From: Alphaproteobacteria bacterium
Lineage (GTDB): Bacteria; Pseudomonadota; Alphaproteobacteria; Micropepsales; Micropepsaceae
Assembly: GCA_947462105.1 (NCBI GenBank)
Contig: CANHNJ010000008.1
Span: 1 to 64,000 of the forward strand
Direction: 5' to 3'
DNA length: 64,000 bases
Under the pieces are notes generated by a model. That model was given only the letters and a program-made list of their open reading frames with translations, was not told the DNA's origin and made no database searches. Shown here in pieces: positions 1-64,000 of the stretch. Both the position numbers and the translations under genes were made by a program. Position 1 is the stretch's first letter. Each line of letters starts with the position of its first letter.

Positions 1-415
1 GACGGGCGGCAATGCCCTGAAATTCTATGCCTCGGTGCGCCTCGACATCCGCCGTATCGGTGCGCTCAAGGACCGCGACGAGGTGGTGGGCAACCAGACC
101 CGCGTCAAGGTGGTGAAGAACAAGGTCGCCCCGCCCTTCAAGCAGGTCGAATTCGACATCATGTACGGCCAGGGCATCTCCAAGGTGGGTGAGCTGGTCG
201 ATCTGGGCGTCAAGGCCAGCATCGTGGAGAAATCGGGCTCCTGGTATTCCTATGACGGCAGCCGCATCGGCCAGGGCCGCGAATCCGCCAAGACTTTCCT
301 CACCGCCAACCCGGATGTGGCCGACAAGATCGAAAAGGCCATCCGCGCCGCCTCGGGCCAGATCGGCCAGAACCTGGTGCTGGAAGCCGCCGAGAAGGCG
401 GAAGACGACGAATAG
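1..415 (+). CDS. recA: RecA recombinase, C-terminal part (5' end outside window)
   Basis: RecA forms the filament on single-stranded DNA that drives homologous recombination and LexA cleavage. The frame is open from base 2 with no start, so only about the last 137 residues are present. They include the typical [15 protein letters not shown] stretch, the TRVKVVKNK segment, the [14 protein letters not shown] region and an acidic tail ending in AEDDE, all characteristic of RecA after the ATPase core. A clear intrinsic terminator follows at 471-505, and alaS lies downstream on the same strand, a common alphaproteobacterial order. Identity is secure. The ATPase motifs are outside the window. Confidence 0.97.
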
Positions 416-470
416 GCTGCCAGCCTTATGAAACGCTGCGTTTCTTGCCATGAGATGCAGCTCCTCGGCG

Positions 471-505
471 AAGGGCGTCCCCGAAAGGGGGCGCCCTTCG
501 TTTTC
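471..505 (+). terminator. intrinsic terminator after recA
   Basis: A 12-bp stem (AAGGGCGTCCCC paired with GGGGGCGCCCTT, one G:U pair) with a GAAA loop is followed by CGTTTTC. It sits 56 bases after the recA stop, so it should end recA transcription before alaS. Confidence 0.85.
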
Positions 506-515
506 GGGGCCCGAA

Positions 516-555
516 GGGGGGAGGGGGGTATCGAAAAACTGCGGTTCAAATGGGC
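516..555. repeat. short dispersed element, copy 1
   Basis: Between recA and alaS. Read on the minus strand it has the 13-mer GCCCATTTGAACC, then a 13-base spacer, then the 13-mer ACCCCCCTCCCCC. The same two blocks at almost the same spacing recur at 57382-57419. Seen directly; function unknown. Confidence 0.5.
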
Positions 556-614
556 GGGCGGCCCGGCTTTCCCCAAGCGTGACAAGGCTTTTTCGGGCCG
601 GTACAACCAAACCC

Positions 615-3262
<2,648 letters not shown>

Positions 3263-3266
<4 letters not shown>

Positions 3267-3475
3267 GCGATAATATCCGGCAGCAGGTTGGTGTTGATCT
3301 CGGCGATCTCGTCCTTGAGCTGCAGCTTGCGCTTCTTCAGCCGTGACAACGCCAGCTGAACGCCGCTGCCGTTCAGCGCCAGTGCGTCGATGGCGGCGTC
3401 GAGGTCGCGATGCTCCTGCATCAGCTGCGCCAGCTTGGCGCGCGCGGCGACTTCATCCGGAGCCGTAACGCCCAT
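3263..3475 (-). CDS. YdcH/DUF465 family small coiled-coil protein
   Basis: Seventy residues, all helical in character. The C-terminal [17 protein letters not shown] segment is the signature of the YdcH/DUF465 family: tiny, abundant alphaproteobacterial proteins of unknown function. The start codon overlaps the ubiX stop by one base (TAATG), so it is probably translated by coupling as the second gene of a ubiX operon. A second DUF465-type gene, broken by an amber codon, lies at 4281-4454. Function is not known. Confidence 0.8.
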
Positions 3476-4113
3476 TACTGCACCTTCTTCTTGCGCTTGC
3501 TCTTGGCAATGGTCTCGCCCCAGCGCTTCACATCGGGCCAGTCATACCCAAACAGGTCCAGCGCCCGTCCCACCGTCTGGTCGACAATATCTTCCAGCGT
3601 GCGCGGCGCGGCATAGAAGGCGGGCACCGGCGGCAGGATCACCGCGCCCATCTCGGCCAGCGCCGTCAGGTTGCGCAGGTGGCCCAGATGCAGCGGCGTC
3701 TCGCGCACCATCAGCACCAGCAGGCGGCGCTCCTTCAGGCAGACATCGGCGGCGCGCGTCAGCAGCGTGGTGCAGACGCCGGTGGCGATCTCGCTCATCG
3801 CCTTGACCGAGCAGGGCGCCACGATCATGCCCCGGGTCTTGAAGCCGCCACTGGAAATCGGCGCGGCGATGTCGTCCACGCCATAATGGTAGTCCGCCTT
3901 GGCGGCGACAGCTCTGGGGTTCAGGCTGGTTTCATAGCCGATGGTCATTTCGGCGGGCCCGGTCATTACGAGGTGCGATTCTATCCCCAGTTCCCGGCAG
4001 GCTTCCAGCATCCGGATGCCATAGGCCGCACCGGAAGCACCCGACATGCCGACGATCAGGCGTTCGGTAACCACTTCGGCTTGCGCGCCTTTTTTGCTTT
4101 TGGGGTTGGCCAT
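3475..4113 (-). CDS. ubiX: flavin prenyltransferase UbiX
   Basis: UbiX attaches a dimethylallyl group to FMN to make prenylated FMN, the cofactor of the UbiD decarboxylase in ubiquinone synthesis. The 212-residue product has the family's N-terminal FMN-binding GMSGASGAAYGIRML segment and the central IVAPCSVKAMSEIATG and LLVLMVRETPLH segments. I used the ATG at 4113 (MANPKSKKG); 44 extra codons upstream are open but do not look like UbiX. ubiD is not in the window. It is followed directly by the DUF465 gene. Confidence 0.95.
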   Translation of the reverse strand: MANPKSKKGAQAEVVTERLIVGMSGASGAAYGIRMLEACRELGIESHLVMTGPAEMTIGYETSLNPRAVAAKADYHYGVDDIAAPISSGGFKTRGMIVAPCSVKAMSEIATGVCTTLLTRAADVCLKERRLLVLMVRETPLHLGHLRNLTALAEMGAVILPPVPAFYAAPRTLEDIVDQTVGRALDLFGYDWPDVKRWGETIAKSKRKKKVQ

Positions 4114-4280
4114 GGGGCCTTCGTTAGCATCCCTTTGGGCGCAAGCGAAGCGGAAGTTCCGGACGCCGAAGTTAACCGAATTTGAGGATGACAGGCGGGG
4201 ATGACGGTGCTTTACTTTTCGGGCCTGGAGCGGCCTGTCCGCCATCTGCGGACGCCGGAACGAACCGATGAGCTGAACGC

Positions 4281-4454
4281 ATGGCGTTGCAAGGACAAAT
4301 CAACCACCTTTCCAATCAGCACTAGAAAATCGACGATATCATCAATGCCGAGATGTCGAATCCCGATTGGGACGAGATGCGTGTCGCGGCGCTGAAGAAG
4401 CAGAAACTCCGCATCAAGGACGAACTCGAACGGCTGCGCGGCAGCGTTCATTAA
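4281..4454 (+). pseudogene. DUF465/YdcH-type gene interrupted by an in-frame amber codon
   Basis: Reading from ATG 4281 gives MALQGQINHLSNQH, then TAG at 4323-4325, then KIDDIINAEMSNPDWDEM and VAALKKQKLRIKDELERLRG, ending at TAA 4452-4454. Both sides of the amber match one DUF465 family protein of 56 residues in a single frame, so one point change created the stop. The part after the amber could still be made from the internal ATG at 4353, but no strong ribosome site is visible there. It may be a recent pseudogene, a suppressed codon or a sequencing error. It runs convergently into the MFS gene. Confidence 0.7.
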
Positions 4455-4460
4455 GGTTCG

Positions 4461-5690
4461 CTAGGTCACTGGCTCGATCGTCTTCGTCTTGCGCGCCCTG
4501 GCCGCGACGAAGATTGCCAGCGCACCCAATTCGCAGATCGCGGCAGCCAGGAATGACGCGCCGGGGAAATGTACTGGCGCCACCGGGCTGGTGAAATACG
4601 CGAACAAGTTGGTCATGATCAGCGGCGAGGCAATGGCGGTCAGGCTGCCGATGCTGGCGATGGCGCCCTGCAGTTCGCCCTGCTCATTGTCCGGCACCAT
4701 GTGCGAGAGGATGGCGCTCAGCGCCGCGCCGCCGATGCCGCCAAAACAGAACACCACCATGACGGCGTAAAGTACCGCCGGGTTCGGTGCGAAGGCGTAG
4801 CCGGCATAGCCGATGGCGCCGGCGGCAAGCCCGAGCAGGACCGACCTTGTTTCGCCCAGGCGCGGCGTCAGCACGCGCGGCAGCACGGCGAACGAGATGG
4901 AGGAGAATACGCCAACCGCCACCAGCGACCAGGCGACATCTGCGGGGCCCCAGCTGAATTTCAGCATGGTGTAATAGCTCCAGGTCGCGGGCAGTGAGTC
5001 ATGTGCCAGCCGCAGCAGCGCCAGCGTTCCGAACATGGACAGCAGCGCCGGATAGCGTTTCAGCGACTTGAGCGAGCCCAGGGGATTGGCGCGGCGCCAG
5101 TCGAACTTGCGCCGCCGTTCTGCCGGCAGCGATTCCTTCAGCACCAGCAGGCCGAACAGCGCGTTGGCTGCCGCCAGCCCGCCCGCGACGAAGAAGGGCA
5201 CGCGCAGGCCGAAATATTCGCCCAGCAATCCGCCCAGGGCGGGGCCGAGAATAAAGCCCAAGCCAAAGGCAGCGCCCACCAGGCCGAAATTGGCGGCGCG
5301 TTTTTCCGGCGGTGAAACGTCGGCAATATAGGCGTTGACGGTGGTGTAGGCCGCACCCGCCATGCCCGATAGCGTGCGCCCAATGAAGAGCCACAAGATG
5401 GTCGGCGACAGGCCGGTCAGCACGTAATCGAAGGACAGCATCGCCAGCGACAGGATCAGCACCGGGCGGCGGCCGAAGCGGTCCGACAGGTTGCCGATCA
5501 CGGGCGCGCAAATGAACTGCATCAGCGCATAGACGAAGAACAGCCAGCCGCCCCAGCTGGCTGCGCCCGACAGGCCGGTGTGGGTCAGCTCCGCGATCAG
5601 GCGCGGTGCCACGGGAATGATCAGGCCCAGGCCGATCGTGTCGATCAGCATGGTGAGGAAGATGAAAATCAGCGCGCTGCGGCTGCTCAT
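4461..5690 (-). CDS. MFS transporter, TetA-like (drug:H+ antiporter DHA1 family)
   Basis: A 409-residue inner-membrane exporter with about 12 hydrophobic segments. The loop between segments 2 and 3 carries GNLSDRFGRRPVL, the MFS signature motif A, and segment 1 contains IDTIGLGLIIPVAPRLI, typical of the TetA/DHA1 branch. The VNAYIADVSPPEKRAANFG segment resembles the motif C area. The substrate cannot be told from sequence; tetracycline resistance should not be assumed, since many chromosomal relatives have other roles. It is divergent from the DedA-like gene, with about 155 bases between them. Confidence 0.85.
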   Translation of the reverse strand: MSSRSALIFIFLTMLIDTIGLGLIIPVAPRLIAELTHTGLSGAASWGGWLFFVYALMQFICAPVIGNLSDRFGRRPVLILSLAMLSFDYVLTGLSPTILWLFIGRTLSGMAGAAYTTVNAYIADVSPPEKRAANFGLVGAAFGLGFILGPALGGLLGEYFGLRVPFFVAGGLAAANALFGLLVLKESLPAERRRKFDWRRANPLGSLKSLKRYPALLSMFGTLALLRLAHDSLPATWSYYTMLKFSWGPADVAWSLVAVGVFSSISFAVLPRVLTPRLGETRSVLLGLAAGAIGYAGYAFAPNPAVLYAVMVVFCFGGIGGAALSAILSHMVPDNEQGELQGAIASIGSLTAIASPLIMTNLFAYFTSPVAPVHFPGASFLAAAICELGALAIFVAARARKTKTIEPVT

Positions 5691-5845
5691 GTGCTTTTGG
5701 CTTTCTCGCGCATCACGATGCGGCCCGGCGTCGTTTTTTGCTTATTTGTGGCGCCATGGGAGCGGCACGCTAAAGAAAGCCGCAATCGGCGGCAAGTTTG
5801 GACGAACAGGGCGGCGATGCTAGAAGGCCGCTCCTAGGAGCGCGC

Positions 5846-6466
5846 ATGTCCATCACCGACCAACCCCAGCCCCCGAAGACCGGCATGATCCGCAGGCTTT
5901 ATGACTGGATGATGCGCAACGCCACCGGCAAGCATGCCTGGCGCATGCTGGCGGTCTTCACCTTCGCCGAAGCGTCATTTTTCCCCATCCCCACCGACAT
6001 CATGCTGATCCCGATGGCGCTGGCCGATCGCAAGCGCGCCTGGCTGCTGGGCGCCTGGTGCACCCTGTGGTCCGTGCTGGGCGGCGCGGCGGGCTATGCC
6101 ATCGGCGCATTCCTGTATGAATCGCTGGGCGCCTGGCTGATCCAGCTTTATCATCTGGGCAGCGACATGGCGGTCTTCCAGGCCTGGTATGCGCAGTACG
6201 GCGCCTGGATCATCCTGATCAAGGGCTTCACGCCCATCCCCTACAAGCTGGTCACGATCACATCCGGCTTCGCCCATTTCAGCTTCTGGACGTTCATGCT
6301 GATGTCGGTGATCACGCGCGGCGGCCGCTTTATGCTGGTGGCGGGCCTGATCCGCTGGAAAGGCGAAGTGGCGCGAAACTTCATCGAGAAGCGGCTGGAA
6401 CTGTCGCTTTTCGTTTTCCTGGCGGTGGTCGTGCTGGGGATCGTGGCCGTCAAATATCTCTTCTGA
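5846..6466 (+). CDS. DedA/YqaA-like membrane protein (VTT domain)
   Basis: A 206-residue protein with several membrane segments. The FAEASFFPIPTDIMLIPMAL segment and the later KGFTPIPYKLVTITSGFAH segment are the two re-entrant motifs of the DedA/SNARE-associated (VTT) family, some of which move lipids such as undecaprenyl phosphate. The start at 5846 has an AGGAG ribosome site at 5836-5840. Its smaller size and YqaA-like N-terminus place it in the YqaA branch rather than classical DedA. Substrate unknown. Confidence 0.85.
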   Translation: MSITDQPQPPKTGMIRRLYDWMMRNATGKHAWRMLAVFTFAEASFFPIPTDIMLIPMALADRKRAWLLGAWCTLWSVLGGAAGYAIGAFLYESLGAWLIQLYHLGSDMAVFQAWYAQYGAWIILIKGFTPIPYKLVTITSGFAHFSFWTFMLMSVITRGGRFMLVAGLIRWKGEVARNFIEKRLELSLFVFLAVVVLGIVAVKYLF

Positions 6467-6478
6467 CGGCCAGCAATC

Positions 6479-7153
6479 TCAGTCCTGCTCGAGCTCTGCC
6501 GACTGGATGTAGGAATCCGGGGCCGGCGCGCCTTCATCCGGATTGGCCGGCGCGTCCGTGGTTTGCGCCACGCTCTTCAGCGTCGCTCCCTTGCGGGCGT
6601 TGCGCTTCTGCGCCCGTTCCACCTTGGCGGCGGCGCGGCTGACGGCGAGGTCCAGTTCCAGCTGCGAGGTCAGTCCCAGCGTCACCGGGTCCACCGCCTT
6701 GATGTTGGTCGCGTTCCAGTGTGAGCGCTCGCGGATCTTCTGGATGGTGGCCTTGGTGGTGCCGATCAGCTTGATGATGTCGGCGTCGGCCATTTCCGGA
6801 TGGTTCTTGATGATCCAGTAGACCGCGTCCGGCTTGTCCTGGCGCTTGGAGACGGGCGTGTAGCGCGGGGCGCGCTTCTGGCGCACGGTCGGCATCTTGT
6901 GCTTGGGCGCCGCCATCTTCAGGCGTTTCTTGGGGTCTTTCTCGGCGTCGGCGATCTGCTCGCGCGTGAGCTGGCCGGTGGCGACAGGGTCCTGGCCCTT
7001 GATGCCCTTGGCGACGTCCTCGTCGGCGATGCCCTTCACTTCCAGCGGATGCAGACCGCAGAAATCGGCGATTTGTTCGAAGGACAGACCGGTATTGTCC
7101 ACCAGCCAGACGGCGGTGGCCTTGGGCATCAGGGGCTTGTTTTCGACGGCCAT
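6479..7153 (-). CDS. DUF1013 family protein, TrcR-type cell-cycle regulator
   Basis: A 224-residue soluble protein. The N-terminus MPKATAVWLVDNTGLSFEQI followed by ADFCGLHPLEVKGIADEDV is diagnostic of the DUF1013 family, confined to Alphaproteobacteria. Family knowledge: members have been named TrcR, a transcriptional regulator linked to the cell cycle; I am only moderately sure of that name for this protein. A central helix-turn-helix-like stretch (ADIIKLIGTTKATIQKIRER) would fit DNA binding. It is divergent from the DUF1192 gene, and rcdA lies just beyond, an arrangement seen in other alphaproteobacteria. Confidence 0.8.
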   Translation of the reverse strand: MAVENKPLMPKATAVWLVDNTGLSFEQIADFCGLHPLEVKGIADEDVAKGIKGQDPVATGQLTREQIADAEKDPKKRLKMAAPKHKMPTVRQKRAPRYTPVSKRQDKPDAVYWIIKNHPEMADADIIKLIGTTKATIQKIRERSHWNATNIKAVDPVTLGLTSQLELDLAVSRAAAKVERAQKRNARKGATLKSVAQTTDAPANPDEGAPAPDSYIQSAELEQD

Positions 7154-7360
7154 GATAATTCTCTCCCGTTGAGCGGGGGCACTTTCCGGGCCCGCCGCCC
7201 CTCGTCAGGTTAATCCTTTCGAGGAAGGCGGCTGTTGTAGCCAGCCTTGGCCGACGACGCAAAGCCTTTCCGTAAGTAACTGAAAAATATCGATAAATAC
7301 GACACTTGCAGCAGGCCGCGGACCGGTTCCAGACTGGCGTTACCCGCAGGAAGACCCGCC

Positions 7361-7558
7361 ATGGCGACCGATCCCGAAGAACTTCAGCCCCGCAAAAAAC
7401 TGGCCGAAATCGTGCTGGGGGAAGATATCGCGGCGCTGTCAGCGCATGAACTGGAGCACCGCATCGCCCGGCTGGAGGAGGAGATCGCACGCTGCAGGAC
7501 AGCGATCGCGGCGCGTCACGCCACCAGGTCGGCGGCGGAGAACTTCTTCAAGCGCTAA
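7361..7558 (+). CDS. DUF1192 family small protein
   Basis: Sixty-five residues with an LSAHELEHRIARLEEEIARC coiled-coil core, the DUF1192 signature. Nothing is known of its reaction. It sits between the divergent DUF1013 gene and rcdA; all three are alphaproteobacteria-specific and usually adjacent, which suggests but does not prove a shared cell-cycle role. The 200 bases upstream include an AT-rich stretch (7265-7310) likely to hold the divergent promoters. Confidence 0.8.
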   Translation: MATDPEELQPRKKLAEIVLGEDIAALSAHELEHRIARLEEEIARCRTAIAARHATRSAAENFFKR

Positions 7559-7714
7559 ACCTTTTGCCATCATTGTTAATATGCACAACAGGTCTGTTGC
7601 TTAAGCGTTTCCGGGCCCGTTTTGCGCCGCTTTCGCGCGGCCTTTACCAAGCAAAATGCTTTTCGGCTTTCGCGGGCGCTGCTAGCGTGCCGCCGTTGAT
7701 CGAGGGGACGTGAC

Positions 7715-8218
7715 ATGCAGCAGGATAGCGACGCGCTGAACGGCATGACGCCACAGGATTTTGTCGGCTCGGCGCTGTTTGACCGCACCTTCGATGAAGG
7801 CATGGCGCTGGTCGAAGAGACCGCCCGTTATCTCGATGGCCGTGGCCGCGATGAAGCGCGGGCCCTGCCGCGCAAGGCTTCGATGCTCTATGCCGGTGAA
7901 AGCATGCGCGTCACCACCCGCCTGATGCAGGCGGCAAGCTGGCTGCTGGTGCAGCGCGCGGTGCGCGATGGCGACATGGATGCGGATCAGGCGGCAGGCG
8001 AACGCTATCGCCTGGGCTCCAAGGAAATCTGCCTGGGCGCCTGCGCCGAAAGCACCGACATGCTGCCGGTGGCGCTGCGCGAGCTGCTGGGCCGCAGCGA
8101 CAGCCTGTATCGCCGCATCGCCCGGCTGGACGATGTTCTGTTCAACGAGGGTGTTATCGCTGCATTAGGCGCGCGCGATCACCAGAGCCGCCTGGCGCAA
8201 GCCTTCGGCTCCGACTGA
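7715..8218 (+). CDS. rcdA: RcdA-type adaptor (DUF1465), regulator of CtrA degradation
   Basis: In Caulobacter, RcdA is an adaptor that helps deliver CtrA to the ClpXP protease at the swarmer-to-stalked transition. The 167-residue product shows the DUF1465 core: an N-terminal helix region, YAGESMRVTTRLMQAASWLL, and LGSKEICLGACAESTDMLP. The length fits the family. ATG 7715 is preceded by GAGGGG. ctrA itself is 3.5 kb away, so both partners are in the window. A bidirectional terminator follows. Confidence 0.85.
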   Translation: MQQDSDALNGMTPQDFVGSALFDRTFDEGMALVEETARYLDGRGRDEARALPRKASMLYAGESMRVTTRLMQAASWLLVQRAVRDGDMDADQAAGERYRLGSKEICLGACAESTDMLPVALRELLGRSDSLYRRIARLDDVLFNEGVIAALGARDHQSRLAQAFGSD

Positions 8219-8241
8219 TATTTTCCGAAATGACGAAAACA

Positions 8242-8271
8242 AAAAGGCCCGGTCGCAAGACCGGGCCTTTT
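8242..8271. terminator. bidirectional terminator between rcdA and rpmE
   Basis: A perfect 13-bp stem, AAAAGGCCCGGTC and GACCGGGCCTTTT, with loop GCAA. The A-tract and T-tract flanks let it work for both converging genes. Confidence 0.93.
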
Positions 8272-8292
8272 GAATTCGTGCGTCGAGTCCGT

Positions 8293-8517
8293 TTAGGACC
8301 CCACAAAACCCGCGAACTTCTTGTTGAAGCGGGTCAGGCGGCCGCCACGGTCCATCAGCTGCTGCTGACCGCCGGTCCAGGCCGGGTGCGTGGAGGGGTC
8401 GATGTCCAGCGTGACCTTCTGGCCCGCCGTGCCGTAGGTGGTGCGCGTCTTGTAAGTGGTGCCGTCGTTCAGCTGAACGTCGACAAAGTGATAGTCGGGG
8501 TGGATGCCCTTTTTCAT
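8293..8517 (-). CDS. rpmE: 50S ribosomal protein L31
   Basis: Ribosomal protein L31 of the large subunit near the intersubunit bridge; 74 residues beginning [20 protein letters not shown] and ending in [11 protein letters not shown]. It has no cysteines, so it is the zinc-free (C-) form rather than the CxxC zinc form. ATG 8517 was chosen over a longer open frame because the family starts exactly here. It is divergent from the ABC exporter gene, so a shared promoter region lies at 8518-8690. Confidence 0.95.
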
Positions 8518-8690
8518 GACGCGATACCTTTCCTGGCGGGCCGCCCATTTCCCCCCTGCGCGAAGCGCAAGATAAAGAACAGGTCCCGAGAGGCGCGGGT
8601 TATATGGGAGCAGGTTGAACCCGGCAAGACCCGTTTCCTCGGCTTCTGCCACCCTATATACAGCCTAGCCGCCCAACAGATTGATCCCAT

Positions 8691-10501
<1,811 letters not shown>

Positions 10502-10505
<4 letters not shown>

Positions 10506-11533
10506 AAAGTATCCTGAAACGTCCCGACCGCTTTACCCGCATCGTCGTCCTGGTCTGGGTGATTGCCGGCGTGGTCGTTCTGACCACCGGCTTCCGGGCG
10601 TTGACGGCGATGGGACTGCTCAGTTTTGGCGGCAGTGCCAGCCCGGGCCTCTGCCGCGCCATCACCCTGCCGGCGCCGGGTGACCTTGCTTACGAGGCCA
10701 AGAACAAGACGCTTTTCATCGCCAGCAACCCGGCAAACGGCAAGGGCGCGATCTATGCGCTGGCCAATGGGCAGTCCAAGCCAGTAAAGCTGGCGGGCAC
10801 ACCGGCCGACTTCCATCCCGGCGCCATCAGCATCGGTTATGATGCCGGTGGCGAACCCAATCTGGCCGTGATCGACCACAAGGCCAGTGGCGCAGTGGCG
10901 ACGGGGCTTTACGGCGTCGATTATGACGGCGGTAGCGCCAGGCTCAGCTACCAGTCCACCACGCAAGGCGGCCTGGCCAGGCGCGGGCAGGGTATCGTCG
11001 CGATGGGCAATGGCCGCTTTTATCTCAGCGCCAATCCCGTCAGCAGCGACCTGATGGCCTGGGCCGACCGTTGGTTCCTGCTGGGCCGGGCGCACCTGCT
11101 ATTTTTCAACGGCACCATGTTCATGGATGCGGTGGCGGGAATATCCGATCCGTCGGGCGTCGCGGCCTCTGCTGACGGGCAATATCTCTATGTCCTGTCG
11201 CGCAATGAGCGCCGCGTGATCGCCTTTCGGCGCGAAATCTTCACCGGGACGCTGACGGAACTGGATTCGCTCTCGCTGCCGATGCGGCCCGAGCGCATCA
11301 GCGTGGACGCCAACAACGTGCTGTGGGTCGCGGGCGTCGACCGCATTCCGGCGCTGGGCGGCGGTTCGCGGGTAGTGCGGGCGTTTCTGGGCGCCGACGG
11401 CGTGCCGCAAAGCCAGGAAACGGTCTATGCCGGTGATGCTGTCGAGGGCGCGACCGCCGCCGTGAAGGCGGAGAACCGTCTCTTCATCGGCTCTGCGACT
11501 GGCGACACGCTGCTGGATTGCGAAGTGAAGTAA
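10502..11533 (+). CDS. membrane-anchored beta-propeller protein, SMP-30/paraoxonase-like
   Basis: A 343-residue protein with one N-terminal membrane segment (about residues 13-35). The rest has repeated blade-like strands such as ISDPSGVAASADGQYLYVLSR and RPERISVDANNVLWVAG, the pattern of six-bladed SMP-30/arylesterase propellers. Its GTG start overlaps the ABC exporter stop (GTGA), so the two are translationally coupled, and the propeller may act on or near the exported substrate in the periplasm. I cannot name a reaction. It could also be a non-enzymatic propeller. Confidence 0.65.
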
Positions 11534-11585
11534 AAGCTCAAGCCCGGCAGTGTAGCCGCCGGGCGACCCGCAGCTTCCGCTAGCT

Positions 11586-11666
11586 CCCTTCCCACTTCGG
11601 CGCGAAGCGCCAGGAAGGGGGGGTGTCGCAGCCAGGTGTTTGCGTCTTCGCAAACCCGAGCTGCGA
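11586..11666. repeat. composite palindromic intergenic repeat (two hairpins)
   Basis: Hairpin 1: CCCTTCC (11586-11592) pairs with GGAAGGG (11613-11619), with an inner CTTCG...CGAAG. Hairpin 2: TCGCAGC (11626-11632) pairs with GCTGCGA (11660-11666), with an inner GTTTGCG/CGCAAAC stem and TCTT loop. The two-tier form suggests a REP-like element. Confidence 0.6.
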
Positions 11667-11688
11667 TGGATGGGGGTTCAACAAACAA

Positions 11689-11718
11689 AAAAGGCGCGAG
11701 CCGTGGCCCGCGCCTTTT
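11689..11718. terminator. bidirectional terminator between propeller gene and ctrA
   Basis: AAAAGGCGCG (11689-11698) pairs with CGCGCCTTTT (11709-11718), with a short inner GCC/GGC stem. It serves the converging 10502-11533 gene and ctrA. Confidence 0.88.
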
Positions 11719-11742
11719 GAACGCCACGGTTAAAGCGAACTG

Positions 11743-12456
11743 TTACGCAACCTGCTGCGTCGTGTCTTCGATGATCACGCCATTCGGGTCGCGCAGCACA
11801 TAGCCCCGGCCCCAGACGGTCTCGATATAGTTGGCGCCTTCGGTGGCGGCGGCCAGCTTCTTGCGCAGCTTGCAGATGAAGACGTCGATGATCTTGAGCT
11901 CGGGCTCGTCCATGCCGCCATAGAGATGGTTCAGGAACATCTCCTTGGTCAGGGTGGTGCCCTTGCGGAGCGAGAGCAGCTCCAGCATCTGGTATTCCTT
12001 GCCGGTCAGGTGGACACGGCTGCCATCGACTTCGACCGTCTTGGCGTCGAGGTTGACGGTGAGCTTGCCGGTGGTGATGACCGACTGGCTGTGGCCCTTC
12101 GAACGGCGGATCACCGCCTGGATACGGGCGACCAGCTCATCCTTGTGGAAGGGCTTGGTCATATAGTCGTCGGCGCCGAAGCCCAGGGCCTTTACCTTCG
12201 CTTCCACGATGGCGTTGCCGGACAGGATCATGACGGGTGTCTGCACCTTGGCGGTGCGCAGGGCCTTGAGCACTTCAAAGCCGCTCATGTCGGGCAGTTG
12301 CAGGTCCAGGACCACGATGTCGTAGTCATAGAGCTTGCCGAGGTCGATGCCTTCCTCGCCGAGGTCGGTCGTATAGACGTTCAGTCCCTCGCTGCGCAGC
12401 ATCAGCTCGATGCTTCGCGCCATGGCGCTGTCGTCTTCAATTAGCAATACGCGCAT
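11743..12456 (-). CDS. ctrA: cell-cycle master response regulator CtrA
   Basis: CtrA is the alphaproteobacterial OmpR-family regulator that controls replication initiation, division and polar genes. The 237-residue product starts [20 protein letters not shown], has the phospho-acceptor D51 in [10 protein letters not shown] in MTKPF, and a winged-helix domain ending in [14 protein letters not shown]. It ends in QQVA, a hydrophobic tail that could act as the ClpXP degron, as the AA tail does in Caulobacter. ATG 12456 matches the family; 24 codons upstream are spurious. rcdA is nearby and the flagellar genes once next to it are degraded. Confidence 0.97.
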
Positions 12457-12500
12457 GTCAGGCCCCTCTGGGTAAGGCGTCGGATCGGCCGCCGACACGG

Positions 12501-12548
12501 TTAACCGGTTGCCAGACCGTAAGCGCAAATGGTTAACAGCAGCTTTAA
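12501..12548. promoter_or_regulatory. TTAA half-sites, candidate CtrA autoregulatory region
   Basis: TTAACC at 12501, TTAA at 12533-12536 (inside ATGGTTAAC, minus strand TTAACCAT) and TTAA at 12545-12548 lie 45-92 bases upstream of ctrA. The last two are spaced by 8 bases, not the canonical 7, so binding is plausible but not proven. Confidence 0.45.
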
Positions 12549-12630
12549 CACCTGCTGGAACCTTCAGCCCTCGCTCATGCCCCTTACCGGAGCCTTTCCC
12601 GGGGGCCGGGCCAGTCCAAGAGGTCGCTAA

Positions 12631-12642
12631 GACTCTTGATTC
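12631..12642. promoter_or_regulatory. paired GANTC (CcrM-type) methylation sites upstream of ctrA
   Basis: GACTC (12631-12635) and GATTC (12638-12642) are two bases apart, about 180 bases upstream of the ctrA start and about 90 upstream of the fliI remnant. In Caulobacter a GANTC in the ctrA P1 promoter couples transcription to methylation state; the same logic is inferred here. Confidence 0.6.
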
Positions 12643-12730
12643 GATTTGTTAAGTTTACCGGCATTTAAAGTCTTGGCCGCAATATGCGGATAACGGGGCG
12701 CGCAGAAGGCGGGTCTTACCGAGGATTTTT

Positions 12731-13042
12731 ATGCGCGCGCTTCTCAAAGACATCGAAACCGTCCTCCCGCTGACCCGCTTTGGCCGGGTGGCCCGAATCG
12801 AGGGCCTGGGCGTGGAAGTTACCGGCGCCCTGGGGGCGGTCCGGATGGGTGGCAATTTCCATATAAGTATCTGCCATTTAAGAACAATTTCTGGTGAAGT
12901 GATCGGCTTTCGCGATGGCCGTGCTCTGGTGATGCCGCTGGGTCCGCTGGAAGGTATTGCCCTGCGCGCCCGGGCCGATTTCGAGGACAGGGCCTGGGAC
13001 GTCGCGGCGCGCACCGCGATGACCAGGGCGGAGACCATGTAG
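12731..13042 (+). pseudogene. fliI: fliI remnant: N-terminal domain of flagellar export ATPase
   Basis: The frame begins MRALLKDIETVLPLTRFGRV and continues with VEVTGALGAVRMGG, GEVIGFRDGRALVMPLGPLE and GIALRARA, a clean match to the N-terminal beta-barrel of FliI (about 80 residues). At about 12975 the similarity stops, far before the Walker motifs, and the frame ends at 13042. FliI is normally about 440 residues. A ribosome site (GAGGA) is still present. The sequence past the junction is the fliH remnant read backwards, so a deletion/inversion joined two flagellar genes. Nothing functional is expected. Confidence 0.82.
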
Positions 13043-13215
13043 TTGGTGCGGGCAGCGGCGCGGGTTTCGCCTTCCGCATGTGCGGTGGCCTGCAGCGTCT
13101 CGATTTCCTCGACGCTGAGCGTCTTCTTGCGGCGGCGCTCCTCGTCCGGCGTGCGGCGTTCGCCGCCGCCGGCGTTGAACTCGGTTCCGAAGGTGAATTT
13201 GGGGTTGGCGGACAT
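12976..13215 (-). pseudogene. fliH: fliH remnant: N-terminal part of flagellar assembly protein
   Basis: On the minus strand from ATG 13215 the product starts MSANPKFTFGTEFNAGGG and continues with RTPDEERRRKKTLSVEEIET and LQATAHAEGETRAAART, the conserved start of alphaproteobacterial FliH. Near 12976 it runs into the inverted fliI fragment. Its start overlaps the preserved fliG stop (TGATG), keeping the ancestral fliG-fliH junction. Only about 80 of the roughly 200 or more residues remain. The open frame running on to 12655 is an artefact of reading through fliI antisense. Confidence 0.75.
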
Positions 13216-13250
13216 CAGTAGATCAACTCATCTTCGTTGCCTCCGCCGGC
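13215..13250 (-). pseudogene. fliG: fliG remnant: last codons of flagellar motor switch protein
   Basis: Minus-strand codons ending at TGA 13217-13215 read AGGGNEDELIY-stop, which looks like the acidic C-terminal tail of alphaproteobacterial FliG. It directly precedes and overlaps the fliH start, as in intact fliFGHN operons. At about 13250 the sequence switches to the flgL/flagellin fragment in the other direction. It is too short to be sure alone; the context makes it convincing. Confidence 0.6.
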
Positions 13251-13499
13251 ACGGTGACCCAAAACCTGACGGCCGCCACAGCCCGCAATGGCGGCGTCTA
13301 CAACCAGCTCCAGAATGCGCTGGGCCAGCAGGACACCATGAAGACGCTGTATGGCGGTTTTATCGAGAAGGTGCAGGACACCGATATGGCACAGGCCGTC
13401 ACCCAATTGTCCCTGAATCAGACCGCCCTGCAGGCGGCGCTGCAGGTTACTGCCACGCTCAACCACTTGTCTTTGCTGAATTATCTTCCGATCAGCTAA
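13251..13499 (+). pseudogene. flgL/flagellin remnant: C-terminal helical domain
   Basis: The last ~80 codons include VQDTDMAQAVTQLSLNQTAL and VTATLNHLSLLNYLPIS, the conserved C-terminal helix of flagellin/hook-associated proteins (LNQTALQA and SLLNYL are hallmarks). The N-terminal part of the gene is missing; upstream sequence is the inverted fliG tail. FlgL is more likely than flagellin because of the SLLNYL end, but I cannot separate them. With the fliI, fliH and fliG scars it shows a collapsed flagellar cluster. Confidence 0.75.
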
Positions 13500-13545
13500 A
13501 GCCGAACTTGCGGGAACAGGCGGCTGCGCCTAATTAAGCCCGCAA

Positions 13546-14637
13546 ATGCCCAAGCAGCGCATTGTCATTGCCATGTCGGGCGGCGTCGACTCCTCGGTCG
13601 CCGCGGCGCTGGTCGCACGCGCCGGGCACGAAGCCATCGGCGTCACGCTGCAGCTCTATGGCGCGGCTGCTTCGGCGCGCAAGGGCGCCTGCTGTGCCGG
13701 GCAGGACATCCTTGACGCCAAGCGCGTCGCCGAAAAGCTCGGCATTCCCCACTACGTCCTGGATTACGAGGAACGTTTCCGCAAGGCAGTGATCGAGAAC
13801 TTCGCCGACACCTATGCCAAGGGCGAGACGCCGGTGCCGTGCGTCACCTGCAACGAGAAGGTGAAGTTCGCCGACCTGCTTGATACCGCGCGCGAATTGG
13901 GCGCCGAGGCGATGGCCACCGGCCATTATGTCCGCCGTGTCGAAAGCGCGAACGGGGCGCAGCTTCATACGGCGGCGGAAAGCGCCCGCGACCAGAGCTA
14001 TTTCCTTTTCGCCACGACGCAGGCGCAACTCGACTATCTGCGTTTCCCGGTTGGCGAGATGCCCAAGGCCGAAGTGCGTGCCATCGCCGCCGAGCTGGGG
14101 CTGGTGACTGCGGCCAAGCCCGACAGCCAGGATATCTGTTTCGTGCCGGATGGCCGTTATACCACGGTGATCGACCGTCTGCGCCCCTATGCGGCGCGCC
14201 CGGGCGAGATCGTTGATCTTGGCGGCACGGTTGTTGGCCGCCATGACGGTATCACCCATTTCACCGTCGGCCAGCGCAAGGGCCTGGGCCTGTCCGGCAA
14301 TGGTGAGCCGCTGTTCGTATTGAAGCTTGATGCGGCGCAGGCCCGCGTGGTGGTGGGGCCGCGTTCGGCGCTGGCCTCGACGGTTTTCACCCTGCGCAAC
14401 GTCAACTGGCTGACCGCCGCCAATGGTCCCATCGACTGCCAGGTCAAGGTGCGCTCGATGCGCCCGCCCGTGCCGGCGTGGGTCATGCCGCTGGACGGTG
14501 GCGCCGCGCGTGTCGAACTGAAGTCGCCGGAAGATGCGGTGGCGCCCGGCCAGGCCTGTGTCTTTTATGACGGCGCGCGCGTGCTGGGTGGTGGCTGGAT
14601 CGCGGCGGCTGCGCCTGTGATGGCACACGTCGCGTGA
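13546..14637 (+). CDS. mnmA: tRNA-specific 2-thiouridylase MnmA
   Basis: MnmA thiolates U34 in tRNA-Lys, -Glu and -Gln using sulfur relayed to its catalytic cysteines. The 363-residue product has the PP-loop [13 protein letters not shown] near the N-terminus, C102 in [10 protein letters not shown], the ATGHY motif, and the second catalytic Cys C198 in [11 protein letters not shown]. The length is normal and the gene is intact, unlike the decayed sequence on both sides. Its stop overlaps the GTG start of the broken acetyltransferase. Confidence 0.96.
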
Positions 14638-15085
14638 TCCTGCGCGATGCCCGGCCAGATGAGCGGCGCGCACTGGAAGAGTTGCAGCGCCGCGCCTCGC
14701 TGATGTGGGAAGGCGACCGGCACTACCTGCTGGCCAATCCCGATGTGATCGAGCTGCCGCTGGCGCATATCAGCGAAGGTTGCGTGCGCGTGGCCGAAGG
14801 TGCGGGCCAGGCGCTGGGTTTTTCCGTGCTGCTGCCGCGCGAAGCCGATGCCGTGATCGATTGCCTGTTCGTGGAACCGGACCGGTGGCGCCAGGCCGTC
14901 GTGCGGGCGCCGGTGGAAGACGCGGCAGCCCGGGCGTGGGCGGGGCGGGCCTGGCGGCGCTGAAAGTGGTGGCCAACGGCAATGCCCTGGGCTTCTACGA
15001 CAAGCTGGACTTTGCCGTCTGTGGCGCGGCCCAGACCCAGTTCGGACCTGCCAAACGGCTGCGCCGGATGCTGATTTCGGGCTAA
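14634..15085 (+). pseudogene. GNAT acetyltransferase gene with frameshift
   Basis: The first frame (GTG 14634, overlapping the mnmA stop) gives [18 protein letters not shown] through CLFVEPDRWRQ, a GNAT N-terminal half, then stops at 14963. The C-terminal half (LAALKVVANGNALGFYDKLD to MLISG at 15085) continues in another frame, so one base was lost, or two gained, near 14935-14950. The acetyl-CoA loop, which should read like RRQGVGRAL, reads WRQAVVRAP, so its glycines are also gone. Two independent lesions argue for real decay rather than one sequencing error. Confidence 0.75.
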
Positions 15086-15168
15086 ATCCTTGCAATCTTG
15101 CCCGAAATCTTGACAGCGGCGTGGCACCGCCTCTACATCGCCGCCTCTCGGCCCTTGTGGCCAGGTAC

Positions 15169-15243
15169 GGCACCGTAGCTCAGTGGTAGAGCAGGAGAAT
15201 CATAATCTCTTGGTCGGCGGTTCAAATCCGTCCGGTGCTACCA
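15169..15243 (+). tRNA. tRNA with CAU anticodon (elongator Met or Ile2)
   Basis: A 75-base cloverleaf including encoded CCA. Acceptor GGCACCG/CGGTGCT (15169-15175 and 15233-15239), D-stem GCTC/GAGC, anticodon stem GGAGA/TCTCT with loop ATCATAA (CAT at 15201-15203), variable TGGTC, T-stem GGCGG/CCGTC with loop TTCAAAT, discriminator A, CCA. No initiator features. The variable region resembles tRNA-Ile2(CAU), which needs TilS lysidine modification, but elongator Met cannot be excluded by eye. Confidence 0.93.
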
Positions 15244-15277
15244 TTCAAATCCGTTCGCTGGGCGAACGAATTTGAAT
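15243..15277. repeat. large hairpin abutting the tRNA 3' end
   Basis: ATTCAAATCCGTTCGC (15243-15258) and GCGAACGAATTTGAAT (15262-15277) pair over 16 positions with one mismatch and a 3-base loop. TTCAAATCCGT (15244-15254) repeats the tRNA T-arm (15221-15231). No T-run follows, so it is not a standard terminator; it may aid 3'-end processing. Confidence 0.7.
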
Positions 15278-15311
15278 GCCACGCGCGCCCGCGCCACGCT
15301 TATATTAGCGC

Positions 15312-15665
15312 ATGACCGTCACACTCTCTGATATCCGCGCTGCCGCCGATGCCATTTCGGGCGCGGTACTGCGCACGCCGATGCGCCATTCGCGCACCCT
15401 CTCGGTAATCGCGGGGGCAGAGGTCTATCTCAAGTTCGAGAACCGCCAATTCACTGCTTCCTTCAAGGAACGCGGCGCGCTCAACCGGCTGCTGACGCTG
15501 GATGCGATCGCGCGCGTTCGCGGCGTGGTGGGGCCGCTCAAGCCCAATTGGGAAATCGCCGATATTATCTGGGCCTATCCCGCCGCGCCGCCCACGGGCT
15601 GCACGCCCGCCACCGCCCGGCGCCTGGCCGAATTGCGCGGCGCGCCCGTCAGCCCGCATTGGTAA
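15312..15665 (+). pseudogene. truncated threonine dehydratase (ilvA-like) with foreign tail
   Basis: Residues 1-73 match the start of PLP-dependent threonine dehydratase: LRTPMRHSRTLS, VYLKFENRQFTASFKERGA (K52 is the PLP lysine) and LNRLLTLDAIARVRGVV. The expected next motif (SAGNHAQ) is absent. From about 15531 the frame continues for 44 residues (PLKPNWEIADIIWAYPAAPP to VSPHW) that I do not recognise. IlvA-type enzymes are about 320-500 residues, so over two thirds is lost. This looks like a deletion scar joining ilvA to the end of another gene. Confidence 0.7.
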
Positions 15666-15705
15666 ATCCTTGCCTTTGCCGGACTTTGCCCTTAGCGGAG
15701 CGGCC

Positions 15706-16245
15706 ATGAGCGATGCCAGCTGGCAGATCAGGCCTGAAACCCCCGCCGACGATGCGGCGGTGGAAGCGTTGAACGCGGCCAGCTTTGGCCCCGGCCGTTT
15801 CGCCAAGTCGGCTTACCGGCTGCGCGAAGGCGTCGATCCGGTGGCCGGCCTGGGCTTTGTCGCCACATCCGGCGGGCAGTTGCTGGGCTCGGTGCGCTTC
15901 TGGCCGATCAGAGTCGGCGGGCATGAGGAATTGCTGCTGGGTCCGCTGGCGGTGCGCGGCGACCAGCGCGGCAAGGGCATCGGCATCGCCCTGATGCAGG
16001 CGGGCATCGACGCCGCGAAGCTGGGGCCGTGGCGCGGCATCCTGCTGGTGGGCGACGAGCCTTACTACGCCAAGGTCGGCTTCTCGCGCCTGCCGCCAGG
16101 GCGCGTGCGCTTTGCCGGCCCGGTGGACGAGCGCCGCATGCTGGGCCTGTCGCTCAAGGGCGGCGAGATGCTGACGGTGTCGGGCCAGATTCGCCGCGCG
16201 CGGATCGATGACGCCAATTGCGCCGACAGTGCCGGGCTGGGCTAG
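15706..16245 (+). CDS. GNAT N-acetyltransferase (YhbS/COG3153-like)
   Basis: A 179-residue acetyltransferase. The acetyl-CoA loop is intact (VRGDQRGKGIGIALMQAGI), preceded by LLLGPLAV and followed by the VGDEPYYAKVGFSRL motif typical of the YhbS-like branch. ATG 15706 has an AGCGGAG ribosome site 6-12 bases upstream. The substrate is unknown. Its end overlaps the end of the convergent 687-residue gene by four bases. It is the intact counterpart to the frameshifted GNAT 1 kb upstream but not a close copy of it. Confidence 0.85.
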   Translation: MSDASWQIRPETPADDAAVEALNAASFGPGRFAKSAYRLREGVDPVAGLGFVATSGGQLLGSVRFWPIRVGGHEELLLGPLAVRGDQRGKGIGIALMQAGIDAAKLGPWRGILLVGDEPYYAKVGFSRLPPGRVRFAGPVDERRMLGLSLKGGEMLTVSGQIRRARIDDANCADSAGLG

Positions 16246-18305
16246 CGCCCTTCCACCCGCCAGGCGAGTAGCAACGCGCTCGCCAGGATCAAAAGCGTGA
16301 TCCATTGCGGCAGCAGCGGCTTCTGCTCCAGTTGTGTCACGCGATAGGCATTGTTGCGCACGATGCCGATCCAGTTCGATCCCGAGGCGCTCGCGCCAGG
16401 CGCCACTTCGCGCACCTGCGGGATGCCGTCGGCCAGCCAGTGCGCGCCCCCTGCGGTGGCTTCGCCCAGCGGTTTCAGGATCCCGTCGGTGGCGCGCATG
16501 TCGGCGACCTCGCGCGGATTGAGCGGGCCAACGGCGGCCACCGCCGTCAGCGCGCCATCGGTCAGGCGATACAGGCCCAGCTCGTCCGCCGTGATGCGGC
16601 CGCTCCACAGTCCGGGCGAGGCCTTGGCCAGGTCGGCCGTGAGGGTCTTGCCTGAAGGTGTGGTGATCGTGATCGGCCGCGCCGCCGGCGCCATGGTGCG
16701 GCGGGCAATGCTGATCTCGCCATTCGCCACCGTGGTGGTAAGGCTTTCGGCTTCCAACTCGGGCTGCTTCATCAGCCAGTGCGCCACGCGGCGCAGCAGC
16801 TCGGCGTCGGGGCCGCCGCCGTCAAAGCCGCGCGACCACAGCCATGCCTGGTCCGACAGTAGCGCCGCGACGCGGCCGCGTCCCACCTGGTCCAGCACCA
16901 GCAATGGTCGTCCGGCGGGGCCGTTCATCACCGTTGTGCCGGTCAGCTTGCTGGCGCCGATGGCGCGAAACCAGCGGCCCCAGCTTGGCGGTGTCGTGGC
17001 GTTGCCCGCGCCCGCAAGTCCCGATGTCACCGGATGCGCCTGGCCTTCGGTGGTCAGGGTCGGCTTGAACGGGCCGGTGACGACATCGCCGGTTGGCGAA
17101 ATGGGCAGGATCTGCGACAGCGGCGTGCGCGAGACGCTGGCCGGGGAAGCGAATTCCGGTCCCACCGACAGCAGCAGCGCGCCGCCATCCTGCACATAGC
17201 GGGCGATGTTCTGGAAATAGAGCGGCGGCAGGATGCCCCGTTCGCTGTAGCGGTCGAAGATCACCAGGTCGAAGCCGCCCAGCTTTTCCAGGAAGAGCTC
17301 TCTGGTGGGAAACTGGATCAGCGCCAGCTCATCGATGGGGGTGAAATCCTGCTTGTAGGGCGGACGCAGGATGGTGAAATGGATCAGGTCCACCGAGGGA
17401 TCGGCCTTGAGCAGGTTGCGCCAGACGCGCTCGCCGGCATGCGGCTCGCCCGACACCAGCAGCACCCGCAGGCGGTCGCGCACGCCCGTGACAGTGACGA
17501 CGGCGCGGTTGTTGGCCAGCGTCAATTCGCTGGGGCCGGGCGCGGCGGTGATCTCGATGACATTCTCGCCGCCATGCGTCACCGGCACGGTGATGCGGCT
17601 GACCTGGCCCACCGGCACGCTGCGGTTGCCGACGGGCTTGCCATCCACCGCGATGGTCATCTCCGACGTGCCGCCGCCACCGCCGCCCAGATCGTCAACG
17701 CGCAATTCGATCTGCGCATTGCGCCCCACGATGGAGAAGCGCGCCGCGCCGGTGACGGTAAGCTTGCGGTCCTTCTCGTCGCGCGCGCCCGCGATCAGCG
17801 CCTGCAGCGGTGCCTTCAATTGTATCTGCTCTGCGCCTGCCGGCGCGTCATGCACCTGGCCATCGGTGATCATGATCGCGCCTGCCATGCGCCCGGGCGG
17901 CACATCGGCAATCGCCGCGTTCAGCGCCGCGAAAGCCTGAGTGCCGTTATTGTCGCCGCCGCGCGTGGTGGTGACTGAGGTCTCGCGCACGGTGAGATTT
18001 GGCATCGCCCCCAGCGCCCGCTTGATCGCTGCCTGCGCCGCATCGGCCTGTTTGCGGCGGTCGCCCGTGTTCATGCTCTGGGAGCGGTCGGTGACGATTA
18101 CCGCCACATCGTTCAGCGGTGCGCGCGTCTCATGCACGCTGATCGGGCCTGCCAGCGCCGCCAGTAGCAGGACGAAGACCAGCAGCCTCGCCCAGGCCCC
18201 CCTGGCGCGGGCGAAGAAGCCGAAGGCGCAGATCGCCAGCGCAGCGAGCGCCAGCGCGATCAGCCATTCCATTGGAATCAGCGGTGCGAAGGCGAGGCGG
18301 GTCAT
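16242..18305 (-). CDS. membrane protein with glutamine-amidotransferase-like fold, fourth gene of MoxR operon
   Basis: A 687-residue inner-membrane protein. Two hydrophobic segments lie at the N-terminus (about 13-57) and one at the C-terminus (WITLLILASALLLAW). Between them a VWA-like DVAVIVTDRSQSMNTGDRR region gives way to a central part resembling class-I amidotransferase folds (LRVLLVSGEPHAGERVWRNL, YVQDGGALLLSVGPEF, GRVAALLSDQAWLWSRG). Such proteins accompany MoxR/DUF58/BatA genes. The start overlaps the preceding gene by four bases (ATGA). Likely role: an envelope stress or protein-assembly complex with a MoxR chaperone; not proven. Confidence 0.7.
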   Translation of the reverse strand: MTRLAFAPLIPMEWLIALALAALAICAFGFFARARGAWARLLVFVLLLAALAGPISVHETRAPLNDVAVIVTDRSQSMNTGDRRKQADAAQAAIKRALGAMPNLTVRETSVTTTRGGDNNGTQAFAALNAAIADVPPGRMAGAIMITDGQVHDAPAGAEQIQLKAPLQALIAGARDEKDRKLTVTGAARFSIVGRNAQIELRVDDLGGGGGGTSEMTIAVDGKPVGNRSVPVGQVSRITVPVTHGGENVIEITAAPGPSELTLANNRAVVTVTGVRDRLRVLLVSGEPHAGERVWRNLLKADPSVDLIHFTILRPPYKQDFTPIDELALIQFPTRELFLEKLGGFDLVIFDRYSERGILPPLYFQNIARYVQDGGALLLSVGPEFASPASVSRTPLSQILPISPTGDVVTGPFKPTLTTEGQAHPVTSGLAGAGNATTPPSWGRWFRAIGASKLTGTTVMNGPAGRPLLVLDQVGRGRVAALLSDQAWLWSRGFDGGGPDAELLRRVAHWLMKQPELEAESLTTTVANGEISIARRTMAPAARPITITTPSGKTLTADLAKASPGLWSGRITADELGLYRLTDGALTAVAAVGPLNPREVADMRATDGILKPLGEATAGGAHWLADGIPQVREVAPGASASGSNWIGIVRNNAYRVTQLEQKPLLPQWITLLILASALLLAWRVEGR

Positions 18306-21028
18306 CGCTCGCGCCCCAGCCGTTGCAGCAGCGCCGGGGCATGTACCTGGTCGGTTTTATAATTTCCGGTCAGGGCATACATCACGACATTGACGCCGAA
18401 GCGGAACGCCAGCTCGCGTTGGCTATCGCCGCCGGGCGTCAACTCGGAAAGGAAGCGGCCATTGGCGTCCACCGCCCAGGCCGAGGCGAAATCGTTGCCG
18501 CCGATGATGACGGGCGAGACGCCGTCGCCGCCGCGCGCGGGCGGGCGCGCCGCATTGCGCTCGGCGGGCGGCAAGGCCTCGACCCAGATCGGCGCGCCAG
18601 TCCAGCGGCCGGGAAAGTCCTTCAGGATGTAGAACGACTTGGTCAGCACATGGTCGGCGGGCACTTTTTCCAGGCGCGGAATGTCCAGCCCGCGTGTCAC
18701 CCGGCGCAATATTTCCTGCCCCGCATTTGGCGTGCCGATCGACATGTCGCGGGTATCGAACAGGATGGTGCCGCCCTGGCGCATGTAATCGCCGATGCGT
18801 GCCAGGCCGCGCGCCGACAGGGCCCGCTGGCGCGGGTCCATCGGCCAGTAGAGCAGCGGATAGAAGCTAAGATCGTCGCGCTCCAGATCGACGCCCACCG
18901 GCTCCATTGGCTCATAGGCGGTGCGCATCTTCAGCACCATGCCAAGGCCGGTGAGGCCGGCGCGGCTGGTGTTGTCCAGATCGGGAATGCCGGTCTTCAC
19001 ATAGGCCAGCCGCGTGTCCAGCGCTGCTGCCTGGTTCATGGCGTCGTCGGCGCGCGCGTCATGGAAGGTGGGCGCCAGCAGCAGCGCTACCAGCGCGCCT
19101 GCGGTGACGCGGGCCAGCAAGCGGCCGGGTGTGTGCCCGCGCAGCAGCAGCGACAGGATGGCGTCCAGCAGCAACAGCGCGGCGGCGGCTGCCAGCAGCC
19201 AGGGCATCAGTGCGCGGGCGTCGATCTCGCCATAGGCATGGCGCTCCAGTCCCATGTCGGGCAGCGGCAGCAGCGCATCGCCCGCGCCCAGCGTGTTGAG
19301 TGCGCTTTCCACGCCTTGCGCGCCATACAGGCCGGGCGGATGGATGCGGCTGACATCGGTCTTGGCGAAATCACGTGCCGCGATCGGCATGGCTTCGCCG
19401 CCGGGCGCGGTCTGGTGACCGAAGCCGTCCAGCACCGAGACGGGCGGCAGGGTGGTGAGACCCGCCAGTGTTTCGGCGGGCGCGCCGCCCGCCAGCGCCA
19501 ATATCCGCCGCAGCATGTCCACATAAAGGCCCGACAGCGGCAGTGTCGACCAGCCGGGGCTGGCGCTGGTGTGGAACAGCACGACCCAGCCATTGCCTTC
19601 CTTCTTCGCCGTCACCAGCGGCGTGCCGTCGGTCAGCCGCGCCCAGGCACGGTTGGCCAGTTCGGCGGAGGGTTCGGCCAGCACCTGGCGCGAGATGGTG
19701 ACGTCCTGTGGAATCGAAAGCCCGTTGAAGGGGCTATCGGGCCCGAAGCCTGCCAGGCGCTGCGGCTGGCCCCAGGCCATGGCGCCCGCCAGGTAGCGTT
19801 CGCCCACCCGCAGCGGCACCGGCACCAGCGCATCGGTGCCTTGCGCCATGTGTTCGCCCGCGAAACGGATCAGCACCCCGCCATTCTTCACGAACTCTGC
19901 AGCGCGTTGCGCATCGTCGCCGGCGATGCGGCTGACATCGGCCAGCACCATCACCGAAACCTTCTGCGTGATCAGGGCGGCAATGCTTCCGCGTGCGACT
20001 TCGGCATAGGGACCAAGCGCGCGGTCGAGATAATAGGCATCGGCCAGCAAGGATTGCTCGCCGCCGCTGGACGCGACGATACCGGCGCGGCGGCGGACAT
20101 TGCCGGTATCGAGCAATTGCACTGCGCCCGCGCTTTCCTGTCCGCGCAGGGCAAGGCGCTGGACCCGGTTGCGCAATTCCAGCGGCAGGGCGAGCCTGGC
20201 TTCGGCCCGGCCCATGCCCGGCGTGAAGCGCAGGCTGGTTGCTGCCAGTGTTTCGCCATTGGCGCCCAGCGCCGCCACTTCCGCGTCGGTCACGGATGCG
20301 GACGCCGCGCGCACGGCGGCGACGCTGAAGCCGCTGGCCTCGCGCGATGGCGGCAACAGGCCCAGCGCGGTCTCGCTGGGCTGGGGCGCAATCAGCGTCG
20401 CGGGGCCCTTGGCGCGCAAGGCCGCAAGGAATTTGCGCGCATTGCCATCCTCGATGCCGTCGCTCAGCCAGAAGATCGAAGGTGCACCGTTGAATTTCCA
20501 GCGTGCCAGTGCTGCGGCCGTGGCGGGGCGGTCGCCGGGCCACGGCATGGGCCGCAGCCCGCGCGCTTGCCTGTCCGCTTCGCTCGCATTGAGCAGGTTG
20601 GGCGGCGCATCGCTGGCGGGCGGGTTGGCGGTGGCCAGAATCAGAGCCGGACGTTCACCCGCATTGTGCAGCAGGTCGGCGATGGCGCGGCCGCGCCCCT
20701 CCCAGCCTTCGGCGGCGGTCCAGCCATTGTCCACCACCAGCACCAGCGGCCCCGGCGTGGTGATGGCAACGCCCTTGCCAACAATGGGATCGGCCAGCGC
20801 GAGAATGAGCAGCGCCGCTGCCGCCAGGCGCAGCAGTAGCAGCCACCAGGGCGTCTTGGCGGGGGTCTCTTCTTCGTTGACCAGTCCTAGCAGCAGGCGC
20901 AGTGGCGGAAATTTCTGCGTGCGGGGGGCGGGTGGCGTTACCCGCAGCAGCAGCCACAGCACCGGCAGCACCAGAAGGCCCAGCAGAAGCCAGGGCGCGC
21001 CGAAACTGATCTGCGACAGCAGCCCCAT
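18302..21028 (-). CDS. BatA-like N-terminus fused to DUF4159 domain, membrane protein
   Basis: A 908-residue protein. The start is BatA-like: FGAPWLLLGLLVLPVLWLLL, then PPLRLLLGLVNEEETPAKTP and a second membrane helix. A large periplasmic portion with VWA-like and amidotransferase-like features follows. A mid-protein hydrophobic pair (about residues 595-655) leads to the C-terminal DUF4159 domain (LLYWPMDPRQRALSARGLAR, GGTILFDTRDMS). It is third in a minus-strand operon: moxR, DUF58, this gene, then the 687-residue gene. Function is unknown; the operon type is linked to MoxR AAA+ chaperone action. Confidence 0.8.
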   Translation of the reverse strand: MGLLSQISFGAPWLLLGLLVLPVLWLLLRVTPPAPRTQKFPPLRLLLGLVNEEETPAKTPWWLLLLRLAAAALLILALADPIVGKGVAITTPGPLVLVVDNGWTAAEGWEGRGRAIADLLHNAGERPALILATANPPASDAPPNLLNASEADRQARGLRPMPWPGDRPATAAALARWKFNGAPSIFWLSDGIEDGNARKFLAALRAKGPATLIAPQPSETALGLLPPSREASGFSVAAVRAASASVTDAEVAALGANGETLAATSLRFTPGMGRAEARLALPLELRNRVQRLALRGQESAGAVQLLDTGNVRRRAGIVASSGGEQSLLADAYYLDRALGPYAEVARGSIAALITQKVSVMVLADVSRIAGDDAQRAAEFVKNGGVLIRFAGEHMAQGTDALVPVPLRVGERYLAGAMAWGQPQRLAGFGPDSPFNGLSIPQDVTISRQVLAEPSAELANRAWARLTDGTPLVTAKKEGNGWVVLFHTSASPGWSTLPLSGLYVDMLRRILALAGGAPAETLAGLTTLPPVSVLDGFGHQTAPGGEAMPIAARDFAKTDVSRIHPPGLYGAQGVESALNTLGAGDALLPLPDMGLERHAYGEIDARALMPWLLAAAAALLLLDAILSLLLRGHTPGRLLARVTAGALVALLLAPTFHDARADDAMNQAAALDTRLAYVKTGIPDLDNTSRAGLTGLGMVLKMRTAYEPMEPVGVDLERDDLSFYPLLYWPMDPRQRALSARGLARIGDYMRQGGTILFDTRDMSIGTPNAGQEILRRVTRGLDIPRLEKVPADHVLTKSFYILKDFPGRWTGAPIWVEALPPAERNAARPPARGGDGVSPVIIGGNDFASAWAVDANGRFLSELTPGGDSQRELAFRFGVNVVMYALTGNYKTDQVHAPALLQRLGRER

Positions 21029-21031
21029 GCC

Positions 21032-21934
21032 TTACATCATTCCGGAGAGGCCGCCGATGGCGCCATAGAGTGCGATCAGCGCGGCCTGCGGCGCATGGTC
21101 GGTGCGATGCACGGTGCTGCTCCAGCCCAGCCGCGACGCGACGGCGGCGATCACTTCGCCATGGGCGGTGAACTTGGCGCGATAGGCCGATTGCAGTCGC
21201 TCGACGCGGCCAAAGACTTCGCTTTCGCTGCGGCCGCTTTCGAAGCGCGTGCGTCCGGCATAGGGAAATTCTTCTTCCGCCGGATCGATGATGCGCACCA
21301 GATGGCCTGCGATGCCCGCCCTGGAGATGCGCCGCATCGCGTCCTCGGTTTCCGGATCGAGAAAGTCGCCAAACCAGACCAGTTGCGCGCCGCGCAGCAC
21401 CGGCGCGGGCGGCGGAATGCCGTCAGCTCCGCGCGGATGCATCAGCGCGCGGGCGATGCGGCTGAGTGATGCCTTGGACGCCGCCGCCGGATCGCCGCCT
21501 GCCCAGTAGCCGACACGCTCGCCGCCGCGCATCAGCAGCGAAGCCAGTGCCAGCAGCAGCAGGTCGGCACGAGCCTTCTTGGTGACGCCATCCTTCGACG
21601 ACGCGAAATCCATGTTGGCGCCGCCGTCGCGCCACAGCCAGACGGTCTGCGCCGCTTCCCATTCACGCTCGCGGACATATAGGTGCTGCGACTTGGCAGA
21701 TTGCCGCCAGTCGATGGCGGTCACCGCGTCCTGGGCGCGGTAACGGCGGAATTGCCAGAAGCTTTCGCCGGTGCCGGTGCGGCGGCGGCCATGTACGCCC
21801 AGGCTGACCGAAGCCGCGAGGTGATCCGCCGCCACCAGCAGCGGCGGCAGGCTGGCGCTCAGGCCCTCGGCTTCGTGCTGAAGCACCGAACTCAAAGCAG
21901 GTCTCTCACAAAAGACCTCGGCAAAGCCTTTCAA
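21032..21934 (-). CDS. DUF58 domain protein
   Basis: A 300-residue protein with the DUF58 core: GVHGRRRTGTGESFWQFRRY, then DAVTAIDWRQSAKSQHLYVRE, the usual arginine-rich signature, followed by a VWA-like half. DUF58 proteins are near-constant partners of MoxR ATPases. ATG 21934 overlaps moxR by 29 bases; a GTG at 21886 after the moxR stop is an alternative start. Function is unknown beyond this association. Confidence 0.85.
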   Translation of the reverse strand: MKGFAEVFCERPALSSVLQHEAEGLSASLPPLLVAADHLAASVSLGVHGRRRTGTGESFWQFRRYRAQDAVTAIDWRQSAKSQHLYVREREWEAAQTVWLWRDGGANMDFASSKDGVTKKARADLLLLALASLLMRGGERVGYWAGGDPAAASKASLSRIARALMHPRGADGIPPPAPVLRGAQLVWFGDFLDPETEDAMRRISRAGIAGHLVRIIDPAEEEFPYAGRTRFESGRSESEVFGRVERLQSAYRAKFTAHGEVIAAVASRLGWSSTVHRTDHAPQAALIALYGAIGGLSGMM

Positions 21935-22928
21935 TGACGCTTGCCGTGGTCAGGCCTTCGGCGCGGGCGGTGAAGGAAAGCGCCATGCGGTGGCGCAGCA
22001 CCGGCGCGGCCAGGGCCACGACATCGTCGGTGGAGGGCGCGAAACGTCCGTCCAGCAGGGCGCGGGCGCGCACCGCCAGCATCAGCGCCTGGCTGGCGCG
22101 GGGGCCAGGACCCCAGGAAATCGCCCCCTCTTCAATAATAGAGCCATCGACGCCACCTTCGCCGCCGGGGCGCGCGGCGCGCACCAGTTTGAGGATGGAG
22201 TCCATCACCTGCACGCCCACCGGGATGCGGCGAACCAGGCCTTGCGCCTCCACCAGCGCTTCGAGACCGCAGACGCGCGCGGCACGGATTTCTTCGCCCA
22301 TGGTGGTGGCCAGCAGCATGCGCCGCTCGGCGTCCAGGTCGGGATAGCCGACATCGATCTGCAGCAGGAAGCGGTCGAGCTGGGCTTCGGGCAGGGGGTA
22401 GGTGCCTTCCTGCTCCAGCGGATTCTGCGTCGCCAGCACATGGAAGGGGTGCGGCAGGTCGTGTCGCTCGCCCGCCACCGTCACATGCTTTTCCTGCATC
22501 GCCTGCAGCAGCGCCGACTGGGTGCGCGGCGAGGCGCGGTTGATCTCGTCCGCCATCAGAAGCTCTGTGAAGACCGGGCCGCGAATGAAGCGGAAGGCGC
22601 GCGCACCGGAGGCGCTTTCCTCCATCACTTCCGAACCGGTGATGTCGGTGGGCATCAGGTCGGGGGTGAACTGGACGCGGCTGGTGTCCAGCCCCAGCAC
22701 GGTGCCCAGGCTTTCCACCAGCTTGGTCTTGGCCAAACCCGGCACGCCGATCAGCAGGCCGTGGCCGCCAGCCAGCAGCGTAATAAGAGTCTGCTCGATC
22801 ACATCGTCCTGGCCGAAGATCACCGCGCCGAGTCCGGCCTTGACCCTGGCGAAGGTCTCGGCGGCCTCGGACAGGCGGTCGGCGGCATCCTTGCCGCCCG
22901 TCAGGTTCAGGATGTCGGCGTCGCTCAT
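21906..22928 (-). CDS. MoxR-family AAA+ ATPase
   Basis: A 340-residue AAA+ chaperone-like ATPase. It has Walker A in LLIGVPGLAKTKLVESLG, Walker B in ELLMADEINRASPRTQSALL, the MQEKHVTVAGERHDLP pre-sensor region and sensor 1 in FHVLATQNPLEQEGTYPLPE. ATG 22928 (MSDADILNLTGG) was chosen because the open frame upstream lacks similarity. It leads the four-gene operon and is divergent from the Nudix gene. MoxR proteins help mature partner proteins that carry VWA domains, which fits the next genes. Confidence 0.92.
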   Translation of the reverse strand: MSDADILNLTGGKDAADRLSEAAETFARVKAGLGAVIFGQDDVIEQTLITLLAGGHGLLIGVPGLAKTKLVESLGTVLGLDTSRVQFTPDLMPTDITGSEVMEESASGARAFRFIRGPVFTELLMADEINRASPRTQSALLQAMQEKHVTVAGERHDLPHPFHVLATQNPLEQEGTYPLPEAQLDRFLLQIDVGYPDLDAERRMLLATTMGEEIRAARVCGLEALVEAQGLVRRIPVGVQVMDSILKLVRAARPGGEGGVDGSIIEEGAISWGPGPRASQALMLAVRARALLDGRFAPSTDDVVALAAPVLRHRMALSFTARAEGLTTASVIERLCRGLL

Positions 22929-23062
22929 GGGGCCTTCTGGGGTGCTTGGCTTGCAGGAATTGGCGGTCATGTTGCACCGTGGCTGGAAGGGGGCGCAACC
23001 CCGGCCCAATGCTGGCCAACCACTTGCAAAAGCGTAAGGAGAGCGCCGAAAAAGGCGTGAAT

Positions 23063-23722
23063 ATGGCCGCTTCCTCGTCTTCGCTCCCACCGTCCGGGTT
23101 CCGCCTCGAAACGCTCGCGGTCCTGTTTGCCGCGCGCCTGCCGCAAACCCCGCCGCAAGGCGAAGGCCATGACGATTATCACCTCGACATGGCGGTGACC
23201 TTGCCGCTGGGCGGCACACCGGCGGCGGTGCTGATTCCCGTCATTGCCCGTGCCGAGCCAGTACTGCTTTTCACCCGGCGGACCGAAAGGCTGGCGGCCC
23301 ATGCCGGGCAGGTGAGTTTTCCCGGCGGCCGGGTGGAGGCACGGGATGCCTCACCGCTGGAAACCGCCTTGCGCGAAACGGCGGAAGAAACCGGCATCGC
23401 GCCTGCGCAAGTGCGGGTGGCGTGCTACCTGCCGCGCTATCGCACCGGCACCGGCTTCGAGATCCAGCCGGTGGTCGGCGTGCTGCCGCCAGGCCTGACG
23501 TTGGCGCCCGATCCCGCCGAGGTGGCGGAAATCTTCGAGGCGCCGCTGGCCTTCTTCCGCGATCCCACCAACCGCCGCCGCCAGACCCGGGAATGGAACG
23601 GGCAGCAGCGCAGCTTCTATAGCTTCACGCATGGCGGGCATGAGATCTGGGGCGCCACGGCCGCCCTGATCGTGGCGCTGGTGGCGCGGATTGATGGTAT
23701 GGATTGGCGCGATGCGCATTGA
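23063..23722 (+). CDS. Nudix hydrolase, probable coenzyme A pyrophosphatase
   Basis: A 219-residue Nudix protein. The box runs from GGRVEARD through ETALRETAEETGI and fits GX5EX7REUXEEXGU. The PVLLFTRRTERLAAHAGQVS segment before it is typical of the CoA-pyrophosphatase subgroup (LLTxRSxxLRxHxGQ), which cleaves CoA to phosphopantetheine and 3',5'-ADP. The ATG at 23063 was chosen; a GTG six bases upstream is possible. It overlaps the CCA enzyme start by 11 bases, so it heads a three-gene operon. Confidence 0.85.
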   Translation: MAASSSSLPPSGFRLETLAVLFAARLPQTPPQGEGHDDYHLDMAVTLPLGGTPAAVLIPVIARAEPVLLFTRRTERLAAHAGQVSFPGGRVEARDASPLETALRETAEETGIAPAQVRVACYLPRYRTGTGFEIQPVVGVLPPGLTLAPDPAEVAEIFEAPLAFFRDPTNRRRQTREWNGQQRSFYSFTHGGHEIWGATAALIVALVARIDGMDWRDAH

Positions 23723-24932
23723 TCCTGCCCAGCACATTTGGATGACCGCGCCGGAAACGGTGGCGGTGATGACGGCATTGGTGGAAGCGCGCTTTGTCGG
23801 CGGCGCTGTCAGGAACGCAATCCTGGGCACGCCGGTCGCTGACATCGACATCGCCGTGCCGATGCCGCCATCCGAAGCGGTGACGCGGCTTTCGGCGGCA
23901 GGGATCAAGACCATTCCCACCGGCATCGAACATGGCACCGTCACTGCGGTGGTAGGTCGGCATGTGTTCGAAGTGACCAGCCTGCGCTGCGATGTCGAGA
24001 CCGATGGCCGCCATGCCGTGATCGCCTTCACCGACGACTGGGCCGAGGACGCTGCCCGGCGCGATTTCACCATCAACGCGCTCTATGCCACCGCCGATGG
24101 CAAGATTTTCGATTATGCCACCGGCGTGGAAGACCTGATTGCGGGTCGCGTGCGCTTCATGGGCGATCCGGCCACCCGCATCGCCGAGGATTATCTGCGC
24201 GTGCTGCGCCTGTTCCGCTTCCACGTCTGGTACGGCAAGGGCGAGATGGACGAAGCAGCGTTGCGCGCGGCGGCTGCAGCGAAGGACAAGCTGGCCACCC
24301 TGTCGGCGGAGCGGGTGGCCAAGGAGTTGCTGCGCCTGCTGGAAGCCTGGCGGCCCGTGCCGGTGCTGCGGGTGATGGCGGCGACGGGCGTGCTGTCTGC
24401 CGTGCTGCCCGGCGCCCATGAATTGTCGCGGCTGGAACGGCTCTGCGAGCTGGATGCCGAGAACATGCTGACGCCGGACCCGGTCCTGCGGCTAGCGGCG
24501 CTGTTGCAGACGGAGGAAGCGGCCAGCGTGGCGGCGTTGCTGAAACTTTCCAATGTCGATCGTGCGCGGCTGACGGGCACGCTGGCGGGCGGCGAGAAAA
24601 TCTTCTCGCACCTCAAGGCGCCGGAGGTGCGGCGGCTGCTCTACCGGCTGGGCGTGCCGGTCTTCAGGGATCGCGTGCGGCTGGCCTGGGCGGCGGCGCC
24701 GAAATCGCAGCCTGCGCTGGGCTGGCGCATGCTGCTGGCGATGGCCGATGCCTATGAAAAGCCGCGTTTTGTGCTGACCGGGCGCGATGTCATGGACGCG
24801 GGCGTGCCCGAGGGCGCAGCCGTCGGCCAGGTGTTGGCCGCACTGGAAGCCGGGTGGGCGGAAGAGGATTTCGCCACCCCGGAAGAAACGCTACGGGCGC
24901 GGCTGGCGGTGCTGGCGGCGGAGAAGCATTAA
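23712..24932 (+). CDS. CCA-adding tRNA nucleotidyltransferase / poly(A) polymerase family
   Basis: A 406-residue class II nucleotidyltransferase that repairs or adds tRNA 3'-CCA. The head has FVGGAVRNAILGTPVADIDI (GG and DxD motifs), the RRDFTINALY motif and GDPATRIAEDYLRVLRLFRF, all signatures of the family. The tRNA at 15169 encodes its own CCA, so here the enzyme mainly repairs. It starts within the Nudix gene and its stop overlaps the next start by one base (TAATG). CCA-adding and poly(A) activity cannot be separated by eye. Confidence 0.9.
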   Translation: MRIDPAQHIWMTAPETVAVMTALVEARFVGGAVRNAILGTPVADIDIAVPMPPSEAVTRLSAAGIKTIPTGIEHGTVTAVVGRHVFEVTSLRCDVETDGRHAVIAFTDDWAEDAARRDFTINALYATADGKIFDYATGVEDLIAGRVRFMGDPATRIAEDYLRVLRLFRFHVWYGKGEMDEAALRAAAAAKDKLATLSAERVAKELLRLLEAWRPVPVLRVMAATGVLSAVLPGAHELSRLERLCELDAENMLTPDPVLRLAALLQTEEAASVAALLKLSNVDRARLTGTLAGGEKIFSHLKAPEVRRLLYRLGVPVFRDRVRLAWAAAPKSQPALGWRMLLAMADAYEKPRFVLTGRDVMDAGVPEGAAVGQVLAALEAGWAEEDFATPEETLRARLAVLAAEKH

Positions 24933-25768
24933 TGCTGACGCTGGTGGAATCCTTCTCGCTGGCGGGCGATCCGGACAAGCCGAATGAAGACGCCTTTGGC
25001 GGCAGCGACCATGCCGCCCTGGTGCTGGACGGGGCGACGATGCTGGGCGACGGCTTGATGCCGGGTCCGTCTGACGCTGCCTGGATCGCGCAGTTTGGTG
25101 CACGGCGGCTGATCGCGCACTTGAAAGAGGAAGAACCGAAAAAAGCGCTCAAGCTGGCGCTGGGCGACGCAGAGAAATCCTTCCAAGCCTTGCGCCGTGC
25201 CGAGCCGGTAGAACAATGGCAGGTGCCATGTGCCTCGATGATGCTGGTGGCTGCGCATGAGAAGGGGTTGGAATTCTTATACCTCGGAGACTGTGGGGTA
25301 CTGGTCGAGCAGCCCGAAGGCGTGATGGTCATCGGCGAGACGTTGGAAAAGCGTGCAGATGAGGCATGGCGCGCAGCGCTGCTGGCGAAGGAAAAGAACC
25401 TCGCGCCCGCTTCCGGCCTACGGCAGCCGGAATTTCTGCGGCATCTGCGGGTGGCGCGCAATCGCGTCAACAGCGGCACCTACTGGCTCTTCTCGCCCGA
25501 CAAGCGCGCCGCAAGCCACGCCAAGCGCCGCATCATGATGGTGGAAAAGGGCGCGCACCTGCTGCTGGCAAGCGATGGTTTCCTAGCGCTGGCGTCCGAC
25601 TATGGCGCGTATGATGCGCCGGGCCTGTTTCGTGCGGCGAAAACAAAAGGCCTGAAGGCGCTGGGCGACGAACTGCGCGCCATCGAGGATGCCGACGCCC
25701 TGGGCGAGAAGTTCGCGCGGTTCAAGAAGTCGGATGATGCGACCGCGCTTTTGCTCGCGGTCACCTGA
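24932..25768 (+). CDS. PP2C-like serine/threonine protein phosphatase
   Basis: A 278-residue product with scattered PP2C metal-ligand motifs: KPNEDAFGG near the N-terminus, ALVLDGATMLG, EFLYLGDCGVLV, LLLASDGFLAL and SDDATALLLAVT at the end. It lacks the classic RxxNED order in full, so it is a divergent PP2C. Targets are unknown. It is the last gene of the Nudix-CCA operon, starting inside the CCA enzyme stop, and it ends one base before the terC stop on the other strand. Confidence 0.75.
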   Translation: MLTLVESFSLAGDPDKPNEDAFGGSDHAALVLDGATMLGDGLMPGPSDAAWIAQFGARRLIAHLKEEEPKKALKLALGDAEKSFQALRRAEPVEQWQVPCASMMLVAAHEKGLEFLYLGDCGVLVEQPEGVMVIGETLEKRADEAWRAALLAKEKNLAPASGLRQPEFLRHLRVARNRVNSGTYWLFSPDKRAASHAKRRIMMVEKGAHLLLASDGFLALASDYGAYDAPGLFRAAKTKGLKALGDELRAIEDADALGEKFARFKKSDDATALLLAVT

Positions 25769-26371
25769 CTATTGCATGGCGTGCAGGACTTCCTGCCCGC
25801 CTTCATAGATCATCTTGAGCGCGACATAGACCACGATCGCCAAGCCGATATAGGAAACCCAGCGATACTTCTCGAGCACCTTGGCGATGAAGGATGAAGC
25901 CGCGCCCATCAGGCCGATCGACAGCAGCAGGCCGATGACCAGCACGTCCCAATGCTCGCGCGCCGCGCCCGCCACCGCCAGCACATTGTCCAGCGACATG
26001 GACACGTCGGCGATCAATATCTGCAGGATCGCCTTGTTGACCGTTGCGCCGGCCTGAATTTCCGGTGCGATCTCGTTCTTGCCGTGATGGGCGAGGTCGC
26101 GCCACATGCGCCAGCACACCCACAGCAGCAGGATGCCGCCCGCCAGCAACAGGCCGATGATGGCCAGCAGCTGCACCGCGACCAGCGACAGGCCGATGCG
26201 CAGGACCACGGCGGCGATCAGACCCAGCAGGATGACCTTCTTGCGCATCTCGGCGGGGACGCGGGTCGCGGCCAGGCCGATCACCACGGCGTTGTCGCCC
26301 GCCAGCACCACGTCGATCATCAGGACCTGGCCCAGGGCGCCCAGCCAGCTCGGATTGAAGATGTCGAACAA
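25769..26371 (-). CDS. TerC-family integral membrane protein (YjbE type)
   Basis: A 200-residue membrane protein of about seven helices. Two inverted halves carry the acidic motifs MIDVVLAGDNAVVIGLAA and LIADVSMSLDNVLAVAGAA, the TerC family hallmark. Members such as the Mn2+ exporters of Bacillus and E. coli handle metal ions at the membrane; manganese or calcium is plausible here but not shown. It is convergent with the PP2C gene. No manganese riboswitch (yybP-ykoY type) is apparent in the very short space upstream. Confidence 0.85.
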   Translation of the reverse strand: MFDIFNPSWLGALGQVLMIDVVLAGDNAVVIGLAATRVPAEMRKKVILLGLIAAVVLRIGLSLVAVQLLAIIGLLLAGGILLLWVCWRMWRDLAHHGKNEIAPEIQAGATVNKAILQILIADVSMSLDNVLAVAGAAREHWDVLVIGLLLSIGLMGAASSFIAKVLEKYRWVSYIGLAIVVYVALKMIYEGGQEVLHAMQ

Positions 26372-26390
26372 GAAGATCTCCCGTGGTGAC

Positions 26391-26870
26391 TCAGCGCGGG
26401 CCGGTCTGCCGGAGCGCTTCGCCCAGCACCATTGCTGCGGCTTGCGTCACATTCAAGGCGCGCGCCCCCGGCTGCATCGGAATCACCAACCGGGCGTCGG
26501 CGGCGGCGTGGACGGCATCGGGCACCCCGGCGCTTTCCCGCCCCACCAGCAGGGTGTCACCGGCACGGAAGGTGAATTCCAGATAGGGCTGGGCTCCCTT
26601 GGTGGTCAGGAGAATCAGTCTTGAGGGATTTGGCCCGCTTTCGCGGGCCGGGCCTGGCTCCCGCTCGGCCTGGTACCGGTCCCAGCTGGAAAAGCGCCGC
26701 ATATTGGCCAGATCGAGGTAATCCATGCCTGCCCGGCGCATTCCCTTGTCGGTCAGAAGAAACCCACAGGGCTCGATAATATCGACGGGGACGCCCAGGC
26801 AGGCCCCCAGCCGCAGCAGGGAACCCGCATTCTGGGGAATATCGGGCTCAAACAGGGCCAGGCGCATCAA
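26391..26870 (-). CDS. trmL: tRNA (cytidine/uridine-34-2'-O)-methyltransferase TrmL
   Basis: A 159-residue minimal SPOUT methyltransferase that methylates the wobble base of tRNA-Leu isoacceptors. It starts MMRLALFEPDIPQNAGSLLR and has the SAM-knot motifs LLVGRESAGVPD, LVIPMQPGARALN and VTQAAAMVLGEAL. The second Met (26867) is an equally likely start. A nested palindrome and the petABC promoter lie upstream, divergent. Confidence 0.92.
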   Translation of the reverse strand: MMRLALFEPDIPQNAGSLLRLGACLGVPVDIIEPCGFLLTDKGMRRAGMDYLDLANMRRFSSWDRYQAEREPGPARESGPNPSRLILLTTKGAQPYLEFTFRAGDTLLVGRESAGVPDAVHAAADARLVIPMQPGARALNVTQAAAMVLGEALRQTGPR

Positions 26871-26891
26871 AACCCCTCATGATTTGCGGGA

Positions 26892-26942
26892 TTGCTGCAA
26901 GGCACGGGCAGAAAAGGCATTTTCTGCGTCATCGTGCCGCAA
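26892..26942. repeat. nested palindrome in the trmL-petA intergenic region
   Basis: TTGC...GCAA, GGCACG (26901-26906) with CGTGCC (26933-26938), and GCAGAAAA (26908-26915) with TTTTCTGC (26920-26927) nest around a short loop. It could be an operator or mRNA hairpin for the divergent petABC or trmL promoters. No T-run on either side. Confidence 0.55.
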
Positions 26943-27088
26943 GACCCCTGAAAACCGACTCTCTATTTTACCGGCCCAAGAAAGCAAGGTACCGGGGGGA
27001 AACGGGTCGGCGCGTCACCGCGTCATTACCGTTTTCACATCCCGGTGTGGCAATAGATTTCGCAAGTCAGTTCTGAAGGGTGATCCCA

Positions 27089-27658
27089 GTGGCAGGTACG
27101 ACAAGTGACGCGGCGACGCGACGCGACTTTATCTACGTGGCGTCTGGCGCGATGGGCGCTGTCGCGGCGGGTGCTGTCGCCTGGCCCTTGATCCAGCAGA
27201 TGAACCCCAGCGCTGCGGCGCTGGCGCTGGCCACCACCGAGACGGATATCGGCGCCATCCAGCCGGGCCAGCAGGTGATCATCAAGCATCGCGGACAGCC
27301 GCTGTTCGTGCGCCGCCGCACACCGGAAGAAATCAAGTCGGCCCAGGCCGTCGATGTCGCGGCGCTGCCCGATGGCTTGGCGCGCAATGCCGGCAAGGAT
27401 GCGGCGCTGCCCGCGTCCGACGCCAACCGCACCATCAAGGCTGAATGGCTGGTGGTGAGCGGCGTCTGCACCCATCTGGGTTGCACCCCCACCGTTTCCA
27501 CGCCGTCGGCGCCGGAAGGTGAATATGGCGGCTGGCTCTGCCACTGTCATGGCTCGGCCTATGATACGTCTGGCCGCATCCGCAAGGGACCGGCCCCGGA
27601 AAACCTGCACGTTCCGGTCTATTCGTTCATGTCCGATACACGCATCAAGGTCGGTTAA
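27089..27658 (+). CDS. petA: ubiquinol--cytochrome c reductase, Rieske iron-sulfur subunit
   Basis: Rieske subunit of complex III; it takes an electron from ubiquinol and passes it to cytochrome c1. 189 residues. A twin-arginine-like [12 protein letters not shown] start and one membrane anchor precede the cluster-binding loops CTHLGC (C127, H129, C132) and CHCHGS (C151, H154). GTG 27089 was preferred to GTG 27080 because GAAGGG lies 8 bases upstream of it. It is first in petABC; petB follows after 11 bases. Tat export is expected for the family. Confidence 0.95.
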
Positions 27659-27669
27659 GGAGCACACAT

Positions 27670-28923
27670 ATGTCCGGTCCTTCGACCTACAATCCCAAGT
27701 CCGGTATCGAGAAGTGGCTCGACCAGCGCCTGCCGCTGCCGCGCTTCATGCATGACACCATGCTCACCTTCCCGACGCCCAGGAACCTGAACTTCTGGTA
27801 CACCTTCGGCGGTATACTGACCTTCTGCCTTGGCGTGCAGATCATCACCGGCATCGTGCTGGCGATGCATTATGTCGCCAATGCCGGCCTCGCCTTCGAC
27901 TCGGTCGAGAAGATCATGCGCGACGTAAATTACGGTTGGCTGATCCGCTATGTGCACGCCAATGGCGCGTCGATGTTCTTCCTTGCCGTCTACATCCACA
28001 TGTTCCGCGGCATCTATTACGGCTCGTACAAGGCTCCGCGCGAGATCATCTGGATCCTGGGCGTGCTGATCTACCTGCTGATGACCGCCACGGCCTTCTT
28101 TGGTTACGTGCTGCCCTGGGGCCAGATGTCCTTCTGGGGCGCCACCGTCATCACCAATCTGTTCAGCGCCATTCCCGTGATCGGCCCGGGCATTGCCACC
28201 TGGCTGTGGGGCGACTTCGCCGTCGGCGACGCCACCCTGAACCGGTTCTTCTCGTTGCATTACCTGCTGCCCTTCATCATCGCGGGCGTGGTCGGTCTGC
28301 ACATCTGGGCGCTGCACGTGCCCGGCAACAACAACCCACTGGGCATCGACGTGAAGAGCCCGCAGGACACGGTGCCCTTCCATCCGTACTACACGGTGAA
28401 GGACGCATTTTTCCTGGTGCTGTTTATCATCGTCTTCGCCGGCTTCGTCTTCTTCGAGCCGGAGTTCTTCGGCAGCCCAGACAACAACATTCCGGCCAAC
28501 CCGCTGGTGACGCCGCCCGACATCGTGCCGGAATGGTACCTACTGCCCTTCTACGCGATGCTGCGTTCGGTGCCGGACAAGCTCCTGGGCGTGCTGGTGA
28601 TGGGTGCTGCGATCGTCTCACTGGCGGTGCTGCCCTGGACCGATACCAGCCGCGTGCGCTCCAACCGCTTCCGTCCGACCATGAAGTGGTTCTTCTGGTT
28701 CTTCGTGGTGGCCTGCGTGACGCTGGGCTATTGCGGCAGCCAGCCGGTCGACGCGACCATCGCTGGAATTCCGGCGGTCTGGATCGCCCGCCTGGCGTCG
28801 CTCTACTACTTCGCCTTCATCTACCCGATCATGTTCTTCGTCGGGCTGTTTGAAACGCCCAAGCCGCTTCCCGCGTCCATTGCCCAATCCGTGCTCGGCG
28901 ACAAGCCGGCCGCTGCCGAGTGA
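27670..28923 (+). CDS. petB: ubiquinol--cytochrome c reductase, cytochrome b
   Basis: A 417-residue, eight-helix core of the bc1 complex holding two b hemes and both quinone sites. Heme histidines sit in [10 protein letters not shown] and YVHANGAS (helix B), and in SLHYLLPFI and [10 protein letters not shown] (helix D). The Qo-site motif PEWY appears as [15 protein letters not shown]. The AGGAGCACACAT ribosome site is close upstream. Full length and undamaged. It is second in the petABC operon. Confidence 0.97.
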
Positions 28924-28931
28924 GACACACC

Positions 28932-29744
28932 ATGCGCCTTGCTCTTCGTATTACCCTGGCAGCCGGTCTGGCCGTTGGCCTTGTCGGTGCCGTCTCCGCG
29001 CAGGAAATCGACACCCACGCGCGGGCGCCCAAGCATGTCGAGTACGAGTTTGAGGGCCCGTTCGGAAAGTATGACCGTGCGGCGCTGCAGCGCGGCTACC
29101 AGGTCTACAAGGAAGTCTGCGCCGCCTGTCACAGCCTGAAGCAGATCGCCTTCCGCAACCTGATGGACCATGGCGGTCCGGAATTCTCAGAAGCCCAGGC
29201 CCGTGCGCTGGCGGCTGCCGCCAAGGTGCCGGCCGGCCCGAACGACAAGGGCGAGACCCACAATGACAGCGGCGAAGTGCTGACGCGCAGCGCCGTGCTG
29301 GCGGATTACTTCCCGGCCCCCTTCCCGAACGAAGAGGCCGCCCGCACCGCCAATGCCGGCGCGCTGCCGCCGGACCTGTCACTGATGGTCAAGGCCCGCC
29401 ATCACGGCGCCGCCTATGTCTATTCGCTGCTCACCAGCTATGGCGAGAAGCCGCCGGCCGGTTTCGCCGTGGCGAAGGGCAAGTACTACAACCCGTATTT
29501 CGCGGGCTGGAACATCGGCATGCCGCAGCCGGTCACCAACAATGGCGTCACCTATAGCGACGGCACCAAGGCCTCGATCGAACAACAGGCGCACGACGTC
29601 GTGACTTTCCTGGCCTGGGCAGCGGAGCCCAAGATGGAACAGCGCAAGCAGATGGGTTTTGCGGTGCTGATCTTCCTGCTGGCCTTTGCCAGCGTGCTGG
29701 GCCTAGCCTACAAGAAGGTCAAGGGCGAGTACGCGCTGAAATAA
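28932..29744 (+). CDS. petC: ubiquinol--cytochrome c reductase, cytochrome c1
   Basis: A 270-residue cytochrome c1 with a cleaved signal peptide (…GAVSAQ), heme c motif CAACH (C63, C66, H67), the methionine ligand region NIGMPQP and a C-terminal membrane anchor (FAVLIFLLAFASVLGLAY). ATG 28932 was chosen; a GTG at 28920 overlaps the petB stop. It accepts electrons from the Rieske protein and passes them to a soluble or membrane cytochrome c. It ends the operon before a strong terminator. Confidence 0.96.
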   Translation: MRLALRITLAAGLAVGLVGAVSAQEIDTHARAPKHVEYEFEGPFGKYDRAALQRGYQVYKEVCAACHSLKQIAFRNLMDHGGPEFSEAQARALAAAAKVPAGPNDKGETHNDSGEVLTRSAVLADYFPAPFPNEEAARTANAGALPPDLSLMVKARHHGAAYVYSLLTSYGEKPPAGFAVAKGKYYNPYFAGWNIGMPQPVTNNGVTYSDGTKASIEQQAHDVVTFLAWAAEPKMEQRKQMGFAVLIFLLAFASVLGLAYKKVKGEYALK

Positions 29745-29778
29745 AATGCCATCCCGCGCAGGCGGCGATGCAGTGATG

Positions 29779-29811
29779 CAAGGCGCGGATAACCTCCGCG
29801 CCTTGTTTTTT
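29779..29811 (+). terminator. intrinsic terminator of petABC
   Basis: CAAGGCGCGGA (29779-29789) pairs perfectly with TCCGCGCCTTG (29795-29805), loop TAACC, followed by six T's. It separates petABC from the MTA salvage operon. Confidence 0.95.
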
Positions 29812-29920
29812 GGACGCGCGGTCTGGCGCGAACCGCTTCTCACTTCGCGGGACCGACGCTCCTTGTTTGCTTTGGGGGGTGTGTTAAAACGCCCCGCAAC
29901 CTCCCAGCCCCTGAAGAATC

Positions 29921-30796
29921 ATGGCCCGGACAGTTCTCGGAATCATCGGCGGTTCCGGCGTCTATGACATCGAGGGCCTGGAAAATGCCCGCTGGCAGGC
30001 CGTCGCCAGCCCGTGGGGCGAACCCTCCGACCAGCTCCTTACCGGCACGCTGCACGGCGTCGATATGGTCTTCCTGCCGCGCCATGGCCGCGGCCACATC
30101 CAGACCCCCAGCAGCATCAATTATCGCGCCAATATCGACGCCCTCAAACGCATCGGCGTCACCGACGTTATTTCGGTCTCAGCCTGCGGCTCGCTGAAGG
30201 AAGAGCTGCCGCCCGGCACATTCCTGATGGCCGACCAGTTCATCGACCGCACCTTCGGGAGGCAGACCAGCTTTTTCGGCCCCGGCTTCGTGGCGCATGT
30301 GCCGATGGCGCATCCGGTCTGCCCGCGCCTGTCCGATGCGCTGACGCTGGCAGCGCGTGAGCAGAAGATCAGCCACGACCAGGGCGGCACCCACATCACC
30401 ATCGAAGGTCCGCAATTCTCCACCATGGCGGAAAGCGAACTCTATCGCGCCTGGGGCTGCAGCGTCATCGGCATGACGGCGATGCCGGAAGTCAAACTGG
30501 CCCGCGAGGCCGAGCTACCCTATGCCATCGTCGCCATGGTGACCGACTATGACTGCTGGCACCCCGATCATGACAGCGTCACCGTCGATGCCGTTGTGAA
30601 AGTGATGAAGGGCAATGGCGCCAATGCCCGCAAACTGATCGCCGCCGTGGCGGTCAAGCTGGGACCGGAACGCACACCTTCGCCGCTGGGCGTGGAAACC
30701 ATGCTCGACATGGCGGTGATGACGGCGCCGGAAAAGCGCGATCCTATACTGATGACGAAACTCGACGCGGTCGCTGGCCGCATCCTCAAAAAGTAA
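29921..30796 (+). CDS. mtaP: S-methyl-5'-thioadenosine phosphorylase
   Basis: Splits 5'-methylthioadenosine (by-product of polyamine and other SAM reactions) with phosphate into adenine and 5-methylthioribose-1-phosphate. 291 residues with [15 protein letters not shown], the phosphate-site [37 protein letters not shown] and [19 protein letters not shown]. The VTDYDCWHP motif distinguishes MTA phosphorylase from guanosine/inosine phosphorylases. It begins an operon with apt (which recycles the adenine), a GST, mtnA and an aldolase-dehydrogenase fusion. Confidence 0.95.
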
Positions 30797-30809
30797 GCGG
30801 AGCAGCATC

Positions 30810-31337
30810 ATGGATTTCAAGGACGCCATCCGCACCATCCCGAACTATCCCAAGGACGGGATCATGTTCCGGGATATCACCACGCTCCTGGGCAATCCGC
30901 GCGCTTTCCGCCGCGCGGTGGACGAGCTGGTGCAGCCCTGGGCCGGTATCAAGGTCGACAAGGTGGCGGGGCTGGAAGCGCGTGGCTTCATCCTGGGTGG
31001 CGCCGTGGCGCACCAGCTTTCCACCGGCTTCGTGCCGATCCGCAAGAAGGGCAAGCTGCCCTTCAGTGTGATCGGCGAGGATTACGCGCTGGAATATGGC
31101 CAGGACCGGGTCGAAATCCACACCGACGCGATCAAGCCGGGCGACAATGTCCTGCTGATCGACGACCTGATCGCCACCGGTGGCACGGCGCTGGCGGGCA
31201 TCCGGCTGATGGAGCGGGCGGGCGCCAAGGTGATCGGCTGTTCCTTCGTCATCGATCTGCCGGAACTGGGCGGCGCCGACAGGCTTCGCGCCGGCGGCCA
31301 TCAGGTTCATTCGCTCGTGGCGTTTGAAGGTCACTGA
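30810..31337 (+). CDS. apt: adenine phosphoribosyltransferase
   Basis: Converts adenine and PRPP to AMP. 175 residues with [30 protein letters not shown], the [17 protein letters not shown] segment and the PRPP-binding [18 protein letters not shown]. It lies 13 bases after mtaP, whose product adenine is its substrate, so the pair recovers the purine of MTA. The GST follows after two bases. Confidence 0.96.
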
Positions 31338-31339
31338 CC

Positions 31340-31936
31340 TTGAAGCTCTATTCGAACACCGCTTCGCCGTTTGGCCGCAAGTGCAAGGTGATTGCGCACG
31401 AGCTTGGTGTGAAGCTGGAAATCATCCGCACCTTGCCGGTACAGGACCCGGAATTTCGCCGCGTCAATCCGCTGGGCAAGATTCCCGCGCTGGTGCTGGA
31501 TGACGGCTCGGTGCTCTTCGACTCTCCGGTGATCTGCGAATATCTGGACCGCAAAGGCGGCGGCAAATTCTTCCCCGCCGACACGATCTGGAAGGCCGCC
31601 ACCAACCGCTGGAAATCGCTGGGGTTGCAGGCGTTGGGCGACGGCATTTCCGACGCTGCCGTGGCGTATGTGATGCTGGGCCGCGAGCCCACGCCGCCGG
31701 AAGCCACCCGCGCCCGCCAACTGGCGGCGATCGAGGCCGGGCTGGACGCGGCGGAGCGCGCGAAGCTTCAGGACCCAGCCACCATTGGCGAAATCAGCAT
31801 CGCCTGTGCCCTGGGCTATGTCGAATTCCGCTTCCCGGAGCTTGATTGGAAGAGTTCCCGCCCAAAATTGGCAGCGTGGTACGCGCAGTTCTCGCAGCGG
31901 CCCTCCATGCTGGCGACGATTGCGGCCCAGCCTTAG
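31340..31936 (+). CDS. glutathione S-transferase family protein
   Basis: A 198-residue GST: thioredoxin-like half beginning MKLYSNTASPFGRKCKVIAH, the cis-Pro region NPLGKIPALVLDDGSVLFDS, ICEYLD, and an all-helical C-terminal half. The N-terminal TASPFGRK places it near the bacterial beta/nu-like types; the catalytic Ser or Cys is not certain. It starts with TTG two bases after the apt stop. Placement between apt and mtnA suggests, without proof, a role in handling a reactive sulfur-aldehyde of the pathway. Confidence 0.85.
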   Translation: MKLYSNTASPFGRKCKVIAHELGVKLEIIRTLPVQDPEFRRVNPLGKIPALVLDDGSVLFDSPVICEYLDRKGGGKFFPADTIWKAATNRWKSLGLQALGDGISDAAVAYVMLGREPTPPEATRARQLAAIEAGLDAAERAKLQDPATIGEISIACALGYVEFRFPELDWKSSRPKLAAWYAQFSQRPSMLATIAAQP

Positions 31937-31952
31937 AGACGGGTGGCGTAGA

Positions 31953-33038
31953 ATGAAAATCAACGGCAAGCATTACCGCTCGGTCTGGGCCATCGGCGAA
32001 GATGCCTTTGGCATTATCGATCAGACCAAACTGCCACATGCCTTCGTCACCATGACCATCCGTACCCCGGACGAGGCGGCGCATGCCATCGTCGCGATGC
32101 AGACCCGCGGCGCGCCGCTGATTGGCGCAGTGGGTGCCTATGGCCTGGCGCTGGCGGTGCGCGACGACGCCTCCGACGACGCCGTTAACAGGATGGTGGA
32201 GATGCTGGCGGAAACCCGGCCCACCGCCATCAACCTGAAATGGGCGCTGTGGCGCATGCGTGGCGCGCTGTTGAACCAGCCTCATGGCAAGCGGGTGCAG
32301 CTTGCCTGGGAAGAGGCGCAGAAGATCGCTGACGAAGACGTGGCGATGAGCGAAGCCATCGGTGCCAACGGCCTGAAGATCATCCAGGACATCGCGGCGA
32401 AAAAGCCGGGCGAGACGGTCAACATTCTGACCCATTGCAATGCCGGCTGGCTGGCGACGGTGGATTACGGCACCGCGCTGGCGCCGATCTACATGGCGCA
32501 TGACGCGGGCATCAAGCTGCATGTCTGGGTGGACGAAACCCGTCCACGCAACCAGGGCGCGGCGCTGACGGCGTTCGAGCTGGCCAGCCACGGCGTGCCA
32601 CATGCCATCCTGGTCGATAATGCCGGCGGCCATTTCATGCAGGCGGGGCAGGTGGACATGGTGATCGTCGGCACCGACCGCGTCACCGCCAATGGCGATG
32701 TCGCCAACAAGATCGGCACCTACCTGAAGGCGCTGGCGGCGCGGGATAACGGCATTCCCTTCTATGTGGCGCTGCCGTCTTCGACCATCGACTGGACGCT
32801 GGAATCAGGCCGCGACATTCCCATCGAGGAGCGCTCTTCCGATGAAGTGCTGAAAATGTCGGGCCGCCTGCCGGACGGTTCCGTGACCATCGTGGAAATC
32901 GCCGCCCCTGGTTCGGGCGCGGCCAATCCTGGCTTCGACGTGACGCCGTCGCGGCTGGTCACCGGCTTCATCACCGAACGCGGCACTTGCGCCGCCACCC
33001 CCGAAGGCTTGCGTAGCCTGTTTCCGGAAGAGAAATAG
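31953..33038 (+). CDS. mtnA: S-methyl-5-thioribose-1-phosphate isomerase
   Basis: Isomerises 5-methylthioribose-1-phosphate to 5-methylthioribulose-1-phosphate. 361 residues of the eIF2B-alpha-like fold. Catalytic C162 is in THCNAGWLAT and D242 in GTDRVTANGDVANKIG. It also has MQTRGAPLIGAVGAYGLAL and ETRPRNQGAALTAFEL. ATG 31953 follows a TAGA-rich spacer 16 bases after the GST stop. It is followed, with one base between, by the aldolase-dehydrogenase gene, which could use its product. Confidence 0.95.
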   Translation: MKINGKHYRSVWAIGEDAFGIIDQTKLPHAFVTMTIRTPDEAAHAIVAMQTRGAPLIGAVGAYGLALAVRDDASDDAVNRMVEMLAETRPTAINLKWALWRMRGALLNQPHGKRVQLAWEEAQKIADEDVAMSEAIGANGLKIIQDIAAKKPGETVNILTHCNAGWLATVDYGTALAPIYMAHDAGIKLHVWVDETRPRNQGAALTAFELASHGVPHAILVDNAGGHFMQAGQVDMVIVGTDRVTANGDVANKIGTYLKALAARDNGIPFYVALPSSTIDWTLESGRDIPIEERSSDEVLKMSGRLPDGSVTIVEIAAPGSGAANPGFDVTPSRLVTGFITERGTCAATPEGLRSLFPEEK

Positions 33039-33039
33039 G

Positions 33040-35097
33040 ATGCAAAGCCGCTGGTCCGATGCGGAAGCCCGCCAATATGTCGCTGACTATGCTGCGAAGG
33101 GTGTGAACGAGGATCTGGCGCTGCGTGTCTATACCACCCGGCTGCTGGGGCGCGATCCGGCGCTGGTGCTGCATGGCGGCGGCAATACCTCGGTGAAGAC
33201 CACCGTTCCCGACATGCTGGGCGATGCGGTGCCGGTGCTGTGCGTGAAGGGCAGCGGCTGGGACATGGGCGAGATCGAACCTGCGGGTCTTCCGGCGGTG
33301 CGACTGGAGCCCCTGCGCCGCTTGCGGACGCTGAACGCCCTGTCCGACGAAGACATGGTCAACCAGCAGCGCATCAACCTGCTGGATGCGGCCGCACCCA
33401 ATCCGTCGGTGGAAACACTCCTGCACGCCTTCCTGCCCAACAAATATATCGACCATGTCCATTCCACCGCCGTGCTGGCCCTGATTGACCAGTCGGATGG
33501 CGAGGCGCTGGCCCGCGCCGTCTATGGCGAGCGCGTCGCCTATGTGCCTTACGTCATGCCGGGTTTCGCGCTGGCCAAGGCCGTGGCCGATGTCTTCGAC
33601 AAGCATCCCAAGGTCGAGGGGCTGGTGCTGCTGCAGCATGGCATCTTCACCATGGGCGACACCGCCGAGCAGGCGTACGGCCGCATGATTGAATTTGTGA
33701 CGCTGGCAGAAGAGCGTCTGCAGCAGAACCGCAAGGCGCTGGCGCCGGCAGTATTGCCATCGGCGCTGGCGAAGCTGCCGGACATTGCGCCGATCCTGCG
33801 CGGCATGATTGCAATTCAGAAGGATGCCAATGCGGGCACCGCCAAGCGGCAGATACTGGAATTCCGCACCACTCCGGCGATCCTGGCCTATGTGAACGGC
33901 AAGGATGTCGCCCGCTACAGCCAGGTCGGCGTGGTGACGCCGGACCACACCATCCGCACCAAGAACTGGCCGCTGCTGGTGCCCGCGCCGGAAGCCGGAA
34001 AGCTGGGCGCTTGGGCCGTCGATGTGAAGGCGGCGTTGGACGTCTATGTGGCGCGCTATCACGCTTATTTTGCGGCCAACAATGCGAAAAGCCCGCTCAA
34101 GAAGACCGAACTGGATGCAGCGCCGCGTGTCATCTTGGTGCCGGGCATCGGCCTGTTCGGCGCTGGCGCATCGGCCAAGGATGCAGGCGTTGCCGCCGAC
34201 ATCGCTGAAAACACCGTGCAGGTCATCACTGACGCCGAGGCCATCGGTGAATATCGCCCCATCGACGAATACGACATGTTCGAGATGGAATACTGGTCGC
34301 TGGAACAGGCCAAGCTGGGCAAGACGGCGGAAAAGCCGCTGGCCCGGCAGGTCGCGGTTATCACCGGCGGCGCTTCCGGCATTGGCCTGGCAACCGCGAA
34401 GGCGATGGCAAAACAGGGCGCGGAAGTTGTCGTGCTGGACCGTTACGTGCAAGCCGCCCAGGCGGCGGCGAAGGCGATTGGGGCCACGGCGCTCGGCATT
34501 GCCTGCGATGTCACCGATGCGGCTTCGGTTAAGGTGGCTTTCGACGCCGTGGTCTCGAAGTTCGGCGGCGTCGATATCGTCGTCTCCAATGCGGGCGCGG
34601 CCTGGCAGGGCACCATTGGCACGGTAGATGACGAGACGTTGCGCAAATCGTTCGAGCTGAATTTCTGGGCGCACCAGTCGGTGGCGCAGAACGCCACCCG
34701 CATCATGCTGCAGCAAGGCACCTTTGGCTGCCTGCTGTTCAATACGTCGAAGCAGGCTGTCAATCCGGGCAAGGAATTCGGGCCTTATGGCCTGCCCAAG
34801 GCGGCGACCCTCTTCCTGGTCAAGCAATATGCGCTCGATCACGGCAAGGATGGCATCCGCTCCAACGCAGTCAATGCCGACCGCATCCGCAGCGGACTTC
34901 TCACCGACGAGATGGTGGCCCAGCGGTCTGCAGTGCGCGGCGTGTCCGAAGCCGACTATATGGCGGGCAATCTGCTGAAGCGCGAAGTCACCGCTGATGA
35001 CGTGGCCGATGCCTTCGTCTATCTCGCCACTGCGTCCAAGACCACGGCGGCGGTTGTCACCGTCGATGGCGGTAACATCGAAGCTTCTCTTCGCTAA
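33040..35097 (+). CDS. bifunctional class II aldolase / short-chain dehydrogenase fusion
   Basis: A 685-residue two-domain enzyme. The N-terminal zinc aldolase has VLHGGGNTSVK (H45), the HVH pair H139/H141 and LLQHGIF H200. The C-terminal SDR starts at about residue 435 with VITGGASGIGLATAKA, has SNAGAAW, S570 and the YGLPK active site Y583/K587. The architecture matches the RhaEW-type rhamnulose-1-P aldolase/lactaldehyde dehydrogenase. Placed directly after mtnA, the likely substrate is 5-methylthioribulose-1-phosphate, giving DHAP and methylthioacetaldehyde, which the SDR would then oxidise or reduce. Domain identities are firm; the substrate is inference. Confidence 0.85.
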   Translation: MQSRWSDAEARQYVADYAAKGVNEDLALRVYTTRLLGRDPALVLHGGGNTSVKTTVPDMLGDAVPVLCVKGSGWDMGEIEPAGLPAVRLEPLRRLRTLNALSDEDMVNQQRINLLDAAAPNPSVETLLHAFLPNKYIDHVHSTAVLALIDQSDGEALARAVYGERVAYVPYVMPGFALAKAVADVFDKHPKVEGLVLLQHGIFTMGDTAEQAYGRMIEFVTLAEERLQQNRKALAPAVLPSALAKLPDIAPILRGMIAIQKDANAGTAKRQILEFRTTPAILAYVNGKDVARYSQVGVVTPDHTIRTKNWPLLVPAPEAGKLGAWAVDVKAALDVYVARYHAYFAANNAKSPLKKTELDAAPRVILVPGIGLFGAGASAKDAGVAADIAENTVQVITDAEAIGEYRPIDEYDMFEMEYWSLEQAKLGKTAEKPLARQVAVITGGASGIGLATAKAMAKQGAEVVVLDRYVQAAQAAAKAIGATALGIACDVTDAASVKVAFDAVVSKFGGVDIVVSNAGAAWQGTIGTVDDETLRKSFELNFWAHQSVAQNATRIMLQQGTFGCLLFNTSKQAVNPGKEFGPYGLPKAATLFLVKQYALDHGKDGIRSNAVNADRIRSGLLTDEMVAQRSAVRGVSEADYMAGNLLKREVTADDVADAFVYLATASKTTAAVVTVDGGNIEASLR

Positions 35098-35124
35098 CAC
35101 GGCGCAAAAGGCGCGCCCCGGAAA

Positions 35125-36222
35125 TTACGTATTAAACCGGAAGTGCATGACGTCGCCATCGGCGACGACATATTCCTTGCCTTCCAGCCGGAACTTGCCC
35201 GCCTCGCGCGCGCCCGCTTCGCCCTTGCCCGCGACATAGTCGGGATAGGCGATGGTTTCGGCGCGGATATAGCCCTTCTCGAAATCGGTATGGATCACGC
35301 CCGCCGCCTGTGGCCCCTTGGAGCCGCGCGTCACGGTCCAGGCACGGGCCTCCTTCGGCCCCACGGTGAAGAAGGTCAGCAGGCCCAGCAATTCGTAACC
35401 GGCGCGGATCAGCTTGTTCAGGCCGGGTTCTTCCAGCCCCAGCGATTCCAGGAAATCGCCGCGTTCGGCGGCGGGCATCTGGGCGATCTCTTCCTCGATC
35501 TTGGCCGAGGTCACCACGCTGTGGGCGCCTTGCGACTTGGCCATCGCTTCAGCGCGGGCGGAAATGGAATTGCCGCTGGCGGCGGAGCCTTCCTCGACAT
35601 TCAGCACATACAGAACCGGCTTAGCCGTCATCAGGCCAAGCTGCGAATAGGGCGCGCGCTCTTCCGGGGCCAGTTCGGCCACGCGCGCGGGTTTGCCGTC
35701 ACGCAGCAGCACCAGCGCCTTGGTCATCAGAGCCAGCGCTTCTTTGGCTTCCTTCTCGCCGCTATTGGCTTTCTTCTCCAGCGGTTTCACGCGCTTTTCC
35801 AGGCTGTCCAGGTCGGCCAGCATCAGCTCGGTTTCCACCGTCTCGGCATCGGCGATGGGGTCGATCTTGTTTTCGACGTGGGTGATGTCGTCATCCTCGA
35901 AGCAACGCAGCACGTGCACCACCGCATCGACCTCGCGGATATTGGCGAGGAACTGGTTGCCCAGGCCTTCGCCCTTGGAGGCGCCGCGCACCAGGCCCGC
36001 GATATCGACGAAGGTGATGCGGGTGGGGATGATCTCCTGCGAACCGGCGATTCCGGCCAGCGTTTCCAGCCGGGGATCGGGCACCGCCACGTCGCCGACA
36101 TTTGGTTCAATCGTGCAAAATGGATAGTTGGCCGCCTGCGCCGCCGCCGTCTGGGTCAGGGCGTTGAACAGAGTGGACTTGCCGACATTGGGCAGCCCCA
36201 CGATTCCGCATTTGAAGCCCAT
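35125..36222 (-). CDS. ychF: YchF/Ola1 family ATPase
   Basis: A 365-residue Obg-related P-loop protein that binds ATP rather than GTP and is linked to ribosomes and redox stress. It starts MGFKCGIVGLPNVGKSTLFN, has DIAGLVRGASKGEGLGN, VLYVLNVEEGSA (in place of the G4 motif NKxD) and a C-terminal TGS domain (GVIHTDFEKGYIRAETI). Its start overlaps the pth stop by one base. It is convergent with the aldolase gene. Confidence 0.95.
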   Translation of the reverse strand: MGFKCGIVGLPNVGKSTLFNALTQTAAAQAANYPFCTIEPNVGDVAVPDPRLETLAGIAGSQEIIPTRITFVDIAGLVRGASKGEGLGNQFLANIREVDAVVHVLRCFEDDDITHVENKIDPIADAETVETELMLADLDSLEKRVKPLEKKANSGEKEAKEALALMTKALVLLRDGKPARVAELAPEERAPYSQLGLMTAKPVLYVLNVEEGSAASGNSISARAEAMAKSQGAHSVVTSAKIEEEIAQMPAAERGDFLESLGLEEPGLNKLIRAGYELLGLLTFFTVGPKEARAWTVTRGSKGPQAAGVIHTDFEKGYIRAETIAYPDYVAGKGEAGAREAGKFRLEGKEYVVADGDVMHFRFNT

Positions 36223-36836
36223 TACTCTTTTTCTTTCTTCGGTGGCTTGTCTGATTTTGGGGGCGCCGTCAGCAGCGCCACCTTGCTCATGAACCCGGTA
36301 TCGTCATCGCGCGCCAGCAGCGGGGCGGCCTGCACCATCGCGTCCACCAGCGGCTTCAGCCAGTCGATGTCGTCGCGATCGAAATTCGCCAGCACATGGT
36401 TCGTCACCAGGTGCTTTTCGCCGGGATGGCCAACCCCCAGTCGCACCCGGCGATAGTCCGGCCCCAGCGTCGCAGTGATGGAGCGTAGGCCATTCTGCCC
36501 GGCATCGCCGCCGCCGGTCTTCACTTTCACCTTGCCGGGTTCCAGGTCGATCTCGTCATGGATCACCACCAGCGATGTCAGTGGCAGCTTGTAGAAGCGC
36601 AGCACCGGGCCGACGCTGTCGCCCGACAGGTTCATGAAGGTCTGCGGCTTGAGCAGGTAGGTCTTGCGCCCGTCCAGCAGGCCTTCGCTGAGCAGTCCGT
36701 CGAATTTGGTCTTCCACGGCCCGAAACGATGCGCGGCGTGGATTTCGTCCACGACGATGAAGCCGGCATTGTGCCGGTTCTTCGCATATTGCGAACCAGG
36801 GTTGCCCAATCCGGCGATAAGGAGAGGCGTATCCAT
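36222..36836 (-). CDS. pth: peptidyl-tRNA hydrolase
   Basis: Releases peptides from dropped-off peptidyl-tRNA. 204 residues: LLIAGLGNPGSQYAKNRHNA (catalytic His in RHNAGF), KPQTFMNLSGDSV, VIHDEIDLEPGKVKVK and GGDAGQNGLRSI. Its C-terminal tail is Lys/Pro-rich and slightly long. It lies between rplY and ychF, a widely conserved trio on the minus strand. Confidence 0.96.
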   Translation of the reverse strand: MDTPLLIAGLGNPGSQYAKNRHNAGFIVVDEIHAAHRFGPWKTKFDGLLSEGLLDGRKTYLLKPQTFMNLSGDSVGPVLRFYKLPLTSLVVIHDEIDLEPGKVKVKTGGGDAGQNGLRSITATLGPDYRRVRLGVGHPGEKHLVTNHVLANFDRDDIDWLKPLVDAMVQAAPLLARDDDTGFMSKVALLTAPPKSDKPPKKEKE

Positions 36837-36869
36837 GACGGAGACGCCTCCCCGAAGCGCCAGGACTTC

Positions 36870-37601
36870 TTACTTCTTCGCCGCGGGCTTGGCGGCAGCA
36901 GCCGGAGCGGCCTTGGCGCCAGCAGCGGGCGCCTTGGCACCAGCGGCAGGCGCGGCGGCGGCACCAGCGGCAGGCGCGGCTTCGGCAGCCGGGCCATCAC
37001 CACCGGAGGCGGCGGCCTTCTGCTCTTCACGCACCGTGCTCGAGGCGACGATGGACGCGACGGTGAAGTCGCGGCCGCGGATCACGGGCTTGGCGCCTTC
37101 CGGCAGGCTCACGGCCGAGATATGCACGGTTTCGGCGATATCCAGCTTGGAGATGTCGACGATGATCTCGGTGGGAATGTGATCGGCCGGACAGATCAAC
37201 TCGATCTTGTGGCGCACGATGTTCAGCACACCACCCTTCTTCAGGCCGGGCGACTCGCCCTGGCCCTTGAAGTGGACGGGAATTTCGATGCGCACGCTGG
37301 CGCCCTGCGCCAGGCGCAGGAAGTCGACATGCACGGGGCGGTCCGAAACCGGGTCGAGCTGGACCTGGCGCGGGATCACGCGGGTCTTCTTGCCGCCTTC
37401 ATTCAGCATCAGCAGGCTGGTCAGGAAGGCGCCCTTCTCGATGGCGCGCTCCAGCGAGCGGGCGTCCACGGTGATGGTCTGGGGCTGGCTCTCGCCGCCA
37501 TAGATGATGGCGGGGACGAGGCCCTTCAGGCGGGCCTGGTAGGCCGGGCCCTTGCCCTTGTTGGCACGGGACTCGAAAGCAAGTTCTTGAATCTGCGTCA
37601 T
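36870..37601 (-). CDS. rplY: 50S ribosomal protein L25 (Ctc form)
   Basis: Binds 5S rRNA. 243 residues: the L25 domain (ELAFESRANKGKGPAYQARL, VPAIIYGG, RSLERAIEKGAFLTSLL) then the Ctc C-terminal domain to about residue 190. It ends in an unusual low-complexity tail of Ala/Pro/Gly/Lys repeats (…APAAGA…), about 45 residues, near-repeated at DNA level at 36876-36985. ATG 37601 fits the family. It heads the rplY-pth-ychF group. Confidence 0.95.
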   Translation of the reverse strand: MTQIQELAFESRANKGKGPAYQARLKGLVPAIIYGGESQPQTITVDARSLERAIEKGAFLTSLLMLNEGGKKTRVIPRQVQLDPVSDRPVHVDFLRLAQGASVRIEIPVHFKGQGESPGLKKGGVLNIVRHKIELICPADHIPTEIIVDISKLDIAETVHISAVSLPEGAKPVIRGRDFTVASIVASSTVREEQKAAASGGDGPAAEAAPAAGAAAAPAAGAKAPAAGAKAAPAAAAKPAAKK

Positions 37602-37731
37602 TTTTCCGCTCCTCTGGTTTCCAGACGCCGAAAGGCGCCCCGAAAAGACGCGCGGTGTGTAGCGGATGGGCCCCCCAAAGACAATCCTGCCGCTTGCCCC
37701 TAAGCTGGCGGCCTCGTTGAGGGGAGGGGGC

Positions 37732-38124
37732 ATGCAATATCTCGGTATTCCGGCTGCGGCCGTGGCGGCGTGGCTGATCGGCGCGGTCTATTACACTGCG
37801 CTGGGCAAGGCCTATCAGGCGGCGTTGGGCCAGAACCCCGACGACTGCAAGGACAAGAAGATGCCGCTGACGCCGCTGCTGGTCTGCTTGGGGGCGGAAC
37901 TGGTGATGGCGATTGCCTTTGCCTACATCCTGCCGCGCATGAGCGTGGTGGGCTGGAACTGGGGCGCGATGGTGGGCTTCTATATCGGCATCGGCGTCAT
38001 CGTGCCGACCACGGTGGTGAACAACATCTTCCCCGGCCGCAATTCGCGCCTGTCGCTGATCGACGGCGCGCACTGGGTGGGCGTTGCCACCATCATTGGC
38101 ACCGTGACGGGACTATTTGCTTAA
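37732..38124 (+). CDS. DUF1761 family membrane protein
   Basis: A 130-residue protein with four membrane helices, starting MQYLGIPAAAVAAWLIGAVY and containing YYTALGKAYQAALG, the DUF1761 signature. Function unknown. It has a strong ribosome site (GGGGAGGGGG) and sits on the plus strand, interrupting the otherwise minus-strand prs-rplY order common in relatives, so it may be an insertion. Confidence 0.8.
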   Translation: MQYLGIPAAAVAAWLIGAVYYTALGKAYQAALGQNPDDCKDKKMPLTPLLVCLGAELVMAIAFAYILPRMSVVGWNWGAMVGFYIGIGVIVPTTVVNNIFPGRNSRLSLIDGAHWVGVATIIGTVTGLFA

Positions 38125-38219
38125 ACTTGAGTTCGTCGCGCCATCGCTCACGTACGTCTTGTACGCATCGTTCCTGCTCACGCCACAAAATGCTGCGCGC
38201 GCCCGTTGGCGAGCGTGAA

Positions 38220-39179
38220 TTAATCAAACAGGCTCGACACCGACGCTTCATTGCTGATGCGGCGCATCGCCTCGCCAATCAGCGGCGCTATCGAGATGGT
38301 ACGGATATTGGGGCAGGTCCGCACTTCCTCGGCATGGGCGATGGAATCCGTCACCACCAGCGACTTGAGCTTGGAATTGCGGATGCGCTGTACCGCGCCG
38401 CCCGACAGCACGCCATGCACGACATAGGCATAGACGGCGGTGGCGCCGTTCGCCAGCAGGGCTTCGGCGGCGTTGCACAAGGTGCCGCCGGAATCGACGA
38501 TATCGTCCACCAGGACGCAGACCTGGCCTTCGACATCGCCGATGATGTTCATCACTTCGGATTCGCCTGCGCGCTCGCGGCGCTTGTCGACGATAGCCAG
38601 GTCGCTGCCCAGCCGCTTGGCGAGGCTGCGGGCGCGCAGCACGCCGCCGACGTCAGGCGACACCACCATCGGGGCGGTGTCGCCGATATAATCGATGATG
38701 TCGCGATGAATGACCGGCAGGGCGAAGAGGTTGTCGGTAGGAATGTCGAAGAAGCCCTGGATCTGCCCGGCATGCAGGTCGACCGTCAGCACGCGGTTGG
38801 CGCCCGCCTGGGTGATCAGATTGGCGACCAGCTTGGCGGAAATCGGCGTGCGCGGGCCGATCTTGCGGTCCTGGCGGGCATAGCCAAAATAGGGGATCAC
38901 GGCGGTGATGCGCCGCGCCGACGCGCGCCGCAGAGCGTCGATCATGATGAGCAGTTCCATCAGATTGTCGTTGGTGGGATAGCTCGTGGACTGGATCACG
39001 AACATGTCCTCGCCGCGGACATTCTCTTGCACCTCGACAAAGACTTCCATGTCGGAGAAGCGGCGCACGGCGGCCTTGACGAAGGGCAGGCCCAGATATT
39101 GTCCGATGGCCTCGGCCAGGCGCGGATTTGAATTGCCCGTGATGAGGCGCATTCCTCGCGAACCGTTCTGATCGCTCAT
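38220..39179 (-). CDS. prs: ribose-phosphate pyrophosphokinase
   Basis: Makes PRPP from ribose-5-phosphate and ATP, feeding purine, pyrimidine, His, Trp and NAD synthesis, and apt in this window. 319 residues: [63 protein letters not shown] and the PRPP loop [16 protein letters not shown] 39179 ([12 protein letters not shown]) was chosen; the next Met (MRLITGNSN) is also possible. Palindromic repeats lie just upstream. Confidence 0.96.
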
Positions 39180-39196
39180 TGGCCCCTCCGCCCTTC

Positions 39197-39258
39197 GCTG
39201 GCCCGAGGGCCAGCTACGGGCACCTCCCCTTCGCAAGCGCTGACGCGCGCGGGGGAGG
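39197..39258. repeat. pair of palindromes upstream of prs
   Basis: GCTGGCCC (39197-39204) with GGGCCAGC (39207-39214), then CCTCCCC (39223-39229) with GGGGAGG (39252-39258) around a CG-rich inner part. Its two-hairpin form resembles the element at 11586-11666. Confidence 0.5.
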
Positions 39259-39349
39259 ATGCGCCGCAACAGTTTGATGACGGGCTTTTAGCGGTTGGGG
39301 CCTCGAGTCGCCAGCCTTTTTTCGCCGCACTGCGAAGGGCGAAACCCGC

Positions 39350-40117
39350 CTAGTTTGTCAGCAGGATCGCGGAGATTTCGCGGCCATAATCCGGTTCGCC
39401 CGCATGGGTGGTGCGGCGGAAGCTGAAGAAGCCGTTTTCGGCCGGATACGTGCAGACGCCCAGCCCCTCCACCGCACCCACGCCCAGCCCCGCCAGCCGG
39501 GCGGCGACATAGGCTTCCAGGTCGAAATGGCAATGGCCGGGCTTGCCGTTTGCGAAGAAGCGGGCATTGGCGGCATCGGCCTCAAGGAAGCGGGCGCGAA
39601 AATCTTCGCCCACCTCATAGCTGGCGACGCTGATGCAGGGGCCGATGGCGGCCAGGATGCGGTCGCGCCGGGCGCCCAGCGTTTCCATCGCCGCCACGGT
39701 GGCGTCCAGAATGCCACCGATGGCGCCTTTCCAGCCGGCATGGGCGGCGCCGATTACCCCGGCATCGGGGTCGGCGAACAGCACAGGGCCGCAATCGGCG
39801 GTGAGGATGCCCAGGCCGATCCCGGGCGTGGCGGTGACCATGCCATCGCCTTCGGGATGCTGCGTCGTGTCCCAGCCTTCACCCACCACATGCACGAAAG
39901 GGCTGTGAATCTGCGCCAGGCTGGCCAGTTTCGCGCCGGGCGCCAGCACCTGCGCGACGCGGCGGCGATTCTCGGTGACGGCAGCGCGATCGTCCTTCGA
40001 GCCGGGGCCGCAATTCAGTGATGTGTAGAGCCCGGTCGAGACACCGCCGTCACGGCCGAAGAAGCCATGCGCGATGCTGGGCAGGGCCGTGAGCGTCCTG
40101 GCCTCAAGTCGTTTCAT
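39350..40117 (-). CDS. pgeF: peptidoglycan editing factor / purine nucleoside phosphorylase (YfiH, laccase-domain)
   Basis: A 255-residue member of the YfiH/LACC1 family, formerly called polyphenol oxidase. Members act on purine nucleosides, and in E. coli PgeF prevents misincorporation of serine in peptidoglycan. Metal-site motifs: QIHSPFVHVVGEG, ILTADCGPVLFAD and GAAHAGWKGAIGGIL. ATG 40117 overlaps the end of the upstream methyltransferase gene by 14 bases, so it is coupled to it. Which activity dominates is not known. Confidence 0.9.
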   Translation of the reverse strand: MKRLEARTLTALPSIAHGFFGRDGGVSTGLYTSLNCGPGSKDDRAAVTENRRRVAQVLAPGAKLASLAQIHSPFVHVVGEGWDTTQHPEGDGMVTATPGIGLGILTADCGPVLFADPDAGVIGAAHAGWKGAIGGILDATVAAMETLGARRDRILAAIGPCISVASYEVGEDFRARFLEADAANARFFANGKPGHCHFDLEAYVAARLAGLGVGAVEGLGVCTYPAENGFFSFRRTTHAGEPDYGREISAILLTN

Positions 40118-41219
40118 GCATGGCCCCTGCCGTTTCAAATCCCGGCGCAGTGACAGCGGCGGTGGGCAAGAAGGCCAGCGCCTTGAACAGCGTGCCCATC
40201 ATCTCTGGCGCGGTCAGCCGCGTCAGCGCGGCGGTCAGCGCCGCAGCGTTGGCCGGATGCTTCGCTGCCAGCCCCTGCGCGCGCGTCGCCATGCCCAGCG
40301 CGGTCAGCAGCGCACCCTGGCCAATGGGGCCATGCACACCGGTGCCACCGCGCTTGCCGGCGGCCGCCAGCGCGGTGAAATCGACATGGGCAGAAAGGTC
40401 GTGTGTGCCCGGTTCTGCCAGGATGGCGGCGAAGGTATGGCCACCGACCGCCTGCAGCGTCTCGGCGAAGCCCGTCTTGTCGTAGCCATAATCCACCAGC
40501 AGCGCCGCACCGCCCTGGGCCGCGATCAGGCGGGCAATGTCCTCGGCCAGGGCGATGGCCGATGGCGCGGTTTCGTAAACTCCGCCCTCCGGCGCACCGG
40601 CGCGGCTTTCGGGGATCAGCGCGCCGGGCGCGGGCGTCGGCGCCAGTGCGAAGGCCAGCACATCATCCTTCACCGTCACCATGCGCTCGCACCAGCCGCG
40701 CGGCGTCTTCACATATTGCCGGATGGGCAGCGCGTCGAAGAATTCATTGGCGACCAGGAAAATGGGCCGTCCTGTGGGTGGATCGAACTGGCTTTGCCAG
40801 ATGATGCCGGGATGCGCCTTGAGCGTTTCCTGCTGCACGCCGCGCAAATGCGGGCTGGCTTCCACCATCACCACCGTGGCGCTTTTCAGGAAATCCGGCG
40901 CGGCTTTGCATGTCCGCAGCATGTCGGCCATCAGCGTGCCGCGCCCGGGGCCCAGCTCCACCAGTAGTGGATGGCTGGGGCGGCCCTGGTCGTCCCAGGC
41001 CTGCGCCAGCCACAGCCCCAGCATCTCGCCGAACATCTGGCTGATCTCTGGCGCGGTGATGAAGTCGCCTTTTGCACCGAACGGATCACGGGTGGCGTAA
41101 TAGCCTCCTTCCGGATCGTGCAGTGCGATGGTCATGAACTGCGCCACGTTGATCGGGCCCTGGGCCGCGATCAGGCTGGCGATGCGCGCTTTTAAAGTAG
41201 AAGACGTGGGGCGGCTCAT
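40104..41219 (-). CDS. SAM-dependent methyltransferase, MidA/NDUFAF7 family (DUF185)
   Basis: A 371-residue protein. The family includes mitochondrial NDUFAF7, which methylates an arginine of complex I subunit NDUFS2. Motifs: GGYYATRDPFGAKGDFITAP, the SAM site LLVELGPGRGTLMADML, FLVANEFFDALPIRQYV and LLVDYGYDKTGF. It overlaps the lgt stop by four bases (ATGA). The bacterial target is inferred, not shown; complex I is not in the window. Confidence 0.88.
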   Translation of the reverse strand: MSRPTSSTLKARIASLIAAQGPINVAQFMTIALHDPEGGYYATRDPFGAKGDFITAPEISQMFGEMLGLWLAQAWDDQGRPSHPLLVELGPGRGTLMADMLRTCKAAPDFLKSATVVMVEASPHLRGVQQETLKAHPGIIWQSQFDPPTGRPIFLVANEFFDALPIRQYVKTPRGWCERMVTVKDDVLAFALAPTPAPGALIPESRAGAPEGGVYETAPSAIALAEDIARLIAAQGGAALLVDYGYDKTGFAETLQAVGGHTFAAILAEPGTHDLSAHVDFTALAAAGKRGGTGVHGPIGQGALLTALGMATRAQGLAAKHPANAAALTAALTRLTAPEMMGTLFKALAFLPTAAVTAPGFETAGAMHETT

Positions 41220-42145
41220 GCCGCTTTAGGCGCCAGCGCCGCGCGCAGCAGCAGCGCCGCTGCCACCCAGGTCAGCAGCGACAGCGCCATCCCCATGGTG
41301 AGGAAGCCGATGAAGGGGGCGTCGGGCTCGCGGAAGAATTCCACCGCGAAACGGAACAGGCCGTAGCCGAAGAAGAAGAGCGCCGCCAGCAGGCCGGGCC
41401 GCCGGTGCAGATGCCAGTCGCGCAGGCCCAGCTGCAGGATCACGAACAGGACGATGCCTTCCAGCGCCGCTTCATAGAGCTGGCTGGGATGGCGCGGCAG
41501 CAAACCCGCCGGGCAGGCATTGCCATACACGGGCGGGAAATAGGGACTGCAGAAGATCATGCCCCAGGAGGCGTCGGTGACGCGGCCCCACAATTCGCCG
41601 TTCACGAAATTGGCCAGGCGGCCAAAGAACAGGCCGATGGGTGTGAACACCGCGATCAGGTCGGCAACGGCCAGCAGGTTCAGCTTGCGCTTGCGGCAGA
41701 ACAGCCAGACGGCGGCCATCACGCCGATCAGGCCGCCATGGAAGGACATGCCGCGTAGCTGGGGCACCAGGCCGTTCCATTCGGCGATCAGCCGCCAGGG
41801 GCGTACGAGGAAGTCGCCCGGTAGGCCGTGGCAGGCGCCACCCCCGTCCGGCGTCACGCCGCACAGGATGATGCCATAGAACAGGTCCCAGCCCAGGCGG
41901 CCACCAATGATGACGCCCAGTGTCGCCCAGGCCACCAGGTCGCCGATATCGTCCTCGGTAGCGGGGGGCTTGCCGTTGAAAGGCGGGGCAGCCCATAGGC
42001 TTTTGCGGCGCAGGGTCCAGACGATGCCGATCCACGCCAGCACCAGCCCGCCGACATAGGCCATGGCATACCAGTGCAGCGAAATCGGCCCCAGCCGGAG
42101 CAGCACCGGGTCGATGGCGGGAAAGGGCAGGGCAGCCAGGATCAT
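41216..42145 (-). CDS. lgt: prolipoprotein diacylglyceryl transferase
   Basis: First enzyme of lipoprotein maturation: moves diacylglycerol from phosphatidylglycerol to the lipobox Cys. 309 residues, about seven helices, with the signature GMSFHGGLIGVM, GRLANFVNGELWGR and HPSQLYEAALEG. Phosphatidylglycerol supply depends on pgsA at 47895. It leads the lgt-midA-pgeF unit on the minus strand, divergent from ubiK. Confidence 0.96.
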   Translation of the reverse strand: MILAALPFPAIDPVLLRLGPISLHWYAMAYVGGLVLAWIGIVWTLRRKSLWAAPPFNGKPPATEDDIGDLVAWATLGVIIGGRLGWDLFYGIILCGVTPDGGGACHGLPGDFLVRPWRLIAEWNGLVPQLRGMSFHGGLIGVMAAVWLFCRKRKLNLLAVADLIAVFTPIGLFFGRLANFVNGELWGRVTDASWGMIFCSPYFPPVYGNACPAGLLPRHPSQLYEAALEGIVLFVILQLGLRDWHLHRRPGLLAALFFFGYGLFRFAVEFFREPDAPFIGFLTMGMALSLLTWVAAALLLRAALAPKAA

Positions 42146-42216
42146 GCCGGTAACGTGCTGCTTCGCGTATTTAAGTCAAGTAAAGTTGCTGTATAAGGCC
42201 CGCAGGAGAACCGATC

Positions 42217-42465
42217 ATGGCGCAGACCGACAATCCCTTTCTCGATGGCGTGGCCAAGGCCTTTACCGACGCCGCCGGCATGGCGCAGGGACTGCGGGCC
42301 GAGATCGATACCTTCGTGCGCCAACGCCTGGAGCGCCTGGTGGCCGACATGGATTTCGTCCCCCGCGAGGAGTTCGAGGCGGTGAAGGCGATGGCCGCCA
42401 AGGCGCGGGAAGAGAACGAATCCCTTGCCGCGCGCCTGGCCAAGCTGGAAGGCAAGCAGGCCTGA
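42217..42465 (+). CDS. ubiK: ubiquinone biosynthesis accessory factor UbiK (BMFP family)
   Basis: An 82-residue helical protein that helps assemble the aerobic Ubi complex in E. coli. It has FLDGVAKAFTDAAGMAQGLR, FVPREEFEAVKAMAAKAREE and a C-terminal coiled coil ending AKLEGKQA, the BMFP/UbiK pattern. It suits an organism with a ubiquinone-dependent bc1 complex. A two-tier hairpin begins at its stop codon. Confidence 0.88.
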   Translation: MAQTDNPFLDGVAKAFTDAAGMAQGLRAEIDTFVRQRLERLVADMDFVPREEFEAVKAMAAKAREENESLAARLAKLEGKQA

Positions 42466-42503
42466 TTCATCCCCACTGCAAGCGGCTTCGCTGTGGGCGA
42501 ATC
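42464..42503. repeat. hairpin at the ubiK stop
   Basis: GATTC (42464-42468) pairs with GAATC (42499-42503), CCCAC (42472-42476) with GTGGG (42493-42497), and AGCG with CGCT around GCTT. It overlaps the TGA of ubiK and could serve as a terminator-like hairpin, though no T-run follows. Confidence 0.55.
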
Positions 42504-42563
42504 AATCTGACGCAGCCGCGGCTGGGGACATTCTCCAAACCTGTGGAATCTTTCGCCACGCCG

Positions 42564-42594
42564 GGGATGACGAGTCCCGGACTCTTGTCATCCC
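42564..42594. repeat. GGGATGAC/GTCATCCC palindromic repeat
   Basis: GGGATGAC (42564-42571) with GTCATCCC (42587-42594), inner GAGTCC/GGACTC (42572-42577 and 42579-42584). This two-tier 31-base palindrome has the look of the small genomic repeats common between alphaproteobacterial genes. Confidence 0.65.
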
Positions 42595-42662
42595 AAAATC
42601 TTGTGCCAGTTTGGTTCGCAACTGCTTCGTTTTGTGTTGCAGGGACCAGGAAGCACCGGCGC

Positions 42663-43166
42663 ATGAGTTTTCCCCATTTCGATGAACCCCAGACCGTGCT
42701 GCACCCGCTCGACCTGCTGGAGCGTGCGGTGGAGGCCAATGGCTGGGCCTTTGAACGCTCCGAGCGCGACGAGCTGAACCTGTCGGTGGCGGGCCGCTGG
42801 AGCGACCATCATTTCAGCTTTGTCTGGCGCGAGGACCTGAAGTCGCTGCACCTGTCCACCGCCTTCGACATGCGCATCACCGAAGGCGTGCGCCGCCAGA
42901 ACATCTCCGACCTGCTGATGTATGTGAACGCCAAGCTGTGGATCGGCCATTTCGATCTGTGGCCGCAGGACGGCACCATCGTCTTCCGCCACGCCATGAT
43001 CTTCCCCGACGCCGAAGCCAGCGCCCAGCAATGCGAGGCGCTGCTGAACCTCGCGCTGGAAGCCTGCGAGCATTACTACCCCGCCTTTCAGTTCGTGCTC
43101 TGGGGCGGCAAGACCGCCGAGGACGCCGTCGCGGCGGCTGTGCTCGAATGCCAGGGTCAGGCGTGA
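42663..43166 (+). CDS. YbjN-domain protein (type III secretion chaperone-like fold)
   Basis: A 167-residue soluble protein: LDLLERAVEANGWAFERSER, LHLSTAFDMRITEGVRRQNI and NAKLWIGHFDLWPQDGTIVF form the YbjN signature. Family members have been linked to motility and stress, but no biochemical role is fixed. It lies between ubiK and proC, a common alphaproteobacterial order. Its stop overlaps the GTG start of proC. Confidence 0.82.
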   Translation: MSFPHFDEPQTVLHPLDLLERAVEANGWAFERSERDELNLSVAGRWSDHHFSFVWREDLKSLHLSTAFDMRITEGVRRQNISDLLMYVNAKLWIGHFDLWPQDGTIVFRHAMIFPDAEASAQQCEALLNLALEACEHYYPAFQFVLWGGKTAEDAVAAAVLECQGQA

Positions 43167-43984
43167 GCCCCCGCGCGGCGACGCCGCGCAATCAAACAAA
43201 TGTTCTGCTTATCGGTGCGGGCAGAATGGGCTCGGCACTGTTGAAAGGCTGGCGCGCGAGCGGCGTCAAATCCATCATCGTGGTCGAGCCAAAACCCTCG
43301 GCGGAAATCAGGGCGCTGGCAAAAGCCAAGGCCATCGCGCTGGTCGCCGCGCCGTCGCAGGTGAGCGGCAAGTTCGATGCCTGCATCGTGGCCATCAAGC
43401 CGCAGATCCTGAAAGGTGAAGCGCCCGCGCTGGCGGCCATCGCGAAGACCTCGCTGATGATCTCCATCGCGGCGGGCACCTCCATCGCGGGCCTGCGCAA
43501 GGCATGGGGCGCGCGCGCGCGCATCGTCCGCGCCATGCCCAACACGCCGGGCGCCATCGGGCGCGGCATCACCGGGCTCTATGCCGCCAAGGGCGTTAGC
43601 GCCGCCGACAAGAACAAGGCTGACCTTTTGCTGACGGCGCTGGGCCAGACCATGTGGGTCAAGAGCGAGGCGCTGATTGACAGCGTCACGGCGCTGTCTG
43701 GCTCCGGCCCTGCCTATGTCTTTCATCTGGTCGAGGCGATGGCGCAAGCCGGCATCGCCATCGGCCTGTCGAAGACAGAGGCGCAAAAGCTGGCCCGTGC
43801 CACGGTGGCGGGGGCCGGCGCCTTGCTGGATGCCGACAAGGCAGAGGCGGCCGAGCTGCGGATCGCCGTCACCAGCCCCGGCGGCACCACCGAGGCGGCG
43901 CTGAAGGTACTGATGCCGGAGTTGCCCCGGCTGATGACCCGCGCCCTGAAGGCAGCGAAGAAACGCGCGGAAGCGTTGCGCTAG
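43163..43984 (+). CDS. proC: pyrroline-5-carboxylate reductase
   Basis: Last step of proline synthesis (NAD(P)H-dependent). 273 residues: dinucleotide site VLLIGAGRMGSALLKGW, RAMPNTPGAIGRG, ALSGSGPAYVFHLVEAMA and TSPGGTTEAALKVL. The start is GTG 43163, overlapping the ybjN-like stop (GTGA); an upstream in-frame extension lies inside that gene and is not real. Intact and full length. Confidence 0.96.
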   Translation: MSPRAATPRNQTNVLLIGAGRMGSALLKGWRASGVKSIIVVEPKPSAEIRALAKAKAIALVAAPSQVSGKFDACIVAIKPQILKGEAPALAAIAKTSLMISIAAGTSIAGLRKAWGARARIVRAMPNTPGAIGRGITGLYAAKGVSAADKNKADLLLTALGQTMWVKSEALIDSVTALSGSGPAYVFHLVEAMAQAGIAIGLSKTEAQKLARATVAGAGALLDADKAEAAELRIAVTSPGGTTEAALKVLMPELPRLMTRALKAAKKRAEALR

Positions 43985-44003
43985 CTCTCTATTGTCATGG
44001 TCG

Positions 44004-44026
44004 GCCCTCTTTCAGTTGAAGAGGGC
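44004..44026. other. possible weak terminator hairpin after proC
   Basis: GCCCTCTT (44004-44011) and AAGAGGGC (44019-44026) form an 8-bp stem, loop TCAGTTG, without a T-run. It lies between the convergent proC and histidine kinase genes. Confidence 0.4.
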
Positions 44027-44122
44027 TGGGCCATCCAGATACCGTTTTTACGCTGTCAGATGGTGTTGCGTTGTAGCGGCGCGCAGTTCCGTAGGAAGGA
44101 AGCCGTCGCTGCCTGGGCGGCG

Positions 44123-45454
44123 CTAAACCGGCAGTCTTATCGTCGCCTTCAACCCACCCATGTCGCTTTTGCCAAGATAGATATCGCCGCCATGGGCGCG
44201 GGCGATGTCGCGGGCGATGGCCAGCCCTAGGCCCGAACCGCCGGTCTGCAGGTTGCGGCCTACGTCCAGGCGGTGGAAGGGGCGGAAGGCTTCCTCGTGC
44301 CGGGCTTCTGGAATGCCGGGGCCGTCATCTTCGACCAGGATCTCGGCCAGACGCGTATCACGCGTCAGCGTCACCGCGACGTTGCGGCCATGCTTGAAGG
44401 CATTGTCGATCAGGTTGGAAAGACAGCGCCGCAGCGCTGCAGGCTTGACGCTGACCGCCACGCTGTCGGGCGCCGTCACCGTCAGACCGGCGGCGCCGCT
44501 GCGCCGTGCCTTGGCCACGCCGCTGGCAGTGTCACGCACCAGCGCCACCAGGTCGGTGATCGCGGAATCCTCGCGGCCCTCACCGCGCGCGAAGGCGAGA
44601 TACTCGTCCAGCATGTGCTCCATCTCGGTGATGTCGTCGCGCAGGGCGTCATTGTCGGCATTGGCGGGCATCATCGCCAGCGCCAGCTTCATGCGGGTCA
44701 GCGGCGTCTTGAGGTCGTGGCTGACGCCCGCCAGCATCTCGGTGCGCTGGCCGACGTGGCGGTCGATACGCTCGCGCATGGTCACAAAGGCCTGGGCGGC
44801 GCGGCGCACTTCCGTCGCGCCATAGGGCTTAAAATCCGGCACGGCGCGGCCCTTGCCGAAGGCTTCGGCGGCACGGGCCAGCCGCTCGATAGGCCTTACC
44901 TGGCCACGCAGGAACAGCACCGCCACACCAATCAGCAGCAGCGATGATACGCCCATCCAGACAATGAACAGGCCGGGCTGTGCGACCGTGACGCGGTCGC
45001 GGGGCACCAGTATGTCCAGCACGCCGCCGCGCACGTCCACGCGAATGACGAAGTCGCCACCATTGCGGTCGGTGACGAAATGGCGGCGCAGGCTGATTTC
45101 CTGCGCCATCACTTCATCCAGGGCGCGGTCAATGGTGCTGCGCTGGGGCGATGGCGGCGGCGTCACGGCCTCACCGGCATAGAAGCGGATGCGATAACGA
45201 AGTTGCTGTTCCGCCAGGTGCCGAACCCGCTCGCGTTCTCCGGGCGCGGTGGTGTCTTCCAGCGCCACCAGCAGCGCCACATCGGCAGCGACGTCGGTGG
45301 CCAGGGCGCGTGTGCTGGTTTCCAGGTTCCGCTCGAAGAAGACGTATCCCAGGATGCCCAGCAGCAGCACGATGGGCGCGATGATGATGATCAGCGAGCG
45401 CCAGAACAGGCCGCGCGGCAGGAAGTGCTTGATAGGCCGCCAAAGGCTCATCAT
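44123..45454 (-). CDS. sensor histidine kinase, EnvZ-like
   Basis: A 443-residue membrane kinase: helix 1 at about 18-42, a periplasmic domain, helix 2 near residue 168-188, HAMP (RGQVRPIERLARAAEAFGKG), the phospho-acceptor H246 in GVSHDLKTPLTRMKLAL, and ATP-binding NLIDNAFKHG, EDDGPGIP and GSGLGLAIARD. The signal is unknown. Start ATG overlaps the regulator stop by four bases, so kinase and regulator are one operon. Confidence 0.92.
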   Translation of the reverse strand: MMSLWRPIKHFLPRGLFWRSLIIIIAPIVLLLGILGYVFFERNLETSTRALATDVAADVALLVALEDTTAPGERERVRHLAEQQLRYRIRFYAGEAVTPPPSPQRSTIDRALDEVMAQEISLRRHFVTDRNGGDFVIRVDVRGGVLDILVPRDRVTVAQPGLFIVWMGVSSLLLIGVAVLFLRGQVRPIERLARAAEAFGKGRAVPDFKPYGATEVRRAAQAFVTMRERIDRHVGQRTEMLAGVSHDLKTPLTRMKLALAMMPANADNDALRDDITEMEHMLDEYLAFARGEGREDSAITDLVALVRDTASGVAKARRSGAAGLTVTAPDSVAVSVKPAALRRCLSNLIDNAFKHGRNVAVTLTRDTRLAEILVEDDGPGIPEARHEEAFRPFHRLDVGRNLQTGGSGLGLAIARDIARAHGGDIYLGKSDMGGLKATIRLPV

Positions 45455-46146
45455 CTATCTGGCACCAGCATGTAGCCAACCCCGCGTACCGTCTGCAGGT
45501 AAAGCGGCAGCTTGGGATCATCCTCGATCTTGCGGCGCAGCCGCGTCACCTGCACATCGATGGAGCGCTCCAGCGCCACATTTAGCCGCTTGCACAGATC
45601 GGCGCGGGAGAAGGGCCGGCCCGCATGGGCGGCGAAAAGCTGCATCAACGCCGCCTCGGCCCCGGTCAGTTTCACCGGCTTGCCGTCCCGGGTCAGACGG
45701 CCGCCTTCGGGATCGAACAGCGCCGCACCCATCTTCACCGGTTCCGCCAGGGCACGGGGCACAATGGCGGCGGTGCGGCGCAGCAGGGAGTTGATCCGCA
45801 GCAGCAATTCGCGCGGCTCGAAGGGTTTGGGCAGGTAATCGTCCGCGCCGCGCTCCAGCCCCTCGATGCGGTCGGCGGCGTCGCCCCGCGCCGTCAGCAT
45901 CAGAATGGGAACGGACGAGGTGCGGCGCAGGTCGCGCGCGAAATCCAGCCCGGATTCGCCGGGCATCATCACATCCAGCACCAGCAGGTCGAATTCCATG
46001 TTGGCCATGAGCTGGCGCGCCTCGGCGGCGCCAGCGGCGGCGCTGACCCGGTAGCCATTGGTGGCGAGATAACGCTGCAGCAGGGCGCGCAGGCGCTCGT
46101 CATCATCCACCACCAGAAGATGCGGGTCGGCCAGGGGCGCGTTCAT
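45451..46146 (-). CDS. OmpR-family response regulator
   Basis: A 231-residue regulator; receiver domain LLVVDDDERLRALLQRYLAT with phospho-acceptor D58 (LLVLDVMMPGESG) and K in YLPKPFEP, then an OmpR winged helix ending in QTVRGVGYMLVPD. MNAPLADPH at 46146 was chosen; an ATG nine bases upstream is possible. Partner of the adjacent kinase. It resembles the OmpR/PetR-type regulators found beside ilvE in several alphaproteobacteria; targets unknown. Confidence 0.92.
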   Translation of the reverse strand: MNAPLADPHLLVVDDDERLRALLQRYLATNGYRVSAAAGAAEARQLMANMEFDLLVLDVMMPGESGLDFARDLRRTSSVPILMLTARGDAADRIEGLERGADDYLPKPFEPRELLLRINSLLRRTAAIVPRALAEPVKMGAALFDPEGGRLTRDGKPVKLTGAEAALMQLFAAHAGRPFSRADLCKRLNVALERSIDVQVTRLRRKIEDDPKLPLYLQTVRGVGYMLVPDR

Positions 46147-46305
46147 GGCTGCCATGCCCGGAACCGATGCCAAAACCCCTTGGCCGGCCTTGCCGTTTTC
46201 GTCTCCGCCATGCTGCAATACGTAGAGCCCGGACCGGGGCGGGGGCAAGCCCCACCGCACCGGCGGGCGGAATACCGCACCAGGGCGGAATTAAGGAAGC
46301 GTTTT

Positions 46306-47202
46306 ATGGCCGGTGTGATCCCCTTCGACCAGCGTGATGGCGTCATCTGGCATGACGGCAAGCTGGTGCCGTGGCAGGACGCCAAGACTCATGTGCTGAC
46401 CCACGGCCTGCACTATGGCTCCTGCGTCTTCGAGGGCCAGCGCATGTACAACGGCACCATCTACAAGCTGAAGGAGCATACCGAGCGTCTGTTCACCTCG
46501 GCGCAAACGCTGGGCATGACCATTCCCTTCACCCAGGACGTGATCAACCAGGCCTGCATCGATGTCTGCAAGGCCAACAATATCGTCGATGGCTATTTGC
46601 GCCCCTTCGCCTTCCGCGGCAGCGAGATGATGGCGGTGTCGGCCCAGACCACCACCATCCATGTCGCCATCGCCACCTGGCCGTGGCCGTCCTATTTCAG
46701 CCCGGCGGAAAAGCTCAAGGGCATTCGTCTCGACATCGCCCGCTACAAGCGGCCTTCGCCGGAAACCGAGCCGGTGCATGCCAAAGCGGCGGGCCTCTAC
46801 ATGATCTGCACCCTCTGCAAGCACGAGGCCGAGGCCAAGGGCTATGCCGACGCCATGTTCTTCGATTATCGCGGCTATGTCAGCGAGGCGACGGGCGCCA
46901 ATGTCTTCTTTATCAAGGATGGCGAGATCCACACTCCGCTTCCCGATTGCTTCCTCAATGGCCTGACGCGCCAGTCGGTGATCCGCATTGCCCGCGAGCG
47001 CCAGCTCAAGGTGATCGAGCGCCACATCCTGCCCGAGGAGATGAGCACGTTCAGCGAATGCTTCCTCACCGGTTCGGCGGCGGAAGTGACGCCGGTGCGC
47101 GAGATTGGGCCCTATACCTTCACGCCCGGCACGCTCACCGAGCAGTTGATGAATGCCTATGCGGATGAAGTCCGGGGCGTCACCGCCAAGGTTCCGGCCT
47201 AG
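46306..47202 (+). CDS. ilvE: branched-chain amino acid aminotransferase
   Basis: PLP enzyme, last step of Val, Leu and Ile synthesis. 298 residues of fold type IV: GLHYGSCVFEGQRMYNG, the PLP lysine K160 in VHAKAAGLYM, FFDYRGYVSEATGANVFFI and TFSECFLTGSAAEVTPV. ATG 46306 follows AAGGAAG. It is divergent from the OmpR-type regulator and ends four bases into moaE on the other strand. Confidence 0.94.
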   Translation: MAGVIPFDQRDGVIWHDGKLVPWQDAKTHVLTHGLHYGSCVFEGQRMYNGTIYKLKEHTERLFTSAQTLGMTIPFTQDVINQACIDVCKANNIVDGYLRPFAFRGSEMMAVSAQTTTIHVAIATWPWPSYFSPAEKLKGIRLDIARYKRPSPETEPVHAKAAGLYMICTLCKHEAEAKGYADAMFFDYRGYVSEATGANVFFIKDGEIHTPLPDCFLNGLTRQSVIRIARERQLKVIERHILPEEMSTFSECFLTGSAAEVTPVREIGPYTFTPGTLTEQLMNAYADEVRGVTAKVPA

Positions 47203-47645
47203 GGCTTGCGCCAGCGGCTGGCGGCGGCATCGTCGCTGGCGCGCGCCTCGGCCCAGCGCGTCTCGCCGTTCCGCGTTTCCTGTTTCCAGAACGGGGCATG
47301 CGTCTTCAGATAGTCCATCAGGAATTCGCAGGCTGCGAAGGCGGGCGTGCGATGGGCCGCCGCCGCCGCCACCAGCACGATGGCATCGCCAGGCTTGAGG
47401 GTGCCGACGCGATGGATGACGGTGATGCCGGTCAGCGGCCAGCGTGCCGCAGCCTCCGCCGCCATGCGCGCGATTTCAGCCTCGGTCATGCCGGGATAGT
47501 GTTCCAGCGTCAGGCTGGCCAGGCCGTCCTCGGCCCGGACATGGCCGGTGAAATTCACCACCGCGCCCGCCGCGCCGCCCGCCGCCAGCGCCGCGACTTC
47601 CGCGTTCAGGTCGAAGGGCGCCTGCTGGATGACGATGCGTTGCAT
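47199..47645 (-). CDS. moaE: molybdopterin synthase catalytic subunit MoaE
   Basis: With MoaD it converts cyclic pyranopterin monophosphate to molybdopterin. 148 residues with VVNFTGHVRA, LTLEHYPGMTEAEI, VIHRVGTLKPGDAIVLVA and the active-site region THAPFWKQE (Lys in FWK). It follows moaD after one base, in the order pgsA-moaD-moaE. No molybdoenzyme is seen in the window. Confidence 0.95.
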   Translation of the reverse strand: MQRIVIQQAPFDLNAEVAALAAGGAAGAVVNFTGHVRAEDGLASLTLEHYPGMTEAEIARMAAEAAARWPLTGITVIHRVGTLKPGDAIVLVAAAAAHRTPAFAACEFLMDYLKTHAPFWKQETRNGETRWAEARASDDAAASRWRKP

Positions 47646-47646
47646 C

Positions 47647-47898
47647 TCAGCCTCCCGTCACCGGCGGGAAGAAGGCGATCTCGTCGCCGTCCGACACGGG
47701 CGCATCCAGCGCCGCATGGTGCTGGTTGACGGCAGTACGGATGCGACCTTCGTCTGCAAAGGCCTGGGCATATTTTGCATCCAGGCCTTTCAGGTGCGTG
47801 ATCAGGCCACGCACATCGCCTATGCCGGGCGGCAGGGTGATCTGTTCTTCGCCACTGCCGATCACCTGCCGCAGCCAGGCGAAATACAGTAGCGTCAC
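47647..47898 (-). CDS. moaD: molybdopterin synthase sulfur-carrier subunit MoaD
   Basis: An 83-residue ubiquitin-like protein whose C-terminal Gly-Gly (PPVTGG) is thiocarboxylated to supply sulfur. It contains LYFAWLRQVIGSGEEQITLP, FADEGRIRTAVNQHHA and DGDEIAFFPPV. The start is GTG 47898, overlapping the pgsA stop (GTGA); a longer frame upstream lies inside pgsA. Confidence 0.93.
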   Translation of the reverse strand: MTLLYFAWLRQVIGSGEEQITLPPGIGDVRGLITHLKGLDAKYAQAFADEGRIRTAVNQHHAALDAPVSDGDEIAFFPPVTGG

Positions 47899-48509
47899 GC
47901 GCGCCCCTTGGGGCTGGTGTCGATATGCGCCATGCCGTTCCGGAAATAGATCACGCCGGTATAGACGGTGAGTGCGGCGGCGATCCACAGCAGCGCATAG
48001 GCGATCACTTCATAGGTGGTGCCGGGAATGCCGGGCGTGATCTTGTGCGCCAGCGGCGTCAGGATCATCGCGCCGATGGCGACCATCTGCACGGCGGTCT
48101 TGAACTTGGCAATGGCCGTTACCGGCACGCTCACCCGCGTGCCCGCCAGGAATTCGCGCAGGCCAGACACCAGGATCTCGCGCGACAGAATGATGATGGC
48201 GGGCACCAGTTTGAGCAGGCTGAGCATGCCGTTGGGTTTGACCTGGGTGAAGGTGCCTTCGGCCACCAGCATCATCAGCGCCACCGCCACCAGCACCTTG
48301 TCGGCGATGGGGTCCAGCATGCGGCCAAAATCTGATCCAGCATTGAGCTTGCGCGCGGCGAAGCCATCCAGCCAGTCGCTGGCCCCGGCAATGGCGAAGA
48401 TCAGGAAGGCGGCAATGCGCGCCATGTCGCCCGGCAGCACGAAGGCGATGGCAAAGCAGGGCACCAGCAGGATGCGCAGGATGGTGATGACATTGGGCAG
48501 GGCGAGCAT
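47895..48509 (-). CDS. pgsA: CDP-diacylglycerol--glycerol-3-phosphate 3-phosphatidyltransferase
   Basis: Makes phosphatidylglycerophosphate, precursor of phosphatidylglycerol. 204 residues, membrane protein, starting MLALPNVITILRILLVPCFA. The CDP-alcohol phosphotransferase motif is SDWLDGFAARKLNAGSDFG then RMLDPIADK (DG, AR, G, D, D). It supplies the lipid donor for lgt. It leads the pgsA-moaD-moaE unit downstream of uvrC. Confidence 0.95.
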   Translation of the reverse strand: MLALPNVITILRILLVPCFAIAFVLPGDMARIAAFLIFAIAGASDWLDGFAARKLNAGSDFGRMLDPIADKVLVAVALMMLVAEGTFTQVKPNGMLSLLKLVPAIIILSREILVSGLREFLAGTRVSVPVTAIAKFKTAVQMVAIGAMILTPLAHKITPGIPGTTYEVIAYALLWIAAALTVYTGVIYFRNGMAHIDTSPKGRA

Positions 48510-48563
48510 GGTGCAAGCTTAGAGCGCCAGCCGGGAGTGCGTCAGCCTTTATTTTTGGCCGCG

Positions 48564-50441
48564 CTAGCTGGGATGGAAAAAATCGAAGATTTTCTTCGCC
48601 AGTGTGGCGCTGACGCCCTCGACCGAGGACAGGTCTGTCAGGTTGGCCGCCGAAACCGCCTTGGCGGAGCCGAAATGCTGCAGCAGCGCGCGCTTGCGGG
48701 CGGCGCCGATGCCGCCGATCTCGTCCAGCGGGTTGGCGCCGATGGCCATGCTGCGCTTCTTGCGGTGGCCGCCAATGACAAAGCGGTGTGCTTCGTCACG
48801 CAGGCGTTGCAGATAATACAGGACCGGGCTCTTGGGATCGAGCCGGAAGGGTTCCTTGCCCGGCAAGTAGAAATGCTCGCGGCCCGCATCGCGGTCCGGC
48901 CCCTTGGAGATGGAGGCCAGCGCAACATCCTCCACGCCCAGGTCGGCAAAGACCTGAATCGCGATGGCAAGCTGGCCCGGGCCGCCATCGATCAGCACCA
49001 GGTCGGGGCGGCGCCACTTGTCGTTCACGGACGCTTGCGCGTCTTCTTTCGCCAGCCGGACGAAGCGGCGGCTCAGTACTTCGCGCATCATGGCGTAGTC
49101 GTCGCCCGGCGTCAGCTCGGCGGCCTTGATGTTGAACTTGCGGTACTGCGCCTTCTCGAAACCTTCCGGCCCGGCGACGATGAAGGCGCCCAGCGCATGC
49201 GCACCCTGGATGTGGGAATTGTCATAGACCTCGATGCGGCGCGGCGGCGTATCCAGCCCGAACGTGTCGGCGACACCTTCCAGCAACTGTGTCTGGGCGC
49301 TGTTCTCGGCCATGCGGCGGCCGAGCTGCTCGCGGGCATTGGTCAGGGCGCGTTCCATGATTTGCTGCTTCTCGCCCCGTTGCGGCACGGCGATCTCGAC
49401 CTTGTGGCCCGCGCTGGTGGCCAGGGCCCCGGCGATCAGGCCGCTCTCCGGCATGTCGTGTGAAACCAGCAGCAGCTTCGGCGCGGTGCGCTCGTCATAG
49501 AACTGGCCGATGAAGGACTGGAGAACCTCGTGCGTCTCCATGTCGAAGGGCAGCTTCGGAAAGTAGGGCTTGTTGCCCCAGTTCTGCCCGGCGCGGAAGA
49601 AGAAGACCTGGATGCAGGTCTGGCTGCCCTCGACATGCAGGGCGAAGAGATCGGCCTCGTCGAAGGTGGACGGGTTGACGCCCTGGCTCGACTGGATGTG
49701 GCTCATGGCGCGCAGCCGGTCGCGCAGGTGCGCGGCATGCTCGAAGTCCAGCGCCTCCGAAGCCTGTTCCATCTCTGTCCGCATCGCCTTCTGGACGGCA
49801 CTGCTCTTGCCGGAAAGGAATTTCTCCGCCTCCACCACCAGCGCGTTGTAGCCGCCTGCATCGATGCGCTGGACGCAAGGGCCGCTGCAGCGCTTGATCT
49901 GGAACAGCAGGCAGGGGCGGGTGCGGCTGTCGAAAATCGAATCCGAGCAGGAGCGCAGCAGGAAGACGCGCTGCAGCGTGTTCAGGGTGCGGGTGACGGC
50001 ACCCGCCGAGGCGAAGGGGCCGTAATAGACCCCCTTGGTGGTCTTGGCGCCGCGATGCTTGAGCAACTGCGGATAGGGATGATCCTCGCGCAGCAGGATG
50101 TAGGGGAAACTTTTGTCGTCGCGATAGGAGACGTTGTAGCGCGGCTTCAGCCGCTTGATCAGGTTGGCTTCCAGCAGCAGCGCATCGGTTTCCGAGGCGG
50201 TGGTGATGAACAGCATCTCCGCCGTGTCCTGCACCATGCGGATGAGGCGGTCGCTATGGACCCGACCCGTGGCATAGGCGGTGACGCGTTTCTTCAGGCT
50301 CTTGGCCTTGCCGACATAAAGCACGTCGCCCGCCGCATTGAGCATGCGATAGACGCCCGGCGCGTCGGGGAGGGTCTTGAGATAGGCCTGGATGCGGGCG
50401 GCGCCAGTCAAAACCGGATTTTGTGGCGCGTCGGAACTCAT
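48564..50441 (-). CDS. uvrC: excinuclease ABC subunit C
   Basis: Makes both cuts in nucleotide excision repair, recruited by the UvrA/UvrB complex. 625 residues: N-terminal GIY-YIG nuclease ([20 protein letters not shown]), the Cys-rich linker [19 protein letters not shown], the UVR motif in [18 protein letters not shown], the RNase H-like domain ([19 protein letters not shown]) and C-terminal helix-hairpin-helices ([16 protein letters not shown]). uvrB is at 59416. No alphaproteobacterial SOS box (GTTC-N7-GTTC) was seen upstream. Confidence 0.97.
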
Positions 50442-50453
50442 ACCGGCAATATA

Positions 50454-50834
50454 TTAGCGGGTGCGTTCAATTTCTATTCCCACGGACTCGGCGGCCGTCA
50501 GGGCCTCCAGCTTCTCTACCCGGACCCGCACGGTGCGGACTCTGGCATCCTCGAAACAGGCGGTGGCGATGCGTTCTGCCAGGGTCTCGGCCAGCCGGAC
50601 ATGGCCCTCGGCGATGATGGCGCGGATGCGCTTTTCGATCTTGTGATAGTCGACCACGTTTTCCAGCATGTCCTGGGCGTCGGCAATGTCGTCGGTGGCG
50701 AGGTCGAGGTTGATCCGTACCTGCTGGGTGCGGCCTTCCTCGTTGCGATAGACGCCGATATGGGCCGGCAGTTCCAGGTTGCGGATGAAGACATGGCGGA
50801 TGCCGCGCGAGGCGCTGGCGATGGGATCGCTCAT
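50454..50834 (-). CDS. folB: dihydroneopterin aldolase
   Basis: Cleaves dihydroneopterin to 6-hydroxymethyl-dihydropterin in folate synthesis. 126 residues with LELPAHIGVYRNEEGRTQQV, VDYHKIEKRIRAII and the catalytic Lys in RVRVEKLEALTAAESVGIE. Start ATG 50834 overlaps the stop of the pteridine reductase-like gene (ATGA), an order that suggests a pterin-linked operon. Confidence 0.92.
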   Translation of the reverse strand: MSDPIASASRGIRHVFIRNLELPAHIGVYRNEEGRTQQVRINLDLATDDIADAQDMLENVVDYHKIEKRIRAIIAEGHVRLAETLAERIATACFEDARVRTVRVRVEKLEALTAAESVGIEIERTR

Positions 50835-51640
50835 TCGTGCCCCATTGTATCGGGCGTTTGCCAGATCAGGTGCTGGCCGCCATCCACCGCGATCATCTGG
50901 CCGGTGACGGAGCGCGCTTCCAGCAGGTAGCGCACAGCGGCGCAGATATCGGCGGGATCGGCGCCATGCCCCAGGATGGTGGCATCGCGCTGGCGGTCGA
51001 AATCTGCCACCGACTGGCGGGCATTGCGCAGCACCGGGCCGGGGCCGACGGCGTTGACGCGGATGCGCGGCGCCATGCCCTGCGCCAGCGTCGTGGTCAG
51101 CCAGTGCAATCCCGCCTTGGACAGGCTGTAGGAGAGGAATTGCGGATTGGGCTTCAGCACCCGCTGGTCGATCAGGTTGATTATGTTGCCCTGCACTCCA
51201 TCGGGAAGCTGCGCGGCGAAGCTCTGCGACAGCACCAGCGGGCTGCGCAGGTTCACTTCGATATGCGTGTCCCAGCTCTTGCGCGTGGCGCTTTGCCAAT
51301 TGTCATTCTCGAAGATCGAGGCGGAATTGATCAGGGCGGTGAGCGGGCCAATGGCCTGTGCCGCGCGGGCGACCAGGACCTGGTTCTGGGCTTCGTCGCC
51401 CAGGTCGGCCTGCAGCAGCGCCGCCTGCACGCCCTGCGCCCGCACCGCGTCGGCGGTGCTCTGCGCCTCGGCCTGGCTGGTGTTGTAGTGCAGGGCCACG
51501 TTCCAGCCTGCAGCGGCGAGGTCCAGGGCAATGGCGCGCCCCAGCCGCTTCGCTGCGCCGGTAACGAGCACGTTTTTTATAGTCGCGCGGCCGGACGGAA
51601 AACCGGAAGTCCACTTTTCCTGGCCGCCGCTCTCGGTCAA
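50831..51640 (-). CDS. short-chain dehydrogenase, pteridine reductase-like (FolM/PTR1 type)
   Basis: A 269-residue SDR. The N-terminus [20 protein letters not shown] with RLGR in place of the usual GIG, and the HYNTS segment, are typical of FolM/PTR1 pteridine reductases. [10 protein letters not shown] stands for NNAG, and the active site is YSLSKAG. It overlaps folB, a pterin enzyme, by four bases, supporting dihydropterin reduction. The start region ([10 protein letters not shown]) may be over-long; it overlaps trpS by four bases. Confidence 0.8.
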
Positions 51641-52644
51641 GTGATGAACCCAACCAGCTTCTTGGTTTCCGCCACCACTGGCGCGGCGATGGCGCGGGCG
51701 CGGGCCGCGCCGTCGCGCAGGATGGCGTCGATCTGTGCCGGGTCGGCCAGCAGGCGGCGCATCTCGGTGGCGATGGGCGAAAGCTGCGCCACGGTGAGAT
51801 CGGCCAGCGCGTTCTTGAATTCCGAGAATTGCTTGCCCGCGAATTCCTGGATGACTTCTTCCAGCTTGCGGTCGGACAGCGCGGCATAGATGGACAGCAG
51901 GTTTTCGGCTTCCGGGCGGCCCGCCAGGCCTTCCTTGCTCTCCGGCAGCGCATCCATGTCGGTCTTGGCGCGGCGAATCTTATTGGCGATGGCATCGGCA
52001 TCATCGGTGAGGTTGATGCGTGACAAGTCGCTTTCGTCCGACTTGGACATCTTCTTCGTGCCATCGCGCAGGCTCATCACCCGTGTGCCCGGCCCCAGGA
52101 TCACCGGTTCCGGCTGCGGGAAGAAATCCGGCACGACAAAATCATTGTTGAATTTCTGCGCGATGTCGCGCGCCAGCTCCAGATGCTGCTTCTGGTCCTC
52201 GCCCACCGGCACATGGGTGGCGCGATAGACCAGGATGTCGGCGGCCATCAGCACCGGATAGGTGTAGAGGCCGACGCTGGCGCGTTCCTTGTGCTTGCCC
52301 GATTTTTCCTTGAACTGGGTCATGCGGTCCAGCCAGCCCAGCCGCGCGACGCAGTTGAAGATCCAGGCCAGCTCGGCATGTTCCGGCACCTGGCTCTGGT
52401 TGAAGATGGGCGAGCGGGCGGGATCGATGCCGCCGGCGATATAGGCCGCCGTGACTTCGCGGGTGGCGCGGGCCAGTTCCTTCGGGTCCTGGTCCACCGT
52501 GATGGCGTGCATGTCCACGACGCAGAACAGGCAGGGCATCTGGTCCTGCAGCCGCACCCAGTTCTTCAGGGCGCCGAGATAATTGCCCAGGTGCAGGGTG
52601 TTGGTGGGCTGCATGCCCGACAGGACGAGAGGCGCGTGTGTCAT
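51637..52644 (-). CDS. trpS: tryptophan--tRNA ligase
   Basis: Class Ic synthetase, 335 residues. Motifs: HIGH-like [13 protein letters not shown] near the N-terminus and KMSKS in [13 protein letters not shown]. Also [20 protein letters not shown]. Standard length. It begins the trpS-SDR-folB run downstream of glnD. Confidence 0.96.
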
Positions 52645-52723
52645 CCGGCCTCAAATAGCGAAGCGGTAGGCCAAAGGAAAGGCGGTTATGCCCCGCCCCG
52701 CCCATGCCTTCAAGGCAGGCGCA

Positions 52724-55474
52724 TCAGGCTGCGGGCGCAGGCGGCCAGGCCAGCGCCGCCGTCAGCCGCGCCTGCACCGCTTCCAGCCGCGCCGGATGGG
52801 TGATCTTGTGGCCAAAGCCGTCGCGGACATAGAAGACGTCCACCGCCTTCTCTCCATAGGTCGCCACCATCGAGGTCGAGATGGACAGGCCGGATTCGAA
52901 GATCGCCTGGGTGACGTCATAGAGCAGGCCGGGCCTGTCGAGGCATTCCACCTCCACCACCGTGGCGATCTGCGAGGCGTCATTGTCGAACAGCACTTTG
53001 GGCTTGATCCGGAAGGCGCTGGCCTTGCTCTTCTGCTGCTTGCCGGCCAGGGCCCGGCGCGGCCAGACCTGGCCACGCAGTGTCTTCTCGATCGACTGGC
53101 GCAGGCGCGACAGCCGCTCCTTGTCGTCAAAGGCTTCGCCCTCGGCGTCCTGCAGCGAGAAGACATCCAGCGCGAAGCCTTCCGAAGTGGTGAAGGCCTT
53201 GGCATCGACGATGCTGCCGCCCGACATGGCGATGGCGCCCGCAAGCTGGCTGAACAGGCCGGCATGGTCGGGCGTATAGAGGAAGATCTCGGTCACGGCG
53301 CGGAAGCTGTTGCTGTCCGCCGACAGCACCAGCAATTCGCCGCTGGTATCGGCGGATGCCATCAGCCGGGCATGGCGTTCATGCTCCTCCGGTTCGAAGG
53401 CCAGCCAGTAATTGTCATAGTGGCGTGACAGGGCGCGTTCGCGCTGCGCCGGGGTGAAATCGTGCAGCCGCTCCAGCAGCGCCTGCTTGGCGGATGCGAC
53501 GCGGGCGATGTGGGCGGGCACCTGGTCGCCGCCGGTCATCATGCTTTCGGCGGCATAATAAAGTTCGCGCAGCAACTGGCCCTTCCAGCCGTTCCACACG
53601 CCCGGGCCCACGGCGCGGATATCGCAGACCGTCAGGATCAGCAGCAGGCGCAGCAATTCGGGCGTCTGCACCAGCGCCACGAAATCGCGCACCGTCTTGG
53701 GATCGGACACATCGCGGCGCTGGGCGGTGTCGCTCATCACCAGGTGATTTTTCACCAGCCAGGCGACGGCGCTGGTGTCGCTCTCCGACAGGCCCAGCCG
53801 CGGGCACAGGCTGGTCGCGATGACGGCACCGACATCGCTGTGGTCGCCCTGCAGGCCCTTGGCCATGTCATGCAGCAGCACGGCGCAATACAACGCCTCG
53901 CGCGACTTGATGCGCTTGATGACGTCGCTGGTGAGCGGATGCTCTTCCATGTGTTCGCCGCGCTCGATGGCGGCGATGTTGCCGATGGCACGGATCAGGT
54001 GCTCGTCCACCGTATAGTGGTGATACATGTTGAACTGCATCAGCCCCACGGCATGGCCGAATTCGGGGATGAAGCGGCCAAAGACGCCGGCCTCGTTCAT
54101 CAGGCGCAACGCGCGCTCCGGGTCGTGGCGCGACGACAGGGTTTCGAGAAAGGCGCGGTTGGCGGCGGGGTCCTGGCGTACCTTGTCGGTGATCAGGTCC
54201 AGCGAGCGCGTCACGCTGCGCAGCGTGTTGGGATGGATATCGACCTGCTTGGTGTCGGCGACATGGAACAGGCGGATCAGGTTGGCGGGATCGGCCTTGA
54301 AGATGGCCGGGTTGGCGCAGAGGCGGCCATTCTCGACGTAGAAATCATCGTCCGGGCTGCGCTGCCGCAGGAAGCCGGGCAGGATGCGGCGGAGCGACGG
54401 GCGCGGCTTGCGGTGCTGCTCTTCCAATGCCGCGATGAAGATGCGGGTCAGGTCGCCGACATCCTTGGCCACCAGGAAGTAGGCGCGCATGAAGGCTTCG
54501 ACGGCGCGGCGCGGCTTCTCGGCATCGGTGTAGCCCATCGCGGCGGCCATGGCGGGCTGCACATCGAAGGACAGGCGTTCCTCGGCGCGGTCGAGCAGGT
54601 AATGCAGCCGCACGCGCACATTCCAGAGAAAGGCTTCCGCCTTCTGGAAGACCTTGAACTCTTCCTTGCTGAAGACATTGTGCTCCACCAGGTCGGCGGC
54701 ATTCTCGACGCGGTAGAGATACTTGCCGAGCCAGTAGAGCGTCTGCAGGTCGCGTAGGCCGCCCTTGCTTTCCTTGAGGTTGGGTTCGACCAGGTAGCGG
54801 CTTTCGCCCTGGCGGGTATGGCGCGCCTTGCGTTCCGCCAGCTTGGCCTCGACAAAGTCGCGGCCATTGGCGGCGGCGTCTTCCCAGAATTTCTTGCGCA
54901 GTTCGTCGAACAGGCTGCGGTCGCCGCACAGATGGCGTGCCTCCAGTATCGCGGTGCGGATGGTGATGTCCTGGCGCGCCAGCCGCAGGCACTCGACGAC
55001 GCTGCGGGTGGCGTGGCCGACTTTCAGGCCCAGGTCCCACAGCATGTAGAGCACGAACTCGATCACGGCCTGGCTGCCGGCGCTCTGGCGTGCCGGGCGC
55101 AGGAACAGCAGGTCGATGTCCGAACCCGGCGCCAGCTCGCCACGGCCATAGCCGCCGGTGGCGACCACGGCGATCTTCTCGTCCCGGGCGCCCAGATGGG
55201 TGAGGGCGAAGTCATGGATCTGGGCGATGACGGCATCCTGCAGCGCCGACAGGGCGCGCGCGGCGGGCAGGCCCGGCAGGCCTTGCTCTTCGACAGCCTT
55301 GCGGACGCGGGCACGGCCTTGCGTGTAGGCGCCCTTGATCACGATCAGCGCCGCCTGGCGGCGATCCGCCGCCGGCGCCGGGGTGGCGGCCACTACGTCC
55401 AGGGCGTGGCGCAGCGCCTCGCGGTCGATGAGGTCGCCAAGGGCCAGGGTCGCGATCGGCTTTTCCACGCCCAA
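52724..55474 (-). CDS. glnD: [protein-PII] uridylyltransferase / uridylyl-removing enzyme
   Basis: Senses glutamine and modifies PII proteins. 916 residues: nucleotidyltransferase domain VATGGYGRGELAPGSDIDLL, the UR HD domain (VLLHDMAKGLQGDHSDVG), then two C-terminal ACT domains (ACT 1 near FLYTPDHAGLFSQL, ACT 2 near VECLDRPGLLYDVTQ). I chose the TTG at 55474 because GGAGG lies exactly 7 bases upstream; ATGs at 55504/55510 are alternatives. Full length. glnB/glnK are not in the window. Confidence 0.95.
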   Translation of the reverse strand: MGVEKPIATLALGDLIDREALRHALDVVAATPAPAADRRQAALIVIKGAYTQGRARVRKAVEEQGLPGLPAARALSALQDAVIAQIHDFALTHLGARDEKIAVVATGGYGRGELAPGSDIDLLFLRPARQSAGSQAVIEFVLYMLWDLGLKVGHATRSVVECLRLARQDITIRTAILEARHLCGDRSLFDELRKKFWEDAAANGRDFVEAKLAERKARHTRQGESRYLVEPNLKESKGGLRDLQTLYWLGKYLYRVENAADLVEHNVFSKEEFKVFQKAEAFLWNVRVRLHYLLDRAEERLSFDVQPAMAAAMGYTDAEKPRRAVEAFMRAYFLVAKDVGDLTRIFIAALEEQHRKPRPSLRRILPGFLRQRSPDDDFYVENGRLCANPAIFKADPANLIRLFHVADTKQVDIHPNTLRSVTRSLDLITDKVRQDPAANRAFLETLSSRHDPERALRLMNEAGVFGRFIPEFGHAVGLMQFNMYHHYTVDEHLIRAIGNIAAIERGEHMEEHPLTSDVIKRIKSREALYCAVLLHDMAKGLQGDHSDVGAVIATSLCPRLGLSESDTSAVAWLVKNHLVMSDTAQRRDVSDPKTVRDFVALVQTPELLRLLLILTVCDIRAVGPGVWNGWKGQLLRELYYAAESMMTGGDQVPAHIARVASAKQALLERLHDFTPAQRERALSRHYDNYWLAFEPEEHERHARLMASADTSGELLVLSADSNSFRAVTEIFLYTPDHAGLFSQLAGAIAMSGGSIVDAKAFTTSEGFALDVFSLQDAEGEAFDDKERLSRLRQSIEKTLRGQVWPRRALAGKQQKSKASAFRIKPKVLFDNDASQIATVVEVECLDRPGLLYDVTQAIFESGLSISTSMVATYGEKAVDVFYVRDGFGHKITHPARLEAVQARLTAALAWPPAPAA

Positions 55475-55603
55475 GGGCGAACCTCCGTAAACGGCGCGGA
55501 TCATAGGCATCGCGCAGGGCAAGGGAAACCGCTGGAGCCGGATGGCTGGCCTGCGGCCTGGCTGCTGTTGGCGGCCGCGCCGTAACGGCACCAGTCCCAA
55601 AGA

Positions 55604-55635
55604 AAAACGGCGGGCCCGCAAGGACCCGCCGTTTT
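55604..55635 (-). terminator. terminator after cspA
   Basis: AAAACGGCGGG (55604-55614) pairs perfectly with CCCGCCGTTTT (55625-55635), loop of 10 bases. It acts on minus-strand cspA, before glnD; A/T tracts on both sides make it potentially bidirectional. Confidence 0.92.
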
Positions 55636-55657
55636 CCTATTCAAACCGATACCGGAA

Positions 55658-55861
55658 TTAGGCCGGCTTCAGGTTCGCGGCCTTGGCGCCACGGGCGTCC
55701 GGCACGATGTCGAACGAGACCTTCTGGCCTTCGTTCAGGGTGCGCATGCCGGCCGCTTCAACGGCGGTGGCGTGCACGAACACATCCTTGCCGCCGCCTT
55801 CCGGCGCGATGAAACCGAAGCCCTTGGAGGTATTGAAGAATTTGACGGTACCGATAGTCAT
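55658..55861 (-). CDS. cold-shock-domain protein
   Basis: A 67-residue single CSD protein: [20 protein letters not shown] carries RNP1 (KGFGFI) and [14 protein letters not shown] carries RNP2. It binds single-stranded nucleic acids. The sequence cannot tell a cold-induced CspA from a constitutive paralogue. A gap of about 360 bases precedes it, room for a long 5' leader as in cspA mRNAs. Confidence 0.93.
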
Positions 55862-56222
55862 AGAGGTCGTTCCTGCGTTGGTTGCCCGTCCGGCGTGTGC
55901 CGGGCCGGGTGTCTGGAAATGGCTTGTCGCAGGGAAGAAGTCCGGCGTGTCGTCCAGGCGCGCATTTAAAGGCGGCAGGATGTCTTCAGGCGCGCTTCAC
56001 TGTGACGGGGCGTAACTCCCAAACGGGCGCGACAATACGCGCGCCATCCGCCCAAGGCAAGGCGGCGAGGCCTTCGCAGGCGCAACAGGAATTGGCGGAT
56101 TTCGGGCCGTTTACCGCCTTTTCGCTGCCGTTTACCGCCTTTTCGCTTGTGGACGGGCCTCCCGCGACGGTTGCGGCGCTGCTCCAACTCCGCGACTTTG
56201 GCGCTAGGCAAGGGGAGCGGAC
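55862..56222. other. 361-base gap between cspA and tdk, with 21-base tandem duplication
   Basis: No convincing gene. Frames open on both strands are Arg-rich shadows of GC-rich DNA. It should hold the divergent promoters of cspA and tdk. A 20-base unit beginning CCGTTTACCGCC at 56107 is repeated exactly at 56128 (period 21). Confidence 0.6.
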
Positions 56223-56861
56223 ATGACGGCGCGGTTGGAAGTCATTGTCGGCCCGATGTTCTCGGGAAAGACCGAACGGCTGATCGCCCGCCTGCATCGC
56301 GCCCAGTATGCCAGGAAGCGCGTGCGCATCATCAAGCCCGCGCATGACACCCGCACCCAGGGCTCCATCGCCGCCCGCGCGGTCAATCCCGACGGCACCA
56401 CCGAGGTCACCGCCACCCTCAACGCCATCATGGTGCGCAACGCCGCCGACTTCGCCGCCGTGACCGCCGAGGGCGATTACGATGTGCTGGCGGTGGACGA
56501 GGCGCAGTTCTTCCCGCTGGACGAGCCGATGACCGACAGCCTGGGCTGGTTCGGCCGCGCTATCCGCACCCTGCTGCGCGAGAAGGCGAAAAGCGACCTG
56601 CGCATCATCATCGCGGGGCTGGACATGGATTTCGCCGAAGCGCCCTTCGGCCCCATTCCCGGCCTGCTGGCCATGGCCGATCACGTCGAGAAGCTCACAG
56701 GCGTCTGCATGATCTGCGGCAGCGATGGCGGCTATATCTCCCACCGCATCATCCCGGGCGAGGCGCAGCTGGTGGTGGGCGATGCCGGTGAATACCAGGT
56801 GCGCTGCCGCAGTTGCTACGAAGCGCCGGGCATTCGCGGTGCGGTGGCGGCAGCCGAGTAA
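56223..56861 (+). CDS. tdk: thymidine kinase (type II)
   Basis: Phosphorylates thymidine to dTMP. 212 residues: P-loop VGPMFSGKTERLI (K16), Walker B-like DVLAVDEAQFF, lasso region and zinc site with CMICGSDGGYISHR and RCRSCYEAPG. Slightly longer than E. coli Tdk. It stands alone after the cspA gap. Confidence 0.95.
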   Translation: MTARLEVIVGPMFSGKTERLIARLHRAQYARKRVRIIKPAHDTRTQGSIAARAVNPDGTTEVTATLNAIMVRNAADFAAVTAEGDYDVLAVDEAQFFPLDEPMTDSLGWFGRAIRTLLREKAKSDLRIIIAGLDMDFAEAPFGPIPGLLAMADHVEKLTGVCMICGSDGGYISHRIIPGEAQLVVGDAGEYQVRCRSCYEAPGIRGAVAAAE

Positions 56862-56872
56862 ACGGCGCTGCG

Positions 56873-57118
56873 TTACGAAACCTTGACGCGCTTCACGGCC
56901 TTGGCCTTTTTCGGCTTGGGCGGATTGGCGAGGTCGTGCGCGGCCTTGGCGGCGGCTTCTTCGGCTTCCTTGGCCAGGCGCAGGGCGCGCAGCTTCAGGG
57001 TTCGGGCGTCGAAGGCGGCACTTTCCTTGGCGAGCTGGTCCTTGACCATGGCGTCGCGCTGTTCGGAAGCGGAAAAATGCGTCTCGGCCCGCGTCCGGGC
57101 TGCGGATTTGTCGGCCAT
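56873..57118 (-). CDS. small charged helical protein, unknown function
   Basis: An 81-residue protein starting MADKSAARTRAETHFSASEQ, with a long Ala/Lys/Glu helix and a basic KPKKAKAVKRVKVS tail. Such small proteins recur next to tdk or similar genes in alphaproteobacteria, but I do not recognise a family name. A nucleic-acid partner is possible from the basic tail; this is a guess. Its end lies 11 bases after the tdk stop. Confidence 0.6.
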   Translation of the reverse strand: MADKSAARTRAETHFSASEQRDAMVKDQLAKESAAFDARTLKLRALRLAKEAEEAAAKAAHDLANPPKPKKAKAVKRVKVS

Positions 57119-57722
57119 CGCTGCTGTCTTTCTGTGTGGGCCGGAGAATACGGCCGGGAAAGCGCGGGATCGGCTGGGTGCGCGCGGATATTGCCGCCAT
57201 TGTAAGGCTGGGGGCGGCGAATACAAGGCGCGCCATTATTGTCCAGCTATTTCGGGCACTTGGGCGGGTGCGGCGGTGGTGCGGGCCGCGCACGGCCAAG
57301 CCCGGTGGACGTATCACCGCCGAACGCCGCGCGCTTGGCCGCGCAGCAGTGGACAGGGTGGGGAAAGGCGCCCGGTGCGCTGCCCATTTGAACCAACGCA
57401 ATTTGCACCCCCCTCCCCCTGTCGTGGCGAGAGCGATCAAGGGCTTGGCCGCGCGCAGGCCCCGGGCGGCGCCGATGCGTGCCGGGCGCGGCTGGTGGAT
57501 AGCGTGGTGATAGCGATGACGCTGGGCCATGAACATGGCCCCATCATACAACAGGGCGACAGGGCGGGGATAAGTTGTAACTATCCCGCCATCTCTTATT
57601 GTCATTGCCCGCTTTGCGTAGCGGGCCTTCCGCCTGGAGAACAACGGCGGATCACTGAGAATTCGTCAGATGCCGAACTGCTCAAGGCGATGGAGGCTTT
57701 TCCCCTATGGCTCTCCAAGTTT
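57119..57722. other. about 600-base gap without a recognisable gene
   Basis: Long frames exist on both strands but none resembles a family, and their composition looks like shadow coding. It holds the second copy of the dispersed element (57382-57419), a GGCGGGGATA...TATCCCGCC inverted repeat (57563-57590) and a GCCCGCT/AGCGGGC hairpin (57607-57626). Probably decayed sequence and regulatory DNA. Confidence 0.55.
57382..57419. repeat. short dispersed element, copy 2
   Basis: GCCCATTTGAACC (57382-57394) and ACCCCCCTCCCCC (57407-57419) match the two blocks of the element at 516-555 base for base, with a 12-base spacer here. Confidence 0.5.
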
Positions 57723-58166
57723 CTAAATCACGACTTCAATCTCCCCTAGCGGCCCATCGGTCTCGATGATGTCGCCGGGGCGCGCGCCCAGAACGGCCTG
57801 GGCCAGCGGTGCGCGGAAGGAGATGAGTCCGCGCGCCGCATCGGCCTCATCGACGCCGACAATGCGAAACGTCTGCTCGCGGCCCTTGCGCCGGATCGTC
57901 ACGGTGGCGCCGAATGCGACCGTGCCGTCGTTCGACGGCTGTGCCACCGCGGCGGTGGCCTGGCGCAGCGTCCAGTAGCGCAGGTCGCGCGCCAGGGTTT
58001 CGCGCAGCAGCACGTTGGTCTCGGCCTGCATCGCGCCTTCGATGCGGGCGATATGGCCGTCGATCTGCGCCATGCCTTCGGGCGTGACGGGGTTGGGGCC
58101 GTCCTCGACCATCCGCTCCGGCGGAGCGGCGGATTCAGCGGTTTCCTTCACAAAAGCGCGCGACAT
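57723..58166 (-). CDS. GreA/GreB-family transcription elongation factor
   Basis: A 147-residue protein: N-terminal helical hairpin (GMAQIDGHIARIEGAMQAET) and a C-terminal FKBP-like domain (GATVTIRRKGREQTFRIVGV, LISFRAPLAQAVLGARPGD). Gre factors stimulate RNA cleavage by stalled RNA polymerase. It is a shorter, divergent form of the kind found beside a canonical GreA; whether the tip acidic residues are kept is unclear. Confidence 0.8.
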   Translation of the reverse strand: MSRAFVKETAESAAPPERMVEDGPNPVTPEGMAQIDGHIARIEGAMQAETNVLLRETLARDLRYWTLRQATAAVAQPSNDGTVAFGATVTIRRKGREQTFRIVGVDEADAARGLISFRAPLAQAVLGARPGDIIETDGPLGEIEVVI

Positions 58167-58222
58167 TGCGCCAGTGTAACACAGGTTATACGGTCGGTTT
58201 TTCGCCTCAAGGAAACAAGAAA

Positions 58223-58543
58223 ATGCTGGGACGGATTGTTGTGAGCCTGGGCCTTTTGCTGGCCGCCGCCTCTGGCGCGATGGCGCAGCAGGGCGTGAAC
58301 TCGGTCAACGGCTTTACCGCCGCCCAGCGCGCCAAGGCCGAGGCCGCCGCCCGCGACGCTGGCTATACGCCCTCCACCATCGCCGATGTGCAGGGCGGCT
58401 ATATCTTCATGTGGGTCCGCAAGGCGGGTGCGGTCGATGCCATTCTCACCATTGCGCCCGACGGCACCGTCGTGGCCGGGGGCGTCGCCATTGCCACCCC
58501 GCCCGGCCCCAGGCCGGAGCTGATCACCGGCCTGCCCCAGTGA
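58223..58543 (+). CDS. small exported protein, paralogue 1
   Basis: A 106-residue protein with a signal peptide (MLGRIVVSLGLLLAAASGAM, cleavage after AMAQ). The mature part has VNGFTAAQRAKAEAAARDAGY, then DVQGGYIFMWVRKAG and a TIAPDGTVVAGG end. It shares its layout with the next gene: VNGxTxAQRAxAE, AGYxP, QGG, PDGxVxAG. No family known to me. AAGGAAAC is its ribosome site. Periplasmic location is expected. Confidence 0.75.
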   Translation: MLGRIVVSLGLLLAAASGAMAQQGVNSVNGFTAAQRAKAEAAARDAGYTPSTIADVQGGYIFMWVRKAGAVDAILTIAPDGTVVAGGVAIATPPGPRPELITGLPQ

Positions 58544-58824
58544 AGGGACTTGTGACGGCTGCCGGCCTGTTGCTGGCTGCTGCGTCTGGCGTTGCCGCGC
58601 AGCCGGGCGCGGCCACGGTCAATGGCTATACCCCGGCGCAGCGCGCCTTTGCCGAAACTGCCGTGAAGGCGGCGGGCTATGTGCCCGGCGCGGTCGCCTA
58701 TGCCCAGGGCGGCGCGGTCTTCATCTATGGCGTGAAGGGCGGCGACAAATTCCTGATCACCGTCACGCCCGACGGGCAGGTGCATGCGGGCACGCGCCCA
58801 TATGGCAAGGCGACGGACCGCTAG
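58540..58824 (+). CDS. small exported protein, paralogue 2
   Basis: A 94-residue product from GTG 58540, which overlaps the previous stop (GTGA). Signal peptide MKGLVTAAGLLLAAASGVAA, then ATVNGYTPAQRAFAETAVKA, AGYVPGAVAYAQGGAVFIYG and PDGQVHAG. It is plainly a tandem duplicate of 58223-58543 with diverged sequence. Function unknown; coupled translation suggests the two act together. Confidence 0.75.
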   Translation: MKGLVTAAGLLLAAASGVAAQPGAATVNGYTPAQRAFAETAVKAAGYVPGAVAYAQGGAVFIYGVKGGDKFLITVTPDGQVHAGTRPYGKATDR

Positions 58825-59415
58825 AACAGTCCCGCCACCAGCAGCAGCGAACCCAGTGTAAAGGCCAGCGCCAGCAGCGCCCACACGCCATCACGCGCGG
58901 TGATCGCCAGCGCGAACGCCACCAGCGCCGCGTTGGGCGGGATACCGCCCAGGGGCACGATCTCCAGCACCGGCGTCACCAGCGCCACTGCCAGGATCGT
59001 CAGCACGATGACGGTGCGGAACGGCCCGCGCGTCAGCAGCGTCAGGCGTGGCCGCAGCAGGTGATCGACAAAGCGCGCCACGGGACGAAAGGTGTTCAGG
59101 CCCTTGTCCAGCTTGGCGCCGTCGATGGTGCGGCGCTTCAGCCATAGCGGCAGCCAGACATGCTTGTGCCCCAGCAGCATCTGGGTGGCGAAGATCAAGA
59201 TGATGACCGAGGTGATGGCGGGCAGGCCGGGAATGGCGCCCACCGGCGACAGCGCGATCAGGCTGGGCACCAGGATCAGCGGCCCGAAGGAGCGTTCGCC
59301 GATGGCGGCCATGAAGGCTGCGACGCTGACGCGGCCATTGTCCGGCGTGATCTTGAGGATGCAGTCGATCACGTCTTCCAGGTCGTGGCGTTCGCCGGTC
59401 GCGGTGGCCGCGCTG

Positions 59416-61746
<2,331 letters not shown>

Positions 61747-61840
61747 GACGGCAATATAATGCGCCAGATGGATTTTTGCAGGCTATCGGCGCGTTACCGG
61801 CGTCTTTATAAGCGGCGGACAACAAGATTATCGAGGCCCT

Positions 61841-62656
61841 ATGAAGTTCTGGATCCTGGCGCTGACGGCGCTGGCAATCGGCTGGAGCGGTCCCGCGCTG
61901 GCGGCGATCTCGCCGGGCTGCCGGGTGATGGCCGACAGCGCCAACCGCGCCAACCTGGCGGCGCGGGGCGGCTTTGCCAGCCTGTTCGAGACGCGCGCCG
62001 CGCCCGCCGACGACCATGAGCGGCAGCAGCGGCTGGCCGATGCCGCCGATGCGGTGCTGCTGGGGGAGGCGGCCCGCACCATCTGCGCCGGGCCGGACGA
62101 TGCCGCTCCCGCCCGGGCGGTGGCCAAGGATGTGGCAGAGCACCAGGCCGCCGTGACGGCGGCGCTGGCGGCGGGCGATTGCCTGCCGGTGCTGGCGGCG
62201 GCGCAGAACCGGCTGGTGGAACTGGCGCGCGGCATGGAAGCGGGGGCGGTCGATCCGGCCATGACGCATGTGCTGGGCGGGGCGCTGGCGGTCAACACCC
62301 AGGTGCGGGCGAAATGCAGCGGCGATGCCGTGACGCTGGCGGCCACCCTGGCCGAACAGGGCGCAGCGCTGCGCACCCTCTATGACAGCGTCTCGATCTG
62401 CCAGCCGGTGCAGGCCCGCTACCAGCTTTCGCTGCAACGGGCGGCGGCCATGATCCCCGAGGCCAGCCGCGAAGTGTATGACCGCTTCCTGCGCGAGGAT
62501 TACGAACCGGCGCTGGCAGCCGTGAAGACCAGTTGCGCCGGCATCCTCAATGCCGAGCTGATAGACGGCAACGACGCCAAGATGCGCGACTTCGCCGCCC
62601 TCAAGGAAGAGGCGCAGAAGGCGATGGCCAGGCCAAACCCGGCCGTCGCGCCCTAG
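61841..62656 (+). CDS. exported protein, unknown function
   Basis: A 271-residue protein with a signal peptide (MKFWILALTALAIGWSGPAL, cut after ALAA) and six Cys including CRVMADSANR, ICAGPDD, GDCLPVL, KCSGDAV, SICQPVQ and SCAGILN. Helical and Ala-rich. The Cys could form disulfides in the periplasm. I do not recognise a family. It is divergent from uvrB and its end overlaps the aldo/keto reductase by four bases. Confidence 0.7.
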   Translation: MKFWILALTALAIGWSGPALAAISPGCRVMADSANRANLAARGGFASLFETRAAPADDHERQQRLADAADAVLLGEAARTICAGPDDAAPARAVAKDVAEHQAAVTAALAAGDCLPVLAAAQNRLVELARGMEAGAVDPAMTHVLGGALAVNTQVRAKCSGDAVTLAATLAEQGAALRTLYDSVSICQPVQARYQLSLQRAAAMIPEASREVYDRFLREDYEPALAAVKTSCAGILNAELIDGNDAKMRDFAALKEEAQKAMARPNPAVAP

Positions 62657-63570
62657 ACGGCGTCGAACCAGCTCTCGATGCGGCGGCGCATGGCGGCATC
62701 GGGCATGCGCCCGCGCCCGGCATTGAGATTGTCCAGCATGTATTGCGGCAGGTCGGTGCCGGGGATCACCGCCGTCACCGCCGGATGCGAAAGATTATAT
62801 TTCAGGAAGAGCTGCGCGAAGCTGGTGCAGTCGATCTCCCTGGCGAAGTCGGGCAGGGGCTTGCCCGCCACCTTCTTGAACATGGTGTTGCGGCCGAAGG
62901 GCAGGTTGGTCAGCACGGCGCAGCCCGCATCCTGCGCGGCGGGCAGCAGCAGCTTCTCGGCGTCGCGGTCGCCCAGCGAATAATTGATCTGGAAGAATTC
63001 CGGCTTCTCGCGCCGCACCACCTGCGCCAGCGCGTCATAGGCGCCATCCATGCTGGAGGTGATGCCGACATGGCGGATGGTGCCCGCCGCCTTCCAGGCC
63101 TTCATCTGCGCCAACGAGAAATTGGCGTCGCTGACGTTCCAGGCCTGCTGCAGGTCGAGATAGCTCGTCTTCATCCGCGTCAGCGAGGCTTTCAGCTCGG
63201 CCTCGGCCTGAGCCGCCGTGTCGCGGCTGGAAAACTTTGTTGCCAGGAAAAGCTGGCTGCGCAGGCCGGTCTCGGTGACGGCATTGCCGACCTGCACTTC
63301 GGCATTGCCATAGCCGGGCGCGGTGTCGATCAGGCTGCCGCCGCCCGCCACCAGCGCCCGCACCACCTGCTTGCGCTGTTCCAGCTTGGCCGGGTCATTC
63401 TCGAAATCGAAGATGATGGCGGTGCCGATGCCGACCACCGGCAGCATGAAACCGGTCTGGGGCACGCGGCGCTTGAGGATCGGCGCGGCGGCGGCTTGCG
63501 CGAAAGCCGCTGACGGCAGCGCGGCAGCGGCTGCGGTGGCGGCGAGCATGTCACGGCGGGACAGGGGCAT
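62653..63570 (-). CDS. Tat-targeted aldo/keto reductase with atypical active site
   Basis: A 305-residue NADP(H)-type barrel with an N-terminal twin-arginine signal (MPLSRRDMLAATAAAA…). Asp and Tyr of the usual tetrad are in SLIDTAPGYGNAEVQVG and Lys in FLATKFSS, but where the His is expected (YLDLLQIH in relatives) the sequence reads YLDLQQAWNV, so His is replaced by Trp. It may be a changed or inactive oxidoreductase. ATG 63570 has AAGGAG 7 bases upstream. The physiological substrate is unknown. Confidence 0.82.
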   Translation of the reverse strand: MPLSRRDMLAATAAAAALPSAAFAQAAAAPILKRRVPQTGFMLPVVGIGTAIIFDFENDPAKLEQRKQVVRALVAGGGSLIDTAPGYGNAEVQVGNAVTETGLRSQLFLATKFSSRDTAAQAEAELKASLTRMKTSYLDLQQAWNVSDANFSLAQMKAWKAAGTIRHVGITSSMDGAYDALAQVVRREKPEFFQINYSLGDRDAEKLLLPAAQDAGCAVLTNLPFGRNTMFKKVAGKPLPDFAREIDCTSFAQLFLKYNLSHPAVTAVIPGTDLPQYMLDNLNAGRGRMPDAAMRRRIESWFDAV

Positions 63571-63594
63571 TGGCAAACTCCTTTGCGAAGGTTG

Positions 63595-64000
63595 TCAGGA
63601 TGATTTCGATTCGGCCTGGGCTTTGGCCCGCTTTTCCTGCATGCGGCCAAGGGCGAAACTAAGGCCGGCCCAGCCCAGCATCACCGGCGCGGTCAGCGCG
63701 GCGATCATCGGCACGGTCAGCGCCAGCTTGCTGTGCAGCAGGGTGAACAGCCAGCTTGTCCCCATGTCGCCGCCGCGGAACAGCGCGGCGTCGATGACGT
63801 TCTTGGCCTTGTACTTGTCCTCGCGGCCGGCGGCGGTGAAAAGAATCTCGCGCGCGGGATTGGAGATGGCGAAGTTGGCAGTGCGTTGCGCTGCCTGGAA
63901 CGCCATCACGATCCCCAGCACCGGCGCCAGCGCCAGCGCGCCATAGCCCAGCGCGAACACCACAGGCAGGAAGCCCGCCGCCAGGCCGGTGCCGAAGCGC
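63595..64000 (-). CDS. NTP/NDP exchange transporter-like MFS protein, C-terminal part (continues beyond window)
   Basis: The 135-residue end of a membrane carrier: RTANFAISNPAREILFTAAG, REDKYKAKNVIDAALFRGGD and a final hydrophobic segment. This NPARE/KYKAKN/YRGGD-like set is the signature of ATP:ADP-translocase-type proteins (Npt/Tlc family), best known from Chlamydia and Rickettsia but also found in free-living bacteria. The frame stays open to the window edge, so the start is unseen. Substrate not established. Confidence 0.7.
   Translation of the reverse strand, partial: RFGTGLAAGFLPVVFALGYGALALAPVLGIVMAFQAAQRTANFAISNPAREILFTAAGREDKYKAKNVIDAALFRGGDMGTSWLFTLLHSKLALTVPMIAALTAPVMLGWAGLSFALGRMQEKRAKAQAESKSS

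Follow-up and report, generated by a model that had tools for sequence, protein, structure and literature searches.

Within the window, a 64,000-nucleotide stretch of the draft genome G000 (2.17 Mb in 41 contigs, 98% complete), the interval of ~770 bases between ctrA and mnmA is made up of fragments of the four flagellar genes fliI, fliH, fliG and flgL, all of which match well above chance (Table 1). The initial annotation had proposed these four fragments, and both HMM and tblastn searches bear them out. The flanking CtrA is 97% identical to that of G030, a flagellated member of the same genus that served as the intact reference. The fliI fragment matches the NCBIfam model FliI_clade3 (E=2.3e-7), and residues 1-87 of G030 FliI align with the span given in Table 1 at 71% identity (tblastn, E=2.5e-30); the gene had been recognized correctly, and its retained part is 87 codons long instead of the ~80 first estimated. 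The fliI frame continues into the antisense fliH and reaches a stop at 13042. The length of the fliH fragment, obtained from NCBIfam FliH and from alignment, agrees with the ~80 codons reported earlier. The stop codon of fliG and the ATG of fliH share base 13215, and the identical 1-base overlap is present in G030 (locus L041, base 9918), which confirms the native fliG/fliH overlap that had been noted along with the last ~11 codons of fliG. The fliG tail, AGGGNEDELIY-stop, resembles the fliG C-terminus of relatives (..AGGSGDDELVY).

Table 1. Features in and around the ctrA–mnmA interval (window positions).
Feature	Position	Strand	Basis and remarks
rcdA homologue (DUF1465), intact	7715..8218	+	Pfam PF07323, E=2.1e-49
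ctrA, intact, 237 aa	11743..12456	-	Response_reg + Trans_reg_C; left boundary of the presumed collapsed island
34-bp element TTGATTCGATTTGTTAAGTTTACCGGCATTTAAA, GANTC + TTAA half-sites	12636..12669	.	alignment of 20 ctrA upstream regions
fliI 5' fragment, codons 1-87 of ~444	12731..12991	+	HMM + tblastn
fliH 5' fragment, about 76-80 codons	~12987..13215 (HMM match reaching ~12976-12990)	-	NCBIfam FliH, E=4.7e-9, residues 4-80
fliG 3' end, last 11 codons + stop	13215..13250	-	sequence match to the C-terminus of relatives
flgL 3' fragment, last ~84 codons	about 13248..13499	+	TIGR02550, E=3.8e-13; Pfam Flagellin_C, E=2.9e-7
mnmA, intact	13546..14637	+	75% identical to G030 MnmA; right boundary of the presumed collapsed island
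motA scar: ilvA (threonine dehydratase) N-terminus fused to NUDIX C-terminus	15288..15662	+	gene order in L056, L046, L042

The last fragment had been described as ~80 codons of either flgL or flagellin. We assigned it to flgL, not to flagellin, because TIGR02550 is the best equivalog and because of the synteny flgK-flgL-mnmA; it matches the C-terminus of G030 FlgL at 60% (tblastn), and flgL lies next to mnmA in G013, G015, G030, G036 and G010. Pairwise alignment of the draft assembly sequence with that of the sister species G007 placed the two junctions at ~12987-12992 and ~13245-13250, refining the earlier positions near 12975 and 13250; at ~20-30% divergence from the nearest intact relative, the junction bases and any microhomology can be placed only approximately.

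In flagellated congeners, a single island of ~18 kb lies between ctrA and mnmA. It is intact in G013, G015 and G030, and in G007 it is intact from fliI to fliG, where the contig ends. Its left part, next to ctrA, carries fliI, fliJ and a DoxX-like orf on one strand; the middle carries flhA, a sigma54-activator gene (FlbD-like), fliN, fliH, fliG, fliF, sciP, flgE, flgD and fliK on the other strand; flgK and flgL follow at the right end in the orientation of fliI and fliJ, and then mnmA. The fragments in G000 have the same order and orientations as the intact island. Genes of opposite orientation are thus indeed joined at the junctions, as had been noted, in the native pattern of the island and with no rearrangement. 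Two internal deletions therefore suffice, no inversion is needed, and an inverted rearrangement at the junctions was ruled out. With sizes taken from G030 and G013 coordinates, the first deletion (~7 kb) starts at fliI codon 87 and ends inside fliH, and the second (~10 kb) extends from the fliG 3' end into flgL. We are highly confident that a flagellar island collapsed by internal deletions and left the scar now seen between ctrA and mnmA.

Scars with other breakpoints were found at the same site in five further genomes of the genus. In G024, fliI and fliJ are kept almost whole and are followed by the flgL tail (L043, 9829-11582), with fliI broken by an in-frame stop at codon 48. A fliI stub lies directly before mnmA in G014, as do fliI codons 1-55 in G017; G001 has fliI 1-64 and then the whole of flgL, while G003 keeps fliJ with fliI reduced to a few codons. 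Several of the left breakpoints are clustered, 55-87 fliI codons being retained in 4/6 of these genomes. A tree was built with FastTree on RpoB, CtrA, MnmA and their neighbours, from patchy data with one distant outgroup and with unreliable placement of G034 and G036. It groups G000 with flagellated G007 (SH support 1.0), G024 with flagellated G008 (0.95), G014 with G035 (1.0), G001 with G017 (1.0) and G003 with G029 (0.86). The genomes with scars are spread over the tree and differ in their breakpoints; at least five lineages of the genus have therefore lost the island independently. G035 and G029, both FlhA-negative, were left out of this set, since their islands are broken at contig ends within fliI and FliM, FlhB, FliP and FliR are kept. 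G001, whose ctrA-side island is deleted and whose fliP-flhB cluster and motA are still intact (L048, L196), is an intermediate with a half-collapsed flagellar system. The genomes that lost the island are mostly 2.2-2.7 Mb in size, compared with 2.7-4.8 Mb in most flagellated members, with G003 (3.8 Mb) as the exception; the small sizes are consistent with genome reduction.

The three longer G000 fragments are free of in-frame stops and frameshifts. The identities of the fliI fragment with G007 at the three codon positions are 0.80/0.93/0.59, a pattern indicating that most of the divergence arose under selection. At outgroup-invariant codon positions 1 and 2 of the fliI stub, the G000 branch has 9 changes against 3 for that of G007, which hints weakly that constraint on the stub may have been relaxed. 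Since the frames are open, codon constraint is visible and the sister species is flagellated, the earlier suggestion of a fairly recent loss holds in relative terms, and the analysis supports a flagellar loss that is recent when compared with the divergence from G007, as a relative age only.

Open reading frames and the repeated retention of the fliI 5' end might also mean that the fragments are kept for a function, with the fliI start acting in cis on ctrA or the ORFs encoding small proteins. A conserved element with GANTC and TTAA half-sites just upstream of fliI (Table 1) points in the same direction. This element, however, stops 61 bp short of the fliI start. All 20 ctrA upstream regions that were aligned have it, none with more than a few substitutions and genomes without fliI included, and the ctrA upstream region is retained by all genomes that lost the island. 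As it is shared by flagellated and non-flagellated congeners, the element is probably part of the ctrA promoter, to judge from this conservation, and probably limits the reach of deletions. The first 60 codons of fliI show no excess synonymous conservation (Mann-Whitney p=0.67), and a hidden regulatory element in the retained codons was rejected on this ground. Moreover, G003 lost essentially all of fliI yet kept ctrA and the element, and the codon-48 stop interrupts fliI in G024. We consider a retained function of the fragments quite improbable.

Collapse of the island by deletion is also supported by the rest of the genome. In the 98%-complete draft of G000, whose gaps might still hold a few flagellar genes, flagellin N-domain, FlhA and rod/hook domain are all absent, as are FliG, FliM, FliP and FliR, and a concatenated FliG+FliM+FliP+FlhB+FliR query returned only the tail of FlhB. 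The MotA class was likewise not found in G000, which has only two ExbB/TolQ-type proteins where flagellated congeners have a third, MotA class; the MotA family search also picks up ExbB/TolQ, and the two were separated by copy number and by a low-scoring MotA class missing only in the genomes that lost the island. Both of these losses left their own scars. In G030, G013 and G035 (MotA in L042), motA sits between the ilvA and NUDIX genes, which in G000 are fused (Table 1), with only residues 1-52 of 295 of the PALP domain kept and the remainder of both genes gone. The last 56 codons of flhB (contig C7 of G000; L192, 6689-6856) adjoin a truncated transposase of the IS3 type (PF01527), and this remnant with the flhB tail (L192, 6200-6860; ~92.2-92.9 kb of C7) lies directly upstream of an intact CckA-type hybrid kinase, at the site where relatives have the cluster fliP fliO / flgB flgC fliE fliQ fliR flhB.

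The initial annotation had itself named two findings that would speak against a loss, an assembly artefact at the junctions and complete flagellar copies elsewhere. A MAG-like draft in 41 contigs could in principle hold a chimeric contig that joined pieces of an intact island, but the missing genes are on no other contig of this 98%-complete genome, motA and the flhB cluster have likewise disappeared, each with its own scar, several congeners bear analogous scars with other breakpoints, and the contig that contains the scar, 93.7 kb long, carries ctrA, mnmA and their neighbours in syntenic order; we regard an artefact as very improbable. That the fragments are scraps of a decayed extra copy beside a functional set, as the second FlhA in some congeners (G012, G027) might suggest, can practically be dismissed within the completeness of the genome, since no complete copies were found in G000.

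The collapse of the island would be best explained by a bias towards deletion, acting under relaxed selection in a non-motile lineage whose genome is shrinking. Two internal deletions hollowed out the ctrA–mnmA island, a third took motA, and the fliP-flhB cluster beside cckA was lost next to the IS3-type element. Breakpoints presumably halted where the ctrA promoter, mnmA or cckA would be damaged, and because the deletions would have stopped short of these, only the edges of the island remain. The leftover fragments would have no function of their own. sciP, located inside the island, was deleted along with it, and CtrA would now operate without the SciP brake.

The collapse clearly illustrates ordinary reductive evolution, a known process, and flagellar loss itself is common. 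In Rhodobacterales, fla1 clusters were lost sporadically and independently while relatives stayed flagellated (PMC12363192), and the same source reports that in Rhodospirillum rubrum flagellar genes are accompanied by ctrA, cckA and chpT. Like Rhodobacterales fla1, whole flagellar clusters were lost here repeatedly and independently beside flagellated relatives; unlike fla1, the genus of G000 has readable deletion scars flanking ctrA and cckA, and sciP was lost with the island. What the genus adds is this co-loss of SciP together with a series of separate scars that flank ctrA and cckA, presenting several stages and separate events of flagellar loss at one ctrA-adjacent locus.

The island gene between flgE and fliF belongs to DUF1153, that is, SciP (E=2.4e-41), a family also matched in Caulobacter, where SciP is a CtrA inhibitor. 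Profile and protein-query searches found no DUF1153 in G000 and G024, and in G001, G014 and G017 only divergent, partial paralogues (53-56% identity). Canonical SciP is present in flagellated members with the region assembled, and G003, which lost the island, also keeps one. Unlike Caulobacter, G000 keeps CtrA without SciP. The initial annotation held that CtrA and RcdA are intact and that the cell-cycle functions of CtrA outlived flagella. Their intactness stands, the latter by its PF07323 match, and CckA also appears intact from its domain order (HisKA-HATPase-receiver) and orthology to G030; the SciP-regulated circuit, however, is incomplete, with CtrA and CckA present and SciP missing. CtrA directly activates sciP in C. 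crescentus and S. meliloti (PMC4433202), and the title of Tan et al. 2010 (cited in PMC4433202) calls SciP, the Caulobacter inhibitor, an essential transcription factor. As SciP is absent from G000 despite the retained CtrA, its role is dispensable in this genome.

We extended the comparison to 212 alphaproteobacterial genomes that are >=95% complete, and a CtrA orthologue was found in 140 of them. Within this subset, 78/110 flagellated genomes carry SciP, compared with 5/30 of those that are non-flagellated (Fisher p=1e-7); collapsed by family, the counts are 48/22 vs 5/18 (p=2e-4). Both are plain correlations, with kinship treated by family at most. In 52/80 genomes carrying both genes, SciP is encoded no more than 12 kb from flhA. 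Hitch-hiking by linkage and loss of need are both compatible with the correlation. In two exceptions, G104 and G161, SciP adjoins ctrA itself, which, on gene position, would fit a location effect. No paper tying SciP to flagellar gene clusters or flagellar loss was found in the literature searched, which was that outside subscription papers. We give roughly even chances to the reading that the role of SciP is tied mainly to motility, that across Alphaproteobacteria it is mostly encoded in flagellar clusters and tends to go with flagella even where CtrA stays, and that the cell-cycle functions of CtrA are independent of it. The disappearance of SciP with flagella while CtrA, RcdA and CckA were retained suggests how the CtrA network may be divided between motility and the cell cycle. 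If SciP does serve mainly motility, the separate losses would be natural knock-outs, and they would in addition delimit the minimal ctrA promoter. Near rcdA and ctrA, positions 6479-7153 encode TrcR (transcriptional cell cycle regulator, PF06242).
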